This document shows positions 1 to 64,000 of a stretch of DNA of 64,000 nucleotides, in pieces. This stretch comes from Methanofollis liminatans DSM 4140. GTDB taxonomy: Archaea > Halobacteriota > Methanomicrobia > Methanomicrobiales > Methanofollaceae. The stretch is from contig NZ_CM001555.1 of the NCBI RefSeq assembly GCF_000275865.1, positions 1,700,967 through 1,764,966 on the forward strand, in the 5' to 3' direction. The position numbers and the translations under genes are program-made. The first letter of the stretch is position 1, and every line of letters starts with the position of its first letter. Under the pieces are notes generated by a model, which saw only the letters and a list, made by a program, of their open reading frames with translations, was not told the DNA's origin and made no database searches.

Positions 1-460
1 TACGCACGTTCGGGACCCGTTTGAACTCCTCGGTGCTGAAGAGGACGCAGGGGTCGGTGCAGCCGGACGCCCGCCCCGCCTCTTCGACGGCGGCGAGCAC
101 CGCGGTTCGGCTGCGGCCGTGGTGGACGGTGTAGAGGGTGTACTCCCATCGCCCTGGCACCGGGCGGCGGTGGTAGCAGTGGGAGATACCGGGTGAGGAC
201 GAGAAATAGGCGATTGCCCGCTCCTCCCCGCCCGCGGGCACCCGCCAGGCCACCAGGGCGTTTGCCGTGATCCCGACGAGCCGCTGGTTGATCCTGGCCC
301 GGATCTTCCTGATCACGCCGTCGTCCCTGAGGCGCTGCACCCGCTCCAGCACCTCTTCACCGGAGATGCCGATCCTCTGCCCGATCGCGGCGAAGGGTTC
401 TTCGACCGCGGGGATGCCCTGCTCCAGCTCGGCGAGGAGGGCGAGGTCAGTCTGGTCCAC
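1..460 (-). CDS. ahbA: Siroheme decarboxylase subunit (AhbA/AhbB, Lrp/AsnC-like), partial at window edge
   Basis: The minus strand reads from a GTG at 460 (first residues MDQTDLALLAELEQGIP) without a stop to the window edge, so the C-terminus is missing. It shows an AsnC-type helix-turn-helix (residues about 5-50), then a segment with RINQRLVGITANALVAW and GISHCYHRRP, matching the pattern of the siroheme decarboxylase subunits AhbA/AhbB. In the family these remove the acetate side chains of rings A and B of siroheme to give 12,18-didecarboxysiroheme, the first step of the archaeal alternative heme route. It overlaps the stop of the upstream radical SAM gene by 14 bases, so the two are probably translationally coupled. 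Choice between AhbA and AhbB is not possible from this fragment; the symbol is provisional. Confidence 0.8.
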   Translation of the reverse strand, partial: MDQTDLALLAELEQGIPAVEEPFAAIGQRIGISGEEVLERVQRLRDDGVIRKIRARINQRLVGITANALVAWRVPAGGEERAIAYFSSSPGISHCYHRRPVPGRWEYTLYTVHHGRSRTAVLAAVEEAGRASGCTDPCVLFSTEEFKRVPNVR

Positions 461-2014
461 GGGCGTCCTCCTGGAGCAGCGGGAAGCGGACATCGATCTT
501 GTGGGCCCGGACGGTGGGGAGGTTGAGCATATCGCCCTCAGGGATGCCGGTGCGGTCCAGGATCTCGGCGAGGACGGCATGGAGCCGTTCTTCGGTCGGG
601 GCGGCGAGGGTGAACCAGAGGGAGTAGGGGTGGTCACGCCTGAAGTTGTGCGAGACCTCGGGGTAGGCGCTGACGATCGCCGCCACCTCGCGGACGCGGT
701 CCTCGGGGACGCGGAGGGCGATGAGGGTGGCGGCGGTGATGCCGAACCGCCTGGACTCGAGGACCGGCGAGATGCTGCGGAGGACGCCTGCGGCCTGGAG
801 CCGCTGCATCCTCTCCAGGAGGTCGGCTTCGGTGGTCCCGAGGGAGGCGGCGATCCCGGCCCAGGGGCGGGGGACGAGGGGGAGGTCGTCCTGGAGGGCG
901 TCGAGGAGGGCGAGGTCGAGGGATGGGTCGTACGGGCACCAGGGGTCTTCGCCGCAGACCTCGCCGTCGGGGTCGTCCGGGCGGAGGAGGCCGTCGCACC
1001 ATCTGGCAGGGACGGCGGCCTCGCCGCGGTACGCCCGCGCCCGGCAGCCGCCGCAGACCGATTTATACCCGCACCGCCCGCATTTTCCGGTGAGGCGGTC
1101 TGGGTCGCGGAGGGCCTGGAAGAGGGGGGAGGTCTGCCAGATCTCGGCGAAGGGGGTGGTGCAGAGGGTGCCGGCGCTCACCGGGAGGTAGGGGCAGGGG
1201 GTGACCTCGCCGGTGGCGTAGATCCGGCAGTAGGTGATGCCGGCCAGGCAGCCGCGGCTCCAGCCGGGGTTCTCGATCCCGGCCTCTTCGGCGATGCGGC
1301 GGAACTGGGGGGCGCAGGTCGGGCGGATACGGAGGCCGCTGTCCCGGTAACGGAGGAGGATCTCCCTGATCAGGGCCTCGTATGCATGGGGGCTGCCCGG
1401 GCCGCTGCCCCGGCCGGTCTCCACGGGAAAGAAGATCTGGTAGTCGTGCACGCCCAGGGACCGGCCGAGGGCGAGGACGCCGTCCACGTCGTCCAGGGCC
1501 GGGCGGGTGACGGTCATGTTGATCCGCACGCCGATCCCTTCCTCCCGGCAGTGCCCGATCGCCGCAACCGCCCGTTCCCAGACGCCGGGAACGCCGCGGA
1601 AGGCGTCGTGCGTCGCCGGGTCGGCGGAGTCGAGGCTGACGGCGACCGACCTGATCCCGGCCCCGGCGAGGCGGTGCGCTGTCGTCCGGTCGAGGAGGTA
1701 GCCGCTCGTGCCCATGGCCATGATGAGGCCACGGTCGGTGCCGTGGCGGGCGATCTCGAAGATGTCCTCCCGCATCAGGGGCTCGCCGCCGCTCAGGATG
1801 ACGACCGGGCGCCCGGCGGCGGCGATCTGGTCGAGGACGCGGAAGGCTTCTTCGGTGGTGAGGGCGCCCTCGGCCTCCTGCTCGCCGGCGTCGGCGTAGC
1901 AGTGGGCGCATTTGAGGGGGCAGCGGAGGGTGATGTTCCAGGAGATCAGGGCCGGGGAGGGGGGGTGACCCTGGAGGGGGGGTCTGTGTCGGATTGGCCC
2001 GTTGTGCGCTGCAT
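447..2014 (-). CDS. Radical SAM heme-biosynthesis enzyme (AhbC/AhbD type) fused to a siroheme decarboxylase domain; apparent frameshift near the start
   Basis: The N-terminal part (reading frame open from about 1990) carries the radical SAM cluster motif CPLKCAHCY followed by a GGEP motif, then a SPASM-like C-terminal section with GCLAGITYCRIYATGEVTPC and CGRCGYKSVCGGCRARAY. This pattern is typical of AhbC (didecarboxysiroheme deacetylase) or AhbD (heme synthase). The last 150 residues (from LDLALLDALQDDLP) form an AhbA/B-like Lrp domain with SHNFRRDHPYSLWFT, so this is a fusion of two pathway steps. No ATG, GTG or TTG lies in frame upstream of the Fe-S motif. The only ATG with a plausible ribosome site (AAGGAG) is at 2014, and it reads into a stop unless one base is added in either of two C7 tracts (1961-1967, 1976-1982). 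Either a sequencing indel, a real frameshift, or a rare CTG start at 1949. Function call good, 5' end uncertain. Confidence 0.8.
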
Positions 2015-2482
2015 CTCTCCTTACCTCTGGTCGCCGCCGATTTCAACCTTTGGATGGGGGTGGATGACGGCATTTCTGGCCGGCGGTATAGGGCGAGAGG
2101 AGGGTGTTCCCCCCGGCGGCGGTGGCACTCTTGCACCCCATGTGCACCGAAAATGCACCGGAAATGTGCAAAGGACGAGGACGGAGGATCGAGCTGGAAT
2201 TGTATATTCTATAGAGAGGAGAGAGATCTCTCTCTCCTATACCAGTAGATTGCACCAGAATAGAGGCACCCACCTCACCTGGTCGGTCGGGGTCTGTGGG
2301 TGGGGGGGTGTGTGCGATCGGTGTTGGGGTGCACATGAGGGGGAGGATGGGGGTTGGCGGGGATGGATTTGGAATTGGGGGATTTAGAATTGTTTTTTTG
2401 GGTGCATTTATGGAGTGCAGGCTGGTGCACATGGGTGCATAGGTGCACATGTGGTGGGGTGAGGGCGGGCGTGGAGCCCTGA
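2015..2482. promoter_or_regulatory. Intergenic region with TGCA(C) motif array and a purine/pyrimidine hairpin
   Basis: No convincing gene is present. TGCA, mostly as GTGCAC or ATGCAC, occurs about eleven times. A first cluster starts at 2132, 2143, 2154 and 2167 (steps of 11, 11 and 13 bases); single copies lie at 2252 and 2330; a second cluster starts at 2403, 2416, 2426, 2436 and 2444. Near one-turn spacing suggests an array of sites on one DNA face, possibly operators for the heme genes read leftward from 2014. An imperfect self-complementary stretch (about 2208-2240, centred on GAGAGATCTCTC) could form a hairpin. The regulatory role is inference only. Confidence 0.4.
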
Positions 2483-3588
2483 TCAACGCCTGTTTTTGGA
2501 AAACATTTCAATCCGCACGTTATCGGATGCTGATCGGAAATGATCTCCTCTGTTATGAGGGGATAGGAGGGAAATGGATATAAGATTTTCTGCACTGTAG
2601 AAAACCTCCACGATGAGAAATTGTAAGAATCTGTGGAGGTTACAGACAATCATTTTTCCGGCGATTTCTTTTGTCTGGATGAGAAATATTCTTGCTTTGA
2701 GATCCCCGGAGAATTTTCTTTTCAAGACAGAGAATTTGTTTTCAACGAGTTGTCGTCGAGGGTAGATGATGTCATTGAACCGAGTGGCCATTTCCTGTCG
2801 GTACGTCCCACCAACGAAGTCAGCATTCCAGGATCGGAGAGGGATAACCGAATTGGCATGAAGGATTTCCCTGATCAGCCGGTGAATGGCTTCAGAGTCG
2901 TATCCCAGATCCATGACATAACAATCGGATTTCCGGAGATTGTGGCATTGCCTGAGTAGTTTCTCTGCATGCCGGGTATCATGAACCCGGCTTTTCGAGG
3001 CAACGAATCCGGTAATAACCTGTTGTTCGGTATCAACCGAGATTGATGTTTTGAGGAAATGTTTTCGGATTTTACCGGTTCGCTCAGAAAAATAATGACT
3101 GCAGTATCCGCTGGTAAACCCGGATGAGTCGATTGCGGTTAGGGGAATTGTATCGTCAGTGGAGTAGAACAGGTTCACGGTTTTCTTGAATGTCAGCCGA
3201 AGGTACAGAGATTTTATCCGGCAGAGGAATTTCTGGAGTGTGGTGAAATGCGGTACGATTGAGAGGTTCAGGATATCCTGAACTTGTTCCATGTCACCAA
3301 CATCTTCAATAAACTCCCGGTAGTGCTGGTTCCTGAAGTCTTTGAAAAGAACGAGAGCAAGAAGCTGATACTGGGCGTAAGTCTTCTTCGAATACTTACA
3401 GGAATAGGGCTTGAGGTGAGTCTACTTTATGACCTACATTGCGGCCTGGATAAACCTGATATTCCGGCTCGCCGATCTTTTAATTGTCTCCTTTCTATTT
3501 GACCACACATCAAATGAAGGAGACACTGTACCTTAGATCTTTCGGTCGTCGGTCTACCCCTTTTAGTTTCGGATTTCAACAGAGCACT
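2472..3588 (-). mobile_element. Degraded insertion sequence, IS5-like (DDE transposase)
   Basis: The element is delimited by an inverted-repeat pair: the right end near 3571-3588 reads GTGCTCTGTTGAAATCC on the minus strand, and the left end near 2474-2490 reads GAGCCCTGATCAACGCC on the plus strand, matching at about 12 of 17 bases. The transposase gene lies inside on the minus strand. The left repeat is eroded and the transposase start is broken by stop codons, so the copy is probably immobile. Exact ends and target duplication were not resolved; base composition is lower in GC than the flanks, as expected for an acquired element. Confidence 0.6.
2483..3439 (-). pseudogene. IS5-family-like transposase with two early in-frame TAG codons
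   Basis: A DDE transposase is readable: first Asp in TAIDSSGF, second Asp in VMDLGYDSEA, and Glu in RRQLVENKFSVLKRK. An intact frame starts at ATG 3292 (269 residues), but homology-like sequence continues upstream in the same frame (KPYSCKYSKKTYAQYQLL), back to an ATG at 3439. Between them lie TAG at 3436-3434 and TAG at 3424-3422, i.e. codons 2 and 6. Both could arise from CAG by single C-to-T changes. The gene is therefore probably dead, unless translation starts internally at 3292. Flanking inverted repeats support an IS origin. Family assignment rests on motif layout only. Confidence 0.7.
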
Positions 3589-3667
3589 TTTTTTTAAATT
3601 GCCGGTAATTTCGGGAAGTAAAATTGATATCTCATCCCGCCAAGTGGTGATGGCGTAGTGATGCCAG

Positions 3668-4297
3668 ATGCCGACACTCTATCTCTATATCCTTGATACG
3701 CTTTCCGACTGGGAAGCCGGCCACGCCCTTGGCGAACTCCATTCCGGGAGGTACCTCAAAGACCCGTCGCTGAAGTACGATGTCGTCCTGTGCGGAAAAT
3801 CCCTGGACACGATAACGACGATGGGCGGATTGAAGTTGACACCGGGTATCACCATTGAGAATATCAGGGCCAAAAAAGGAGATCTCCTGCTCCTGCCCGG
3901 CGCAGACACCTGGCTTGATCCCGCCCATGCGTCGATTATCAATATGGTAGACACGCTCCTTGAGCAGGAGATGGTTGTTGCAGCAATCTGCGGGGCTACC
4001 CTCGGCCTGGCCAATGCCGGGCTGCTTGACAACCGGCCCCACACCAGCAATGATCCCGAAGTGCTCAAAATGTTCTGCCCCGGATACAAAGGAGAGCAAT
4101 TTTACCGGACAGAGCCTACAGTGACAGACGGGAACCTTATCACGGCAAGCGGGCTTGCACCGGTTGAATTTGCCTGCAGCATATTCAGGAAACTGGATGT
4201 CATGAATCCCGCAACCCTCGACGCATGGTACGGGCTCTTTACGTTAAGGAAACCGGAATTTTTCTATGCCCTCATGGCATCCCTGCCTTCTCAATAA
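3668..4297 (+). CDS. DJ-1/PfpI family protein (type 1 glutamine amidotransferase-like)
   Basis: A 209-residue protein with the DJ-1/PfpI fold signature: the nucleophile-elbow motif AAICGATLGLANAGLLD (residues about 107-123) places the reactive Cys after a strand, and an upstream acidic segment and LLLLPGADTW match the superfamily. Members include stress-protective hydrolases, deglycases and chaperones, and substrate cannot be told from sequence; the closest general style is the YoaZ-like amidotransferase subgroup. It stands alone between an IS remnant and a MITE-like relic, with codon usage less GC-biased than the window average, so lateral acquisition is possible. The start chosen is the ATG opening MPTLYLYILDTL; another ATG seven bases upstream is out of frame. 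Confidence 0.8.
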   Translation: MPTLYLYILDTLSDWEAGHALGELHSGRYLKDPSLKYDVVLCGKSLDTITTMGGLKLTPGITIENIRAKKGDLLLLPGADTWLDPAHASIINMVDTLLEQEMVVAAICGATLGLANAGLLDNRPHTSNDPEVLKMFCPGYKGEQFYRTEPTVTDGNLITASGLAPVEFACSIFRKLDVMNPATLDAWYGLFTLRKPEFFYALMASLPSQ

Positions 4298-4313
4298 CAA
4301 AAAAGAAAATTCT

Positions 4314-4484
4314 GGCTCTGTTGATAACCTGATCGGATGGGCATTGGATGGTGATGGAGCCACGGGTGCCCGGGGTCTGTCGACCACCGCCCCGTGGAGA
4401 ATGACGGTATTAGGGCATCTCAAAAGATCGAAACCGTAGTCACCCTCGCCCCCTGAGCGCGTTGGGGGAAGGATTTCAACAGAG
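4314..4484. repeat. MITE-like relic bounded by IS-type inverted repeats
   Basis: GGCTCTGTTGATAACC at 4314-4329 and the complement of CTCTGTTGAAATCC at 4471-4484 face each other about 170 bases apart. Both resemble the terminal repeat of the transposase-bearing element 700 bases to the left, so this looks like an internally deleted, non-autonomous derivative. No open frame of note lies inside. Confidence 0.5.
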
Positions 4485-4591
4485 TAATTTGATCCTTAGT
4501 TTCCTGGATTTACCCAATAAACTCCTGAGACCAGAGATGATGTAGCCTATGATGAATTTATTCCAATGCTATATCTGTAAAATCTAAAGAT

Positions 4592-4815
4592 CACAACACC
4601 GGCACACCGCCCCCCACCACCCCTTTGATCATCCCCGGGCTGAGCACACGGTGCCCCAGGACCATCCCCGCACTGAAGAAGAGGATCATGGTCAGGCTGG
4701 TGAGGGCGACCGAGACACCGAAATACGCCCCCAGATCAAGAAGAGCCCGGACAAACGTGGAGAGCACCACGATCAGGGCGATGGGGCCGCCGGCACCGTC
4801 ACCTGAGCGGCGGTG
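4592..4815 (-). pseudogene. Fragment of a hydrophobic (membrane) protein, frameshifted
   Basis: On the minus strand one frame reads LGALLLLTAAQVTVPAA and another continues GGPIALIVVLSTFVRALLDL, then a second hydrophobic stretch and a hydrophilic tail ending in a stop at about 4592. Neither frame has a usable start and the two run into each other, which suggests a decayed gene with a frameshift near 4795. Two potential membrane segments are visible. No family is recognised. Could be chance hydrophobic translation in GC-rich DNA. Confidence 0.3.
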
Positions 4816-5540
4816 AGCAGGAGCAGGGCCCCCAAGCCATCACCTCTCCATCTTCTCTTCATCCCTCTTCATACTCACTTGCGAGAGGAGGGGGGCTCGC
4901 GGGATAACCGCAGTATCGGGGCGGGAGCAGATACGAGCATTGTATAAAAAAGATGAAGACCCATAGACAGGAAACGCTCCCTTGCCTACATCAAAAAATC
5001 AGCACATCATGCACCATTTTAAGGATTTCGCCGACAAAATACCCCATTTCAAGCCCGGATCCTGCACCCCATCTCCCGGGACCACGACGCGGGCGGTGAC
5101 ACAACCCACCCCAGATCTCCCCAATTTCGCCGCCATTTGTCAATCCCACCGCCCTTATCTCGACGGAAATAGCCTCATTTTCAAAAGTGCCATTTCCGGC
5201 CCCCCCTTCCAGGTTCGCCCAAAAACAGCCCTACTCCATCAGCCCCAGGACGCCCTCCCGCGAAGGGCGAGGACTTTTGCCCACGGGCAGGGCCAGGAAG
5301 GTACAGAGAGGCAGGGAGAGCCGGCGGAAATCGCCCCAAATAGCCAGAAAATGCCGCCGCCGCCCCTTCTGCTGCCCCCAGGTCAGGCCAGAACACAGCA
5401 CCCCCCGCCACCCACGGCAGAAATTCTGTGATCCCTGCCACCCGCAATCCCCCATTCAATCCCGGAAAAAAATGAAATAAAGCGCAAGGGGAAAAAACAA
5501 CACACAATTATACAAATACAATTATATATTATAGCAGACA
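4816..5540. other. Long intergenic region, C-rich on the plus strand; promoter at its right end
   Basis: No gene is supported here; the open frames are proline- and arginine-rich shadows. From about 5050 to 5470 the plus strand is strongly C-rich and G-poor, unlike neighbouring coding DNA. The last 60 bases become AT-rich and contain a TATA-like stretch (AATTATATATTATAG, about 5520-5534) well placed to drive the secreted-protein gene starting at 5561. Confidence 0.5.
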
Positions 5541-5560
5541 TATGCCGGCCAGAACACCCC

Positions 5561-8500
5561 ATGATACCCCCGAAAATAGGGCTCCTCCTCATCGGCCTGC
5601 TGCTGTTCTGCACCGCGGCGGCGGCTTCCGAGCCCCCCAGGATCACCGTGACCGCCGGCACAGGCTGGCTGGTCGCAGGCGGTGCAGAGAGTGCCGCCAT
5701 CACGGCCGTGGTCACCGACGGCGCCGGCATCCCCATGAAAAACATAAACGTCCTCTTCTCCTGCGACCCGGCGATGGGCTCGATAAAAAATACAGGGATG
5801 ACCACAGATGCCGAAGGAAAAGCAAAAACCTTCTTCAAACCCGGAACAAAGAGCGGGACGGCCGCGATCACCGCCACCGTCAAAGAGGCCTCGGCCTCGT
5901 GCTCCCTGGAGATCGACCACGCCACCCCGTACCGGATCGCCTCCCTCGACTACGAGAGCGAGATCACCGCGGGGTCCACCACCTCCATAACCATCCGACT
6001 GGAAGACCGGTACAGAAACCCGGTCGACTCCCGTAAGACGGCGGAGACCGCCCGCTTCCTCGTCGGCTCCCCGACCGGGTCAGCCGGCATCCATGACGGA
6101 AGCGCATACACAAGCGATGCCACAATCGAGGTGAACGCCACCGGTTACCTGACCGCACCCTTCCAGGCCGACCTGAAGAGCGGCACGAACATCATCTACG
6201 CCGACTTCCCCGGCGCCGTCGCCGACCACTACATCCTGATAACAGGGCTCGCAAACGCCGTCCCCGCCTCGATCGACTGTGCGGTCACCCCCGACCTCTG
6301 GGTGCCGGCCGACGGCGCGAGCAGGTTCTCCCTCGTCTACACCCTGAAAGACCTCCACGGCAACCCGGCCGGAGGGCGGTCCCTGACGATCGCCGCCCTG
6401 CCCGGCGAGGACCGGACGGTCACCACGAACTCAAACGGTCTGGCCACAATCACCTACGGCCCCAGGGACACCACCGGCACGGTCACGATCACGGCAACCG
6501 CGGTCGATGACCAGAACGTCACCTGCTCGACGACCCTCTCCTTCACCAGCACCGACCCGGTGGAGATGATCCTCACCGCAGGCCCGCAGTCCATGCCGAG
6601 CCTGGACGTAAAACCCGACCAGACCGCCGCCGTAAGGGCGAAGGTGATGGACATCAAGGGCAACCCGGTGCCGGGCGAGACGGTCGCCTTCACGGTCCAG
6701 GAGATCGACACCACAGGGTATGCCGCCACCGCCGCCCCCTCGCTCCTCGCCGCAGAGGCTGCGACCGACGCCGACGGCTATGCCACGGTCTATTTCAGGC
6801 CGGGCGCCTTCACCCTGGATAAAAACCATCCGGACTACAGCCCGACGGCCACCGGCACCTGCACCGTGACCGCCGCCTGGGAGGGCGTCACCCGCTCCAT
6901 CCCGCTCACCTGGAAGAACTACCCGTACCTCTCCATCTCGACCACCGTCGATCCCGAGACCCTCGAAATAAACGGCAGCGTCAACGTGACCGTCACCCTC
7001 AAGGGCGACGGCTGGGCGCTCCAGCCCGACCCGATCGACGTGGTGCTCGTCATCGACCGGTCAGGGAGCATGGGGGGCACGGACATCAGCCCGACCCGAC
7101 TTGCCGCCGCAAAAACAGCGGCAATCGACTTCATCGAACAGATGAACCTTGAGAACGACAGGGTCGGGCTGGTTTCCTTCTCATGGAGCGCTGCAATCGA
7201 CCAGGACCTGACCGGAAATGAGGCCAGCATCGTTTCGGCGATCAACGCCCTGAAACCTGATGGCGGGACCAACATGAGAAGGGCGTTTTATGAAGCGATC
7301 CGGATGCTCAAGACAACAGGCAGAAACGATGCAGTCAAAGCGGTGGTACTAATGTCTGATGGGGACTGGAACCTCCACGGCTCCCCCCTCGCCATCGGGC
7401 CCGGATACCCGGACAATGATCCCTATCTCTCATCCCACCACAAGGCATACCCCGAGACATTTGCCGGCTATCCATGGAGCGGCTATGTCGGAACATACGA
7501 CTTCAGCGCGGAAAAGTACGAGTGGTACCACGACCTCCCCGAGCCCAGGGGGACCGCGGCGGTGAGTGCGACATGGTACCGGGAATACCCCTATAATGCC
7601 GAGTTCGCAGGCACCATCTGTACAGACGGCCGGTTCACCAACCAGAACATGTCGGTCTATGCGAACAGCGGTGCAGACGACGAAAAGGTCAGGGTGTACA
7701 CCATCGGCTTTGTCTCAAATCTCGATCCGCGTGTCGAAGAGGACCTCACAACCCTCTCGAGATCCACGGGTGCGACCTATACCTGGGCAAAAAACACCGC
7801 GGAACTCCAGACGATCTACCGGCGGATCGCCGGCGAACTCAAGACCGAGGCCGGCGTGGACACCACGATGGACCTGAGTTTCCAGGACATTGAGGTGAAC
7901 GACACGCCAGAACCTGGCAGAGAGGTCTTCGCCTACCGGCACATCGAGGGCATCTCGACCAGGATCACCAGCTGGATCGACAACGAGACCGGACACCATG
8001 TGATCGTCCAGCCCCACACCGAGGATCAGACCGCCGACTGGGAGGACGATCAGGTCCTCCACTTCAAGATCGACACGGTCAGGCTGCACCAGACCTGGAC
8101 GGCGACCTACACCCTCAAAACCCTCATGAGCGGGAATATCAACATCTTCGGGCCGGGTTCGGTCATCTCGTTCAACGGCGGTTCCGACAACCTCGAACTG
8201 CCCGACACCTTCATCACGGTCGTCCCTGACCTGAACATCACCGGCCTTGACGCCGCCGCCCTGGAGGTCAGGGACCTTCAGCGGGTCGGCTCCGGACCGG
8301 TCACCGACTTTCTGCAGGTGGGGTGGACGATCAATTACACCGGCAGCGATACCGCCGGGCAGCACCTCTATTATGCGGATGACGGCGGCCGGACCTGGAA
8401 CCACTTCCACACCATGCCACAGGTATCCGCAGGAGAGAGAACACAGGCGGCCGCCCTGGACATAAGGGCGCTGCCCGCCGGTTACTACACGATCCGGGTC

Positions 8501-8596
8501 CACGCGCAGGCGCCTGACGCCCCCGACGCCATCGCAGAACTCCCGGCCCCGATCCCGGTCGGGATCATAGAGACGGCAAAGATCAGGATCGAATAA
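5561..8596 (+). CDS. Large secreted protein with Ig-like (invasin-type) repeats and a von Willebrand factor A domain
   Basis: 1011 residues. A signal peptide is clear (residues 1-22, hydrophobic core GLLLIGLLLFCTAAAA). Residues about 25-440 hold several Big-1/invasin-like repeats, each with motifs of the form DxxGNPVPGETV and DADGYATVYF. A VWA domain follows (about 490-740) with an intact MIDAS start DRSGS near residue 497 and later MSDGDWN, so metal-dependent ligand binding is likely. The remaining 270 residues are beta-rich with no recognised domain. No C-terminal membrane anchor or sorting tail is seen, so it is probably secreted or held on the surface non-covalently. Likely roles are adhesion or cell-cell contact (inference). 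An ATG at 5541 is in another frame; the signal peptide decides the start. Single-gene unit with its own TATA box. Confidence 0.85.
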   Translation: MIPPKIGLLLIGLLLFCTAAAASEPPRITVTAGTGWLVAGGAESAAITAVVTDGAGIPMKNINVLFSCDPAMGSIKNTGMTTDAEGKAKTFFKPGTKSGTAAITATVKEASASCSLEIDHATPYRIASLDYESEITAGSTTSITIRLEDRYRNPVDSRKTAETARFLVGSPTGSAGIHDGSAYTSDATIEVNATGYLTAPFQADLKSGTNIIYADFPGAVADHYILITGLANAVPASIDCAVTPDLWVPADGASRFSLVYTLKDLHGNPAGGRSLTIAALPGEDRTVTTNSNGLATITYGPRDTTGTVTITATAVDDQNVTCSTTLSFTSTDPVEMILTAGPQSMPSLDVKPDQTAAVRAKVMDIKGNPVPGETVAFTVQEIDTTGYAATAAPSLLAAEAATDADGYATVYFRPGAFTLDKNHPDYSPTATGTCTVTAAWEGVTRSIPLTWKNYPYLSISTTVDPETLEINGSVNVTVTLKGDGWALQPDPIDVVLVIDRSGSMGGTDISPTRLAAAKTAAIDFIEQMNLENDRVGLVSFSWSAAIDQDLTGNEASIVSAINALKPDGGTNMRRAFYEAIRMLKTTGRNDAVKAVVLMSDGDWNLHGSPLAIGPGYPDNDPYLSSHHKAYPETFAGYPWSGYVGTYDFSAEKYEWYHDLPEPRGTAAVSATWYREYPYNAEFAGTICTDGRFTNQNMSVYANSGADDEKVRVYTIGFVSNLDPRVEEDLTTLSRSTGATYTWAKNTAELQTIYRRIAGELKTEAGVDTTMDLSFQDIEVNDTPEPGREVFAYRHIEGISTRITSWIDNETGHHVIVQPHTEDQTADWEDDQVLHFKIDTVRLHQTWTATYTLKTLMSGNINIFGPGSVISFNGGSDNLELPDTFITVVPDLNITGLDAAALEVRDLQRVGSGPVTDFLQVGWTINYTGSDTAGQHLYYADDGGRTWNHFHTMPQVSAGERTQAAALDIRALPAGYYTIRVHAQAPDAPDAIAELPAPIPVGIIETAKIRIE

Positions 8597-8734
8597 AATA
8601 GGGCCATACAGCGCTGGACTGAGAATGGATTCCCTTTTTATTGACACATGAGAGTCAAGCGCATCCGCCTTTTACATAGTCCAGATGAATCAAGAGAGAA
8701 GAAACGAATGTTCAATGCATTTTAATAAGAGAGG

Positions 8735-8857
8735 GGATAGCAGCGTATCGCTGTTCCCGAGTGCTCCCGCAACTCAGTACCGAGCGTTACGTGAGTGGGC
8801 TTAACTGCGGGGTTCGGAATGAGTCCAGGTGTTTCCCCACTGCTATGGCCGCTATCA
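8735..8857 (-). rRNA. 5S ribosomal RNA
   Basis: Read on the minus strand the sequence begins GATAGCGGCCATAGCAGTGG and ends CGCTGCTATC, giving the terminal helix I of 5S rRNA, with the conserved CCGAACCCCGCAGTTAAGCCC-type loop between (split here by wobble in length). About 123 nucleotides. It is the last gene of the rRNA operon and follows tRNA-Cys by only about five bases. A T-rich stretch (CTCTCTTATT) downstream on the minus strand may end transcription. Ends are accurate to a few bases. Confidence 0.9.
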
Positions 8858-8862
8858 CCCAA

Positions 8863-8934
8863 AGCCAAGGCCCGGAATCGAACCGGGATGTAGTTGATCT
8901 GCAGTCAACCGCGTAGCCACTCCGCCACCTTGGC
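8863..8934 (-). tRNA. tRNA-Cys (GCA)
   Basis: Minus-strand cloverleaf with acceptor GCCAAGG pairing CCTTGGC, T-arm CCGGTTCGATTCCGG and anticodon loop GACTGCAGATC giving GCA. It lies inside the rRNA operon between 23S and 5S, and is probably co-transcribed with them. Confidence 0.93.
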
Positions 8935-8976
8935 GACCGTGTGTGCTCTATAATGTTAGCGATTATAGATTTTAAA

Positions 8977-9004
8977 GGTATGCACAGCGGGTTTCGTCTG
9001 GGTT

Positions 9005-9018
<14 letters not shown>
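8977..9018 (-). other. 23S rRNA processing stem, 3' strand
   Basis: This stretch is complementary to 11926-11966: GGTATGCACA pairs with TGTGCATACC, a CGGG/CCCG block follows, and then GGGTTCA with TGAACCC. Interrupted helices of this kind around archaeal 23S rRNA carry the bulge-helix-bulge cut by the tRNA-splicing endonuclease. Confidence 0.75.
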
Positions 9019-11925
<2,907 letters not shown>

Positions 11926-11935
<10 letters not shown>

Positions 11936-11966
11936 CTGAACCCATTTGACGCCCGTTGTGCATACC
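11926..11966 (-). other. 23S rRNA processing stem, 5' strand
   Basis: Complementary to 8977-9018 (see the 3' strand); together they loop out the 23S rRNA for excision from the primary transcript. Confidence 0.75.
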
Positions 11967-12043
11967 TTTACACGGCCTCCTCAGGTCAGGGTATCTGACC
12001 TTCAGCCCTTCCCTGCAGATTCGCATCTCCAGGTGCATTGAAA

Positions 12044-12115
12044 TGGACTCAGGGGGATTTGAACCCCCGGCCTCCGCCTCGCAAAGGCGGCGATCTCCCA
12101 CTGATCTATGAGCCC
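12044..12115 (-). tRNA. tRNA-Ala (TGC), in the 16S-23S spacer
   Basis: Minus-strand cloverleaf with acceptor GGGCTCA/TGAGTCC, T-arm GGGGGTTCAAATCCCCC and anticodon loop CTTTGCGAG giving TGC. Position between 16S and 23S is the standard euryarchaeal arrangement. No intron. Confidence 0.95.
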
Positions 12116-12124
12116 GATTTCCCT

Positions 12125-12172
12125 TGGCTGGCATTGGCAACTTTACGGTCTGTTCAGTAACCGCATCAATCC
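12125..12172 (-). other. 16S rRNA processing stem, 3' strand
   Basis: On the minus strand GCGGTTACTGAACAGA and TTGCCAATGCC occur just downstream of 16S; both are complementary to blocks upstream of 16S (13695-13740), forming the archaeal 16S excision stem. Confidence 0.75.
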
Positions 12173-12187
12173 CCTAGAGTTCATTAG

Positions 12188-13653
<1,466 letters not shown>

Positions 13654-13694
13654 TTTGAAGTAGGCACACTATCAGTTGTGTTTTAACTAAAGGA

Positions 13695-13740
13695 ATTAGC
13701 GGTTACTAAACAGATTTCCGCATTGCCAATGCCAACGTCA
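13695..13740 (-). other. 16S rRNA processing stem, 5' strand
   Basis: TCTGTTTAGTAACCGC and GGCATTGGCAA on the minus strand pair with the blocks at 12125-12172, enclosing 16S rRNA in a long interrupted helix. Confidence 0.75.
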
Positions 13741-13869
13741 GAATCAACACCGACCATCTCGGTGATTTTGATTCTCCATCAAAACGCAGAACAACCTCTG
13801 CGTCCCTTGTGTGGAAGCGAACGCATGCGTCGCTTCCGAGTGATTTCGTGGGATTACAGTATTGCACGC

Positions 13870-14475
13870 CCGAGGTTATTAACCCTTCGCAGCGCCCTGC
13901 ACCCGGCGATTTTGACGCCGGATGCAGCCATCCCGTGAGGGAACGATATTTGTGCTCCGAGGATATAAACCCTTGCAGCCTCGGTCGGCTGCGGGGATTT
14001 CGCCCCGGTACACACCGCCCCCTGCCGATGCCGGTCTCGCCGGCGCGCTCGGCAGTCAGTCACTCGTGTGCCAACAACATAGGGCACGTCAGGATATATA
14101 CCTTCGCACCCCGGAAGGCGCAGAAGAATATCCGTCAGGACCGTTGCTGACTGTGTGAGGTAACCATCTTGGACGGTGCAGGATATATACCTTCGCAGTC
14201 GACCCCCGAAGGGGACGTTAAAGAAAGGCATCACCCGTATGTTCCCTCTGAAATCTCAGGTCCGATTCCGGTCTCGCCGGCGTCGTCGGACCCGCATAGT
14301 GCAAGGCAACAATGTTGTTCTTTTCACGATATATATCTTCGCAGTCGACCCCCGGAGGGGACGTTAAAGGAAGAGACAGATCACGATGAAACATCTCAAG
14401 ACCGATCGGTTCAGGACCGGCCCTGCCGCCGTTGCGTGCCAATAGAATCTGGCATTGACACATATATACCCTTTC
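13870..14475 (-). promoter_or_regulatory. Tandem promoter array of the rRNA operon (five TATA boxes plus one weaker copy)
   Basis: Reading toward 16S, TATA-like boxes occur at about 14463-14468, 14330-14335, 14184-14189, 14095-14100 and 13965-13970, with a weaker AT-rich copy at 13875-13884. Spacing is roughly 133, 146, 89, 130 and 88 bases. Most are preceded by GCGAAG or a near variant in the BRE position, i.e. GCGAAGGTATATATCC. The copies at 14332 and 14186 share about 40 bases, including a GTCGAC palindrome and a CCCCTTCGGGGG inverted repeat just upstream. Multiple tandem promoters are known for archaeal rRNA operons; here the number is inferred from sequence only. Confidence 0.7.
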
Positions 14476-14957
14476 ATCACGAGGACCGGAGAACAGGAGA
14501 CGCACCACCACCCGACCGGCCCATGCGCCCCCGGATGCGGTCACAGAGCCGGCCTGACAGGAAAAAAACACGAAATACAGCACTGCACAGGCGCACAGGA
14601 GTCGCCACCCCGCCCATGAGCGCTCCGGAAAAGCGCAGAGAAAAATCAAAGAGAGGAGACTCACCCCTCTGCACGACACCGGCCCCCGCAGGATCACCCG
14701 CACCAGGAGACAAAGCGCGCATCAACCCCCATAGAGGCCCGCCAGACGGCCATCACCAGACCGGCCAGGTGAGAAAAAATCAGAGATGGAACGGCGGCAG
14801 GAGCGCAGAGACCGCAAAAGAGATCTCCGGTAGGGTGACGGCGACGTTTGCCAGAAAGACCCCCTGAGCCGACCGGCAGGCGAACGATAGGGCGCCGCAG
14901 AGACCGGCCAGTCCCCTGACGATCCCACAGGGAGGTCACTCCGGCAGAACCCGCGGA
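14476..14957. other. Intergenic stretch without a recognisable gene
   Basis: Between the rRNA promoter array and the TnpB element. Open frames on both strands have no family features or ribosome sites. I see nothing functional here, apart from forming the possible target flank of the adjacent element. Confidence 0.4.
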
Positions 14958-15100
14958 TGTGTCAACTACCCCGGCCTGAAGGCCGGGGCTTGAGACTCTA
15001 TCTTGTCAATAGTTCTCGTATGGGTGGCTGACTGCACCCCTGCACCTCTAAGGTATACCTATAGGTGCGTGCTCTGGACTCGATGTTTTGAGCACCGATA
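14930..15100 (-). ncRNA. Possible omega (guide) RNA of the TnpB element
   Basis: By analogy with characterised TnpB elements, the RNA would come from the 3' end of tnpB through the terminal hairpin (14969-14988) and continue into flanking DNA below 14957 as the guide. The hairpin is visible; the transcript and its ends are inferred, so the coordinates are approximate. Confidence 0.35.
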
Positions 15101-16257
15101 AGATCGGCATGAAGCGAATGTCCACAACATTCGCAGACAAACGACCGTCCATTCCGATTGTTCTTGCTGATATGGTTGCATCGAGGGCAGGTCTGGGAGG
15201 CGTATGCCGGATCGAGATAGATCGTCGATATACCCTTCTCTCGCGCCTTGTACTCGATGAAGGTCTGGAGTTCAAAGAACGCCCATGAATGATGGGTGTA
15301 TCGCCGCACCTTTGAGATCTTTGTCCGATCTCTGATCCCGGAGAGATCCTCCAGCCCGATCACATCCACGTTTTTCTGAACGGCAAAAGAAACGATCTCC
15401 TTCGAGACGCGGTGGTTCATATCAGTCATCAGCCGTCTCTCCCGGCCAGAGAGATGCTTCAGCATCCTCTTTGCCGACCGGGTGCCCTTAGACTGTAAAC
15501 GTTTCCGCATGGTAGAATAGACATTTCGGAGATCCTTCGCTTTCCCGCCACAGAAGAACCGACACTTTTTGTCGGTCGTCGAAGCAACCGCAAGGAAGTT
15601 CTGGCCGAGATCCACACCCATGAAGGTAGAAGACTTCGTGACCTCACGGGTCTCTGTCTCCCTCTCGCAACAGAGATGGAAGTAGTATCTGCCATCCTGG
15701 TGCTTCACCAGTTTCGACGCTCCAAATTTCCATGACCCGTCGAGATACTGCTCCATGTGGGGATAGCGGAAGAACCGATACTTTCTCCGGCCTTCAAGGG
15801 TTGTAAGTCCGATCTCGTCTCCGTCAAGCGAGAAGTCTCTCCCGAAGGAGAAGGTCATGGAGGTGGGAGCGTACGTGATCTGTTGCCACTCTGTCTTTTT
15901 CGCTCTAACCTGTACCTGAAGTGTCCGGTACGTTCCGGCAACCTGCCGGACGACATTGCAGGACATCTGGGACTTAAGCCCGATCTGCTCCCGGAGGGTA
16001 GGATAGACATCCTTCTGGAGGGCGGCAGAACCCTTTGGTTTCCCGAGGTTGTACACGACCGCAGAGACGTAGTTCATTCCCTCGGTGTACGTCCGTACCG
16101 TCCGGTCGAGAAGATCGGGGTCAGGACAGTCCATCTTGAGGATGATCGTCTTTGTGGCGAGCACAGAGGTCCATTTCACTCAACAGTATTTAGAGTTGTG
16201 CTGGTGAGCCGCAATTCCTCCCCGGCCTGAAGTCCGGGGCCTCCTTGCGGAATTAGT
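14958..16257 (-). mobile_element. IS200/IS605-group element of the tnpB-only type (IS1341-like)
   Basis: A tnpB gene is flanked by two related GC-rich hairpins: CCCCGGCCTGAAGGCCGGGG at 14969-14988 and a near copy at 16220-16239, the latter nested in a longer inverted repeat (CCGCAA...TTGCGG). Subterminal hairpins are the hallmark of this group, which lacks terminal inverted repeats and transposes through single strands. No tnpA (Y1 transposase) is present, so movement would need one in trans. The element sits between the rRNA promoters and the mcr operon terminator. Confidence 0.75.
14998..16179 (-). CDS. tnpB: TnpB RNA-guided nuclease (IS605 OrfB family)
   Basis: 393 residues, typical TnpB length. 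The RuvC-like site is complete: Asp in FMGVDLGQNF (about residue 190), Glu in VIGLEDLSGI (about 273) and Asp in LHADLIGAQNI (about 362). The zinc ribbon is CPRC...CECC (about 334-355). In the family TnpB is guided by an RNA made from the element's right end to cleave matching DNA and preserve the element. The start is GTG at 16179; an overlapping ATG is out of frame. The gene ends 10 bases before the terminal hairpin, so a guide RNA on the same strand would overlap its 3' end. Apparently intact. Confidence 0.9.
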   Translation of the reverse strand: MKWTSVLATKTIILKMDCPDPDLLDRTVRTYTEGMNYVSAVVYNLGKPKGSAALQKDVYPTLREQIGLKSQMSCNVVRQVAGTYRTLQVQVRAKKTEWQQITYAPTSMTFSFGRDFSLDGDEIGLTTLEGRRKYRFFRYPHMEQYLDGSWKFGASKLVKHQDGRYYFHLCCERETETREVTKSSTFMGVDLGQNFLAVASTTDKKCRFFCGGKAKDLRNVYSTMRKRLQSKGTRSAKRMLKHLSGRERRLMTDMNHRVSKEIVSFAVQKNVDVIGLEDLSGIRDRTKISKVRRYTHHSWAFFELQTFIEYKAREKGISTIYLDPAYASQTCPRCNHISKNNRNGRSFVCECCGHSLHADLIGAQNIESRARTYRYTLEVQGCSQPPIRELLTR

Positions 16258-16511
16258 TGAATCCATCCGGCAGGGCGATAGCGACGACGCTCGCGGCCAT
16301 GGGCACAGGGACGCAATCAGAAGAGACCGACACAGGCGGGAGATTACGGTGAAATGCCCGGACAGTGCAGAAAGCGCCGGCAGAAAAAAAGTATTGAGGT
16401 GAAATTATCCAGGTGAAAAGGAGTACAAACCGACCTGCATGAATGGCGCATCCATACAGAAAACCGGACCTGCAGACCGTTCACTGGTACAGCGCATATC
16501 AGAGAGACGTG
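16258..16511. other. Intergenic stretch between TnpB element and mcr operon
   Basis: No gene or RNA recognised. It holds downstream sequence of the mcr transcript after the terminator at 16513-16538. Confidence 0.4.
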
Positions 16512-16512
16512 C

Positions 16513-16538
16513 AAAAAAGTAAGGCAGGGTTGCCTTAC
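16513..16538 (-). terminator. Hairpin plus T6 terminator of the mcr operon
   Basis: On the minus strand GTAAGGC, a six-base loop and GCCTTAC form a perfect 7-bp stem followed directly by TTTTTT. The stem includes the TAA stop codon of mcrA (16537-16535). The bacterial-style layout is unusual in archaea, where a T-tract alone usually suffices. Confidence 0.75.
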
Positions 16539-18241
16539 CGGGCCGGGATGATCAGGGAGCGCTCGCCTGCCGGCATGAACTCTCTGATCGCGCCCTTTGC
16601 GAACTCGCGCCTGGGTTCGGCGAAGTCGAACTTCAGCGAGGGGTCCGCGAAGGTGATCTTGATCAGGGGCTCGAGGCAGAACGCATCGCCGCGGCCATAG
16701 TGGGAGCTGCCGACGATAGCGGCGTACTCGCCCTGGTGACCGACGTTCATTGCGTAGTTCGGGTAGTTCGGACCACGCAGCTCGCCCATCAGACCGCGGT
16801 CGGGCTCCATGGAGAGGGAGTTTGCCGAACCGCACTGGTCCTGCAGGTCGTAGCCGAAGAAGCCGAGGCGGCTCCATGCGTCCTTGTGGATGATCATGGA
16901 GAGGTACCAGCCGTTGAGACCGGCGTTGGAGTTGCCGGTGGCAATGGCGGTGGACAGACCGGAGGCAGCGGCCATGACACCGGCACGCTGGGAACCGCCG
17001 AAGTGGTCCTCCATCATCGTCGGGTACTGCTCGTACTGCTCCATCGCATTCACCGTGACTTCGGTGGCGATGTCGTTGACGATGTCCTGGGTCGGCTTGA
17101 CGCGGTCTGCCGCGGACGGGTTCCGCCAGTCGACCTTGTACTTGTCCTTGATGTAGTCCATGCCGTAGTAGGTGAACTCGTCGAGGATGTTGTCGGTGTA
17201 CGCGGCGGTCGCATACTGGGTGAAACCGACACCGCCGGACATGTAGGACCCGAGCCAGATCTGGTCGAAGAGCATCGTGCCTGCACCGACGACCTCAAGG
17301 GACGCCTTTGCGGGGTCGTTGGGGTACTTGCGGTCGGCCTGGATCATGTCGGAGAAGTGGCCGAACTTGATGCCACCGGGCTCGTTCGGGCCGCGTGCAC
17401 GGCGGGCCGGGAGAATGGAACCCATCTGGATGACGCCGGCGTGCTTTGCAGCGTAGGAGAGGTCAGCGACTGCCGCCTCACCGGCGCACATGCGGTACGC
17501 GGCGATGAAGGACATACCGATCTGCATCGCAGACCACCGGGAGGTAGTACCGCCGTCGCAGGTGCGGGAGACGATGGACGGGATGTGGATTGCCTGGAAC
17601 ATCGACTTGCCGACCTCGGCCTTGAGCTCCTCGGCCTGCTTCTTCGGGAAGAGCTTCTCGATGTTGATCAGGTACTGGGCGTCGATCTCGTCGGCGAGTT
17701 CGTCGTCGCCGGTGAAGACCTTCACGTAGCAGTCGTCGGTGAGCGCCGGGTGGGTCTCGACCATGTGCTCCTGAACGACCGCACCGCCGGGCATGGCGTG
17801 GTTGAGGATGTGCAGGTACTCGTTGATCGTCTCAGGGGTGACTTCCTTGCCCAGACGCTTCTGCAGGGTGGCGTGGGCCATATCCATGCCGACGATGACG
17901 GTCCGGCGGATCTCGTCCCACATCTGCTGCATCGCGGAGTTGTTGACGAAGTGCAGGTCGTCGCCCTCGACAAAGACGCCGGTGCCGGAGACCTCGTAGG
18001 TCATCAGCTGGCGCTGGCCCATCGGGATGCCGCCAAGGTGGCAGCGCTCGGGGTCATACATGGAGATGCCGCGCTGCATCTCGATGGAGCGGGACTCCTT
18101 CATGAACTCAAGTTTTCTCTGGGACTGGCGGACGCCGCCAAACTTGTAGAACTCGGTCTTCTCGGACTGGACGTCCTGCCCCTGGAACTTCTCCTTGAGC
18201 GCTTTCAGGAAAAGCTTCTGGGATCTCTCAATCTTTGCCAT
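16535..18241 (-). CDS. mcrA: Methyl-coenzyme M reductase alpha subunit
   Basis: 568 residues from ATG 18241, preceded by GGAGGAG; a GTG nine bases upstream is less likely. McrA with McrB and McrG forms the (alpha-beta-gamma)2 enzyme that makes methane from methyl-CoM and CoB on nickel coenzyme F430. Visible landmarks: [12 protein letters not shown] around the nickel-ligand Gln, [12 protein letters not shown] with the modified Arg, [16 protein letters not shown] (the universal mcrA primer region) containing an active-site Tyr, and [12 protein letters not shown] near the thioglycine. Last gene of mcrBDGA, six bases after mcrG. Central to methanogenesis; presence on its own identifies a methanogen. 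Highly expressed, with strong codon bias. Confidence 0.99.
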
Positions 18242-18246
18242 TGTAT

Positions 18247-19011
18247 TCACTCCTCCTTCGGCATAAAGCCGTATTTGGTCCTCAGCGAGTGGATCCGCTG
18301 GAGGTACTCGATGTATTCCGGATCTTCACGGAGTGCGGTCCCTGCAAGGGAGTGGAAGATCGTGCTGTGCTCCTTGAGCCACGCTGCATCCATGGGCTTG
18401 CCGACCTCGACCGGGCGGTCGAGGGGAACGCCGATCTGATCCTTGACGTAGCGGACGATGCCGTCCTCACCGAGCACACAGCGCTGGAGAGCGTCGAACA
18501 TCATGCCGTCCTCTGCAAGACGGAGGGAGTGACCGTGCACAGTCGCACCACGGCAGGAGACGGTCGCCGGGTCGAAGACCTCGGTCTCGATGAGGTTCTT
18601 GGAGTACATGTCGAGGTCGCGCTCGCGGCACTCGACGATCTGGCGGCCAGAGAGGGTGCCGGGGTCGATGCCGCGGAACCGGTAGCACTCCATGTAGGTG
18701 CGCTGGTACGGCTGGGACGGGGCGTTGAACATCGAGTCAGCGAACTGGATGTAGCGGACGCGGTCGCCGGCCTTTGCGCCCTCGGTGGGCTTGACCAGCT
18801 TGCGCATCGGGTCTGCTGGCTCCTGCTGCTCGGCAAGGGGCGGGTGGGCGGTCGGGTAGGCCGCGCCGGGAGCGCGGTGGCCGAGAACCAGGACGACGTC
18901 CTCGTCGGTAACTGAACGAAGTTTCGAGAGTTCATAGGTGGGGTTCATCTGGTTGCGCCTGTTCTGGGCAACGACAGAGGTACCCGGACCATACTGTGGT
19001 GTGTATGCCAT
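18247..19011 (-). CDS. mcrG: Methyl-coenzyme M reductase gamma subunit
   Basis: 254 residues, family-typical. It begins [19 protein letters not shown] and contains [20 protein letters not shown], the conserved McrG N-terminal section, plus [20 protein letters not shown] in which the F430/CoM-contacting Arg lies. GAGGTGA precedes the ATG at a good distance. It lies 10 bases after mcrD and six before mcrA, so the four genes form one unit. Function is certain from sequence. Confidence 0.98.
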
Positions 19012-19020
19012 TTTGTCACC

Positions 19021-19548
19021 TCAATTGATTGAATCTGGTGTATTTTCCATCTGCATATTGTCAGACAGACTTCCCCCGCTCTGCGCTGCCGGGATGATGA
19101 TCAGTCCGTCCCGTTTCCGTGGATCGGAGAGCCCGATGACACGCTCATCGGCATTGGGCCCATAGCGTGCATAGTCCACCATGGTGGGACTGCTCTTCAT
19201 GAACCGGCCGGTCTGGAGGCGATAGGGCATCATGGTGAAGAACTCGTCGCAGAGCGCCTTCACCGCCCCGATCGCCTCTTCGTCCTCGACTTCGAGGGTG
19301 ACCGTCCCGGTCTGGATCTTCATCTCGAATGCGGCACCGCAGACCTGAATCGTTCGCCTGTTGGTATTGGGGTTGGCCGAGCCTCTCGCCGGGCCGTACG
19401 GGACGGTGGCCGGGAGGCCGGGACCGTTGAGCACGATCCGCCGGACTCCCGGGATCCCTGCAATCCGGGTGAGAAGCTGCTCTGCCGTTGTGGGCGAGAG
19501 AAGCCTCAGGGGAACGATCCTGCACTGGGGGAAGGCTGAATCAGGCAA
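19021..19548 (-). CDS. mcrD: Methyl-coenzyme M reductase operon protein D
   Basis: About 175 residues if started at TTG 19548 (MPDSAFPQCRIVPLRLL), which overlaps the end of mcrB by eight bases; a longer frame to 19596 would overlap mcrB by 56 bases and adds non-conserved sequence. The block VLNGPGLPATVPYGPARG is a McrD signature. McrD is not part of the mature reductase; it associates with MCR and is thought to act in assembly or F430 delivery. Start by TTG fits translational coupling. In many methanogens mcrC follows; here mcrG follows directly. Confidence 0.93.
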   Translation of the reverse strand: MPDSAFPQCRIVPLRLLSPTTAEQLLTRIAGIPGVRRIVLNGPGLPATVPYGPARGSANPNTNRRTIQVCGAAFEMKIQTGTVTLEVEDEEAIGAVKALCDEFFTMMPYRLQTGRFMKSSPTMVDYARYGPNADERVIGLSDPRKRDGLIIIPAAQSGGSLSDNMQMENTPDSIN

Positions 19549-20863
19549 TAAGATCAACGCCCTTGGCGATCTGGTCCATCGGCTTGTTGAACACATCGAT
19601 CTTGCCGTAGGTCTCGCCCATCACCTTGGAGGTGCCTTCGGGCGTGAACATCTGGGTGCCGGCATCGAGGGCGCAGGCGGCGACCACACACGGAATGGCG
19701 ACGCCGTTGGCGTGCCTGGTCACGACGTGGTTGCCGTTGAAGATACCCGGACCGCCGCCACCGTAGATGGAGTGGCTGAAGAACGAGAAACCGACGGCGG
19801 TACCCATCATGCGGCCGAAGTCGCAGGAGGGCAGGCCGGTCTCGTGCTCAATGAGGTCGTTGAAGTACAGCAGGGTCGAGGAGACGGCCTGGGCGAACCG
19901 GCCGGCACCACAGTTGACGATGGTGGCGGCGAGGGAGCCGGCTGCAACATAGGCGTTCCAGAGCATCGGGTCCTTGGTGTCGTAGAACTGGAAGTAGCCG
20001 CCCTTCTTGCCGGGCAGGATGACCTTGTCCTCGATCGCACGCTCGACCAGGGACTGGACGACGGTACCGACGGTGCCGGTCTCGCCGTTTGCCTTGACAA
20101 GGTCGTAGACCATGTTGTTGGCGTTGAGGCCCTGGTAGGCGTAGGAGAGGAGCTGGTAGCGCTCGAAGGCACCGATGGCGGCGCCCATCTCGAACTCACC
20201 GGCGGTCTCGAGGGTCGAGGCGAGAGCGACGCCCTGGAGGGAGTTCCTGCCGGTCATCATGACAACGTGGTTGACCGGGACGTTGCGCAGGGCAAAGCCG
20301 ATACCTTCGTTGTTCTGCGGGATGGACAGGATAGAGGAGACGAGCGCGCCTTCCATGTCCATGGTGTGCGGGTAGCCGCCCCAGCATGCGGCCTTGACGG
20401 TCGATGCGTTGAAGGCGTCGATGTTGAACTGGTCAACGATCGCATAGGTGGTCGCCGAGGCGACGGCGGTGATTGCCGCGTCGTAGGTGGCGGCGTTCAT
20501 CAGGCGCTTCTTTGGAACCTGGACGAGCAGGAGCTGACCATTGTTGAACTCGAGGATCTCGGTGTCGTCACCCTCCTCGACCTGCACCATCTCCTTGATC
20601 CTGGCGACGATGGCGTCCTTGTTCTCCATGATGGCGAGGTCGAGTTCACGGCCCCGGATCTTGCTCTTGCCCTTTCCAAGCTTTCCGGTCTTGAGAGCAT
20701 TCTGAATGCCCCCGAGGTTTACATTAATCGTTCTCTTCGTCAGGTCGATGATCTTGCTGGTCGCGGGGTTCACCAGCGGGCTGATCTTATCGAGGGTGAC
20801 GCCGCTTTTCAGCAGCTTCCCATCATCTGAATAGAGATCGATTGTTTCTGAATATGCTGCCAT
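19541..20863 (-). CDS. mcrB: Methyl-coenzyme M reductase beta subunit
   Basis: 440 residues, first gene of the operon. The C-terminal block SHSIYGGGGPGIFNGNHVVT, which lines the CoM/CoB pocket with an active-site Tyr, is intact, as is the NNGQLLLVQVP section. AAGGATG stands 6-12 bases before the ATG. Upstream, minus-strand TTTTATATG at about 20999-21008 is a likely TATA box, leaving a leader of about 110 bases in AT-rich DNA. Operon order mcrB-mcrD-mcrG-mcrA. Confidence 0.98.
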   Translation of the reverse strand: MAAYSETIDLYSDDGKLLKSGVTLDKISPLVNPATSKIIDLTKRTINVNLGGIQNALKTGKLGKGKSKIRGRELDLAIMENKDAIVARIKEMVQVEEGDDTEILEFNNGQLLLVQVPKKRLMNAATYDAAITAVASATTYAIVDQFNIDAFNASTVKAACWGGYPHTMDMEGALVSSILSIPQNNEGIGFALRNVPVNHVVMMTGRNSLQGVALASTLETAGEFEMGAAIGAFERYQLLSYAYQGLNANNMVYDLVKANGETGTVGTVVQSLVERAIEDKVILPGKKGGYFQFYDTKDPMLWNAYVAAGSLAATIVNCGAGRFAQAVSSTLLYFNDLIEHETGLPSCDFGRMMGTAVGFSFFSHSIYGGGGPGIFNGNHVVTRHANGVAIPCVVAACALDAGTQMFTPEGTSKVMGETYGKIDVFNKPMDQIAKGVDLIA

Positions 20864-21773
20864 ATCAGTTCATCCTTTTACCCTTTGCGCAGGAAGAAAC
20901 GTTCCCATAGGATTCAGGCCGGCTAACCGGAACAAATCCCGGAGCGTACTACCTGCAAGCCCCGAATTGGGACATTAGATGTTTTCAGGAAGCCACATAT
21001 AAAATTTCCTAAGTAAATTGGATATTTTAACAGTTCATGCTAAATTATAATCGTTAATTATAAAAAAATAATATTGAAATATGGCAATTATAGGCCCTAA
21101 TATAGATAAAGAGCGATTATTACTAAAATCTATCGAAAAATCAGATATAAGCCCGTTTTTAATACATATTTAATCATAAATATTGTATTAAGAATCACAT
21201 CAAGTAACAATAACATAGATAAAAAAACAGACCTCCGAAACCCACGGATAGAGGACATTAGCCAGAACAAGAATCAACATCTGCTCTGATAGCACTAAAA
21301 GGTCTGAATCACGACTAATAACCTTTTTGCCGCGCATAAAACACAGATATAAAGGAACAGCGCGGAAAAAGGCCCCAGAGGAGCGTACACGCAGGGAGAC
21401 CACGGATGATTCGAAGAGACTTGAGAAAAAATGACGCCGGTATTGTGTATGGGCGGCCCCGATACCCCCACCTGACGATCCACCCGGCACATCCGGATGA
21501 TGGAGATGATCGTGCATGAAAGGCCGCGATAGATGCGGGGGAGCGGAGCTGGGCGATAACGGGGGTTTTCGGGGGAGGCCCACGCTCCAGGCGAGAATTC
21601 TACACAGTCACCCCGGACTCGATCCGGGCCTTATTTCTTCGCGTGAAGAGATGCCGGCGCCGGGAATAACCCACGGGAAACAGAGAAGAACCGGAAAAAT
21701 TGCCGTACGCACATACTCGAAGAATCGAACAGACAGAATAAGCCCGGCTTCGGGCATCACAAAAGAAAAAAAA
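20864..21773. promoter_or_regulatory. AT-rich mcr promoter and leader; remainder without a gene
   Basis: The mcr TATA box lies near 20999-21008 on the minus strand. From about 20990 to 21350 the DNA is strikingly AT-rich compared with the window. Open frames at 21200-21583 lack family features. Beyond the promoter I see no further defined element; the AT richness may serve expression of a very highly transcribed operon. Confidence 0.5.
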
Positions 21774-21956
21774 TTAGTACCTGGGTTTCCTATGCTTGGG
21801 AAGGCACTCCCGGCAGTAGACAGGTCTCCCCTCAGTCGGCTGGAAGGGCACTTCACATTCTTTACCGCAGTCAGAACAGACTGCCTTGTGCATATCGCGG
21901 GGGCCGCGGGAGAAGTTGTCTCCACCCCTCTGGCCACCAAATCTGTTGCCGTACAT
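21774..21956 (-). CDS. Small CxxC-x(n)-CxxC zinc-binding protein
   Basis: 60 residues from ATG 21956 (MYGNRFGGQRGGDNFSRGPR); an ATG 12 codons earlier adds unconserved residues. A glycine/arginine-rich N-terminus is followed by CSDCGKECEVPF and VYCRECLPKHRKP, i.e. two CxxC knuckles about 18 residues apart. The basic tail suggests nucleic-acid binding. Proteins of this shape occur in many methanogens and uncultured bacteria and have no assigned role. A TATA-like TATTTATAC lies about 50 bases upstream. Small but convincing gene. Confidence 0.75.
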   Translation of the reverse strand: MYGNRFGGQRGGDNFSRGPRDMHKAVCSDCGKECEVPFQPTEGRPVYCRECLPKHRKPRY

Positions 21957-22356
21957 TACGCTACCTATGCAGTGGGATGCTGCAACAACCATTTGTCCCC
22001 TCAGTATAAATACTCATGCATGACACCAAAATATCCGGAATCGCAGCAGATCCGCACAGTTCAGGCATAAAATCCAGAACAGGGTATAATGATGCAGATC
22101 AGACCTGGCAGTTCTCCCGACCGTACCCCCTGGAGCCAGGCATGCACGGGCGATTGCAGGAACACCGGCATACCACAAAAAGGGCTACCAGACCGTTCAC
22201 CACGGCAACAAAACCCGGAAAATGGTTTTTATAGACAGATGCGTCCCCTCCCTTCCCCTGGCATCCCCCCCGGGGTTTTCGACCCTCTCCCCATGGGCGG
22301 AATCACCAGGGAGCAAAAATGTAAAATGGCAGGCCGCGCCATCCCCCATGATTGAG

Positions 22357-23022
22357 ATGAAGATCGTCGGGATCAACGGAAGCCCGCGCGGGCGGGAGAG
22401 CAGGACAGGCACGCTTCTGGACGCCGTCCTCAGGGGAGCACAGGAGGCCGGGGCCAGCGTGGAGCGGATCGACGCCGCGGCCCTCGACATCAGGTTCTGC
22501 ACGGGGTGCACGCTCTGTTACGACCAGGGCGAGTGCCCGAAGAAGGACGACTATAAAGAGACCCTCGGCAAAATGATCGCGGCCGACGGGATCGTCCTGG
22601 GCTCGCCGAATTACATCAACAACGTGACAGCGCAGCTGAAGGTGCTGCTGGACAGGATGGCAGATGTAATCCACTGCCAGCGGTTCGTCGGAAAATATGG
22701 CTGCGCAGTCTCGACCGCAGGCGGATCGGGCGCAGGCGATGTGGCGAACTACCTCAACGGCGTGCTCAGGGTGCTCGGGGCCGACACGGTCGGCACCGTC
22801 GCCGTCGATATCGGCGCCGACGCTGAAGCACTCTTTACTGCGGAGGCGCAGGCATTCAGGCTCGGGCAGGACCTCGCCGCAGCGATCGCGGAGGGGAGGG
22901 CGTACCCGGACCAGGGGACGTTCCACGCGGAGATGGCGGAGAGGATGAAGGCACTCGTCACCGCAAACAAAGAGCGTTGGAAGCACGAATATGATTACTG
23001 GAGTGCACTGGCACAGAAATAA
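22357..23022 (+). CDS. Iron-sulfur flavoprotein / NADPH-dependent FMN reductase family
   Basis: 221 residues with a flavodoxin-like fold: MKIVGINGSPRG is the FMN-phosphate loop, and VLGSPNYINNVTAQLKVLLD the flavin-ring loop. The compact cluster motif C-x2-C-x2-C-x5-C (CTGCTLCYDQGEC, about residues 46-58) is that of Isf from Methanosarcina, which carries a 4Fe-4S cluster and FMN and moves electrons from ferredoxin, with peroxide and oxygen as possible acceptors. A second ATG nine bases upstream (22348) is an equal alternative start. A TATA-like TTTTTATAG at about 22226-22235 may drive it. Single gene. Confidence 0.85.
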   Translation: MKIVGINGSPRGRESRTGTLLDAVLRGAQEAGASVERIDAAALDIRFCTGCTLCYDQGECPKKDDYKETLGKMIAADGIVLGSPNYINNVTAQLKVLLDRMADVIHCQRFVGKYGCAVSTAGGSGAGDVANYLNGVLRVLGADTVGTVAVDIGADAEALFTAEAQAFRLGQDLAAAIAEGRAYPDQGTFHAEMAERMKALVTANKERWKHEYDYWSALAQK

Positions 23023-23062
23023 AAATCATATCGTTCATATACCCCAAATATGAAAAGGATGT

Positions 23063-23485
23063 ATGCGCAGCATAGCCATACTCCTCCTCCTGGTTCTGAC
23101 CGCCGCCTGTGCGGCCGGGTGCTCAGCCCCGCCGCCCGAAGAGTCGCCGGCACCGACGACCGCGGCCACCCCGGGACCGGCAGGCGGCGAGGAACCCGAT
23201 ATTGTCGTCACGGTTGCGTCCCTCACCCCCCGCTACAGCCCTGACCGACCCTTCGTCTTCACCGCCCGGATCGAGGCGGAGAACCAGGGAGCGATCGAGG
23301 GCCGGGGCGTCGTGATCACAGTCACCCTCATCGACGAGGAGGCGAACAGGATCACAGACACGAAAAACCAGTATATCGAACGGTTCATGCCCGGAGATAC
23401 AAAGATCTTTGATATCACCCTCAGCAACGCCGACCCGGCGCGGACCTACCGGGTCGAGACCGGCGTGATCTTCAATCAGCCCTGA
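23063..23485 (+). CDS. Small lipoprotein with a beta-sandwich domain
   Basis: 140 residues. The N-terminus is a signal peptide with a lipobox ending AAGC (Cys 20), followed by a Ser/Thr/Pro-rich linker (about 22-46). The rest alternates short strands (VFTARIEAENQGAIEGRGV, VVITVTLIDEEANRI) like FxLYD or CARDB-type sandwich domains of archaeal surface proteins. Function unknown. AAAAGGATG sits just before the ATG. It converges with the Mut7-C gene, overlapping its 3' end by 14 bases. Confidence 0.75.
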   Translation: MRSIAILLLLVLTAACAAGCSAPPPEESPAPTTAATPGPAGGEEPDIVVTVASLTPRYSPDRPFVFTARIEAENQGAIEGRGVVITVTLIDEEANRITDTKNQYIERFMPGDTKIFDITLSNADPARTYRVETGVIFNQP

Positions 23486-23975
23486 GGTCAGGGACGGCAT
23501 CCCGGATCTGCCGGCGGATGCGCCGCGTGTGCGAGCCCTCCCAGTAGAGCCGGCGGCAGAGGGGACACCAGTAAAACGAGAGCCCCTGCCGCTCTTTCGG
23601 CGCATAATCCGCACCCTCGACCTCCCGTTTTTTCGCCGGCCGAAGAGGCGTATTGCAGAGGGAGCAGCGATCGAACCGCAGAGACGGCACGACAAGCCCG
23701 ATCGCCGCAAGATGGCGCACCTGTTCGGTCAGATCCTCCGAAGAGAGATAGATCGCACGCTCTCCGCCCCGCCGCGCCAGTTCGGCGTCGCGGGTTAAGA
23801 GGAGGCGCCCGTCAGAAGCGGCGATCGAGAGGAGGACCGTATCCTCGCGCGGGTTTCCAGGAGAGAGAGCGTTCGCACTGAGGGTGTCGTAGCCCATCAG
23901 CCTGAGGTACCGCGTCAGGGTCCCGAGCATCCGGTCGGCGACAAATCGCGCACGACCCTCAGGCCGGGAAGACAC
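23472..23975 (-). CDS. Mut7-C family RNase-like protein (PIN-like with zinc ribbon)
   Basis: 167 residues. The N-terminal RFVADRMLGTLTRYLRLMGYD and LLLTRDAELA are the acidic motifs of the Mut7-C (DUF82) PIN-like nuclease fold, and the C-terminal CSLCNTPL...CPLCRRLYWEGSH is its zinc ribbon. The family is predicted to cut RNA. GTG start at 23975 overlaps the end of amrS by 17 bases, so the two are co-transcribed. Substrate unknown. Confidence 0.88.
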   Translation of the reverse strand: MSSRPEGRARFVADRMLGTLTRYLRLMGYDTLSANALSPGNPREDTVLLSIAASDGRLLLTRDAELARRGGERAIYLSSEDLTEQVRHLAAIGLVVPSLRFDRCSLCNTPLRPAKKREVEGADYAPKERQGLSFYWCPLCRRLYWEGSHTRRIRRQIRDAVPDLRAD

Positions 23976-24969
23976 CGGGTATCCTCTCCCCGCAGGAGCC
24001 GCATCGATCCTTCGAGAGCCCGACCGTCCTGCTCATGAACCCGGAGCGCTCGATCAGAAGCGACCCGCAGGACGGACAGAGGGTGTTCTCATACGGCCCC
24101 GGCGGGACGTTGCCGAGATAGGGGTAGTGCGCGCCGAGTTCGCGCGCCCGGCGGTAGATCCGCTCGAGGAGGGCGAACGGCGTCGGCTCCCGGTCCCGCA
24201 TATGGTAGTCCGGGTGGAAGCGGGTGAAGTGCATCGGCGTCTCCGGGCCGAGGTTCTCGATCACCCACCTGATCAGCGCCTCCATCTCCTCCATCGAGTC
24301 GTTGAGGCCAGGGATCACCAGGGTGACCGTCTCGATATGCATCCCGTGCTCGTGCGCGGCGACCGTGGCGTCGAGCACCGGTTGAAGCCTGGCCCTGCAC
24401 ACCTTCCGGTAAAAGTCGTCGGAGAACGCCTTGAGGTCCACCCGGAAGGCGCCGAGCATGGGAGCGAGTTCAGCAAGCGCCTCCTCGGTGATATACCCGT
24501 TCGTCACATAGACGGTCTGGAGCCCCCGCTCCCTGGCGAGCGCCCCCATCTCGAGGGGGTACTCGTGCCAGATCGTCGGTTCGTTGTAGGTCCATGCGAT
24601 GCTGGCCGACCCGGATGCGAGCGCCCGTTCCACCCCTTCCTCAGGGCTGATCGCCATCAGCGGCAGGTCTTCGAGGCCGGCCTGCGATATCTCCCAGTTC
24701 TGGCAGTGCTGGCACCGGAAATTGCAGCCCACGCTCCCGAGCGAGTAGGAGAGCGTCCCGGGAAGGAAATGAAAGAGCGGTTTTTTCTCGATGGGGTCCA
24801 CCGCCTCGGAAACGACCCTTCCGAAGGTGGCGGCGTACAGGGTGCCGCCGCGGTTGATGCGCACACCGCAGATCCCGTGTTTTCCATCGGCGATCGTGCA
24901 GCGGTGGGCACAGAGCGAGCACCGCACCGTACCGTCCCCGATACGCTCATACTGGTGCGCCTCATGCAT
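23959..24969 (-). CDS. amrS: AmmeMemoRadiSam system radical SAM enzyme
   Basis: 336 residues from ATG 24969 (MHEAHQYERIGDG); the longer frame to 25029 adds an unlike N-terminus. CNFRCQHCQNW is the C-x3-C-x2-C radical SAM cluster; CSLCAHRCTIADGKHGICG precedes it and CPSCGSLLIERSG...CGSCG follows as a C-terminal zinc ribbon. This order is characteristic of AmrS (PflA-like), usually found with AmmeMemoRadiSam A and B; neither partner is in view. Substrate unknown. It heads a two-gene unit with the Mut7-C gene and is divergent from pyrH. Confidence 0.88.
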   Translation of the reverse strand: MHEAHQYERIGDGTVRCSLCAHRCTIADGKHGICGVRINRGGTLYAATFGRVVSEAVDPIEKKPLFHFLPGTLSYSLGSVGCNFRCQHCQNWEISQAGLEDLPLMAISPEEGVERALASGSASIAWTYNEPTIWHEYPLEMGALARERGLQTVYVTNGYITEEALAELAPMLGAFRVDLKAFSDDFYRKVCRARLQPVLDATVAAHEHGMHIETVTLVIPGLNDSMEEMEALIRWVIENLGPETPMHFTRFHPDYHMRDREPTPFALLERIYRRARELGAHYPYLGNVPPGPYENTLCPSCGSLLIERSGFMSRTVGLSKDRCGSCGERIPGVFPA

Positions 24970-25071
24970 ATGCCTGCCTGGGGCAGGGAAGAGGTTAAAG
25001 GTATGGGCATCGACGGCAGGTATCAACAAGATATATGTGGGTCATTATCAAACGGATAAGGTTGGATCAGC

Positions 25072-25776
25072 ATGAAAAAGATCGTACTCTCTCTGGGCGG
25101 CTCAATACTCGTACCGGCCCTTGAATCCCACACAATCCCTGAGTATGCAGAGGTTTTGAAACAGATGGCCAGGCGGGGGCAGGTGTTCGTCGTCGTCGGC
25201 GGCGGCGGCGAGGCCCGGCGGTATATCGGCGTCGCCCGCTCGCTCGGGATCAACGAGGCGGCCTCCGACGAGATCGGGATCATGATCACCAGGATCAACG
25301 CCTCCCTCCTCTGCTATGCCCTTGGCAATGCCGCATACCCCAGCATCGCCACCTCGTACCAGCAGGCGCGGGAGTACGGCGAGTCGGGCAAGATCGTCGT
25401 CATGGGCGGCGTCACCCCCGGGCAGACGACCGACGCCGTATCGGCGGTGCTCGCCGAGAGCGTCGGCGCCGACCTGATCATCAACGGCACCTCGGTCGAC
25501 GGCATCTACAGCGCCGACCCGAAGACCGACCGGACGGCGCGGCGCTATGAGAGGATGACCCCGCAGGAACTCCTGGGCATCATCTCGGGCGCTCGCCTCG
25601 ACGCCGGGTCCAACACGGTCATCGATATCGTGGCCGCAAAAGTGGTCGAGCGCAGCGGCATCCCGCTCCTCGTCATCGACGGCAGAAAACCTGAAAATCT
25701 CACCGCGGCGGTATGCGAGGGGACGTTCACCGGAACCATCGTCAGCGACGGTAAATGCACCCCCCTCCCTCTCTAA
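25072..25776 (+). CDS. pyrH: Uridylate kinase (archaeal UMP kinase)
   Basis: 234 residues of the amino-acid-kinase fold: MKKIVLSLGGSILVP (phosphate-binding), VVVGGGGEARRYI, and TTDAVSAVLAESVGADLIIN. It phosphorylates UMP to UDP in pyrimidine biosynthesis. The archaeal form is recognisable by its short N-terminus and lack of the bacterial GTP site. TATA-like AGATATATG at about 25030 lies 30-40 bases upstream. Followed by tRNA-Pro. Confidence 0.92.
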   Translation: MKKIVLSLGGSILVPALESHTIPEYAEVLKQMARRGQVFVVVGGGGEARRYIGVARSLGINEAASDEIGIMITRINASLLCYALGNAAYPSIATSYQQAREYGESGKIVVMGGVTPGQTTDAVSAVLAESVGADLIINGTSVDGIYSADPKTDRTARRYERMTPQELLGIISGARLDAGSNTVIDIVAAKVVERSGIPLLVIDGRKPENLTAAVCEGTFTGTIVSDGKCTPLPL

Positions 25777-25831
25777 AACAAAAAAACACCATAATTATTT
25801 TAGGACAGACCACAGAAAGTATAGGGGCTGC

Positions 25832-25906
25832 GGGGTAGTAGGGTAGCCTGGTCCATCCTAGAGCGTTTGGGACGCTTTGACGGCAGTTCGAATCTGCCCT
25901 ACCCCA
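25832..25906 (+). tRNA. tRNA-Pro (TGG)
   Basis: Acceptor GGGGTAG/CTACCCC, T-arm GGCAGTTCGAATCTGCC, anticodon loop TTTGGGA giving TGG, 75 bases, no intron. Only five bases separate it from the ATG of endonuclease III. Confidence 0.94.
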
Positions 25907-25911
25907 CTTTT

Positions 25912-26568
25912 ATGGACGTTGCAACCCCCTGCGCAATCTACCGGGCACTGCTCCGGCACTATCCTGACACCATTCCTGGCGGCATCAGTTACGGCGATCC
26001 CTTCGAGGTGCTGATCCTCACCATACTCTCGGCACAGACCACCGACCGCGCCGTCGAGGCCGTGCGGCCGATCCTGTTTTCACGCTATCCGACGCCGGCC
26101 GCCCTTGCAGCGGCTGACGAGGAGGAGGTCGGCGAGATCATAAAACCGACCGGATTTTACCGGGTGAAGGCGCGCCATATCATCGGCACCGCCCGCAGGA
26201 TCCAGGAGGAGCATGGCGGATCGGTCCCCCGCACCATGGAGGCCCTGACCGGCCTCCCCGGCGTCGGGAGAAAGACGGCGAACATCGTGCTCTCGAATGC
26301 CTTCGGGATCGACGAAGGGATCGCCGTCGACACGCACGTGAAACGGATCGCCGGCCTGCTCGGGCTGACCGACGAGACCGACCCCGTAAAAATCGAATCC
26401 GACTTAAAGGCGCTCTTCCCGCAGGAGGTCTGGGGGCAAATCAACGCCCTCCTCGTCCAGCACGGCCGGGCGGTCTGCATCGCCGGGCGGCCGCGCTGCG
26501 CCGCCTGCATGCTCACGCCCTGGTGCCGGTATTATAGTGAGGGGAAGAAGATCGTGACAAGGACATAG
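25912..26568 (+). CDS. nth: Endonuclease III (DNA glycosylase/AP lyase)
   Basis: 218 residues. The helix-hairpin-helix LPGVGRKTANIVLSNAF holds the catalytic Lys (about 120) and VDTHVKR the catalytic Asp (about 139). The iron-sulfur motif C-x6-C-x2-C-x5-C is intact at the C-terminus. It removes oxidised pyrimidines in base-excision repair. The start at 25912 is right after tRNA-Pro, with no ribosome site, so the mRNA is either leaderless or released by tRNA 3' processing. The end overlaps the convergent phosphate transporter by 37 bases. Confidence 0.93.
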   Translation: MDVATPCAIYRALLRHYPDTIPGGISYGDPFEVLILTILSAQTTDRAVEAVRPILFSRYPTPAALAAADEEEVGEIIKPTGFYRVKARHIIGTARRIQEEHGGSVPRTMEALTGLPGVGRKTANIVLSNAFGIDEGIAVDTHVKRIAGLLGLTDETDPVKIESDLKALFPQEVWGQINALLVQHGRAVCIAGRPRCAACMLTPWCRYYSEGKKIVTRT

Positions 26569-27713
26569 CAGCCCCATGCGACCGCCGCCGAGGCCGGGAC
26601 GGTCATCACCCATGCGGCGACGATGTCACGCACAATCCCCCACTTCACCGCCGAATAGCCCTTGGTCGCCCCGACCCCCATGATCGCCCCGCTCATCGCA
26701 TGGGTGGTCGAGACAGGAACACCAAAGGCGGTCACGACCGAGAGCACCGCACCGCCGGCACTTGAGGCGCAAAAGCCCTGATACGGCTGCATTTTTGTGA
26801 TCTTGTTCGCCATCATATCGACGACCCGCCACCCCCCAAGCAGGGTTCCAAGGGACATTGCAGCACAGGAGAGGAGGATCACCCAGAGAGGAACGGTGAA
26901 TTCGGTCAGGATCCCGGCCGCAACCAGCATCGCCGTGATAATACCCATGGCGTTCTGGGCGTCATTGCTCCCGTGCCCGATCGACTGAAAGGCGGCCGCC
27001 ACGATCTGCAGTTTCTTGAAACCGTGATTGAGCAGGGGGGAGTTCGAGTGAGAAAAAAGCCGCATAATGACAATGCCGAAACCATAGGCGACCATAAACC
27101 CGAGCATCGGTGAGACGACCATAAAGACGATGACACCCAGGATGCCTGATACCGGGAGAAGGCGGGAGGCGACCAGGATCGGGATCAGGACGGTGATCCC
27201 GGAGAGCGCCCCGATGGGAATATACCGCGCCCAGTGTTCGCCGTGCGTCTTCGAGAGATATATTGCGACGGCGATCCCGCCAGCCGCCCCGATCAGGAGC
27301 ATCAGGACGAGTTCGACCACCAGCACCCCTGAGGGCCAGAGGATCGATCCGATGCCGGCCCGGGCGGTCGCCGCCCCGATAAGGCCGCCGATGAGGGCGT
27401 GGCTGCTGGAGACCGGTATCCCGAAGTACGAGCAGAAGAACACCCAGAGCACCGCCCCGATCAGGGCCATGAGAATAAGCATCGGCGTGAGGATACCGGG
27501 GTCGACAAGGCCGCGCCCGATCGTCTTGGCGATCGCCGTCGTGAAGAGGAGAGGACCGATGAGATTGAAAAAAGAGGCGAGGAGGACGGCCTTGAACGGC
27601 GAGAGCACCTTGGTGGCGATCACCGTTGCAATGGAGTTTGCGGCGTCGTTGAGGCCGTTGACAAAATTGAACAACAGGGCCAGAGCGATACCGAGGATGA
27701 TGATGATTTCCAT
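26532..27713 (-). CDS. pit: Inorganic phosphate transporter, PiT family
   Basis: 393 residues, about ten membrane segments. The duplicated family signature is seen twice: FNFVNGLNDAANSIATVIAT near the start and QSIGHGSNDAQNAMGI in the second half, along with GIPVSSSHALIGGLIG and GVPVSTTHAMSGAIMG. It imports phosphate using an ion gradient. It follows the DUF47 gene by five bases, the usual Pit-accessory pairing. The start chosen (MEIIIILGIALAL) is eight codons inside the longest frame and just after the upstream stop. Confidence 0.92.
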   Translation of the reverse strand: MEIIIILGIALALLFNFVNGLNDAANSIATVIATKVLSPFKAVLLASFFNLIGPLLFTTAIAKTIGRGLVDPGILTPMLILMALIGAVLWVFFCSYFGIPVSSSHALIGGLIGAATARAGIGSILWPSGVLVVELVLMLLIGAAGGIAVAIYLSKTHGEHWARYIPIGALSGITVLIPILVASRLLPVSGILGVIVFMVVSPMLGFMVAYGFGIVIMRLFSHSNSPLLNHGFKKLQIVAAAFQSIGHGSNDAQNAMGIITAMLVAAGILTEFTVPLWVILLSCAAMSLGTLLGGWRVVDMMANKITKMQPYQGFCASSAGGAVLSVVTAFGVPVSTTHAMSGAIMGVGATKGYSAVKWGIVRDIVAAWVMTVPASAAVAWGCYVLVTIFFPSL

Positions 27714-27717
27714 GCTC

Positions 27718-28365
27718 TCACGAATGCCGGATCGCAATGTCTGACAGCACGTTCGCTACGTCCTCGCACTTGTCGGTGGCCACCTCAAGGTTCTCGTAGA
27801 TGTCCTTGAGTTTGATGATCGTAATGGCATCGTTGGTGGCGAAGAGGCTCTTGATGGCGTTGCCGAGCACGACATCGGCGAGGTTTTCAAGCCGGTTTAT
27901 CTCGATGCAGTGCTGCTCCACGGCGCGGGGGTCGTCGAGTTTGCGGATCAGGCGCACCGCCGTCTGGACCTCCTGGGTCGAGAGGAGAATGAGCCGCGCA
28001 AGCTCTTTCATGAAATCGTCGGTCTCGGTTACGCCGTAGCCGTACATCTGCTGGGTCGTGCCGTCGATATAGTCCAGGATGTCGTCAAGCGCCGTGGCAA
28101 GCCTCGAGATCTCCTCGGGCTCGAGCGGGGTGATGAACGTCCGGTTCAACTGCTCGTACACCTGATGCGCGATCAGATCCCCCTGGTGCTCGATCTGCTT
28201 CATCTTGTGGCACTGGTTCTGAACGTCGACATAATTGTTGATGATAACGTTGAGAAAAACGGCGCCCTCGTTCACCGTATCGGCCATCTGTTCGAAGAGG
28301 TCAAAAAATGCCTTATCCTGCGGCACAATCCATTCTTTCAGGCCCACAATACACCCAAGATTCAT
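27718..28365 (-). CDS. DUF47/PhoU-like protein, partner of the phosphate transporter
   Basis: 215 residues, all helical, with the PhoU-like acidic patterns MKQIEHQGDLIAHQVYEQLN and INRLENLADVV. Such proteins bind metal clusters and are encoded next to PiT carriers, whose activity they probably modulate. An upstream minus-strand GAAAATATGC at about 28455 may be its TATA box. Translated with pit as a two-gene operon. Confidence 0.9.
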   Translation of the reverse strand: MNLGCIVGLKEWIVPQDKAFFDLFEQMADTVNEGAVFLNVIINNYVDVQNQCHKMKQIEHQGDLIAHQVYEQLNRTFITPLEPEEISRLATALDDILDYIDGTTQQMYGYGVTETDDFMKELARLILLSTQEVQTAVRLIRKLDDPRAVEQHCIEINRLENLADVVLGNAIKSLFATNDAITIIKLKDIYENLEVATDKCEDVANVLSDIAIRHS

Positions 28366-28574
28366 CGGTCGCCACCGGGCAAAAAACCTCTGTCACATTC
28401 CCGGTGCGCACCGCCCGGGTGGGGCAGAGGCCGTATCGGCCATTTGGAAGCATATTTTCGTTTCAAAGCCGCAAATCAGCACCATTTATTCGGGGAACCA
28501 GGTCTTTCCCGAATATTCGGACACTGAACGGGCATGAGAGCCTCGCACACCAGGACAGGGAGGGAGGGGCGCAC

Positions 28575-29852
28575 TCAGCCCTTCCTCTCCTGGCTGTGAA
28601 TAACGGCGGCGGCAAGGATGTGGGCGACACCCTGGAGAAAGTGGACGTCGTCCTCGGTGAAGAGGCGTTTATCTCCGGTGTGCGCCCCCAGCACGCCGAA
28701 CGGCCGCCCCCTGCCACCGATGATGACGCTCATCCCACTGACCACACCGTGATCGAAGAGGAGAGGCGGGCCGAAAAACCGTTTCTCGGTGCGCAGATCC
28801 TCGACGACCACCGGGCCGCTGAAGAGAAGCGTGTAGCCGGCCTGCGACCTGACATCGGCATCGACCGCGGCGCACCCCACCAGACCGGGGCGCCAGCCGA
28901 CACCGGCGCGGAGAAGAAAGGACCGACCGTCAGGCGCGAGCTCCAGCACCTTGGCGTATTCGACCCCCAATGCATCGGCAACCCGGGCAACCGCCGCCTC
29001 CAGAAGAGTCTGGACATCGACGCCGGTCAGGGCCATCCGCCCGAGTTCGGCGACGGCAGCCTGCTGGCGTGCCCGGATTTCAACGAGCGCCTCGGATCGT
29101 TTCAGATCGGTGATCTCCTCGGCCACGATGAGGAAAGCCCCGACCGTGCACCCATCACAGCAATGCGGGATCACGGAAACCCTGAAGTAGCGTGGCTGCC
29201 CGTTTTTCGGTTCGGCAATCTCTTCGTAGGTGAGATCGGTATTGCAGGAAATCCCGGCCAGCCGTTCTCTGAGGCCCTGGTAGACGCGTTCAGAGATGAT
29301 CTCCCTGAGATCCTTGCCGATGCACTCCTCTTCGGAGAGGCCATACCATTCGGCAAACTTCCGGTTCACAAACAGGCACCGCAGATCAGAACCGACATAG
29401 GACAACAGCGCAGGTATTTTTTCGATGATCAGCGTGAGTTGCTCGTGCTTGCTTTTCAGGGCTTCGGCCGTTTGTTTTCGTTCTACCGCTGTTCTGATCG
29501 CATGCTCCAGCTCGGCGTACTGGGCGCAGATCTCGCCCCCCTTCTGGATATAATAGTCGGCCCCGGAGTTGATCGCCTGAATGACGATCTCCTCCCTGCC
29601 CCTCCCGGTGAAGATGATGAAGGGCGTGGTGTCCCCCGCATCCCGCAGCGCGTTCAGGAAGGCGATCCCGTCCATACCCGGCATCTGGTAATCAGAGACG
29701 ATAGCGTCGAAGTGCTTCTCCCGGACCAGATCGAGGGCGATATGCGCTGAAATTGCGGTCTCGCAGACGATGTCGGGATAGGTTTCCGCAAGATAGATCG
29801 ATGCGATCTCCAGCAGTGATGGTTCGTCGTCGACATACAATACCGATAGCAA
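28575..29852 (-). CDS. Response regulator with REC, PAS and GAF domains (no kinase domain)
   Basis: 425 residues from TTG 29852, which follows GGAGGTT at a good distance; a longer ATG frame to 29912 lacks a ribosome site. REC domain (1-120) with acidic pair VDDEP and phospho-Asp in AIVSDYQMPG, PAS (about 140-260) with the extra motif CCDGC, and GAF (about 280-420) ending in the stop. There is no histidine-kinase or DNA-binding output, so it may be a sensor-adaptor for another kinase or act by protein contact. Methanomicrobiales carry many such proteins. The tandem GAF may bind a small ligand (inference). Runs alone. Confidence 0.85.
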   Translation of the reverse strand: MLSVLYVDDEPSLLEIASIYLAETYPDIVCETAISAHIALDLVREKHFDAIVSDYQMPGMDGIAFLNALRDAGDTTPFIIFTGRGREEIVIQAINSGADYYIQKGGEICAQYAELEHAIRTAVERKQTAEALKSKHEQLTLIIEKIPALLSYVGSDLRCLFVNRKFAEWYGLSEEECIGKDLREIISERVYQGLRERLAGISCNTDLTYEEIAEPKNGQPRYFRVSVIPHCCDGCTVGAFLIVAEEITDLKRSEALVEIRARQQAAVAELGRMALTGVDVQTLLEAAVARVADALGVEYAKVLELAPDGRSFLLRAGVGWRPGLVGCAAVDADVRSQAGYTLLFSGPVVVEDLRTEKRFFGPPLLFDHGVVSGMSVIIGGRGRPFGVLGAHTGDKRLFTEDDVHFLQGVAHILAAAVIHSQERKG

Positions 29853-30139
29853 AATGAAGGGAACCTCCAGCGGAGGAATGTTATGGTGAGCGTAGTATTT
29901 CAAGCTCTTCATTTAATTCGCAGCGGGGCGATTTACCTCTGCTGCCACGGTGTTGCCGGCGACAGAGGGAAAAGACAGGCGAAACCACGTTTTTTCCCGG
30001 TGCCCGGCGATGCCGCGGGAGGGAGGGCGCATTATGGGGTGGACATCCGCGGCACGAGCGTTGTTTCAGAACCCCGGAACAGACGGAAACCGGCCGGTAC
30101 GGAAAAATGATCATGAAAAAAAATGTTCGCAAAAACGAG

Positions 30140-30211
30140 TGGACCGAGCGGGAATTGAACCCGCGGCCTCTTCCATGCCAAGGAAGCGATCTTCCCCTGA
30201 TCTATCGGCCC
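30140..30211 (-). tRNA. tRNA-Ala (GGC)
   Basis: Minus-strand acceptor GGGCCGA/TCGGTCC, T-arm GCGGGTTCAATTCCCGC, anticodon loop CTTGGCATG giving GGC. No intron. Isolated copy, distinct from the spacer tRNA-Ala (TGC). Confidence 0.94.
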
Positions 30212-30296
30212 GCTGCTACCCTACAATGTTGAATTCCATCTAATAAAAGGATTGGGTTCACCCACCCCACAGAGGGGTCAAAAAGGGCATGTACGG

Positions 30297-31406
30297 TCAG
30301 AGGAGCGCGAGCACACGCGCCCGGGCCGCCCCCATGCCGGTGTCGCCGACGATCGTCCCCGCCCTGACCTGCGGGACGAGCATCGGGGCCGCTTCCGCAG
30401 GCCCGGGTACAGATACGGGCAGGATCGTATGGGAACCGTCAGGGCGCTCCCACACCTGCTTTGTCCCGCTCCACTTGCCGCGCTTCGCGCAGGCCCGCCC
30501 TTCGATCTCGACGATATCGAGAGAGAAATCGATCACCGGAGCGTTGGCGATGGCGCCGCCGACACCGAAGGCGGTGACGATATCCCGGTACGCGAGGACA
30601 TCCTCCTCGGTGATCCCGCCGGAAAGGAAGATCCCGACGTCGCCGTGGCCGTGGGTGTCGAGTTCCCAGCGCACCTCTTCGAGGATGGCGCGCATATCCC
30701 CCCGCCGCGACCGCGGCGTGTCCAGGCGGACGGCGGTCGCCGCCCCGGTCTCGGCCGCCTTCAGGCACTCCTCCTTCTCGTCGCCGAACGTGTCACAGAG
30801 CATCAGGCGCGGCACACCCGGCGGCATATGACGGTCAAAGGCAGTCCACGCCTCCTCGGGCGAGGCATGGCACATCACATAGGCATGCGGCATCGTCCCG
30901 ACCACCGGGATGCCGGGCGGGGCCGTGGTGTTCGAGACGCCGTCCACGCCCCCGATCCATGCCGCCCGCTCGATCATCGGGGCGATCGCCGGGTGCTGCC
31001 GCCTTGAACCGAAGGAGTAGACCTGCCGCCCGCCGGCCGCGCCTTTGATCCGGGCGGCGGCGGTGGCGACGCCCGAGGCATGGCAGAGAAAACCGAGGAG
31101 GGCGGTCTCGAACCGCCCGAAGTCCCGGTAGCGCCCGGCGATCCGCATCACCGGCTCGCGCGGGTAAAAGGCGCTCCCCTCAGGCATCGCATCGACGTCC
31201 ACCGGCAGCCCCTCCAGCAGGGCCAGGGTGTTGTCCAGGCCGCAGAAGATCCCGCGGCCACCCGGGACGCCGGTCGTCGTCACCTCAACGGTGACGCGGG
31301 GATTTTTCCCCTCCTTCTCAAGGACCTCCTCGCAGCGGGCGAAATAGATGTCCGTGCACCCGCCGCGGGCGATCGTATCGTCGTTTACGATATGGAACCG
31401 GCTCAT
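30297..31406 (-). CDS. Nicotinate phosphoribosyltransferase-like protein
   Basis: 369 residues from ATG 31406 (MSRFHIVNDDTIARGG), with GAGGAG seven bases upstream. Conserved blocks include FYPREPVMRIAGRY, LLGFLCHASGVATAAARI, FGSRRQHPAIAPM, GTMPHAYVMCH and RLDTPRSRRGD. The layout matches the archaeal/Firmicutes NAPRTase family that makes NaMN from nicotinate and PRPP for NAD salvage; the absence of a classical flanking domain is normal for it. Related quinolinate phosphoribosyltransferase is less likely by length. Divergent from the phosphorylase gene. Confidence 0.85.
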   Translation of the reverse strand: MSRFHIVNDDTIARGGCTDIYFARCEEVLEKEGKNPRVTVEVTTTGVPGGRGIFCGLDNTLALLEGLPVDVDAMPEGSAFYPREPVMRIAGRYRDFGRFETALLGFLCHASGVATAAARIKGAAGGRQVYSFGSRRQHPAIAPMIERAAWIGGVDGVSNTTAPPGIPVVGTMPHAYVMCHASPEEAWTAFDRHMPPGVPRLMLCDTFGDEKEECLKAAETGAATAVRLDTPRSRRGDMRAILEEVRWELDTHGHGDVGIFLSGGITEEDVLAYRDIVTAFGVGGAIANAPVIDFSLDIVEIEGRACAKRGKWSGTKQVWERPDGSHTILPVSVPGPAEAAPMLVPQVRAGTIVGDTGMGAARARVLALL

Positions 31407-31522
31407 AGGACTCCTCAACCCTCGTATTGAGACGACCCAGGGGAAAAAGGAGTGCTTTTACTCTCAGGCACCCAACCATTCCTGATGGCAGGCAGGCACA
31501 TCGAGAGCAGGAGGTGCCGGTG

Positions 31523-32194
31523 ATGCTCGGGATCATCGGCGGGACCAGCCTCCTCTACTGCACCCTCCCGGCACTCGAGAAACGAACGGTCGCAACGCCC
31601 TATGGCCCGGCCGAGGTGATGGCCGGAGAGATTGCCATCGTGCTGCGCCACCAGTTCGGGATGCCACCGCACCGGATCAACTACCGGGCCCAGATGGCCG
31701 CCCTCGCCCTCTGCGGGGTGGACCGGATCGTCACCTTCGGCTCGGTCGGTTCGTTGAAAACGGCGATCCCGCCGGGCACGGTGATCGTCCCGACCGACTA
31801 CCTCAGCCTCACCGACATCCCGTCCTTCCACGACCACGCCATCGAGCATGTGATGCCGGCGCTCGACGACGGGATGATCAGGCATCTCTCCGCGGCGCTC
31901 CCCGGGGCCATGGTCGGCGGCACCTATGCGCAGACGCGCGGGCCGCGGATCGAGACGGTCGCCGAGGTGCGCGGCCTCGCGAAGGTTGCCGACGTCGTCG
32001 GGATGACCGTCGCCTCAGAGGCGACGCTCGCCCGGGAACTCGGCATCCCGGTCGCCGCCGTCTGCACCGTGGACAACTATGCAAACGGCCTCTCCGAAGA
32101 GGTGCTCACCTACGAGCACATCCTCGCCACCTCGAAGAAATTTGCGCAGAGAACAGAGAATATCGTCGAATCGGTCATCGAAGAAATGGGATAA
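31523..32194 (+). CDS. MTAP-family purine nucleoside phosphorylase (methylthioinosine phosphorylase-like)
   Basis: 223 residues starting MLGIIGGTSLLYC; AGGAGGTGCC precedes the ATG at about six bases. GGTS, RHQFGMPPHRINYRAQMAAL and MTVASEATLARELGIPVAAV are the phosphate- and base-binding blocks of the MTAP/PNP-2 family. In methanogens the enzyme usually acts on 5'-methylthioinosine or deoxyinosine made by the DadD deaminase, and dadD follows here nine bases downstream. The pair would recycle methylthioadenosine and 5'-deoxyadenosine produced by SAM-using enzymes. Exact substrate inferred. Confidence 0.88.
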   Translation: MLGIIGGTSLLYCTLPALEKRTVATPYGPAEVMAGEIAIVLRHQFGMPPHRINYRAQMAALALCGVDRIVTFGSVGSLKTAIPPGTVIVPTDYLSLTDIPSFHDHAIEHVMPALDDGMIRHLSAALPGAMVGGTYAQTRGPRIETVAEVRGLAKVADVVGMTVASEATLARELGIPVAAVCTVDNYANGLSEEVLTYEHILATSKKFAQRTENIVESVIEEMG

Positions 32195-32203
32195 GGACCA
32201 TCT

Positions 32204-33508
32204 ATGAAGGAAATACAGCAGGGTGAAAGCCTCCTCATCAGGGATGTTGAGGTCGGAAGAGCGCGGGTGAACATCAGGGTCGAAGGCGGCCGTATCGCCG
32301 CGATCGGTGCCGATGCCGGCGGGGAAGCGGCAGTCGTCATCGAGGGGCGCGGCGCCGTCGCCCTTCCCGGGCTGTACAACACCCACACCCACGCCGCAAT
32401 GACGCTTTTGCGCGGCTACGCCGACGACATGCCCCTCCAGGACTGGCTCTCCACGAAGATATGGCCCCTTGAGGCGCACCTGACCGGGGAAGACGTCTAC
32501 TGGGGGACAAAACTCGCGTGCCTCGAGATGATCCGCTCGGGGACGGTCGCCTTCAACGACATGTACTTCTTCATGGAGGATGCGGCGCGGGCCGTCGACG
32601 AGATGGGCATGAAGGCGCAGCTCGCCTACGGCTTTATCGACCTCTTCGACGAGGAGAAGCGGGAGAAGGAGATCAAAGCAACGGAAAAGACCGTCGCCGC
32701 GATAAAGAACAGGAGAAATCCCAGGATCCGGGCGGCGGTCGGCCCGCACGCCGTCTATACGGTCTCGCCTGAAGGACTGCGCTGGTGCGCCGAGTTCTCG
32801 CGCCAGCAGAACATCGGCATCCACGTCCACCTCTCCGAGACCGATCAGGAGGTCAAAGAATGCGTCGAAAAGACCGGGATGCGCCCGCCGGCACTGCTGG
32901 ACAAGTGCGGCTGCATCAACCCGCGGACCGTCGCCGCCCACTGCTGCTGGCTGGACACCGCCGACTGCACCCTGCTCGGCGACCGCGGGGCCTATGCCTC
33001 GCACAACCCGACCTCCAACATGAAGCTCGCCGTGCACCGGGCGATGCCCTATGCCTGGCTGAAGGACGCCGGCGCCGGAGTCTGCCTGGGCACCGACGGC
33101 TGCGCCTCCAACAACAACCAGGACATGTTCGAGGAGATGAAGTTCGCCGCCCTCCTCCAGAAGTTCTTCTGGAACTCGCAGACCCTCCTGCCCGCCGAGC
33201 AGGTGCTGGCGATGGCGACGGCAAACGGTGCGGCAGCGATGGGCTTCGACGGCGGCCGGCTTGAAAAAGGGGCGGCGGCAGACATCGTCCTCCTGGACCG
33301 CAACGCCATCTGCAACACCCCGCTCCACAACCCGGTCTCGAACGCCGTCTACTCCTGCAACGGATCGGCCGTGACGACGGTGCTCTGCCAGGGGCGCGTG
33401 CTCATGCAGGACCGCGTCGTCCCGGGCGAGGAAGAGATCCTTGAGGGAGCGCGGGCGGCGGCAACAAACCTCCTCACCCGCGCCGCCGAAGCCAGGACCG
33501 AAGAATAA
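32204..33508 (+). CDS. dadD: 5'-deoxyadenosine/SAH/MTA deaminase, amidohydrolase family
   Basis: 434 residues. The zinc site is complete: NTHTHAAM, HVHLSETD, AAHCCWLD and GTDGCASNNNQDMF. The family in methanogens (DadD) deaminates 5'-deoxyadenosine, S-adenosylhomocysteine and methylthioadenosine, the by-products of SAM chemistry. It is co-transcribed with the MTAP-family gene. It is followed at once by a plus-strand T8 tract (33511-33518), a likely transcript end. Other TRZ/ATZ-type amidohydrolases are the only alternative; context favours DadD. Confidence 0.9.
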   Translation: MKEIQQGESLLIRDVEVGRARVNIRVEGGRIAAIGADAGGEAAVVIEGRGAVALPGLYNTHTHAAMTLLRGYADDMPLQDWLSTKIWPLEAHLTGEDVYWGTKLACLEMIRSGTVAFNDMYFFMEDAARAVDEMGMKAQLAYGFIDLFDEEKREKEIKATEKTVAAIKNRRNPRIRAAVGPHAVYTVSPEGLRWCAEFSRQQNIGIHVHLSETDQEVKECVEKTGMRPPALLDKCGCINPRTVAAHCCWLDTADCTLLGDRGAYASHNPTSNMKLAVHRAMPYAWLKDAGAGVCLGTDGCASNNNQDMFEEMKFAALLQKFFWNSQTLLPAEQVLAMATANGAAAMGFDGGRLEKGAAADIVLLDRNAICNTPLHNPVSNAVYSCNGSAVTTVLCQGRVLMQDRVVPGEEEILEGARAAATNLLTRAAEARTEE

Positions 33509-33520
33509 CTTTTTTTCCAG
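33509..33520 (+). terminator. T-tract terminator after dadD
   Basis: A run of eight T starting three bases after the dadD stop, without an obvious stem, as usual for archaeal termination. Confidence 0.5.
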
Positions 33521-33529
33521 CGCACCGGT

Positions 33530-34471
33530 TCATCCGTGTATGAGAGCAGCCAGGGTGCGCTGGGTCTCTTCCGGCGTTCCGGCAGTATTGACCAGGACGA
33601 CCTCGGCAGCCGCGCAGAGCGCCGAGAAGAACCGCCGCCTCAGGTCCTCTTTGAGTGGCGATTTGACCAGGAGGTGAGGATTGAACCACCTGTTCTCTTC
33701 CAGTATCGAGAGCGTCTCCCCGACCGAGGGGTACCGGGGGGCGAGGGAGAGGGCGGGATCGCGATAGAGGATGAAGACCTTCCTCAGCGTCGTCATCGGC
33801 AGGATGCGCCCCTTGCCAGTGACCAGCCTGAGATCGACGACCGCCCGCCCCTGGGCATCGAACTCGGCCTCTTCGATCAGACCGGCGTACTCGGGCCAGA
33901 CCGTAGCGAGGTCGGCCCTGATATAGAAGTTCTTCTCTGAACCGTAGGCAAATATCTCGTCGCCAAAGGTGCGGGCATAGAACCAGTCGTCGGCGACAAC
34001 CCGCGTCGTTCTGTCCCGGAGAAGCCCGTAGGTCTGGGTGGTCTTCCCGGCACCGGAAACGCCGATGATGCAGCACCCCCGGCCGTCGGCATCGATGCAG
34101 GCGCCGTGGACCGAGGAGATCCCGTGCCCGTCCTCCAGGACGTCCCCGGCCACCGAGAGGGCAAGGGACTTGATCCAGCCGTAATAACTGATGTTGACCA
34201 GAAAAGCCGTCTTCGAGGCGGGTTCATAGAGCACGGTGTCCTCCGGGACGGCCGGATCGGCGACGACATAGAGCCGCCCGTGGGAGCGGATCCCCTGCGA
34301 GATGAAGTAGAAGTTCTCCTCCCACCGCTCCTTCACCGTTTTATCGTCGGTCAGCACCTTGATGCAACAGCCATATATCTCAGACTTCACCTCGTACCTG
34401 ACCTGCGGGGCATAACGCCCCGCATATTCTTCCTTCTCCCCGGCCTTGATCAGGCGAACTGCGTAGACCAT
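33530..34471 (-). CDS. HPr kinase/PEPCK-like ATPase of unknown role
   Basis: 313 residues from ATG 34471 (MVYAVRLIKAGEKEEYAG). A Walker A loop GVSGAGKTTQTYGLL sits near residue 140, followed by RVVADDWFYA, which resembles the HPr-kinase/phosphorylase P-loop and its acidic metal site. The first 120 residues and the last 100 are not recognised. Methanogens normally lack a PTS, so an HPr substrate is unlikely; coupling to another serine/metabolite kinase role is possible. A TATA-like TTTTATGTG lies about 27 bases upstream, indicating leaderless mRNA. Convergent with dadD. Confidence 0.75.
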   Translation of the reverse strand: MVYAVRLIKAGEKEEYAGRYAPQVRYEVKSEIYGCCIKVLTDDKTVKERWEENFYFISQGIRSHGRLYVVADPAVPEDTVLYEPASKTAFLVNISYYGWIKSLALSVAGDVLEDGHGISSVHGACIDADGRGCCIIGVSGAGKTTQTYGLLRDRTTRVVADDWFYARTFGDEIFAYGSEKNFYIRADLATVWPEYAGLIEEAEFDAQGRAVVDLRLVTGKGRILPMTTLRKVFILYRDPALSLAPRYPSVGETLSILEENRWFNPHLLVKSPLKEDLRRRFFSALCAAAEVVLVNTAGTPEETQRTLAALIHG

Positions 34472-34523
34472 ACGGGAGGATGGCGCTCCAGGCACATAAA
34501 ACCGGGCTCGAAAAAAAGGATGA

Positions 34524-36224
34524 TCAGGCAGTCTCGATCTTCGAGTCGGCCTCAAGCCCGAGCTCCTCGATCGCCATCTTCTGCATCTTGAACTTCTGGA
34601 TCTTCCCGGTGACCGACATCGGGAACTCGGTGACGAACTTGTAGTATTTCGGGATCTTGTAGCGGGCGATCTGGCCGTTGCAGAACGAGATGATCTCATC
34701 GGGCGTCACGGTCATGCCGGGCTTCGCGGCGACCCACGCCATCAGTTCCTCGCCGTAGCGCTCGTCAGGGACGCCGATCACGTAGGCGTCGGAGATCTTA
34801 GGGTGGTGGTGGAGGAACTCCTCGATCTCGCGCGGGTAGATGTTCTCGCCGCCGCGGATCACCATCTCCTTGAGGCGGCCTGACATCTTCACGTAGCCCT
34901 CCTCGTCCATGACGCCGAGGTCCCCGGTATAGAGCCAGCCGTTGGCGTCGAGCGTCGCACGGGTGGCCGAGGGATTGTTGTAGTAGCACTTCATCGACAT
35001 GTAGCCGCGGGCGCAGATCTCCCCGACCTCGCCGCGCGGGAGGATCCGCTTTGTGTTCGGGTCGATGATCTTGATCTCGGTGTGCGGAAACGCCCGCCCG
35101 ACCGTCCCAACCCGCTTTTCCAGGGGGTCGTCCACGGTGGTCATCGTCACGCCCGGCGAGAGTTCGGTCTGGCCGTAGACGATGACGATGTCGCGCATGT
35201 TCATCAGGACGTTGACCTTCTTCATCACCTCGATCGGGCAGGGCGAGCCGGCCATGATCCCGGTGCGCAGGGTCGAATAATCGTATTTGCCGAAGTTCGG
35301 GTGGGAGAGTTCGGCGATGAACATCGTCGGCACGCCGTGCACGGCGGTGCACCGTTCGTTCTGGAGCGCCTGGAGCACAGCCTCGGCGTCGAAGACCGGG
35401 GAGGGGATCACCATCGTGGTGCCGTGGGTGACCGACGCCATGTTCGAGAGGACCATACCGAAGCAGTGGTAGAAGGGCACCGGGATGCAGAGACGGTCCT
35501 TCTCGGTAAAGCCCATCCCCTCGCCGATGAAGTAGCCGTTGTTCATGACGCCGTGATGGGTGAGGACGACACCTTTCGGGTAGCCGGTGGTGCCGCTCGT
35601 ATACTGGATGTTGATGGCGTCGTCGAAGTTGAGCGACGCCTCGCGCTCCCTGAGTTCGTCCGGGCTGATGCCGGCGCCCTTCTCGATCATCTCGTCCCAG
35701 GTGAACATGCCGTTGTACGGGATGTCGCCCATGAAGACGACATTTTTGAGGAAGGGGAATTTTTCAGAGGATATCCTGCCGGCGCGGGCGTCGATCGCCT
35801 CGGGACAGGCCTCGTAGAACATCCCCACGTAGTCCGAGTTCTTGAATCTGCCCTGCACGATCAGGGTAGAAACCTCGGCCTGCTTGAGGGCGTACTCGAA
35901 TTCATAGACCCGGTAGGCCGGGTTGATGTTCACCAGGATGGCGCCGATCTTTGCGGTGGCGAACTGCGTAAGCGTCCACTCGGCATAGTTCATCGCCCAG
36001 ATCGCGACGCGGTCGCCGCGCTCGACACCGAGGGCCATGAGGCCCCTGGCAAGGGCGTCGGCCCTCTCGCAAAACTCCCTGTATGTCCAGCGGATGTTCT
36101 GGTGGACCGAGACCATCGCCTCGTTGTCCGGGTATCTGGCGGCGATCCGGTTCAGCATATCGCCGATGGTCTCCCCCATCAGCGGTTTGACCGAGTGTCC
36201 GCATGCGTAACTGCCGGTGACCAT
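34524..36224 (-). CDS. Acyl-CoA ligase (AMP-forming acyl/acetyl-CoA synthetase family)
   Basis: 566 residues of the ANL superfamily. IQYTSGTTGYPKGVVLTHHG is the AMP/phosphate-binding loop, YGQTELSPGVTMT the second core motif, GWLYTGDLGVMDEEGYVKM the hinge region, and GRLKEMVIRGGENIYPREIE with PMSVTGKIQKFKM the C-terminal domain with its catalytic Lys. Likely a medium- or long-chain fatty-acid or aromatic acyl-CoA ligase; the substrate cannot be read from sequence. TATA-like TCATATATGG about 30 bases before the ATG suggests leaderless mRNA. Confidence 0.88.
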   Translation of the reverse strand: MVTGSYACGHSVKPLMGETIGDMLNRIAARYPDNEAMVSVHQNIRWTYREFCERADALARGLMALGVERGDRVAIWAMNYAEWTLTQFATAKIGAILVNINPAYRVYEFEYALKQAEVSTLIVQGRFKNSDYVGMFYEACPEAIDARAGRISSEKFPFLKNVVFMGDIPYNGMFTWDEMIEKGAGISPDELREREASLNFDDAINIQYTSGTTGYPKGVVLTHHGVMNNGYFIGEGMGFTEKDRLCIPVPFYHCFGMVLSNMASVTHGTTMVIPSPVFDAEAVLQALQNERCTAVHGVPTMFIAELSHPNFGKYDYSTLRTGIMAGSPCPIEVMKKVNVLMNMRDIVIVYGQTELSPGVTMTTVDDPLEKRVGTVGRAFPHTEIKIIDPNTKRILPRGEVGEICARGYMSMKCYYNNPSATRATLDANGWLYTGDLGVMDEEGYVKMSGRLKEMVIRGGENIYPREIEEFLHHHPKISDAYVIGVPDERYGEELMAWVAAKPGMTVTPDEIISFCNGQIARYKIPKYYKFVTEFPMSVTGKIQKFKMQKMAIEELGLEADSKIETA

Positions 36225-36321
36225 ATGATTCGAAGTACATGGGGAAGGGAGACCATATATGATTACTGTTCTGGAAACGTAATCATTAAATCAGGGAAAG
36301 CCGATTCTATAAGGTACGTAA

Positions 36322-36491
36322 GGGGTCGTGGCCTAGTCCGGAATGGCGACGGGCTCCAGCGGTCTTTGCGTGTGATGAACAATGGGTCTGCTGATGATGA
36401 TGATGACCCGTTGGAGCACTGATGCGAGTCATGCTCCCCGCGCATGTTCGGAGAGACCCGTCGATCGTGAGTTCAAATCTCACCGACCCCA
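36322..36491 (+). tRNA. tRNA-Trp (CCA) with a 96-base intron
   Basis: Exon 1 is 36322-36359 and exon 2 36456-36491, which join into a 74-base tRNA with acceptor GGGGTCG/CGACCCC, anticodon stem ACGGG/CCCGT and loop CTCCAGA. The intron (36360-36455) follows position 37, the canonical archaeal site, and is excised at a bulge-helix-bulge. Its inside is a box C/D guide RNA (separate entry). Confidence 0.93.
36360..36455 (+). ncRNA. Box C/D guide RNA within the tRNA-Trp intron
   Basis: Box C GTGATGA at 36372-36378, D' CTGA at 36391-36394, C' within TGATGATGATGA after it, and D CTGA at 36419-36422. The base five positions before D pairs with C34 and the one five before D' pairs with C39 of the same tRNA. 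This agrees with the known intron-guided 2'-O-methylation of euryarchaeal pre-tRNA-Trp. Confidence 0.88.
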
Positions 36492-36760
36492 CGTTTCTGT
36501 AACATCGTCTGCTTTTGTCTGTCTGTTCTGCTGACCGTAAGGGCAAGATACCCCGTTGCTCCCGGCCGGTTTGCCGCCATATCCGCCTGTTGACTGCCAG
36601 GAGGGAGCGGTCGCCGGGACGAACTACCCGGGGTAGAACCGGAAGATTTTCCCCGCAAACCAACGGTTTTCCCGTGTCGCCAACCGGGCGGGACCGGCGG
36701 CTCCCGTCACTTTATCTATCAGCCCGCCCCATCTTCATACAGCATTTGAAGGGATTGTCC

Positions 36761-37942
36761 ATGTATCTGATAGGTGAAGCTCTCGTAGGAACCGGTGCCG
36801 AACTTGCGCACATCGATCTCGTGATGGGCGACAAGGAAGGGCCGGTCGGGATGGCCTTTGCGAACAGCATCTCGCAGCTCTCCGCAGGCCACACCCCGCT
36901 CCTCGCCGTTGTCCGCCCCAACCTTCTCACCAAGCCCGCCACCCTCGTGATCCCGAAGGTGACGCTGAAGAAGGGCGAGCAGGTGAAGGAGATGTTCGGC
37001 CCGGTGCAGGCGGCGGTCGCAAAGGCGGTCGCCGACTCCGTGGAGGAAGGCGTGTTTGAGGGTATCGATATCGAGAATACCGTCATCCTCGCAAGCGTCT
37101 ACCTCGCACCCGAAGCACAGAACTACAATATGATCTACCGCTACAACTACGGCGCCACCAAGCTCGCGATCCGCCGGGCCCTCCAGCAGTTCCCCGACGT
37201 CGACACCCTCGTCTACGAGAAGGACCGCGCCGCTCACGCCGTGATGGGATTCAAGGTCCAGCGGCTCTGGAACCCGCCGTACCTCCAGGTGGCGATGGAC
37301 CTCGTGGACCTGAAGAGGGTCGAGCAGGTGCTCACCGCCGTGCCGGAGAACGACCACGTCCTCTTCGAGGCAGGCACCCCCTTGATCAAGCAGTTCGGGC
37401 TCAACGTCCTCTCTGAGATCAGGCGCATCCGCCCGAACGCATTCATCATCGCCGACCTCAAGACCCTGGACACCGGGAACCTTGAGGCGCGGATGGCCTC
37501 GGACGCCGGCGCGGACGCCGTCGTGATCTCGGGCCTCGCCCCGAAGGCGACGATCGAGAAGGCGATCGAGGAGACGAAGAAGACCGGCATCTACTCGGTC
37601 ATCGACATGCTCAACGTGGACGACCCGGCAGCCCTGGTCGCCGCCCTGAAAGTGAAGCCCGATATCGTCGAGCTCCACCGCGCCATCGACGCCGAGGGCG
37701 ACGAATACGCCTGGGGCAATATCCCGGCGATTAAGAAGGCCGCCGGCGGCAAACTGCTCGTCGCAACAGCCGGCGGGATCAGGCAGGACGTCGTCGCCAA
37801 GGCCGTCGCATCGGGCGCCGACATTCTGGTCGTCGGCCGTGCGATCACCGCGAGCAAGGACATCCGCCACGCCGCCGAGGAGTTCATCGAGAAGCTGGAC
37901 TCCGAGGAGATCGACCAGTTCCGCGTGATGACCGATTTCTAA
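36761..37942 (+). CDS. fae-hps: Bifunctional formaldehyde-activating enzyme / 3-hexulose-6-phosphate synthase
   Basis: 394 residues. Residues 1-160 are Fae (GEALVGTGAELAHIDLVMGD, QAAVAKAVADSVEEG), which condenses formaldehyde with tetrahydromethanopterin. The rest is HPS (LQVAMDLVDLKRVEQVL, EAGTPLIKQFGLNVL, VIADLKTLDTG), an orotidine-decarboxylase-fold aldolase that links ribulose 5-phosphate and formaldehyde to hexulose 6-phosphate. Archaea without a pentose-phosphate pathway use the fusion to make ribulose 5-phosphate and save the formaldehyde. Start at the ATG after GGGATTG; TATA-like TTTATC near 36712. Confidence 0.95.
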   Translation: MYLIGEALVGTGAELAHIDLVMGDKEGPVGMAFANSISQLSAGHTPLLAVVRPNLLTKPATLVIPKVTLKKGEQVKEMFGPVQAAVAKAVADSVEEGVFEGIDIENTVILASVYLAPEAQNYNMIYRYNYGATKLAIRRALQQFPDVDTLVYEKDRAAHAVMGFKVQRLWNPPYLQVAMDLVDLKRVEQVLTAVPENDHVLFEAGTPLIKQFGLNVLSEIRRIRPNAFIIADLKTLDTGNLEARMASDAGADAVVISGLAPKATIEKAIEETKKTGIYSVIDMLNVDDPAALVAALKVKPDIVELHRAIDAEGDEYAWGNIPAIKKAAGGKLLVATAGGIRQDVVAKAVASGADILVVGRAITASKDIRHAAEEFIEKLDSEEIDQFRVMTDF

Positions 37943-38501
37943 TCGGTCAGTATCAGGGTGCGCCCGGAGAGAATGCCAGGCGCAACCCGACCCATTTTTT
38001 TATCCGGTTTTTCGCCCGTTCACGATCGAGCAGGGCCTCCATCTGTGAAAAATGATGAGTGAGCGTGTTGGTGTGCTGACCGTTCCCGCTCCAATCGCGG
38101 TTTTGCGGGAGGGGGCGGCAGGCCCCGGGGTGGTGTCTGCTCGGGTTTTCTGGAACCCTCTCGCTCTCGGCGCCTGGATGTGGGAATAACTCCGAGGGTG
38201 GAGCGGACACCGTGCCGGGGGTTGCACCCCCGGACCCCTGCGTGCGATTGCCCTGGATATGCGAGGGGGGGACGGGCGGAGCATCTCTCGATGAAAAATG
38301 ATGGAACGGCGTGCTGGCGCGGTTTTCCCGTCCCTGCCCCAATCGCAGTTCCGAGGGGCAGCAGACCCTCAGCAGCGGCGCACCAATCCCCCATCTGCTC
38401 CCGGAAACTGCTATACCCACACAAAAGAGAGGAGCCAGAAATATCCGGCGGCAGATGAGGGGGAGGTACGGCCAGACCTCCGCGCTACGATTCGTGCACC
38501 C
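37943..38501. repeat. Intergenic region with GC-rich diverged repeat units
   Basis: Two diverged direct copies lie at about 38046-38130 and 38290-38375; both read GAAAAATGATG, a variable part, then CCAATCGC(G/A)GTT and a GC-rich tract. A further unit, CCCCCGGACCCCTGCGTGCGATTG-like in pattern (about 38221-38250, inverted GCGATTG core), resembles DNA near 40550. No protein-like frame is present. It may be a dispersed intergenic repeat family of this genome. Confidence 0.45.
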
Positions 38502-39434
38502 TCACCAGTCGTGGGTCTCGCCGGGTCTGGGTTTGCCGACCTCCAGATGGTCATCCGCCTCCTGGTACGGCACCTCCCGGATCGGCGGCGGCTGGACAGT
38601 CTTCATATCGGTTTTTAACGTGTTGTCAAACCAGAGCTCCCGCTGCGGGAAGGGTATCTGGATGCCATTCTTCTCGAGCTCCACCTTGATCTTCCAGAGC
38701 AGTGCTGTCCGGAGGTCCCACCAGAAGAGAGAGGGCGCCCAGACCTTGACGACGATATTCACGCTTGAGTCATCGAGTTTGTCGACATAGACCGATGGAC
38801 CAGGGCTCTTCAAGGCATAGGGCTGCCTGTCGATCAGATTTTTTATCAGGGCGATCGCCTTTGCCGCATCGTCCTGGTACCGGATCCCGACCGTGTACTC
38901 GAACCGACGCGCCGGATGGGCGACGAGATTTGTGATATCGCTGGTGAACATCTTCGAGTTCGGGATCCTGACAAAGATCCCGTCATAGGTCCGGACGATC
39001 GTCGACATGATCTGGATATTCTGGACGGTGCCGGTCAGGGACCCGATGGTGACATTGTCGCCGATCTTGATCGGCCGCTCGAACATGAGAAAGAGCCCTG
39101 AAACCAGGTTCGAGACGATGTTCTGAGTGGCAAACGCAAGCGCCAGAGCGACGATCCCTCCGGCGACAAAGAGGCCGGAGAGGTCGAAGTGGAGATAGGG
39201 AAGGAGGAGGAGGATCGTGATCAGGTAGATGAGGTAGGTCGAAAGCGTCATCACAAAGTCGAGATCAGACTTGGGGAGTTGATCCCCAAAACTCCGTTTA
39301 AGGCGATTTTTAACAATACGGATGATAATAAATGCGCCCAGGAGGATGAGAACGATTGAAATGATGTCGGTGGTGGTCGTCTCCCCGAGAAGAGAGATAT
39401 TGTGGTAGTACTCGGCAACGGCATTGAAGACCAC
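38502..39434 (-). CDS. Small-conductance mechanosensitive channel (MscS family)
   Basis: 310 residues: three to four N-terminal membrane segments, then the MscS pore helix and vestibule (VALALAFATQNIVSNLVSGL, FERPIKIGDNVTIG, TVQNIQIMSTIVRTYDG, IPNSKMF). It opens on osmotic downshock to release solutes. Start is GTG directly after the stop of the DUF432 gene, so the two are one transcript and translationally coupled. A proline/acid tail closes the protein. Good match. Confidence 0.92.
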   Translation of the reverse strand: MVFNAVAEYYHNISLLGETTTTDIISIVLILLGAFIIIRIVKNRLKRSFGDQLPKSDLDFVMTLSTYLIYLITILLLLPYLHFDLSGLFVAGGIVALALAFATQNIVSNLVSGLFLMFERPIKIGDNVTIGSLTGTVQNIQIMSTIVRTYDGIFVRIPNSKMFTSDITNLVAHPARRFEYTVGIRYQDDAAKAIALIKNLIDRQPYALKSPGPSVYVDKLDDSSVNIVVKVWAPSLFWWDLRTALLWKIKVELEKNGIQIPFPQRELWFDNTLKTDMKTVQPPPIREVPYQEADDHLEVGKPRPGETHDW

Positions 39435-40175
39435 TCAGTGCACCCCCGCATCCATCGTAAAGGTGAGGGCGCTCTCGCTCAGCCCGATCGTGCGTGTATA
39501 GTAGAGCTCGATCGATTTGCGCATTCCCTCCCGGATCGGGGAGCGGATACAGCAGGTCTCTGCAATCGTCGACTTGATGACCCTCATCTGCGCCTTCATC
39601 GAGACAAGGCCCTGATCATAGTAGATCTTCATTCCGTAATTCTCCAGGACGACACGAGAGACCTCCACCCATCCTTTTGTCGTATTCACGATATCGAGTT
39701 CGACGACGCCCTCAAAGCAGGGATCATGTGCGGGCAGCGTAAAAGACACGGGACTCCAGTGATAACGGGTGATCACGCCGGTGTCCGTCGGGCCATAGAG
39801 GGAGTATTTTTGCGGGAGGCGCGAGAAGATGTCAATGCACCGGAACGCCGCCTTCTTCGAGATAAATATCCCGATCTCGATGGGGAAGGTGAGATATATC
39901 CTGCGAGTCGCCTCGGGTTCGATGATGATCGATTCGAACCTGATCTCAAGGAACCGTGTCACCTCTTCAGGGAGGTTCAGGGGCTCCACCGGGTTGATGA
40001 TCACCTGCCCGCCGTCCGAGGCGATGATCCGCTCCATCGTCGAATCACCCAGCGTTCGGGAATAACGGACGACATCGCCATCTCTTGAAAAACAGATCTT
40101 TAAATCGTCTTTCTCGATGCAAAAGTCCAGGCTGTAGCGACCGTACACAGGAAAGATCTGGCACCCTTCGGTCAA
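39435..40175 (-). CDS. DUF432 family protein, coupled to MscS
   Basis: 246 residues matching DUF432 in length and layout (IYLTFPIEIGIFISKKAAF, YSLYGPTDTGVITRYHW, MKIYYDQGLVSMKAQMRVI). No enzymatic motif or membrane segment is seen; mostly beta. The family often adjoins MscS genes in euryarchaea, suggesting an accessory or regulatory role (inference). Start is TTG at 40175; AT-rich TATA-like stretches lie within 40188-40222. Confidence 0.8.
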   Translation of the reverse strand: MTEGCQIFPVYGRYSLDFCIEKDDLKICFSRDGDVVRYSRTLGDSTMERIIASDGGQVIINPVEPLNLPEEVTRFLEIRFESIIIEPEATRRIYLTFPIEIGIFISKKAAFRCIDIFSRLPQKYSLYGPTDTGVITRYHWSPVSFTLPAHDPCFEGVVELDIVNTTKGWVEVSRVVLENYGMKIYYDQGLVSMKAQMRVIKSTIAETCCIRSPIREGMRKSIELYYTRTIGLSESALTFTMDAGVH

Positions 40176-40711
40176 TAAATCTTGTCTTATTTAAGGATTC
40201 TTTCAGAGAAATAAAAATATATTGACCTTCGATCAGGATCAGGCCATGCGAGGATCTCCGGGTGGGGAAATGGATCAAGTCTCTGCTTAAAGAATTTCAG
40301 GGTTTGACATGCCAGATTCAGATGCCTTACCCAGCCCAATAGGAAAAAGAGAGATTAAGCGCACTATTCTTTGTGCGGGAATCTCTAAAATTCGAGCTCT
40401 GTTGAATCGCACATGAATCCAGGAAAGGGACTCAAACATACCCCATGAAGTGTTTTTCATGGTCGCCCTCATACCGATGTTGATGTCTCTCCTGTAATCG
40501 CAGGGCGGGAGCGCGGATCCCCCGCCTTCCCCATCTACTGTCTGCCGGGATTTTCACCCGGACCCCCACTTGCGATAGTCCCCTGGAAGAGCGAACAGGA
40601 CATCCGAGGAGTGAGCGTGCCGTATCCCCACCTATCCTGAGCGGGGGTCAGGGAGCGTAGTCCCCCGGCGCAAGCACGCCAGAATAGGATTTAACGAGCC
40701 AAAATTTGCCT
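40176..40711. other. Intergenic region: promoter of DUF432, solo IS end, GC-rich repeat unit
   Basis: AATATATTTTTATTTC on the minus strand (about 40200-40222) is a likely TATA region for DUF432. At 40394-40411 the sequence GAGCTCTGTTGAATCGC matches the terminal repeat of the IS near 2.5-3.6 kb, a solo end without a partner nearby. Around 40486-40600 lies a GC-rich unit related to the repeats at 38.2 kb. No gene. Confidence 0.5.
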
Positions 40712-41326
40712 TTATTTTCTGGTTATTTTTACCACGTTTTGATACCCGGTACCGTGACAGTGTCTGCATGGGTCGGGCAATGGCAGTATGCTATCGGGAT
40801 CCTTGCCGCTGCCCTTGCACACGGTGCATTTCTCTGGAGGATAATAGACCTGTACAGTCCCTTCCCCATGACAGGACGGACATCCCTGAAACAATGATAA
40901 TGCCCCACGGCCTCCGCAGTAAGAACAATCGACACTAACTATCTTTTGTTTAACGGGCTTTTTCGATGTTTTTGATGTCCCAGCGTCATTTTTCTTGTTC
41001 ATCTTTGCTTTGTAGTTTGCAATTTTCGTACCGACATCGCCATGTATTGTACCATGACAGGTTTTGCACATCAAGGTTAAATTTTGAGTGCGTGTATCCT
41101 CAGGATCCCCATTAATATGGTGGATATCGAATCCGTGAGGATTTTCCGCATATAATAAGCCACATTCTAAGACACATTTGCCCCCGCATTTTTGAATGAC
41201 AGTTTTTCCTTGCGCACTATCAACCTTTACTCGGTCTTTTTTTCTTTCTCCAGAATCTAAACGCTTCAACTCTTCTTTGTAGAGCCTATCGACAAAATAA
41301 TCTCGGTTCAATATTTTATCAGCCAT
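40712..41326 (-). CDS. HNH-type protein with a C-terminal DnaJ-like zinc-finger region
   Basis: 204 residues from ATG 41326. Residues about 45-105 show an HNH-nuclease-like zinc module: KCGGKCVLECGLLY, DIHHINGDPEDTRTQNLTLM, CKTCHGTIHGD (HH/N/H with two cysteine pairs). After a Lys-rich linker, residues about 135-200 hold four CxxCxGxG-type motifs (CSYCGGRG, CPSCHGEG, CTVCKGSG, CRHCHGTG), the full DnaJ zinc-finger layout. Its DNA is AT-rich relative to both flanks, and a TATA-like region 20-30 bases upstream implies leaderless mRNA. Possible DNA-binding defence or nuclease protein (inference). No partner gene. Likely acquired. Confidence 0.75.
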   Translation of the reverse strand: MADKILNRDYFVDRLYKEELKRLDSGERKKDRVKVDSAQGKTVIQKCGGKCVLECGLLYAENPHGFDIHHINGDPEDTRTQNLTLMCKTCHGTIHGDVGTKIANYKAKMNKKNDAGTSKTSKKPVKQKIVSVDCSYCGGRGALSLFQGCPSCHGEGTVQVYYPPEKCTVCKGSGKDPDSILPLPDPCRHCHGTGYQNVVKITRK

Positions 41327-41554
41327 TAATTGCAATTTAGGAGTATAATATATATTATTTTTTAATTTATCATGCTCATCAAAAAAATCAGTATTTCAAT
41401 CTCAAAAACTCACGATCAGACACCAAGTCATTTCTTCTTCGAAAATATCACACACGGCTTGATAATGCCAACGATTCATAAAAAAAAGCAGTGACCCCTC
41501 CCTATCCGAAACCCCCATCTTCTTTCAGGCACAGACACTCCTGCAGGAGAGACC

Positions 41555-42721
41555 ATGCCAGAAGACCGGATCAGATACTTCGACCACTCGGCCACGACCC
41601 CCACCCACCCCGACGTCGTGGCGGCGATGCTCCCGTACTTCACCGACCATTTCGGCAACCCCTCCTCGCTCTACGGCATCGCCGAAGAGTCGAGGGCGGC
41701 AATCGCGCGAGCGCGTTCACAGGTCGCCGCAGCGATCGGCGCAAGCCCCGAGGAGATCTTCTTCACCGCCGGGGGGACAGAGTCAGACAACTGGGCGATC
41801 AAGGGGATCGCCCATGCGCACCGCGACCGGGGCGACCACATCATCACGACGGCGATCGAGCACCACGCCGTCCTCCACACCTGCGCCTTCCTGGAAGAGC
41901 AGGGCTTCTCGGTCACCTACCTCCCGGTCGACCGGGAGGGGCGGGTCGATCCGGCGGCCGTGCAGGATGCGATCACCGACCGCACCATTCTGGTCACGGT
42001 GATGACCGCCAACAACGAGGTCGGGACCGTCCAGCCGATCCGCGAGATCGGCGCCGTCGCCCGCGAGCACGGCGTCCCCTTCCACACCGACGCCGTCCAG
42101 GCGATCGGCAACCTCGAACTCGACGTCGATGAGGACAACATCGACCTCCTCTCCCTCTCGGGCCACAAGTTCTACGGCCCCAAGGGCATCGGCGCCCTCT
42201 ACATCAGGAACGGAACAAAAATCGCAAACTTCATCCACGGCGGCGGGCAGGAGCGGGGCAGGCGCGCCGGCACCGAGAACCTTCCCGGCGTCGTCGGCCT
42301 CGGGGCGGCGATCGAACGGGCGTGCACCGACATCCCGGCCCACGGGGCGCGGCTTGCCGGGCTGCGCGACCGCCTCCTCGCCGGCATCATGGAGGCGATC
42401 CCCGACGTCACCCTCAACGGCCACCCCACCGAGCGCCTGCCCAGCAACATCAACGTCTCCTTCGACGGCATCGACGGCGAGGCCCTGCTCACCCTCCTCG
42501 CCATGAAGGGCGTCTGCGCCTCAACGGGGAGCGCCTGCTCCTCGGGGTCTGAATCGCCCTCGCACGTCCTCCTCGCCCTCGGCGTCCCGCCGCAGCGCGC
42601 CCGCGCCTCCCTCCGCCTCACCCTCGGGGATCTCACCGCAGGAGAAGACGTCGACTATCTCCTCGCCCTCCTCCCCGACGCCGTCAAAAAACTCAGGAGA
42701 CTCTCGGGCGCCGGTGCCTGA
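41555..42721 (+). CDS. nifS: Cysteine desulfurase
   Basis: 388 residues of class V aminotransferase fold. Pyridoxal-binding Lys in SLSGHKFYGPKG (about 204), AIEHHAVLH with the PLP-ring His, and the persulfide Cys in STGSACSSGSESPSH (about 328). It moves sulfur from cysteine to the scaffold protein encoded next. NifS versus IscS cannot be settled; the short active-site loop resembles NifS/IscS group I. Upstream 200 bases are AT-rich with TATA-like TTATATATT near 41350 for the divergent gene. Confidence 0.92.
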   Translation: MPEDRIRYFDHSATTPTHPDVVAAMLPYFTDHFGNPSSLYGIAEESRAAIARARSQVAAAIGASPEEIFFTAGGTESDNWAIKGIAHAHRDRGDHIITTAIEHHAVLHTCAFLEEQGFSVTYLPVDREGRVDPAAVQDAITDRTILVTVMTANNEVGTVQPIREIGAVAREHGVPFHTDAVQAIGNLELDVDEDNIDLLSLSGHKFYGPKGIGALYIRNGTKIANFIHGGGQERGRRAGTENLPGVVGLGAAIERACTDIPAHGARLAGLRDRLLAGIMEAIPDVTLNGHPTERLPSNINVSFDGIDGEALLTLLAMKGVCASTGSACSSGSESPSHVLLALGVPPQRARASLRLTLGDLTAGEDVDYLLALLPDAVKKLRRLSGAGA

Positions 42722-42762
42722 TCGAGAAAGGTTTAGACGAGGGGCGCCAAAGAGAGATCAGC

Positions 42763-43146
42763 ATGCAGTTCACAGAGAAAGTCATGGACCACTTCGAAAA
42801 CCCGCGCAACGTCGGGGTGCTGGAGGACGCCGACGCCGTCGCCGAGGTGGGGAGCAAGGAGTGCGGGGACACGACCACCCTGTACCTGAAGATCCGGGAC
42901 AGCCGGATCGTGGACGTGCGGTTCAGGACCCTCGGCTGCGCCGCCGCCATCGCCTCGTCGAGCATGGCGACCGAACTGATCCGGGGAAAGACCCTCGAAG
43001 AGGCATGGGCGCTCACCAACACCGACGTCGTTGAGGCGCTCGGCGGCCTCCCGGAGCCGAAGATCCACTGCTCGGTCCTGGCCGAAGGGGCGATCAGGGA
43101 AGCGATCAACAATTACCGGCGTTCGCAGGGGCTCGACCCCTGGTAA
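42763..43146 (+). CDS. iscU: Iron-sulfur cluster scaffold protein (IscU/NifU-N type)
   Basis: 127 residues with the three scaffold cysteines in GSKECGDTTTLY, TLGCAAAIASSS and KIHCSVLAEGAI, plus the Asp in CGD. It receives iron and sulfur from the adjacent desulfurase and assembles 2Fe-2S/4Fe-4S clusters. Forty-one bases separate it from nifS; probable operon. A short single-domain form, as in many methanogens. A plus-strand T6 tract (43155-43160) follows. Confidence 0.93.
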   Translation: MQFTEKVMDHFENPRNVGVLEDADAVAEVGSKECGDTTTLYLKIRDSRIVDVRFRTLGCAAAIASSSMATELIRGKTLEEAWALTNTDVVEALGGLPEPKIHCSVLAEGAIREAINNYRRSQGLDPW

Positions 43147-43182
43147 CGCCCAAAAATCTTTTTTCTCAGGATAAAAAGGATT

Positions 43183-43836
43183 TTAGACCTCGACGCTCTC
43201 GCCCGGCGCCAGGAGGATCACGCGGATATCGGCGGTCCGTTCGAGCGCCTCCTTAAAAGCAGAGAGGTCCTGCTCGATCGCCGGGAAGGTGTTGTAGTGC
43301 ATCGGGATCACGGTCCCGGCCCCGACGAACTCCGCCGCCATCATCGCCTCGGCCGGCCCCATCGTGAAGCGCCCTCCCACCGGCAGGATGGCAACGTCGG
43401 GGTGGTAGAGCGCCCCGATCAACTTCATATCGGAGAAAAGCGCCGTGTCGCCGGCATGGTAGACGGCGGTGCCGTCCATCCTGATCACATACCCGGTGGC
43501 CACGCCCCCATAATACCCGCCGCCCGCGCACTCAAGCCATGAGGAGTGGAGGGCCGGCGTCATCGTGAACGAGACCCCGGCGACCTCGATCGTCCCGCCG
43601 ATGTTCATCGGCTCAGCCGGAACGCCGCGTGCAGCCAGGTACTTTGCAATCTCGTTCACCGCCACGGTGGGCTTCTGGAAGCGCACGGCCTCGCCGAGAT
43701 GATCGGCGTGGCCGTGGGTGACCGCAACGATATCGGGGTCCGCCTCGATCCCGCCCTCAGGCACAAAGGGATCGATCAGCACGGTCCTGCTGCCCTCGAG
43801 GAGAAAACATGCATGTCCAAGCCATCGGATCTTCAT
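43183..43836 (-). CDS. UPF0173 metal-dependent hydrolase (metallo-beta-lactamase fold)
   Basis: 217 residues, starting MKIRWLGHACFLLEG. THGHADHLG is the HxHxDH zinc motif, VYHAGDTALF the next ligand block and IPMHYNTFP the last. Family members are hydrolases of unknown substrate found widely in archaea. Single gene, convergent with iscU. Confidence 0.88.
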   Translation of the reverse strand: MKIRWLGHACFLLEGSRTVLIDPFVPEGGIEADPDIVAVTHGHADHLGEAVRFQKPTVAVNEIAKYLAARGVPAEPMNIGGTIEVAGVSFTMTPALHSSWLECAGGGYYGGVATGYVIRMDGTAVYHAGDTALFSDMKLIGALYHPDVAILPVGGRFTMGPAEAMMAAEFVGAGTVIPMHYNTFPAIEQDLSAFKEALERTADIRVILLAPGESVEV

Positions 43837-43889
43837 GCCAACCCGTTCTGCACGCAGGGTTAAAAAAGGGGGGTGTGCACCCGAAGGGA

Positions 43890-44498
43890 TCAGGTGACGT
43901 CGATCATCTCGGCCTCGGTATTGTCGATCGCTTCCGAGAGCCCGTCGTTTATAACACCGCGCGTCATCTGCTCGGTGAGGTCGCGGTCCTCGAGCACGTC
44001 CTTGATCCGCTCGAGATAGGGGTCGAGCGTGGCGTCCTCGTCCATTGCGATCACATGGCGATATTCACGCAGCGAGGACGAACTGATCCCCAGGATCTGC
44101 GAAACGTCGTTCATCGTCTTCCCGGAGTCGATCAGATCAGAGAGTTCACGCCGTTCAAAGGGCATGTCAAAATCTGAATCGCGGAAGAGTTTGATGCGCA
44201 CTCTCGCCCGCGCCACCGTCTTGGCCAGTTTCTCGTTGCCGAGTTCACGGGCGATCTCGGTGTCATTTTTTCCTTCGTTGAAGGATATGACAAGGGTGGC
44301 AAGCTGGCGGGGCGAGAGCTTCGTCTGGAAGAAACCCTGATCGAGGATCTCGCGCATAATGAGAGCGACTTCCCGTTCGACCGCGTCCCGGTCCCTGAGA
44401 CTTCCATGGATCTTCTTCATCGGCTCGACAATCTCGGTCTTGCTCGTGAGATCCTGGAAGAGTGCGAGGAGTTCCTTCTTTCTCTTGTCTGCAGGCAT
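43890..44498 (-). CDS. Helix-turn-helix protein resembling conditioned medium-induced protein 4
   Basis: 202 residues, helical. SPRQLATLVISFNEGKNDTEIARELG is a sigma-region-4-like HTH, and a second MNDVSQILGISSSSLREYRH follows, so two DNA-binding units may exist. This pattern resembles the Cmi4 group of haloarchaea/methanogens; a transcription-linked role is plausible. Own promoter: minus-strand TTAAATATAATAAGG near 44540. I am moderately sure of the family name, sure that it is a conserved HTH protein. Confidence 0.6.
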   Translation of the reverse strand: MPADKRKKELLALFQDLTSKTEIVEPMKKIHGSLRDRDAVEREVALIMREILDQGFFQTKLSPRQLATLVISFNEGKNDTEIARELGNEKLAKTVARARVRIKLFRDSDFDMPFERRELSDLIDSGKTMNDVSQILGISSSSLREYRHVIAMDEDATLDPYLERIKDVLEDRDLTEQMTRGVINDGLSEAIDNTEAEMIDVT

Positions 44499-44624
44499 GA
44501 CATTACCACACTAGGTCTGAAATACAATACGCCTTATTATATTTAAAAATTCTCAATATGGCCTGGGCACAAGGGGCGAGGGCATTTTCCATCTTCACGC
44601 ACAATATAATTATATGACGGAAAA

Positions 44625-44760
44625 AGAATTTTAAAACAAAAAAGAAACTTTTAATAACCTGAAATAGATTTCATTGGATTTCCGGTGATGGGAGGGAAGA
44701 AGAGAATGAACTGCAGGGCAGATCCGGGAAATTGTCGCCCTGCGCAATCATATCGACGGC
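44625..44760 (-). ncRNA. Possible small RNA between the HTH gene and glyS
   Basis: On the minus strand a TATA-like AATTATATACAAA (about 44770-44783) precedes a segment with a perfect 7-bp inverted repeat (GCAGGGC 44713-44719 with GCCCTGC 44737-44743) and ends in T-rich runs (44630-44655). No coding potential. Promoter plus hairpin plus T-tract suggests an independent transcript of about 120 bases. Not a recognised family. Confidence 0.35.
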
Positions 44761-44930
44761 ACAATACACTTATTTGTATATAATTATTTGCATAATAAAT
44801 GCCGCCGTCCCTCGATCCATTGCACCCTGCACCAACCACTCTCCGACGTCCGGAGAGAAGACGCGGCTTTTTTGAAAAAAAGTCGCCTTTTTAATCTTCA
44901 AGTTAAAATAGAATACAGGGATTGATCGCA

Positions 44931-46652
44931 GTGAGTGACACGTACGATAAAGTCATAGAACTTGCGAAGCGCCGCGGTTTTGTGTGGCCTTCAGCCGAGG
45001 TCTATGGCGCTGTTGCAGGGTTCATCGACTACGGCCCCCTCGGGGCAATGATGAAGCGGCGGGTCGAAGAGATCTGGCGGCACTACTATGTCATCAGAGA
45101 GGGTTACTACGAGATCGAGTGTCCGACCGTCGGAACAGAGTCCATCTATATCGCATCAGGGCATGTGAAAGGGTTCGCCGACAAAATGTGCGAGTGCCCC
45201 CACTGCCACGAATATTTCAGGGCCGACCACCTGGCCGAGGCCTGCGGGATCGCGAGCGCCTCCCACCTCACCAGAGAGGAACTTGCGGCGGCGATTGAAG
45301 AGGTGGCATGTCCCGGGTGCGGCGAGGTCTTCGGCAAGACCGAAGTCTTCGACTTCAACCTGATGTTCCAGACCACGATCGGCCCGGGCTCACAGCGGAA
45401 GGGATATCTCCGCCCTGAGACCGCACAGGGTATCTTCACCGACTTTTCCCGTCTCTCCCGCTTCTACCGGATGAAACTGCCCTTCGGGGCCGTCCAGATC
45501 GGCAAATCCTACCGGAACGAGATCTCACCCAGGCAGGGGATGATCCGCCTGCGCGAGTTCACCCAGGCCGAGGCCGAGATCTTCGTCAACCCGGAGAGCA
45601 AGCGCCACCCGAACTTCGGGCGCTATGCCGACTACGCGGTCGATCTCTGGGGGATCGAGCAGCAGCAGCAGAACACCGACCCGGTCAGCAAGACGATGCG
45701 CGAGGCCGTGGACGAGGGGATCATCGCCAACGAATATATCGCCTATTACCTCGCCCTCACCCACGACCTCCTCACCTCCATCGGGATCGACAGAAACCGC
45801 CTGCGGTTCAGGCAGCACCTCCCTGACGAGCGGGCGCACTACGCCATCGACTGCTGGGACGCCGAGGTCAGGTCTGAGCGCTTCGGCTGGGTCGAGACCG
45901 TCGGCATCGCCGACCGGACCGATTACGACCTCCGCGCCCATTCCGGCGAGAGCGGCGACACCATGACCGTCTTCGTCCCCTTCGACGAGGCGAGAACCGA
46001 GAAGAGAAAGAGGATCGTCGCCGACATGGGCGTGCTCGGCCCGAAGTACCGGGGGAAGGCGAAGAAAATCGCCGACGCCCTGGCCGAGACCTCGCCAGGC
46101 CCTGACGGCGCCGAGGTCACCGTCGACGGCGAGACATTCTTCATCCCCGGAGACCTCTACACCGTCCACGAGGAGGAGGTGGAGGTCAGGGGTGCCGAGG
46201 TGATGCCCCACGTGATCGAACCCTCGTACGGGATCGACCGGATGATATACGGCGTCCTCGAACACTCCTATGACGAGGAGATCGTGGAGGGCGAGGAGCG
46301 GCGGGTGCTCCGCCTCCCCGCCTGCATCGCCCCGGTGCAGGTCGCCGTCTTCCCGCTCGTGAACAAGGACGGCCTCGAGGAGATCGCACGGACGATCACC
46401 TCCGATCTGCAGGATGCCCGGATACTTGCCGACTACGACGACAACGGCGCCATCGGCCGCCGGTACCGGCGACAGGACGAGGTCGGAACGCCGTTCGCCG
46501 TGACCGTCGACTACGAGACGAAGGAGACGGGCACGGTCACCCTCAGGGACCGGGACTCCATGGAGCAGGTGCGCATCCCTGCAGGCGATCTCGTTGCAAC
46601 CATCGGGTCCCTCATCAGGTGCCGCACCGCCTTTGCAGACCTGAAACAATGA
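44931..46652 (+). CDS. glyS: Glycyl-tRNA synthetase
   Basis: 573 residues, class II synthetase. GAVAGFIDYGPLGAMMKRRV (motif 1 region), FRNEISPRQGM-like SYRNEISPRQGMIRLREF (motif 2) and VMPHVIEPSYGIDRMIYG (motif 3) are clear; a zinc module CECPHCHEYF...CPGCGEVFG is inserted after motif 1. The C-terminal anticodon domain starts about residue 460. Start taken as GTG 44931 (MSDTYDKVIELAKRR), though a TTG at 44922 is also in frame. Stop overlaps the start of hef (ATGA), so they form an operon. Confidence 0.94.
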   Translation: MSDTYDKVIELAKRRGFVWPSAEVYGAVAGFIDYGPLGAMMKRRVEEIWRHYYVIREGYYEIECPTVGTESIYIASGHVKGFADKMCECPHCHEYFRADHLAEACGIASASHLTREELAAAIEEVACPGCGEVFGKTEVFDFNLMFQTTIGPGSQRKGYLRPETAQGIFTDFSRLSRFYRMKLPFGAVQIGKSYRNEISPRQGMIRLREFTQAEAEIFVNPESKRHPNFGRYADYAVDLWGIEQQQQNTDPVSKTMREAVDEGIIANEYIAYYLALTHDLLTSIGIDRNRLRFRQHLPDERAHYAIDCWDAEVRSERFGWVETVGIADRTDYDLRAHSGESGDTMTVFVPFDEARTEKRKRIVADMGVLGPKYRGKAKKIADALAETSPGPDGAEVTVDGETFFIPGDLYTVHEEEVEVRGAEVMPHVIEPSYGIDRMIYGVLEHSYDEEIVEGEERRVLRLPACIAPVQVAVFPLVNKDGLEEIARTITSDLQDARILADYDDNGAIGRRYRRQDEVGTPFAVTVDYETKETGTVTLRDRDSMEQVRIPAGDLVATIGSLIRCRTAFADLKQ

Positions 46653-48865
46653 GCCACATCAGCCACCCCCTCATCAGGGCAGAAAGCCTTGATGAGCGGC
46701 GGTACCAGCTCGCGATCGCCCTGCAGGCGCTCGACCGCCACACCATGGTGGTCCTCCCCACCGGCCTCGGCAAGACCGCCGTCGCCCTGATCACGGCTGC
46801 GTCGAGACTGTACCGCGAGGGTGGGCGGCTGCTTGTCCTCGCCCCCACTAAGCCCCTCGTCGAGCAGCACCTCCGCTATTTTTCCGAACGCCTCGCCCTC
46901 CCTGATGAAGGGACATGCGCCATCTTCACCGGCGACACCGGCCCGGACGAGAGAACGGCCATGTGGGAAGGGGCGAGGGCGATCTTCGCGACGCCGCAGG
47001 TGATCAAAAACGACCTGATCGCCGGGCGCTACACCCTCGCCGACGTCACCCTGATGGTGGTGGACGAGTGCCACCGGGCCGTCGGCAACTACGCCTACGT
47101 CTTTCTCGCCCGACGCTACCACCAGACCGCGGACAAACCCCTGCTCCTTGCGATGACCGCATCGCCGGGCGGGGACCACGGCAAGGTGGAAGAGGTGATG
47201 GCGAACCTCGGGATCGAGGGGGTCGAGACAAGGACCGAGTCAGACCCGGACGTCATACCGTACGTCCATGAGCGCGAGGTCGAGCACCGCCAGGTGGACC
47301 TCCCCGAAGACCTCGCCCTCGCCGTCGGCGACATCAATATCCTCATCGACTCCCGGCTTGCGGCACTGAAACGGGCCGGGTTCTTCGCGCCTGACCGGAG
47401 CAAACTCTCGATGAAGGCGCTCAATAAGATCAACGCCGAGATCCAGGGGCGGATCGCACAGCGGGACACCGCCGCCTTTACGGCAGCATCGATCTATGCC
47501 GAACTGATGAAACTCCGCCACGCCGTCTCCCTTGCCGAATCGCAGGGGAGCCGCGTGCTTGCCGGCTACCTCGAAAAACTCTCAAAGGAAGGGCAGTCAG
47601 CGACCGGGACGAAGGCAAGCCAGCGGCTTGCAGGCGACCCGGTCTTCCAGCGCCTCTGCCAGCGATCGGCGTCCTGGCAGGGCGAACTCCACCCGAAGGT
47701 CGGCCTCACCGTCGCGCTGGTGAAAGAGCAGGTGGCGCTCCACCCGGAAAGCCGGACGATCGTCTTTGCGACCTTCAGGGACACCGTCGCTCTCCTTGTC
47801 GAGGCCCTGCGCGAGGCCGGGATCGGCGCCGAACGCTTTGTGGGCCAGGCGTCGCGCGACGCCGAGAAAGGGCTCTCGCAGAAGAAGCAGATCGACGTCC
47901 TCCGCCGGTTCAGGGAGGGCGAGTTCCCGGTGATCGTCGCCACCTCGGTCGGGGAGGAAGGGCTCGACGTCCCGTCCACCGACCTTGTCGTTTTCTACGA
48001 GGCGGTCCCCTCTGAGATCAGGAGTATCCAGCGCAAAGGGAGGACAGGGCGGAGCGGCACCGGCCGGATCGTCGTCTTCACGACGAAAGGCACCGCCGAC
48101 GAGGTCTACCGCTACGTGAGCCAGCAGCGCGAGCGCTCGATGCAGAAAGGGATCAGGGCGCTCGGGGGCGGCAGCACAGGAAAGGGGCAGACAAACTTCG
48201 GATCCTTTGTCGCCGCCGAGCCCGAAGGCCCGTCGATCACGGTCGACGACCGGGAGACCTCCTCGCGCGTTGCCGAGGTGCTCTCCGACCTCGGACTGCA
48301 CATCGCCCTCACCCGCCTCGAGGTCGGGGACTACGCCGTCGGGGACCGCATCGTTGTCGAACGCAAGACCGTGCAGGACTTCGCCGACACGCTGGTCGAC
48401 CGCGACCTCCTCGGGCAGGTGCGGGCCCTCGCCGCCGCGGCGCCGCGACCGGTGCTGATCGTGGAGGGCGACGGCGACCTCTACGCCGCGCGGGACATCC
48501 ACCCCAATGCCATCAGGGGAGCCCTCGCCGCTATCACGGTGGACATGGGCGTCGCCGTGATCCGGACCAAGAGTGCGGAAGAGACTGCAGAGATGCTCGC
48601 CGTCCTCTGTCGACGTGAGGAGGGCGAACCTGGCGACCGCAGGGTGCAGACGAAGAAGACCTATACGACCGGGCAGGAGCAGCTGGAGAACATCGTCGCC
48701 TCGTTCCCCGAGATCGGCCTGAAAGGGGCACGGGCCCTCCTCGAACATTTCGGATCGGTGAAGGCCGTCGTCGAGGCTGAGAAGGACGACCTGACCGCGG
48801 TAAAAGGTGTGGGGAAAAAAACGGCTGATTCTATCTGGGAAACTGCACGCCGCCCCTACGGCTGA
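46649..48865 (+). CDS. hef: Hef helicase/flap endonuclease (XPF/FANCM-like)
   Basis: 738 residues. Superfamily 2 helicase: LPTGLGKTAV (Walker A), VVDECHRAV (motif II), MTASPGG (III), then the helicase C-half with TSVGEEGLDVPSTDLVV and QRKGRTGRSGTG (VI). The C-terminus is an ERCC4 nuclease with GD-x-ERK-x3-D (VERKTVQDFAD) followed by two helix-hairpin-helix motifs (GLKGARALLEHFGSVKAVVE). Hef opens and cuts stalled forks in euryarchaea. It overlaps glyS by four bases and meets the convergent zinc protein. Confidence 0.94.
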   Translation: MSHISHPLIRAESLDERRYQLAIALQALDRHTMVVLPTGLGKTAVALITAASRLYREGGRLLVLAPTKPLVEQHLRYFSERLALPDEGTCAIFTGDTGPDERTAMWEGARAIFATPQVIKNDLIAGRYTLADVTLMVVDECHRAVGNYAYVFLARRYHQTADKPLLLAMTASPGGDHGKVEEVMANLGIEGVETRTESDPDVIPYVHEREVEHRQVDLPEDLALAVGDINILIDSRLAALKRAGFFAPDRSKLSMKALNKINAEIQGRIAQRDTAAFTAASIYAELMKLRHAVSLAESQGSRVLAGYLEKLSKEGQSATGTKASQRLAGDPVFQRLCQRSASWQGELHPKVGLTVALVKEQVALHPESRTIVFATFRDTVALLVEALREAGIGAERFVGQASRDAEKGLSQKKQIDVLRRFREGEFPVIVATSVGEEGLDVPSTDLVVFYEAVPSEIRSIQRKGRTGRSGTGRIVVFTTKGTADEVYRYVSQQRERSMQKGIRALGGGSTGKGQTNFGSFVAAEPEGPSITVDDRETSSRVAEVLSDLGLHIALTRLEVGDYAVGDRIVVERKTVQDFADTLVDRDLLGQVRALAAAAPRPVLIVEGDGDLYAARDIHPNAIRGALAAITVDMGVAVIRTKSAEETAEMLAVLCRREEGEPGDRRVQTKKTYTTGQEQLENIVASFPEIGLKGARALLEHFGSVKAVVEAEKDDLTAVKGVGKKTADSIWETARRPYG

Positions 48866-49185
48866 CGCAGAAGCCTGAGCGCTTCGGCGCCTGCACGAAC
48901 GGCCTCCATCAGGGTGAGGCACCGCCGTTCGTCCCCTTCTTCCGCTATGCGCGCGCAGAGCGAGACGATCGCCGCCTCGATACCGGCACCGGCCTCGCCG
49001 ACAGGGGCGGCCGGCAGGAGAGGAAGTTCCGGGGCCGGGGCCTCTGGAGGAGCGCGCTTCTCGCCTCGCCCCTGTTCGGCACAGACAACGCAGAGCGTTT
49101 CGCCCTTGATCTCAAAGAGGGGCGAGCCGCAGACCTTACACTCCTTTGCGAGCATTTTCTCACCCTTCAGAAGGTGGTCAGCCAT
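48856..49185 (-). CDS. Sjogren's syndrome/scleroderma autoantigen 1 family protein
   Basis: 109 residues from ATG 49185 (MADHLLKGEKMLAKECKVCG), with GAGGATA upstream; an extended TTG frame to 49236 is less likely. The MLAKECKVCGSPLFEIKGETLCVVC block is the family zinc knuckle (quoted in parts: KVCGSPLFEIKGET, CVVC). A helical C-terminus follows an Ala/Pro linker. Function unclear; small and conserved in archaea. Converges on hef with a 10-base overlap and shares a short divergent promoter with the UPF0147 gene. Confidence 0.85.
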   Translation of the reverse strand: MADHLLKGEKMLAKECKVCGSPLFEIKGETLCVVCAEQGRGEKRAPPEAPAPELPLLPAAPVGEAGAGIEAAIVSLCARIAEEGDERRCLTLMEAVRAGAEALRLLRQP

Positions 49186-49236
49186 AATATCCTCGGGTTT
49201 TCTCTCGGTCAATGCCGTCACCTGCCGGTCGGACAA

Positions 49237-49285
49237 ATCAATCTATATAAGAATGGCAGGGACATAGTATAAAGGGTGATTATGA
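49237..49285. promoter_or_regulatory. Compact divergent promoter
   Basis: ATCTATATAAG at about 49241-49251 has a TATA box readable on both strands (TCTTATATAGATT on the minus strand). It lies between the autoantigen-like gene and UPF0147, whose starts are about 100 bases apart. Confidence 0.5.
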
Positions 49286-49549
49286 ATGGCCACTCCACAA
49301 GAAACAATAAACGTATGCATCCAGATGCTCCAGCATATATCCGACGATAACACGATTCCCCGCAACATCCGCAGAGTTGCCGACCAGACGAAGTCTCTTC
49401 TCACAAACGAACAGAAAAGCATCGGTCTGCGCGCCGCCGAAGCGATCTCCACCATCGACGAGATCAGCAACGATCCCAACATGCCGGTTCATGCCCGCAC
49501 CCGCATCTGGGAACTGGTCTCTCAGCTCGAGAGCATACCTCTCGATTAA
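49286..49549 (+). CDS. UPF0147 family protein
   Basis: 87 residues, full family length. The pattern [16 protein letters not shown] and [19 protein letters not shown] identifies it. All helical; role unknown, conserved across euryarchaea. GGGTGAT precedes the ATG. A T6 tract follows the stop (49557-49562). Confidence 0.9.
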
Positions 49550-49578
49550 CCGGATCTTTTTTCCGAGATACCATCTTT

Positions 49579-49995
49579 TTACGGCAGGACGGTGCAGACG
49601 ACCGTCCGCTCGCGCCGCGGCCTGACATCGAGTTCGAGGAGGACGACCTGCTGCCAGGTCCCGAGGACCGGGGCGCCGTCGCGCACCGGCACGCTCAGCG
49701 CCGGTCCGACAAGCGATGCCCGAACATGCGACCGCCCGTTGCCGTCCCCCCACCGGCGGTCGTGGGCATAGACCGCATCCTTCGGGGCGATACGTTCGAG
49801 CGCCTCGCGCAGGTCGTCGAGGACGCCGTCCTCGTACTCGATCGTCGTCAGGGCCGCCGTCGACCCGACGACAAAGAGGTTGCAGACACCCTTCTCGATC
49901 CCGCTCTTCCCGACGCACCGACGCACGGACGGCGTGAGATCGACGATCGCACCCTCGCCGCCGGTACTCACGGCGATCTCTTCCTGGTAGACCAT
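49579..49995 (-). CDS. YjbQ (UPF0047) family protein
   Basis: 138 residues with GVCNLFVVGSTAALTTIEYE, KDAVYAHDRRWGDGNGRSHVR and GTWQQVVLLELDVRPRRERT, which are the conserved blocks around the metal-binding His residues. Members have weak thiamine-phosphate-synthase-like activity in some bacteria; true role unknown. Preceding gene of the aquaporin unit runs the same way, 45 bases away. Confidence 0.9.
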   Translation of the reverse strand: MVYQEEIAVSTGGEGAIVDLTPSVRRCVGKSGIEKGVCNLFVVGSTAALTTIEYEDGVLDDLREALERIAPKDAVYAHDRRWGDGNGRSHVRASLVGPALSVPVRDGAPVLGTWQQVVLLELDVRPRRERTVVCTVLP

Positions 49996-50040
49996 GCGAG
50001 CATCATCGGCATCGCGGTAAAAAAGGGTGCCGGCCCGGCA

Positions 50041-50781
50041 TCACTCCTCGGCGATCCAGCGGTGGAGGTACGCCGCCGCCACGGCCCCGGCGATCGGGCC
50101 GACGATATAGATCGGGAAATATACCCAGAGGTTCGCCCCGCCAAGGAGCATGTCCCCGAGGTACGGCCCGAAGGTGCGCGCCGGGTTGAGGGAGGCACCC
50201 GCGATGTTCCCGGTCGTCGTGATGATCCCGGCGACCGTCAGCCCGATGATCAGCCCGGCAAACCCCGGTGGCGCCTGCCGGTCCACGGCCACGCCCATGA
50301 TGGCGAGCATCAGGAGGAAGGTGCCGATCGCCTCGGCGAGGACCGCCGCCCCGTAGGTGATGCCCGGGAAGGGCGCCGTCGCCCCGAGCCCGCCGATCGT
50401 CGCCGCCTCGGGCCCGACGCAGGCGGCGAAGGCGAGGCTTGCGATCGCCGCGCCCACCAGCTGGGCGAGGATGTAGGGGGCGACCTCACGGCCCGGAAAG
50501 AGCCGTATCGACCAGAGGGCGATCGTCACCGCCGGGTTGATATGGGCCCCGGAGATCCGGCCGAAGGCGTAGATCACCGCCGCAATCGCAAATCCGAAGG
50601 CAAGCCCAATAGCAAGCCAGTCGCCAAGCCCGCCGAGGGCGCCGATCCCGATGTTGAAAGGGTTTGGCGGGGTGGACCCTGCAGCGATCATCAGGGTGAC
50701 CGCTGCAGCCCCGGCCCCGAAGAAGACCAGGGCAAATGTCCCGATCAACTCAGCCACGCATCGTTTCGCAAGCGAGACCAT
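50041..50781 (-). CDS. MIP-family channel (aquaporin/glycerol facilitator)
   Basis: 246 residues, six membrane segments with two half-helix motifs HINPAVT and LNPARTF (NPA boxes), as in aquaporins. The aromatic/Arg filter includes the Arg of the second box. Could pass water, glycerol or dissolved gases such as CO2. It follows the DUF2180 gene by five bases and belongs to a three-gene run with DUF2193, a grouping seen in methanogens. GTG at 50811 is a longer alternative start. Confidence 0.92.
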   Translation of the reverse strand: MVSLAKRCVAELIGTFALVFFGAGAAAVTLMIAAGSTPPNPFNIGIGALGGLGDWLAIGLAFGFAIAAVIYAFGRISGAHINPAVTIALWSIRLFPGREVAPYILAQLVGAAIASLAFAACVGPEAATIGGLGATAPFPGITYGAAVLAEAIGTFLLMLAIMGVAVDRQAPPGFAGLIIGLTVAGIITTTGNIAGASLNPARTFGPYLGDMLLGGANLWVYFPIYIVGPIAGAVAAAYLHRWIAEE

Positions 50782-50786
50782 TGCGA

Positions 50787-50993
50787 TCACGCACCCAGCG
50801 CCTCGTGACACTCAGGGCAGAGGATCCTGGGCAGCTTCTTCTTCAGCTTCTGCGCCGGGAAGGGATAACCACCCTCCCAGACATCGGTATCCTCCCGGAT
50901 CATATGCGCGGTGCAGAGACCCATGCCGCAGACGATACAGATCCCGGCAGCCTCCGTCTCCTTTCCAGCCTGTGCACAGACATAGCACTTCAT
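50787..50993 (-). CDS. DUF2180 family zinc-ribbon protein
   Basis: 68 residues. MKCYVCAQAGKETEAAG, ICIVCGMGLCTAHM and RILCPECHEALGA give three CxxC pairs. A small methanogen family with no known function. It stands between DUF2193 and the channel gene in the same direction. Confidence 0.85.
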   Translation of the reverse strand: MKCYVCAQAGKETEAAGICIVCGMGLCTAHMIREDTDVWEGGYPFPAQKLKKKLPRILCPECHEALGA

Positions 50994-51003
50994 GAAATAA
51001 CCT

Positions 51004-52503
51004 CTATACGGCCTCTCTCCACTGGCAGTACTCGTGCCTGAAGTCGATCATCGAGGCCGAGGCGCAGTCCTTGCAGACGCGGGCCGGTGCCGCGATCTTC
51101 TCCGGCTGCAGGGCGATGATGTTCGTCATCATCGTCGCCGTCACCGGTTCGCTCGTGAGCAGGCATGGGTAATCGGCAAGGCGCATCAGGGCCGAGAACC
51201 TGACCGTGATCGCCGAGGCCGGATACGCATAGCGCTGCGGGTTCATCAGCACCTCGTGTTCGTGGATCGGGGTGAGGTCCACCGGGAACCCGGCGACGAG
51301 GGGCGTCAGGATCTCGCCAGATCCGTTCCGCTTCCGCCTGGCCGTATCGAGCATCCGCCAGCCGCGCCAGATCATGTCCATGAAATCGCAGTTGTGGAGC
51401 TCGGCGGCGGCCCCGCGGGTCGGGTAGAGCTGGACATAGTTGTGGAAGCGTTTGGTGAGGAGGTCGACGACGACGGGAGCGTTGAAGCCGTCGAGTTCCA
51501 GAATGTACTCGGTCGCCGCCGCCGAGGCGCCGGTGGCGATCGAGAGGATCTGGTACTCGCTGCGCACCTTTTCGAGGGAGGCGCGCAGGCTCCGCTCCAT
51601 CACGTCGGTCACCGCCTCGATCACCCCCATGACCACGTCATCCTTGCACATGTTGTAGGTGGACTGGGCAATGTGGTGCGAGATGTCGCCGACGCAGTAG
51701 GCCGGGACGGTGACGATGTTGCCGTAGTGGACGCCCCCGTCAATCGCCTTCTTCACAACCGGCTCCATATCCTTTTTGTAGCCCTCCATGTACTTCATGG
51801 GGTCGAACGAGGTCATCCCGGCCTTTTCCATCAGGTCGGCCTGGGCTTTTACCGGGTGGTCGTAGATCGCCTGGAGTTGCTTGACCTCTTTTTTCGTGGC
51901 GGCGGCCAGGGTGTCGCCTGCCTCGACGGCGGTTGCAAACGCCTCGCCGATGCCGTAACTGGTGTTCATCCCCCAGGACTTCGCCGCAAGGATCGCCTGT
52001 TTGTGCGCCTCCGGGATCTCCACCGTCTTTAAGATCTGGTTGACGACGTTGCTCGTGCTCCCCGGGATCAGGGCGAAGTCGACGACGCAGGTCGGGCCGT
52101 AGAACCCGGCATAGCGGCGGGCTGCCTCCCGCCCGATCAGGGCCTCGGCCTTCCCGATCGCCTTGATGAAGGCGTCCATGCTCTTCCTGAACTTCGGGTC
52201 CTCGGCATAGAGCACCTCCAGCACCGCCGGCGTCTGGTAGTGCTCGACAAAGGGGTCGTCCTCCGGCCTGACATAGTCGGTGAGTGCGGAGAGATGCTTG
52301 AAGTGGGCTTTGACCGACTCGACATGGAGATCGATCACCGCACGGCTCTGCTCGCCGGCGGGCTTCATGCCCTTGACGACGTCGACATAGGCCTTTCCGT
52401 CCTTGACGGCGTACTTCGTCCCGCGCTTCTTCTTCACCGTCTCGACGTCGGCGCGCTGCGCCGCCATCGCCTCGTTTACGATTTTCGTATAGATCTCGAT
52501 CAT
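51004..52503 (-). CDS. DUF2193 family protein
   Basis: 499 residues from ATG 52503 (MIEIYTKIVNEAMAAQRA), preceded by GGAGGCGAG. Long helical protein without membrane segments. Cysteines near the C-terminus (PARVCKDCASASMIDF, HEYC) may bind metal. The family is found chiefly in methanogens and has no role assigned; its repeated company with DUF2180 and aquaporin genes suggests a shared process. A TATA-like TTATATATGG at about 52741-52750 implies a 5' leader of some 215 bases. Confidence 0.8.
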   Translation of the reverse strand: MIEIYTKIVNEAMAAQRADVETVKKKRGTKYAVKDGKAYVDVVKGMKPAGEQSRAVIDLHVESVKAHFKHLSALTDYVRPEDDPFVEHYQTPAVLEVLYAEDPKFRKSMDAFIKAIGKAEALIGREAARRYAGFYGPTCVVDFALIPGSTSNVVNQILKTVEIPEAHKQAILAAKSWGMNTSYGIGEAFATAVEAGDTLAAATKKEVKQLQAIYDHPVKAQADLMEKAGMTSFDPMKYMEGYKKDMEPVVKKAIDGGVHYGNIVTVPAYCVGDISHHIAQSTYNMCKDDVVMGVIEAVTDVMERSLRASLEKVRSEYQILSIATGASAAATEYILELDGFNAPVVVDLLTKRFHNYVQLYPTRGAAAELHNCDFMDMIWRGWRMLDTARRKRNGSGEILTPLVAGFPVDLTPIHEHEVLMNPQRYAYPASAITVRFSALMRLADYPCLLTSEPVTATMMTNIIALQPEKIAAPARVCKDCASASMIDFRHEYCQWREAV

Positions 52504-52853
52504 AAGACTCGCCTCCAGATCGTTACGGTATCGTTTCAGATACCGGCCTGAATGCAGCAGCCGTTTCCTGCACCTGACGATCAGGGGTACAGGCAGTGGC
52601 AAGGGTGGAAAAAGAATGTCGGATCTTATCCTGTGTCGGCCCCGGAACCACCCGTTTCAAGGGCCGGACGATTGAATCCTGGCCTTTACAGGATCATCAG
52701 GCACGTGCCGCTGTTTGACAACCGAGGATGGGGCATTTCCATATATAATGGTATTCCAGATCGCATTTCGCCCGAAAAAAAGACTGAAACGATAAAAAGA
52801 GATAATATTGCGGGGAATCAGATCCACCACGCACTCGCCGGGTGCGTGCCTCC
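52504..52853. promoter_or_regulatory. Promoter and leader of the DUF2193 operon; terminator of the fusion gene
   Basis: Minus-strand TATA-like TTATATATGG near 52741-52750. The minus-strand T-rich runs (about 52778-52800) can end the upstream fusion-gene transcript. The long leader contains no open frame of note. Nothing else seen. Confidence 0.45.
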
Positions 52854-54797
52854 TCAGTCCCGTCCGCCTGCCGCGCGCTCCTCGCCCAGGATCCGGCGCT
52901 CGGCCGCCCGCAGGATCATCCCGATCATCCCGGGATAGGAGATACCGGCGATCCCCGCCATCTTCGCCAGGTGGCCGTCCCAGCACCAGCCCGGATTGGG
53001 GTTCACTTCAAGCAGCTTCGGCTCTCCGGCGGCACTCAGCCGCCAGTCGAACCTGCAGTAGTCCCTGCAGCCGAGCCTGACCGCAAGGCGTGCGCTCCAC
53101 TCCACAATCGCCTTCTCGGTTTCCTCGGGGAGATCGGCCTTCACCGATGTGATCTTCCAGTACGGCGACTCGGGCAGCCATTTCGCCTCATAGCCGCATA
53201 TCCGCGGAAGCCCCGCGGGCAGGGCCGAATAGTCCTCCTCGATGATCGGGAGCACCGTATAGGACTCGGGCGGGTTGCCGACGATCCCGACCGAGAGGTC
53301 GGGGCCGGTGAGGTACTCCTCGATCAGAACGGGGCGATCAAACCCGTAATAATCCCTGAACCCGGCGATCGCCGCCGAGAGATCCTCCACCGTCCATGCC
53401 ACGCTCCGCTCGGTGATGCCGAAACTCGAGTCCCCGGCATTCGGTTTGACGATGGCCGGCAGCCTGAACGGGAGGTCGCAGATCGTCTCCCCGCCCCGCA
53501 GGAACACCGCTTCAGGGACCGGGATCCGCATCTCCCTGGCCGCACCCCGCACAAGAGACTTGTCATAGCAGGCGGCCAGACACTGGGGCCCGGCGCCGGT
53601 GTACGGGATGCCGAACATCTCGAGGAGCGCCGGGACGTGCAGCTCCATCCGCGGGTCGTTGAAATACCCCTCGTCGCAGAGGTTGAAGACATAGTCCACC
53701 GACCCCCGCAGTTTCCCGAGGTCGGCGGGCAGGGTGTCGTGGCCGTCCAGGAACCTGAACCGGTAACCCTTCAGTTCTCCGAGCGCCGCCTTCAACTGGT
53801 TGAGGGTGAAGAAGTCGTCCTCGTCGAAGACGCAGTCGGGTTTGATCTCGTCGCGCTGCCTGGGATCGCCGAAGACCACGGCCACCTGCATAAGACCGGT
53901 TTTCGCCCCGGGCGCAGCCGGCGACCAGGGCTTGTCAATCGCGGCGGTGACGATGATCCGCCGTTCCATCATCCCGAGGTCCTGCCCCCGCCCGGACTCG
54001 GTGGCGATCTCCCCGTGGACCTGCACTCCGGAAAAACCGGCCGCCGCAAGAAGGGCGACGATCTCATCGCGGGTGTACAGCCGTTCGGCATAGAACTGGT
54101 CGGCGATCACCCCATGGTCGGAACGGGTGATCACCTCGCGCGAGATGAGGCGCGTGCCGTCCGAGGAGAGGGAGCGTTCCCGGCAGACAAAGTGCTTTTT
54201 GTCGATCCACTCCCAGGAACGTTTCTGAAAATTTTCCTTCAGCCATCCCCCGTCTGCAATGTCGAGAAGGACGCGCCCACCCGGTTTGAGCACCCGCGCA
54301 ACCCCTTCGAGCACCCGGCGATCGTCCTCGCCGCTCTCGAAGTAGCCAAAACTGTTTCCGAGGAGGAGGATCACGTCGAAGGAGTCAGGCCTGTACGGAA
54401 GTTTCCGCGCATCGCCCTCCCTGAACCTGACGTTCAGACCGTCCTGCCTGGAGGACGCCCTCGCCTTCTGCACAAGATAATGGGAGCGGTCGAGGCCCTC
54501 GGCGCGATAGCCCCGGCGTGCGAGTTCCAGGGTGTGCCGCCCCTGCCCGCAGCAGAGGTCGAGCACACGGTCGTCTGCCTTCAGGTCGAGCGCCCTGCAG
54601 AAAAGGTCGGTTTCCCGCCCTGTCAGGAGGGCGTCCCCGACCACATCCCCGTCTGTCTTGAGATAGAGGTGGTTGAAGATCCCGCGCCACCATTCGGGCC
54701 GCACATGGGCCTCCAGATTTTCAACCGGCCCAAGAGAACACCCCTGCACCCGCTTTTTTTCCTTATCAACCGAGCCGTTCAATTTGCCTTTGTTCAT
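52854..54797 (-). CDS. Fusion of a SAM-dependent methyltransferase and a D-Ala-D-Ala-ligase-like ATP-grasp enzyme
   Basis: 647 residues. The N-terminal half (to about 280) is a class I methyltransferase: VLDLCCGQGRHTLELARRGY is motif I, DVILLLGNSFGYFES motif IV, RVLKPGGRVLLDIA motif VI. The C-terminal half (about 300-640) is ATP-grasp: LPAIVKPNAGDSSFGI (ATP loop), VLIEEYLTGPDLSVGI, and LLEVNPNPGW with the metal-binding Glu/Asn. Such D-Ala-D-Ala-ligase-like domains join amino acids or small acids by an acyl-phosphate route. Archaea lack murein, so this is probably a biosynthetic or modification enzyme whose product is methylated. No partner gene in view. Apparently intact; start ATG 54797. Confidence 0.85.
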   Translation of the reverse strand: MNKGKLNGSVDKEKKRVQGCSLGPVENLEAHVRPEWWRGIFNHLYLKTDGDVVGDALLTGRETDLFCRALDLKADDRVLDLCCGQGRHTLELARRGYRAEGLDRSHYLVQKARASSRQDGLNVRFREGDARKLPYRPDSFDVILLLGNSFGYFESGEDDRRVLEGVARVLKPGGRVLLDIADGGWLKENFQKRSWEWIDKKHFVCRERSLSSDGTRLISREVITRSDHGVIADQFYAERLYTRDEIVALLAAAGFSGVQVHGEIATESGRGQDLGMMERRIIVTAAIDKPWSPAAPGAKTGLMQVAVVFGDPRQRDEIKPDCVFDEDDFFTLNQLKAALGELKGYRFRFLDGHDTLPADLGKLRGSVDYVFNLCDEGYFNDPRMELHVPALLEMFGIPYTGAGPQCLAACYDKSLVRGAAREMRIPVPEAVFLRGGETICDLPFRLPAIVKPNAGDSSFGITERSVAWTVEDLSAAIAGFRDYYGFDRPVLIEEYLTGPDLSVGIVGNPPESYTVLPIIEEDYSALPAGLPRICGYEAKWLPESPYWKITSVKADLPEETEKAIVEWSARLAVRLGCRDYCRFDWRLSAAGEPKLLEVNPNPGWCWDGHLAKMAGIAGISYPGMIGMILRAAERRILGEERAAGGRD

Positions 54798-55020
54798 TCC
54801 GGCAGCACTCCGCCTTGACCTGATGGAGAAACGCGACGATTATCTCCTGATTCCAGATTGCCAGGAGGTCCGCCGGATTTCATTGCCATCTGCTATCGGT
54901 GGTGGGGCAACCGATATAGGGCTTTGCCGGTAGGGGCGGGATGTGCAGAAGATGCCCGGCATTGCCGCGAGATAAGCCCCGGCCGGAGAGGTGGAGCGCC
55001 GAAAAAAAGGAGCGATCTGT

Positions 55021-55545
55021 TCAGGGTGCGCTCTTGCCGCCGGTTGCAGGCGGCGTGAATACGCGCGTCGCCAGTTCGCGGTCCAGCATGAAGAGGGCGT
55101 TTGTTTCCTCCCTGATCATCTTCAGCCTCTCGATGATCCCGGTATCGTTCGCCTCCTCCTCCACCTGCTCGTTCACGTACCACTGCAGGAAGTTATAGGT
55201 GGCGTAATCCTTCTCTTTCTGGGCGAGTTCGACGAGGTCGTTGATCATCGCCGTCACCTTCTGCTCGTGGGCATAGGTGGCCTCGAAGACCGCAAGCGGG
55301 GACTCCCATTCAGACGGCGGGGCCTCGATCGCCTGCATGATCAGGCGTCCGCCCCGGGCGACGACATAGTCGTAGAACTTCAGGGCATGGAACTGCTCCT
55401 CCTGCATCTGCACCCGCATCCAGTTCGCAAATCCCGGCAGGTTCCGGTTCGAGAACCATGCCGACATCGAGAGGTAGAGATAGGCCGAGTAGAGTTCCCG
55501 GTTGATCTGGCGGTTCAGCGCCTCAACCATTGTCTGGCGGATCAT
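55021..55545 (-). CDS. ftn: Ferritin
   Basis: 174 residues from ATG 55545 (MIRQTMVEALNRQINRELYS). The ferroxidase centre shows ELYSAYLYLSMSAWF, MQEEQFHALKFYDYV and EATYAHEQKV...EQVEEEANDTG. Non-heme 24-mer ferritin for iron storage and peroxide control. A TATA-like TTATTTATATGG lies about 30-40 bases upstream. A longer frame adds an unconserved N-terminus. Confidence 0.9.
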   Translation of the reverse strand: MIRQTMVEALNRQINRELYSAYLYLSMSAWFSNRNLPGFANWMRVQMQEEQFHALKFYDYVVARGGRLIMQAIEAPPSEWESPLAVFEATYAHEQKVTAMINDLVELAQKEKDYATYNFLQWYVNEQVEEEANDTGIIERLKMIREETNALFMLDRELATRVFTPPATGGKSAP

Positions 55546-55631
55546 GATATCACGATTCCCGCATGGACCCATGCCATATAAATAAGTTATGACCGGGTGC
55601 TGCCACACCTCCAGGCACCCGGAGGGAAAGA

Positions 55632-56471
55632 TCAGGTCTTTTCCAGCAGGATCCTCCTGATCTCCTCAGCCCGCTCTTCCGCTCCCCCGCCGTTCATCCG
55701 GGGCCAGGGATCCGATGGAGCCTCTGCATCGTAGATGACGCCGAGAGCGATGGGTGCGTCGGCCGAGTAGTCCCATTCCCGCGCCAGCCGCATCGCCGCA
55801 TCGAAGTTCCCGGCGTCGTGCCCCTCGACCTCGTAGACCCGCGGGGCATAATAGTCGGTGAGGTTGTTGTAGGTGGCGCAGATCTGCAGGACGTCGATAA
55901 AGGAAAAGCCGCGGTGGAGCATGGCCGCTTTCAGGACTGTCTTTAAATGGTCGATCTTTCGCGTATAGGCGCGCGCGACAAAGGTCGCCCCTGAGGCGAG
56001 CATCAATTCGAGCGGGTTGATCGGGCGCTCGCGGACGCCTTCAGGAGTGGACCGGCCCCTGAACCCCTCGTACGACGTCGGGGTGTACTGGCCGGTGGTG
56101 AGGCCGTAGACCCGGTTGTCATGGACGATCGCCGTCATCTCCGTGTTCCGCTTTGCGGCGAAGATGAGATGATCGAGCCCTTCCGCGTAGGCGTCGCCGT
56201 CGCCGGCGCAGGAAATCACCCGCAGGCCGGGATTTGCAAGGGCGATCCCGCCGGCAACCGCCGCACCCCTACCGTGGATGGAGTAAAAGGAGTTCATCGC
56301 CATGTAATCGGCGATCTTGGCGTGGCAGCCGATCCCGGAGACGAGCACGAACTCTTCAGGGCGCATCCCGCCGGCGGTCAGGTCTTCGAGGACCGCCTTG
56401 AGGGCGTGCTGGATGGCGAAGTTCCCGCAGCCCGGGCACCAGGTGTTCTGCGCCCCGGTGATCCAGGTCAT
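55632..56471 (-). CDS. korB: 2-oxoacid:ferredoxin oxidoreductase, beta subunit
   Basis: 279 residues. TWCPGCGNFAIQHAL has the CxxC pair, and SCAGDGDAYAEGLDHL is the thiamine-diphosphate/metal motif GDG...; VHDNRVYGLTTGQYTPTS follows. It pairs with the alpha subunit just upstream, with overlapping stop and start (TGATG). The substrate is likely 2-oxoglutarate or a related oxoacid. Only one C-terminal cysteine cluster ligand set is visible. Confidence 0.9.
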   Translation of the reverse strand: MTWITGAQNTWCPGCGNFAIQHALKAVLEDLTAGGMRPEEFVLVSGIGCHAKIADYMAMNSFYSIHGRGAAVAGGIALANPGLRVISCAGDGDAYAEGLDHLIFAAKRNTEMTAIVHDNRVYGLTTGQYTPTSYEGFRGRSTPEGVRERPINPLELMLASGATFVARAYTRKIDHLKTVLKAAMLHRGFSFIDVLQICATYNNLTDYYAPRVYEVEGHDAGNFDAAMRLAREWDYSADAPIALGVIYDAEAPSDPWPRMNGGGAEERAEEIRRILLEKT

Positions 56472-58114
56472 CAGATCACCTCCCCGACCCGGCGCTCCAG
56501 GTCTTCGAGGAAGAAGGGGCGCCCGTCGTATTTGCCTATCCGCTCATCGACCCGGACGCCGCGGCATCCGACGAGGCGGGAGAGCTGGCCGTCGATGTTC
56601 TCTTCAACGGCGATCAGCCGGTCCACGCCAGAAAGCGCCGATGCGAACTGCTCTTCCGGGAAGGGCGAGAGCACCACCGGCCGCACCACCCGGAGGCCGA
56701 GGCGCCCGGCCACCTCGGTGCAGGCACCGGCGACCGAGCCCCAGCAGAGAAGAGCCGTGGCGGCGGTGCGGTCGCCGGCGACTTCCACGCACGGGTATGC
56801 CGCAAGGGCTTTTGCCGCCGTACGCTCCTTCTCCCTGCGCTTCTCGGCCATCGCGGCGATCGTCGCCGCCTCCTCGGTGGTGATCCCGTCGGCGTCGTGG
56901 GCATAGCTGTTCACCTTCACCGTGATGCCTGATTCTCCCGGAAAGGCGAGGGGGGAGATACCGCCCGGACCGTCCTGGTAGCGCCCGTACGTCCCGTGCC
57001 CCTCCCGGAGCACCGGGGCAAGCGGCGGGCGCGGCGGCGCCCCGGCAAAGGAAAAGAGCCCCTCGCCAAGATTTTTGTCGGTCAGCAGGATCGAGGGGGT
57101 CTGGAACCGCCACGAGAGGTCCATCAGGGCCCCGGCCCAGTACCATGCCTCCTCGACGCTCCCCGGCGCCGCAACGATGCGCGGGAACTCGCCCTGCCCG
57201 GCGGAAAGGGCAAAGAGCAGGTCGCCCTGTGCGGAGTAGGTGGGTACACCGGTGCTGGGGCCGGGCCGCTGGGCGAGCACGACCACGACCGGGAGTTCTG
57301 CCATCCCGGCAAGGGAGAAGCCCTCGGTCATCAGGCAGAACCCGCCGCCCGAGGTGCCGACCGCCACCCGCCGTCCCGCATAGGCGGCGCCGAGGGCCAT
57401 GAGCATCGCCCCGGTCTCGTTCTCCGGGTGGACGACGCTGATCCCGAACCGCCCCGCATACGAGGCGAGGGTATGCAGGATGCTCGACGACGGCGTCATC
57501 GGGTAGGAGATGTAGCCTTCAAGCCCGGCCTCCACGAGCCCGAAGGCGACGCCCTCGTTGCCGGTGAGGACCGGGAGGGCTTCCCGGCCGTTCACCCGGA
57601 TCCCCTTTCCGGCCGGCGCGGCGTCATAGCCCCGGCGGGCCACCCTGAGGTTGGCGTCCAGCTCCCGCGGGATCGCCCGCGCAAACACGGCCTCAACGGT
57701 CGCCCACGGGATCCCGGCCGTCCTGCAGAACCCTCCGATGATCCCGGCGTTCCGCGTGATCGCCGGCGCCTCCTCCTCCTTCACAAAGGCTTCGAGGGGG
57801 AGGCCGGTGCCGTCGGCCTTCACGACCCCCGAGTCATAGATGACGGCCGTATCCTCCCGCACCATCCCTGCATGAAGACGGATAGTCTCCTGGTTCAGGG
57901 CGAGCAGCACATCGACCGTCTCCCGGGTGCAGAACGTCTGATCGTCCGCGGCCCTGATGACAGCAAAATTGTTCCCGCCCTTGATCAGGGAGGGATAGTC
58001 GTAGTACATATACACACAAAGACCACAGGCCGAGAGCAACCGTGCAATCACCGAACCTGCGATATTGATCCCTTCACCCGCCTTTCCCCCGATGAGTACG
58101 GAAAAATCTTGCAT
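56471..58114 (-). CDS. korA: 2-oxoacid:ferredoxin oxidoreductase, fused gamma-alpha subunit
   Basis: 547 residues from ATG 58114. Residues about 1-180 are the gamma domain (QDFSVLIGGKAGEGINIAGS), which joins into the alpha domain (EGYISYPMTPSSSILHTL, VHPENETGAMLMALGAAYAG, GTSGGGFCLMTEGFSLAGMA). It decarboxylates a 2-oxoacid with beta subunit and makes an acyl-CoA plus reduced ferredoxin, for the reductive half of the tricarboxylic route in methanogens. No separate delta ferredoxin gene is present here. Divergent from the lipoprotein gene over a shared AT-rich promoter. Confidence 0.92.
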   Translation of the reverse strand: MQDFSVLIGGKAGEGINIAGSVIARLLSACGLCVYMYYDYPSLIKGGNNFAVIRAADDQTFCTRETVDVLLALNQETIRLHAGMVREDTAVIYDSGVVKADGTGLPLEAFVKEEEAPAITRNAGIIGGFCRTAGIPWATVEAVFARAIPRELDANLRVARRGYDAAPAGKGIRVNGREALPVLTGNEGVAFGLVEAGLEGYISYPMTPSSSILHTLASYAGRFGISVVHPENETGAMLMALGAAYAGRRVAVGTSGGGFCLMTEGFSLAGMAELPVVVVLAQRPGPSTGVPTYSAQGDLLFALSAGQGEFPRIVAAPGSVEEAWYWAGALMDLSWRFQTPSILLTDKNLGEGLFSFAGAPPRPPLAPVLREGHGTYGRYQDGPGGISPLAFPGESGITVKVNSYAHDADGITTEEAATIAAMAEKRREKERTAAKALAAYPCVEVAGDRTAATALLCWGSVAGACTEVAGRLGLRVVRPVVLSPFPEEQFASALSGVDRLIAVEENIDGQLSRLVGCRGVRVDERIGKYDGRPFFLEDLERRVGEVI

Positions 58115-58210
58115 CCTCCACCTCATCCGGTCAATGTGCCGGGGCCGAAATATATCTTTTGCCACCAGAATTCCGAAAGCCTCAAATACCAGCAGTTCGC
58201 ACAAACGCGC

Positions 58211-58708
58211 ATGAAAAGAGTAACCATTCTTCTTGTTCTGGCGGTGCTCGCCGTCACGGCCCTCGCCGCCGGCTGCACGGGCACATCACCGGATACAACG
58301 CCCGCTCCGACCACCCAGTCCCAGACCACCACAGCTCCCGCCAGTACCACAGCAGCGCCGATCTCCCTGGTGCCTGAACCGACCGACGCGATGCCGGCCG
58401 ACTACACCGTTTCGGCGACCGCGCAGAAGGACCCGATCTATAAGACCATCACCGTCACCTTCAATGGAGGCAAGGGTCAGGAGAACGTCCGCCAGCTGAC
58501 CGCAACGGTCACCCGTTCGGACGGGACCACCGAGACGAAGATCCTGACAAAACCCTCGGGTGCGTCGCTCTCCCGCGGCCAGACGATCGAGTTCACCGGG
58601 ACGGCCGCACAGGACCGCATCCAGGTCTGGGTCACCATGGACCGCCCGCTGGGGCCGAACAGCGCCACAGAGTTCAAGATCTACGACGTCGTCCTACCCC
58701 CGAAGTGA
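58211..58708 (+). CDS. Small lipoprotein
   Basis: 165 residues. Signal peptide with lipobox ending AAGC (about Cys 22), a Thr/Pro/Ser-rich linker (24-55) and a compact beta domain (TITVTFNGGKGQENVRQL, RIQVWVTMDRPLG). Function unknown; related in style to the lipoprotein at 23.1 kb. The ATG at 58211 begins MKRVTILLVLAVLAV; TATA-like AAATATATC near 58150 is shared with the divergent korA gene. It converges with the reductase gene, overlapping 15 bases. Confidence 0.75.
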   Translation: MKRVTILLVLAVLAVTALAAGCTGTSPDTTPAPTTQSQTTTAPASTTAAPISLVPEPTDAMPADYTVSATAQKDPIYKTITVTFNGGKGQENVRQLTATVTRSDGTTETKILTKPSGASLSRGQTIEFTGTAAQDRIQVWVTMDRPLGPNSATEFKIYDVVLPPK

Positions 58709-59398
58709 CCGATCTCCCTCCTCTTTTTTCACCTGCCAGGTCAGGAGCACGCCGTCGTCGATCCGCTCCACGCCGGTCAGCGTGAGGCGCGGAAACTCAC
58801 TTTCTGCAAGAAAGCCTTCGCCGTCCGCCGGTGTCGGCGCCCCAGAACCGCCGATGACGACCGAACCGACATAGGTGCGCAGTTCGTCGACAAGACCGGC
58901 CTGGAAGAGCCCCCAGATCAGGGTACCGCCCCCTTCGACCATCAGCCGCCTGATCCCGATCCCGGCAAGGGCCTCCATCAGGGCGGCGAGGTCGACCGTC
59001 TGCTCGCCGGCAACGACGACCTCGGCGCGCTCCTTGAGGGCATCGACCCGGCCTGCGGGCGCTGCCGCCGATACGGCAACGATCCTCTTCCCGGACCCTT
59101 TGACGAGGATATCGGCGTCGACCGGGGTTCTCGCCATCGAGTCCACGACGATCCGGGCAGGGTTCTCTTCCCGTCCCGCGGCCTTCCGCTCCCCTTTCCT
59201 CCTCGCGGACTTCACCGTGAGCGAGGGGTTGTCGGCAAGCACCGTCCCGATACCGACCATGATCCCGTCGGCGTCCGCCTTGATCAGGTCCACCCGTTCA
59301 AAGTCTTCAGATCCTGATATCTTCACCTGCCGCCGTTCCCGCGTCGAGATCTTCCCGTCCGCACTCATGGCAAGGTTGACAAAGACATATGGGCGCAT
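58694..59398 (-). CDS. Riboflavin-pathway reductase (2,5-diamino-6-ribosylamino-pyrimidinone phosphate reductase)
   Basis: 234 residues from ATG 59398 (MRPYVFVNLAMSADGKIST). RibD-C fold: ADADGIMVGIGTVLADNPSLT, NPARIVVDSMARTP and RRLMVEGGGTLIWGLFQAGLVDELRTYV. The archaeal form (ArfC) uses NADPH to open the ribose in riboflavin/F420 precursor synthesis. The frame upstream to 59521 is not conserved. Good family match. Confidence 0.9.
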   Translation of the reverse strand: MRPYVFVNLAMSADGKISTRERRQVKISGSEDFERVDLIKADADGIMVGIGTVLADNPSLTVKSARRKGERKAAGREENPARIVVDSMARTPVDADILVKGSGKRIVAVSAAAPAGRVDALKERAEVVVAGEQTVDLAALMEALAGIGIRRLMVEGGGTLIWGLFQAGLVDELRTYVGSVVIGGSGAPTPADGEGFLAESEFPRLTLTGVERIDDGVLLTWQVKKEEGDRSLRG

Positions 59399-59554
59399 GA
59401 AAGGATCTTGGACACACCACTTTTTATCTTGTGGGGGCAGAGCGTGAAAACACCGTCCGGCAGGTGCAGAGCAGTTCACGCCGTATGGCACAGGAGAACG
59501 CCGCATCAAATGAAAGCGCATAAATAACGCCGTACCTAATACCTCTTCATTCCA

Positions 59555-60988
59555 ATGGCCGAACGGGGATTTTGTCCGGAACCTGCTTTTTTACCCCCGT
59601 GTGGTTCCAGACTGTACAGAATAGGGATTAACGGCGGCTTTATTGCGATTCTTGCCATAATTCTGATATATTCCATCCTTTTTGCCGCCGGGATCGCCAT
59701 TTCACATCTCTATTACATCCCCCTCGTCGCGATCGCCGTCTGGTATTCGAACCGTTCCATCTGGACGGCGGCCGCGCTCTCCATCGCATACGCCATGGTG
59801 ACGCTCTACCTCGCACTCGGCGGCTACATCCTCGATCCGGTCATGATCTTTCTTTTTACGCTTCTCTACCTCTGGGGAATGACAGCGGTCACCCTCTTCC
59901 AGCCGCGCGGCTTCCAGGATATGACGAGAAGCACCAGGAACAATCCTGCGTTTACGCTCGACCGCTCCTCTTTGATGATCACCAGTGCAACACCCGCTTT
60001 CGCCACACTCCTCGGATACACCAGGGAGGCGCTGGAAGGGACAGATATCGGCCGGATCTGGACCAGCGACAGGGACAGGCAGGCGTTCTGCGGCATGCTC
60101 GGCAGGGGCGTCGAAGTAAGAAACTTCGAGACCGTCCTTACCGGTATGGCAGGAAACGCCGTCCCTGTGCTCCTTGCCGGCCGGCCCGACCAGATGGAGC
60201 ACTCCTGTTCGGCGCTCGATCTCTCATCGCTCGCCTCGTACAGGGCCGCACGGATGGGCGAGGAGGAGGCGGCCAGAAAGATCGCCGTCGAGGAGACCTG
60301 GAGACAGGACTTCGTCACCACGGCTGCGCACGAACTGAGGACGCCCCTTCAGCCGGTCCTCGGCTATCTTCATCTCCTCCTCGAAGATCGCGAGCGCTAC
60401 GGCATTGGCGACGATGCCGGTCGTCTCCTGAAGATCTGTCTGGACAATGTCCACCGCGAGCGCATCATCGTGAACCGGATGCTCGAACTCTCCCTTCTCG
60501 ATAGCGGAAAGGTTGCCTGCGCCACTGAACAGGTGCACCTGCACGGCCTGGTCTGCGAGGTGCTCGCCCACCATGACGTCAGAAGCACCGCAGAGGTGTA
60601 TCTCGATATTCCAGGCGACACCTGCATCTCGGTCAATCGAGAGCAGTTCTTCCTTGTGCTGGAAAGCCTTGTGCTCAACGCCGTGCAGTACAACGAGCCC
60701 CCGCGCCGGATCGAGATCAGGTACCGGGAGGACGAGGACTACCAGGCCATTATCGTGAGGGACAACGGTATCGGGATCGAGCCTGAAAAACTGGAGGCGA
60801 TCTTCAAACCGTTCTATCTCGCCGACGAGCAGGACCTCAGCCGCGACTATGACCGGATGGGACTCGGCCTCCCGATCGCCGAACGCTACGTACGCCTGAA
60901 CGGCGGGACAATCGCCGTGGAGAGCAGGATCGGGGAGGGCAGCACGTTCACCGTGGTCCTGCAGAAGAGGGGGGGAGATGGGACATAA
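59555..60988 (+). CDS. Membrane sensor histidine kinase with PAS domain
   Basis: 477 residues. Three or four N-terminal membrane segments (about 25-125), PAS (about 130-225), phosphoacceptor H-box AAHELRTPLQPVLGYL (His about 262), then ATPase N, G1, and G2 boxes (LVLNAVQYNE, DNGIGIEPEKLEAIF, GLGLPIAERYVRL). Signal unknown. It overlaps the next gene (response regulator) by 11 bases, forming a two-component unit. Confidence 0.9.
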   Translation: MAERGFCPEPAFLPPCGSRLYRIGINGGFIAILAIILIYSILFAAGIAISHLYYIPLVAIAVWYSNRSIWTAAALSIAYAMVTLYLALGGYILDPVMIFLFTLLYLWGMTAVTLFQPRGFQDMTRSTRNNPAFTLDRSSLMITSATPAFATLLGYTREALEGTDIGRIWTSDRDRQAFCGMLGRGVEVRNFETVLTGMAGNAVPVLLAGRPDQMEHSCSALDLSSLASYRAARMGEEEAARKIAVEETWRQDFVTTAAHELRTPLQPVLGYLHLLLEDRERYGIGDDAGRLLKICLDNVHRERIIVNRMLELSLLDSGKVACATEQVHLHGLVCEVLAHHDVRSTAEVYLDIPGDTCISVNREQFFLVLESLVLNAVQYNEPPRRIEIRYREDEDYQAIIVRDNGIGIEPEKLEAIFKPFYLADEQDLSRDYDRMGLGLPIAERYVRLNGGTIAVESRIGEGSTFTVVLQKRGGDGT

Positions 60989-61355
60989 CGTCCTTGTCGT
61001 GGACGACGACCGGGTCACCCTCGAAATGATGGACCTGATCCTCCACAGGATCGGCTATGAACCGTTGATCCCGCAGAGCATCCCTGAGGCGCTGGAGATC
61101 GCCAGGAAAAGGAGGCCTGACCTGATCCTCCTGGACGTGCAGATGGCGCCGGTGGACGGATGGGGGTTCCTCGACGCACTTTTGGAGGGGAGAGCGGGAG
61201 CGGATATCCCGGTGATGCTCTTCACCGCTCGCCACCTGCTGCCAGAAGAATATGCACGATACGGACGGCGCGTCGTCGGTGTGCTGGAAAAGCCGATCTC
61301 CCCCCTCGAACTGAAAGAGGCGCTGGACGGCTACTTCTCTGAAGGAAGCGGATGA
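60978..61355 (+). CDS. Single-domain response regulator
   Basis: 125 residues, receiver only: acidic pair VVDDDRVT, phospho-Asp in LILLDVQMAPVDGWG (about 54), Thr/Lys in FTARH and VLEKPISP. Likely the partner of the kinase gene overlapping it. No output domain, so downstream effect is through protein contact. Start ATG has GGGGGGAG before it. Confidence 0.92.
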   Translation: MGHNVLVVDDDRVTLEMMDLILHRIGYEPLIPQSIPEALEIARKRRPDLILLDVQMAPVDGWGFLDALLEGRAGADIPVMLFTARHLLPEEYARYGRRVVGVLEKPISPLELKEALDGYFSEGSG

Positions 61356-61544
61356 GACAGCAGGGGGCTGAGAGGCGCACCGGCATCTTTACCTGGAGCC
61401 GAGGCCTGGCCAGGGTTCATCGCTGAAGTGGCGAACCGCCATGCGGATGTGGAGAGACACCTCTCGCCGACTGCTGCACCCACGCCCCCACGGTCTGCCT
61501 GGAGAAGAGAGAGGGTCAAAAAACCGGATTCGCAGGGCGCCCCG

Positions 61545-63296
61545 TTACCGGCGCTCTGCTCCAGGGTGGGCGAACGAGCGGTTGGAAGCCACCGCCCGAT
61601 AGGGCACCCCGTAGAACCGGCGGTAGAACCTGTCCGCTTCTTCCTCGATCGCAAAGGCAAAGCGGTCGGGGTGGAGGAGATTTGCAATCGTCATCAGGCC
61701 GAGGATCCACCTGGGGCTCCCAAAATCCCAGGAAGGATGCATCGAGTAGACCCGCCCATTTTTGACCGCCGGCACGTCGAGACCGTGCTCCGTGCAGTAA
61801 CGGAGGGAGTCCTCCTCCGGGGAGGTGAGGAAACCCGACGTGAAGAGGTACTCGGGCGCGAGTTCGAGGAACTCCTCGCGGGAGATGCTGACGCCCGGTT
61901 TACCCTCCCGTACGATGGCGCGGTTAACGTAGGTGCCGCCGGCGGCCTCCACGAGTTTCCCCTCAAACCGGCCCGCGTTGAGGGCGAAGAGCGGGTGTCC
62001 CATCGCGTAGTAGACACGGGGCCGCGGTGCGTCTGCCGTTCGCTCCCTGATATAATCCAGCCGTTCCCGGATGTATCCACAGAGATCACGCCCGGCCTCC
62101 TCGCGCCCGGTCTGGTGCGCGAAGTCCATGACAAGGTCAAGATACGCATCGATGTTGTTCATCCGGTCGTGCAGTTCCTTCCCGAGCATCCCGGTCCGGA
62201 GCACCCTGGCCCAGATCCCGGCGAGGACTGATTGGTCCTGCACACCGAGGCAGTTCAGGATCGCCCAGACCATCTCCAGCCCCCGGGTGACCCGGTACCC
62301 GCCCATCATCCCGGGTTCGTAGAAGATCTCAGGACTGATAGGGCCCTGGACAGGGAGGGCATGGCCGCACGAGCAGACCGTCCTGGCCTCTCCGGAGAGG
62401 TGGGTGCCCATCGGACCGAAGAACTCCCGTTCGATACAGGATGTTCCGCAGGCCGGGCAGAAGGTCGTCAGATATCTCGTGCCCGGCGAGTTGAAGAGGT
62501 AGACCCAGGGCAGGATCGCGCGGAGCCGGTCACAGAGTCCCTCGCTCGCGTAGATTGTCGGTTCCTCCCCAGGCCCCGCGTCGCCAAAGGGGACGAACCG
62601 CATCACCTGCAGGGGGATATCGGGTGAGATCGCCGCAATCATCCGCGCCGCACCGAGCACCTCGTCTTCCCGGCCCCGCCGGTAAACAGCAGAGATCTCG
62701 ACATGCACCCCACCCTCGTGGAGCAGCCTGATCGTGCGCAGGACCGGCTCAACGCTCCTGGCCCCGCAGGCGCGGTAACTCTCTTCGGTTACCCCCTTGA
62801 GACCGACGTTGACAAAATCCACCAGCTCCCGGAGTCGCAGGGCGGACGCTTCGGTCATGTAGCCGTTCGTTGAGCACCCGACTGAGAGCCCCTCCTCCCG
62901 TGCTCTCTCCGCGAGTCGGCAGAAGGTCGGGAAGGAAGCGATCGGGTCGTTCAGCGCGAAGGCGATCCCGTTGCAGGCGTGGGAAGCGGCGAGGCCGAGC
63001 AGATCGTCGATGGTGAGGGCCGTGCCTGAGGCTGCAAGCGACTCCGCGTGCCCGACGAGGATCTCCGAGACGCACCCGCCGCACGAGAGGTTGCACCCGA
63101 CCGTGCAGACCTGGAGGAATTTCGCGCCGGGGAAGAAGTGAAGCACCGGCAGCGTCTCGATTGCAACGGGGAAAGCGGCGAGGAAGGCGTCCGGAAAACG
63201 TTCAACGATCCCGTTGCCATCGTTTTTGTACATCCGGCACCTGCCAGTTCCTCCTGGTGGAATATCGCATCCGACCTCACAGATAGTGCAGCGCAT
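61545..63296 (-). CDS. Radical SAM protein fused to a periplasmic-binding-protein-like domain
   Basis: 583 residues. The N-terminus opens with MRCTICEVGCDIPPGGTG and the cluster motif CTVGCNLSCGGC (C-x3-C-x2-C, about residue 64-75), followed by core radical SAM strands (GLSVGCSTNGYMTEAS, FVNVGLKGVTEESYR) and a zinc ribbon with CPACGTSCIER...CSCGHAL. The C-terminal 240 residues resemble the iron/cobalamin binding protein fold (BtuF/FhuD): YYAMGHPLFALNAGR, SREEFLELAPEYLF, TSGFLTSPEED. No signal peptide, so the binding domain is cytoplasmic here. It probably works on or with a corrinoid- or metallophore-like ligand (inference). Seven bases after the methyltransferase gene; operon. Confidence 0.8.
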   Translation of the reverse strand: MRCTICEVGCDIPPGGTGRCRMYKNDGNGIVERFPDAFLAAFPVAIETLPVLHFFPGAKFLQVCTVGCNLSCGGCVSEILVGHAESLAASGTALTIDDLLGLAASHACNGIAFALNDPIASFPTFCRLAERAREEGLSVGCSTNGYMTEASALRLRELVDFVNVGLKGVTEESYRACGARSVEPVLRTIRLLHEGGVHVEISAVYRRGREDEVLGAARMIAAISPDIPLQVMRFVPFGDAGPGEEPTIYASEGLCDRLRAILPWVYLFNSPGTRYLTTFCPACGTSCIEREFFGPMGTHLSGEARTVCSCGHALPVQGPISPEIFYEPGMMGGYRVTRGLEMVWAILNCLGVQDQSVLAGIWARVLRTGMLGKELHDRMNNIDAYLDLVMDFAHQTGREEAGRDLCGYIRERLDYIRERTADAPRPRVYYAMGHPLFALNAGRFEGKLVEAAGGTYVNRAIVREGKPGVSISREEFLELAPEYLFTSGFLTSPEEDSLRYCTEHGLDVPAVKNGRVYSMHPSWDFGSPRWILGLMTIANLLHPDRFAFAIEEEADRFYRRFYGVPYRAVASNRSFAHPGAERR

Positions 63297-63303
63297 CTCT
63301 CAA

Positions 63304-63945
63304 TCACTTCCGCATGATGATCCAGAACCCGGCCTCGTCCTCGCGGACCTCGCAGGCAGCGATACCGGCCTTCTCCAGGTCCTGCCTGACGGCGTCCAGG
63401 TTCCTCCGGGAGAGCCGTTCTGCGGCCTTCACCTCCCACTCGGGGTCGATCTCGCGCATCTTCGCCGTGATCTCCGCCTTCAGCGCGGAGGTGCCGAACC
63501 CGCCGCCCACAAACGTCCTCCCACCCGGCCTGAGCACCCGGTAGATCTCAGAGAACGCCCTGACCCGGTCGTCCCAGAAGAAGAGGGAGCCGCGACTCAC
63601 GACCAGGTCGATGGAGCCGTCATCGTAGGGCAGGTCGTGGACGTCGCCAGGGACCGGGTGTACCCGGTCGGTCAGTCCGGCCTCCCGAATATTCTGCTCT
63701 GCGATCGCGAGCATATCGCCCGATGCGTCGAGAGCGTCGATCTCAAGGCTGCTTGCAGCCCCGAGCGCCAGGGCAAGGTGACCGGGCCCGCACCCGATAT
63801 CGACACATCTACCCTCCCTGATCCCGGAGGTCTGGATGGCCTGCCTGGCGATGACCGGGTATATCGGTGCAAATGGTCCTTTCGCGATGGCATCCATCCT
63901 TCCCGCACCCTTGCCAAAAAACTGGTCATGTGGTTGCTCTGTCAT
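63304..63945 (-). CDS. Class I SAM-dependent methyltransferase, partner of the radical SAM fusion
   Basis: 213 residues: CVDIGCGPGHLALALGAASS (motif I), SIDLVVSRGSLFFWDD (motif IV), YRVLRPGGRTFVGGGFG (post-II). Substrate unknown. GAAGAGGAAC precedes the ATG. It precedes the radical SAM gene in the same direction; the operon may extend upstream beyond the window. Confidence 0.88.
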   Translation of the reverse strand: MTEQPHDQFFGKGAGRMDAIAKGPFAPIYPVIARQAIQTSGIREGRCVDIGCGPGHLALALGAASSLEIDALDASGDMLAIAEQNIREAGLTDRVHPVPGDVHDLPYDDGSIDLVVSRGSLFFWDDRVRAFSEIYRVLRPGGRTFVGGGFGTSALKAEITAKMREIDPEWEVKAAERLSRRNLDAVRQDLEKAGIAACEVREDEAGFWIIMRK

Positions 63946-64000
63946 GGTGTTCCTCTTCTAAATGTCGCTGCCACGGGCACGCAGATCCGCCGGTTGATCG
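63946..64000. other. Upstream end of window
   Basis: Fifty-five bases, only the ribosome-binding stretch of the methyltransferase gene is recognisable. Confidence 0.4.

What the first reader, a model, noticed from the sequence alone, without database searches (positions are those of the whole stretch)
36322..36491. tRNA-Trp intron carries a C/D guide matched to its own tRNA at C34 and C39
Boxes C, D', C' and D are all present. The guide before D pairs best with the unspliced junction (ten pairs running into the intron), while the guide before D' gives nine pairs with the spliced molecule and eight with the precursor. The D guide therefore favours precursor and D' tolerates either. Target 39 is C here, where haloarchaea have U.
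Basis: partly seen in the sequence, partly recalled or inferred. Interest (0 to 1): 0.6.

Follow-up and report, generated by a model that had tools for sequence, protein, structure and literature searches.

The report
Known methylation guide in tRNA-Trp intron
The removable insert inside this archaeon's tryptophan tRNA gene carries a small guide RNA that directs two methyl marks onto that same tRNA; this is a known, widely conserved arrangement, and comparison with relatives suggests that both marks are aimed at the tRNA before the insert is cut out.

Summary
Window 36322-36491 is tRNA-Trp(CCA) with a 96-nt intron at 37/38. The intron holds a complete box C/D guide RNA that Rfam already models as RF01133 (sR3; 59.7 bits, cut-off 41). 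The pairings are as described: the D guide has 10 pairs with the precursor and 7 with spliced tRNA; the D' guide has 8 and 9. In dinucleotide shuffles of the intron, 0 of 20,000 reach both guides.

This is published biology: tRNA-Trp introns guiding Cm34 and Um39, or Cm39 (PMC2584109, PMC6313347, passages). RF01133 is found in 133 of 150 genomes of the order.

One part of the reading is not supported. "D' tolerates either" rests on a ninth pair whose guide base varies freely in relatives (G in 35 of 88 distinct order precursors). Across 150 distinct precursors, D' guide position 3 matches the last intron base in 149 but exon base 37 in only 102; D guide position 9 matches the first intron base in 150. 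Both guides appear fitted to the unspliced precursor. C39 is the common state. Low novelty.

The parts
36322..36359 (+). tRNA-Trp 5' exon (positions 1-37, anticodon CCA; C34 at 36356)
36360..36455 (+). 96-nt intron at canonical position 37/38
36368..36424 (+). box C/D guide RNA, Rfam RF01133 (sR3)
   Evidence: 59.7 bits, cut-off 41
36373..36378 (+). box C, TGATGA
   Evidence: sequence
36379..36390 (+). 12-nt D' guide; G36386 faces C39; pairs with last two intron bases and 38-43
36391..36394 (+). box D', CTGA
36401..36406 (+). box C' (TGATGA; exact placement ambiguous because of the GAT run 36392-36406)
   Evidence: alignment; 12-nt spacing to box D
36407..36418 (+). 12-nt D guide; G36414 faces C34; pairs with 31-37 and first three intron bases
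36419..36422 (+). box D, CTGA
36450..36453 (+). GGAG, 3' strand of the 4-bp BHB central helix with 32-35 (CUCC)
   Evidence: 4 of 4 pairs
36456..36491 (+). tRNA-Trp 3' exon (38-73; C39 at 36457)

Best explanation
This is the tRNA-Trp intronic box C/D guide RNA of archaea (Rfam sR3). In the unspliced transcript the intron forms a C/D RNP (fibrillarin found here; Nop5 and L7Ae presumed). Its D guide pairs across the 5' splice junction and places C34 for 2'-O-methylation; its D' guide pairs across the 3' splice junction and places C39. The splicing endonuclease then cuts the bulge-helix-bulge. Shown by sequence: tRNA, intron, boxes, spacing, guides, BHB, conservation, covariation with junction bases. 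Inferred: that both methylations happen on the precursor and that the RNP acts in trans. Methylation itself was not tested.
For: RF01133 match. Box layout, 12-nt spacers and N+5 targets. 0 of 20,000 shuffles match both guides. RF01133 in 133 of 150 genomes of the order, 104 of 108 good-quality ones. Across 150 distinct precursors from the phylum: target 39 / guide base is C/G 112, U/A 29, U/G 9; D' position 3 / last intron base is C/G 111, A/U 38, C/U 1; D position 9 / first intron base is G/C 110, U/A 39, G/U 1. Those two intron bases lie in the unpaired bulges of the BHB, so BHB pairing does not explain the covariation. Swapping guides between the C39 and U39 groups lowers the mean pairs from 7.7-8.0 to 5.2-5.8 of 8 for D', and from 9.8-10.0 to 8.0-8.7 of 10 for D. 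Fibrillarin and the splicing endonuclease are present in the genome. Published Cm34/Um39 or Cm39 by tRNA-Trp intron guides (passages).
Against: No methylation data. The 150 precursors are not independent: U39, A41, A+1 and U-1 mark essentially one clade, with one genome (L242, G244) carrying only A41 and A+1. In this genome the D' duplex is stronger with spliced tRNA. 39 of 150 precursors have a longer D' run with spliced tRNA. One precursor (L275) breaks the last-intron-base match. L073 has an extra T before D', and L265 has lost both guides.
Confidence: 0.9

Rival explanations
1. The D guide acts on the precursor, but C39 is methylated after splicing by the released (possibly circular) intron RNP.
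For: In this genome the D' guide has 9 pairs and -14.6 kcal/mol with spliced tRNA against 8 and -12.9 with the precursor. Circular tRNA-Trp introns are detected in Thermococcus and Haloferax (passages).
Against: The ninth pair is not conserved, and wherever base 37 differs from the last intron base in the A37 and U39 groups the guide follows the intron: 48 of 48. PMC2584109 states that both methylations must precede splicing.
Confidence: 0.15
2. The intron is only a splicing substrate in this lineage, and the guide is a relic without methylation activity.
For: In H. volcanii the intron can be removed without loss of viability (secondary statement in PMC7714728). Some genomes have lost the guide or the intron.
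Against: Guides conserved in 150 of 152 distinct long-intron precursors, with target-matched changes.
Confidence: 0.03
3. The match is a chance resemblance.
For: None found.
Against: 0 of 20,000 shuffles; RF01133 E 2.5e-12.
Confidence: 0.005

Closest known systems
Rfam RF01133 (sR3), archaeal C/D box RNA
   Same: Full-length match 1-55 of 55, same guides and boxes, 59.7 bits
   Different: Two-base insertion in the D'-C' loop; nothing else of note
Haloferax volcanii / Pyrococcus tRNA-Trp intron guide (sR50 in Pyrococcus, as named in PMC7994747)
   Same: Intron at 37/38 (stated for Haloferax), guides for positions 34 and 39, BHB splicing (PMC2584109 and PMC7994747, passages)
   Different: Position 39 is C with guide G here, U with guide A (or G) in the U39 group; last intron base G here, U there; first intron base C here, A there
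Cm34/Cm39 entry in review PMC6313347
   Same: Table lists 'Cm34 and Um39 (or Cm39)' made by an intron C/D guide (passage)
   Different: The passage names no organism for Cm39

Membership tests
Rfam RF01133 sR3 | Score over curated cut-off | tested here: met
   59.7 bits against 41, full model length
Archaeal box C/D guide RNA | Boxes C, D', C', D with 12-nt spacers | tested here: met
   C' placement ambiguous within a GAT run; that 12 nt is the usual archaeal spacing is recalled
Archaeal box C/D guide RNA | N+5 guide pairing with a target | tested here: met
   C34 and C39; 150 of 152 distinct long-intron precursors have at least 5 of 6 exon pairs in both guides; the N+5 rule itself is recalled
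Archaeal box C/D guide RNA | Fibrillarin in the genome | tested here: met
   PF01269, E 4.2e-64
Archaeal box C/D guide RNA | Nop5 and L7Ae in the genome | not tested
   Not searched
tRNA-Trp intronic guide | Guide lies in the intron of its own target tRNA | tested here: met
tRNA-Trp intronic guide | BHB splice motif and splicing endonuclease | tested here: met
   4-bp helix and 3-nt bulges; PF01974 two matches in a 351-aa frame
tRNA-Trp intronic guide | 2'-O-methylation at 34 and 39 in the tRNA | not testable with these tools
   Needs RNA data

The most novel reading that the evidence does not exclude
Methylation of both residues is tied to the unspliced state: each guide reads one splice junction, and its bases follow the bulge bases of the intron rather than the exon. 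The intron would then mark tRNA-Trp before it allows itself to be cut out, with loss lineages (such as G076, with a BHB-intact intron and decayed guides) as natural knock-outs.
Probability: 0.3. Interest if true: 0.4.

Novelty: already known. Interest (0 to 1): 0.18.

Why it matters
It confirms a known guide RNA in one more archaeon. It also supplies a broad comparative test (150 distinct precursors) that the two guides track the unspliced junctions, and it names lineages that lost the guide and could show what the marks are for.

Tried and rejected
A free-standing guide in genomes that lack an intronic one: the exact pattern over 36 genomes matched only this genome, G287 (intronic) and G155. 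The G155 match lies antisense within a 129-aa open frame and has a single C and D box (read), so I take it as chance. The pattern is strict, so a divergent free guide could be missed.

A named survey for guide base A returned mostly bacterial chance matches. None of the 80 listed loci parsed as tRNA-Trp, so they were dropped. That scan was wasted.

Rfam on the five loci with long D'-C' inserts gave sR3 and two sub-threshold tmRNA matches (14.2 and 13.1 bits, cut-off 47), taken as chance.

Genomes without an RF01133 match (17 of 150): of six looked at further, G076 has a decayed guide and G132 has an intron with an N gap. G053, G091, G062 and G110 gave no tRNA-Trp by three patterns; the one match in G062 did not parse. 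Two more of the 17 (G109, G147) were tried with the 3'-junction pattern only, without a match. The other nine were not examined.

Rows dropped before counts: three of 92 loci did not parse (L070, L079, L091). L276 and L281 and L286, L290, L312 and L314 did not parse. One search counts distinct precursors among 215 parsed loci (some loci repeat one place); it left out 14 short-intron or intronless ones, and 2 long ones failed the guide rule.

Full report
What is there. Window 36322-36491 is tRNA-Trp(CCA) with a 96-nt intron between positions 37 and 38. ARAGORN, as run, missed it, while Rfam finds both the tRNA and, inside the intron, the C/D RNA family RF01133 (sR3) far above its cut-off. Boxes C, D', C' and D are present, with 12-nt guide spacers. 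The intron ends form a bulge-helix-bulge: 32-35 (CUCC) pair with GGAG near the intron end, with three-base bulges AG|C and AG|A. The genome has fibrillarin and the splicing endonuclease. RF01133 occurs once in the genome.

Continuous pairing including the target base is 10 (precursor) and 7 (spliced) for D, and 8 and 9 for D'. Duplex energies are -20.4 and -11.5 kcal/mol for D, and -12.9 and -14.6 for D'. Of 20,000 dinucleotide shuffles of the intron, none reaches the exon runs of both guides.

Conservation. In the order, 133 of 150 genomes have an RF01133 match, 118 of 150 over the cut-off, and 104 of 108 good-quality genomes have a match. I fetched only part of these: 30 loci and 60 more. 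With the window and this genome's own locus, 89 of 92 parsed. A 5'-exon pattern then found a match in 44 of 48 chosen genomes, most of them from the rest of the phylum, and a second pattern made for the U39 type matched in 82 of 390. Together 215 loci parsed into 166 distinct precursors; 152 have introns of 45 nt or more, and 150 of these carry both guides by a rule that looks only at exon bases.

Test of precursor against spliced target. The rule that picked the guides did not use the junction bases, so those can be judged. D' position 3 and the last intron base are C/G in 111, A/U in 38 and C/U in 1, so 149 of 150 pair. The same guide base pairs with exon base 37 in 102 of 150. D position 9 pairs with the first intron base in 150 of 150 (G/C 110, U/A 39, G/U 1), and with base 38 in 39 of 150. 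D position 10 pairs with intron base 2 in 150 of 150 and with base 39 in none. The two junction bases sit in the unpaired bulges of the splice motif, so splice-motif pairing does not explain the match. Where the two forms can be told apart (10 precursors with A37, 38 with U39), D' has the longer run with the precursor in all 48. Against this: for the 112 C39 precursors the comparison is mixed (46 precursor longer, 27 equal, 39 spliced longer), L275 breaks the rule, and the U39 group is essentially one clade, so the events are few. Bulge bases can also change without a guide: short introns without a C/D guide (L280, L307-L310) have A first and U last as well.

C39. The base at 39 is C in 112 and U in 38 of 150 distinct precursors, with guide G in all 112, and guide A (29) or G (9) in the 38. 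C39 is therefore the common state in this sample and the guide follows it. The sample is weighted towards the window's own order.

What is known. PMC2584109 (passages) states that Cm34 and Um39 of tRNA-Trp are made by the intronic C/D guide, a situation found in at least 29 archaea, that part of the intron pairs with the guide, and that both methylations must precede splicing. It cites in vitro work that favours action in trans. PMC6313347 (passage) lists 'Cm34 and Um39 (or Cm39)'. PMC7994747 (passages) and PMC7714728 (passages) give the same account, the latter with the report that the intron is dispensable in H. volcanii. PMC12247713 (passages) did not bear on the guide. Three primary papers (2001, 2003, 2008) were asked for and are not held; the 2004 one is known here only through citations. 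I therefore do not claim that the junction covariation is new in print.

Verdict. A real, well-conserved, already known element. Its reading of D' is not supported by relatives, and C39 is not unusual outside the U39 group.

Noticed in passing
L055, L059, L061, L063, L065 (tRNA-Trp introns of 129-207 nt): The D'-C' loop of the guide carries inserts of roughly 50-110 nt, partly hairpin-forming by eye, while both guides are kept (first seen).
   Followed up: partly
L265 (genome G076): A 96-nt tRNA-Trp intron with intact splice motif but both guides decayed; no RF01133 match and no free guide by exact pattern.
   Followed up: partly
L291-L303, L306 (families f10 and f11); L264, L307-L310 (f12, f16): tRNA-Trp without an intron in 13 of 15 f10 genomes searched and in one f11 genome, and with 31-39-nt introns without a C/D guide in f12 and f16; no convincing free guide found.
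   Followed up: partly
U39 precursors with CTGGTATAC guide (e.g. L248-L250, L330-L341): Nine distinct U39 precursors have guide G opposite U39, a wobble pair at the methylation site.
   Followed up: no
G236:C107:21947-21988: A family f8 genome holds a guide stretch like that of the g16 type of the window's order; likely a contaminating contig.
   Followed up: no
L073: One extra T between the D' guide and box D' shifts the register, so the predicted target would be A38 rather than C39.
   Followed up: no
window 36392-36406: A GAT run gives several overlapping box C' copies, a possible slippage site.
   Followed up: no

Follow-up and report, generated by a model that had tools for sequence, protein, structure and literature searches.

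A radical SAM enzyme joined to half a binding protein in a putative metal-chelate cassette of Methanofollis liminatans and other anaerobes

An importer operon at the window edge

The stretch of DNA analysed here (the window, 64,000 nucleotides) covers C1:1700967-1764966 of the single-contig 2.475-Mb genome of Methanofollis liminatans DSM 4140. Its last two genes on the minus strand encode a class I SAM methyltransferase (MTase; 63304..63945, 213 aa, ATG start) and, after a gap of 7 bases, a radical SAM enzyme joined to half a binding protein (the fusion; 61545..63296, 583 aa, ATG start). The list of open reading frames agrees with a preliminary description of the locus, which had reported two co-directional reading frames at this spacing. 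A methyltransferase as the partner had also been proposed there, and matches to Methyltransf_11/25 (Pfam; 86.4 and 81.6 bits) assign the protein to the class I SAM methyltransferases; it reached no equivalog cut-off in the NCBIfam search.

At the window edge, the MTase start overlaps by 4 bases with the stop of an ABC ATPase gene of the FecE/BtuD type, of which the window holds the 3' end (63942..64000, minus strand; full gene of 271 aa at C1:1764908-1765723 of genome G000). A FecCD permease gene (C1:1765717-1766823, 368 aa) and the gene of a lipoprotein binding protein (PBP; C1:1766823-1767935, 370 aa) lie beyond the window end. The operon thus comprises five genes in the order PBP-permease-ATPase-MTase-fusion, with the fusion gene as the last, and all of its junctions overlap except the 7-base gap between the MTase and the fusion. 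As the adjoining genes match PF01497, PF01032 and PF00005, they provide the binding protein, FecCD permease and ATPase that characterize an importer of the FecBCD/BtuCDF type. Apart from the 3' end of the ATPase gene, this part of the operon lies past the window end and was therefore invisible to the preliminary description, which had nevertheless linked a cytoplasmic fusion and a methyltransferase to metal-chelate uptake; the ABC importer genes in the fusion's own operon, beyond 64 kb, support this link.

Upstream of the operon, all five relatives in the alignment share a TTAAC stretch. Repeated GTTAAC/ATTAAC elements are found upstream of the operon's first gene (L007:9937-10140, minus strand) and are a possible candidate site for a regulator. 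No decisive conserved regulatory site emerged when the sequences preceding the operon were aligned for five relatives and four loci of the Methanosarcina type.

Two known folds in one cytoplasmic protein

By sequence, the N-terminal part of the fusion is a radical SAM enzyme of the PflA/AmmeMemo type. Its Radical_SAM domain spans residues 64-212 (62661..63107, minus strand; Pfam, E 4e-13) and scores 50.2 bits against the PF04055 cut-off of 29.5, which places the protein in the radical SAM superfamily. The N-terminus (MRCTICEVGCDI) was read by eye as a cysteine cluster and corresponds to a four-cysteine motif, C3-X2-C-X3-C...C20 (63237..63290, minus strand). It is followed by the CX3CX2C [4Fe-4S]/SAM motif with C68, C72 and C75 (63072..63095, minus strand) and by a ribbon-like group of four cysteines, C280xxC283...C308xC310 (62367..62459, minus strand). 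All of these cysteines (positions 3, 6, 10 and 20; 68, 72 and 75; 280, 283, 308 and 310) are invariant in the 29 homologues aligned, one of which is cut short, and the first three of the N-terminal cysteines are present in 84 of 85 fusions, the remaining row being an over-long ORF. Neither a signal peptide nor a lipobox was seen when the N-terminus, MRCTICEVGC, was read by eye, unlike in the operon's PBP, which carries a lipobox-like LLCCGC; the radical SAM core lacking a signal peptide, as described earlier, is thus confirmed.

At the family level the core matches AmmeMemoSam_rS and glycyl-radical activases best, and PflA is the best radical SAM structure among the PflA/NifB-like ones matched by Foldseek with the predicted model. 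These matches would suit an enzyme that modifies some protein or serves as the activase of a glycyl radical enzyme, the half binding protein being merely a docking module between proteins. Against this, residues 1-315 reach only 105.1 bits with their best NCBIfam match, TIGR04337 (AmmeMemoRadiSam), whose cut-off is 220, neither a glycyl radical enzyme nor a small precursor peptide was recognised beside the fusion, and its neighbours are metal-uptake genes. We therefore consider such a function in protein modification unlikely.

The C-terminal domain had been described as a BtuF/FhuD-like binding protein. The type of fold holds against the alternative of an unrelated one, as Pfam, Foldseek and hhalign all recover it, but the domain is not a whole one. 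The Peripla_BP_2 match (PF01497; residues 383-521; 32.4 bits, cut-off 27.5) spans only positions 93-233 of the 235 in the profile and hence falls short of two lobes. In a profile-profile comparison with the operon's own PBP (hhalign, probability 99.8%), residues 378-572 of the fusion align with residues 147-352 of 370, a range that covers the end of the first lobe, then the spine helix and the second lobe; the bulk of the first lobe (N-lobe) is missing. On this sequence evidence the fusion C-terminus (61581..62165, minus strand) is the connecting helix and C-lobe of a class III binding protein without its N-lobe. Between the two parts lies a helical linker (62166..62294, minus strand), which follows a conserved EPGMMGGYR motif; it is defined by the AlphaFold2 model and by conservation and has no family match. 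The model is confident (pLDDT 87.5, pTM 0.87), and in addition to radical SAM structures it retrieved metal-chelate binding proteins with Foldseek (4hn9, 4pag, CeuE, BtuF and heme-binding proteins). The radical SAM barrel may occupy the place of the missing N-lobe.

A frame artefact can be dismissed as the origin of the fusion gene, because the 29 homologues, with identities of 44-86%, align with it end to end. Recoding of an in-frame TAG, considered for some homologues, was rejected as well: nearly all of these codons are ordinary stops just past the conserved C-terminus (NRSFYRP and similar). The homologue in L083 contains one internal stop.

Relatives and their metal context

Among 232 genomes of the class of the window organism, the fusion is present in many, not all, genera, and most of these genomes also carry a separate, shorter and unfused relative, whose score against the fusion profile is lower. 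The fusion was found in 34 of 186 genomes of the order of Methanohalophilus, some broken or partial copies being counted in, and, in a sample of 395 genomes of the phylum to which the Desulfobacteraceae locus belongs, in 8. Homologues from a pattern search include sequences of Methanoculleus, Methanolinea, Methanohalophilus, Desulfobacula, Desulfosarcina and Syntrophobacteraceae. The fusion is thus kept in Methanomicrobiales, in Methanosarcina-type genomes and in some Desulfobacterota; similar fusions in other methanogens had been anticipated, and they extend to sulfate-reducing bacteria.

Its neighbours are conserved across genomes, a point on which the preliminary description had made its proposal depend. 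Of the 76 fusions whose loci span at least 9 kb, 48 have an MTase homologue as their immediate neighbour on the same strand (about 28 have no directly adjacent one), 45 have a FecCD gene no more than 7 kb away and 51 have a full PBP at this distance or less. The order is PBP-MT-fusion-FecCD-FecE in Methanosarcina-type genomes and MT-fusion-TonB receptor-PBP-FecCD-FecE in Desulfobacterota, in some of whose clusters the gene of a TonB-dependent receptor occurs. Gene order therefore changes between lineages while the linkage of the cassette is kept.

Several further arrangements were seen in these regions. Two or three diverged fusion genes stand close together within single genomes (L094, L095 and L096 of G197, G203 and G201, respectively; L087, L092 and L093). 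A tandem double binding protein of 760 aa with two PBP_2-like units is encoded near the Methanogenium fusion (L042:6402-8684, L159:5286-7568), and bacterial clusters contain a cytidine-deaminase-like protein with an apparent signal peptide (L033:8599-9351, PF00383; L036:8396-9118; L146:3144-3809). A sister cluster combines an unfused short (~335 aa) AmmeMemo-like radical SAM protein with a FecBCD importer and a protein of ~390 aa (L099:3243-10172 and L100:4890-11893 of the same genus, L101:6865-12032, L033/L034/L036, L146 and L147). The latter protein family, which starts near 'IDAREWQN.FDL', has no Pfam or NCBIfam match, and its structure prediction reached a pLDDT of 32. The MTase family of the fusion clusters is often present in the sister cluster, too.

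The metal context comes from these relatives. Of 83 fusions, 12 have a ModA-like gene (PF13531) at a distance of 10 kb or less, compared with 1.4 expected if placement is uniform, and one fusion neighbour passes the ModA equivalog cut-off. FeoB, used as a control, lies within 10 kb of none of the 83 (1.1 expected), and a link of the fusion to Fe(II) was rejected on this basis. In 19 genomes, ModA was found within 10 kb of 12 of 33 fusions and of none of 95 fusion-free FecCD loci, but these genomes were picked partly for showing ModA neighbours and, being related, are not independent; the figure of 12 out of 83 is therefore the safer one. In a quick tree with several long branches, the ModA-adjacent fusions have at least three separate origins among archaea, with others in bacteria. 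FmdE-family genes also recur near fusions in relatives. Six Methanosarcina-type genomes carry a second copy of the fusion next to alternative-nitrogenase genes (NifH, D, G and K, G being the small subunit; L130:7838-16743, L133:7025-15299 and L149-L152), and the tree shows these copies to be a duplication of single origin. One such genome (5,751,492 bp) is presumably that of M. acetivorans C2A. In the window genome itself no Mo, W or V gene was found near the operon, the listed ModA-like genes being more than 140 kb away. Mo, W or V, metals that form oxyanions, are thus the most likely candidates, as suggested by gene context in the relatives and not by the window locus.

In some genomes the fusion lies divergently next to operons for nitrogenase and ModABC. 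This placement, and a half binding protein that could bind a chelate inside the cell, would be compatible with a sensor or regulator of metal-chelate supply in which radical or cluster chemistry serves as a switch. The fusion has no DNA-binding or kinase domain, however, and its cysteines for SAM radical chemistry are invariant, which makes a role as a sensor very improbable.

Tetrapyrroles are another candidate substrate: a corrinoid, F430 or heme might be remodelled or demetalated after uptake, in the manner of the ChuW/HutW pathway, in which a radical SAM enzyme encoded with heme-uptake genes degrades heme without oxygen (PMC12670364). The importer is a member of the BtuCDF/Fec superfamily; its best matches include BtuC and corrinoid-ATPase models, though these score far below their cut-offs, and the Foldseek matches to BtuF and heme-binding proteins point the same way. 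Yet the fusion has no SPASM, HemN_C or B12-binding domain (Pfam, E<=1) and no ChuW/HutW family match (NCBIfam, E<=1), no cobalamin riboswitch was detected in the Desulfobacterota (bacterial) loci scanned, and no cobalamin- or heme-synthesis genes were recognised among the fusion neighbours read, which include Mo, W and nitrogenase genes instead. One FMN riboswitch occurs in L037, far from the fusion. We regard a tetrapyrrole substrate as improbable, and the corrinoid or nicotianamine ligand considered in the preliminary description finds no support; genes of Mo/W transport and of alternative nitrogenase form the context in the relatives instead.

A role in anaerobic metal acquisition

Our preferred reading, held tentatively and at somewhat less than even confidence, is that five genes, with the fusion gene as the final one, form an anaerobic metal-chelate cassette, in which importer, MTase and half-receptor radical enzyme process a metal-ligand complex. 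The relatives of the cassette in methanogens and some sulfate reducers, often near molybdenum-uptake or nitrogenase genes, make a role with rare metals probable, and the homology of the half binding protein to the operon's own PBP also counts in favour of this reading. The substrate of the fusion would most likely be a cytoplasmic metal-ligand complex, with Mo, W or V as the possible metal. The FecBCD-type importer would bring the complex into the cell, and the C-lobe, with the radical SAM barrel as its partner in place of an N-lobe, might hold the imported complex or the free ligand near the [4Fe-4S]/SAM centre. Chemistry of the 5'-deoxyadenosyl radical on the ligand and methylation by the partner MTase could then alter the ligand, so that the metal would be released or re-liganded for use.

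One genome fits badly with an obligatory import of the chelate by FecBCD: G127 (97% complete, 190 contigs) carries the fusion beside an operon of ModA, a TrmO-like protein, ModB and ModC (L156, contig C110), and no FecCD gene was detectable in it. This argues for synthesis or intracellular handling of a ligand, at least in G127, and is easier to explain if the radical SAM enzyme and one or more MTases build a small metal-binding molecule, either a metallophore or a carrier of Mo/W inside the cell; the half binding protein would then recognise this molecule, and its loaded complex would be taken up again by FecBCD. Some fusion clusters indeed add methyltransferases (PF00891, MT33) and DUF364/DUF4213 'heavy-metal chelation' proteins, and DUF364 (PF04016), which occurs in the genomic context of Fe, W, V and Mo transport genes, has been proposed to function in the synthesis of metal-chelating flavin-, pterin- or siderophore-like compounds (PMC2954201). 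On the other hand, DUF364 occurs near only 16 of the 76 fusions and is missing from the window genome, and the clusters read contained no gene recognised as that of an exporter or an assembly line. In its minimal form, which the window genome has, the cassette comprises only two enzymes, and this bare pair together with an importer argues for processing of a ligand. Biosynthesis is thus a possibility to be taken seriously, though not a probable one.

A bolder version of the preferred metal-chelate cassette is conceivable, but doubtful. The fusion may be a clamshell enzyme in which a radical SAM barrel stands in for the N-lobe of a binding protein; it would capture imported complexes of Mo, W or V and break down or assemble their organic ligand by radical chemistry, as part of an anaerobic molybdo-, tungsto- or vanadophore pathway in methanogens and sulfate reducers.

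All domains of the fusion are known; their arrangement, half a receptor on an intracellular radical enzyme, is new to us, and no description of it was found in the open papers searched. The AmmeMemoRadiSam enzyme (TIGR04337) shares the N-terminal four cysteines and the CX3CX2C radical SAM core, whereas the fusion scores below the cut-off of that family, carries half a binding protein and stands in an ABC-importer operon, among whose genes no AMMECR1 or MEMO-like partner was recognised. Class III binding proteins (BtuF, FhuD, CeuE, IsdE) have a homologous spine helix and C-lobe, but the fusion lacks their signal peptide and N-lobe and is joined to a radical enzyme. ChuW/HutW is similar in being a radical SAM enzyme encoded with metal-complex uptake genes, yet its radical SAM family differs from that of the fusion, and we know of no half binding protein in ChuW. 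DUF364 clusters overlap with some fusion clusters, DUF364 not being part of the core cassette. MolBC-A is an importer of the Fec/Btu type that carries molybdate or tungstate, for which no radical SAM or methyltransferase partner is known to us. It provides a precedent for the metal suggested here, set beside the cassette by its description; a published study presents it as a molybdate importer (PMC4031551). In its broad type, the cassette would represent metal-chelate uptake with an intracellular processing enzyme, the fusion being placed outside the AmmeMemo and ChuW families because it failed the tests for both.

Methanogens and sulfate reducers need Mo, W, Ni and Co, which are scarce in sulfidic settings, and to our knowledge hardly any metallophores or enzymes that process chelates have been described from strict anaerobes. 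The cassette is probably an undescribed part of rare-metal acquisition in these organisms. With its conserved combination of importer and half-receptor radical enzyme, and with two fusion copies in the presumed M. acetivorans C2A, a genetically tractable laboratory strain, it would make the question of how anaerobes obtain such metals amenable to experiment, and the fusion shows that lobes of binding proteins are put to use inside cells.
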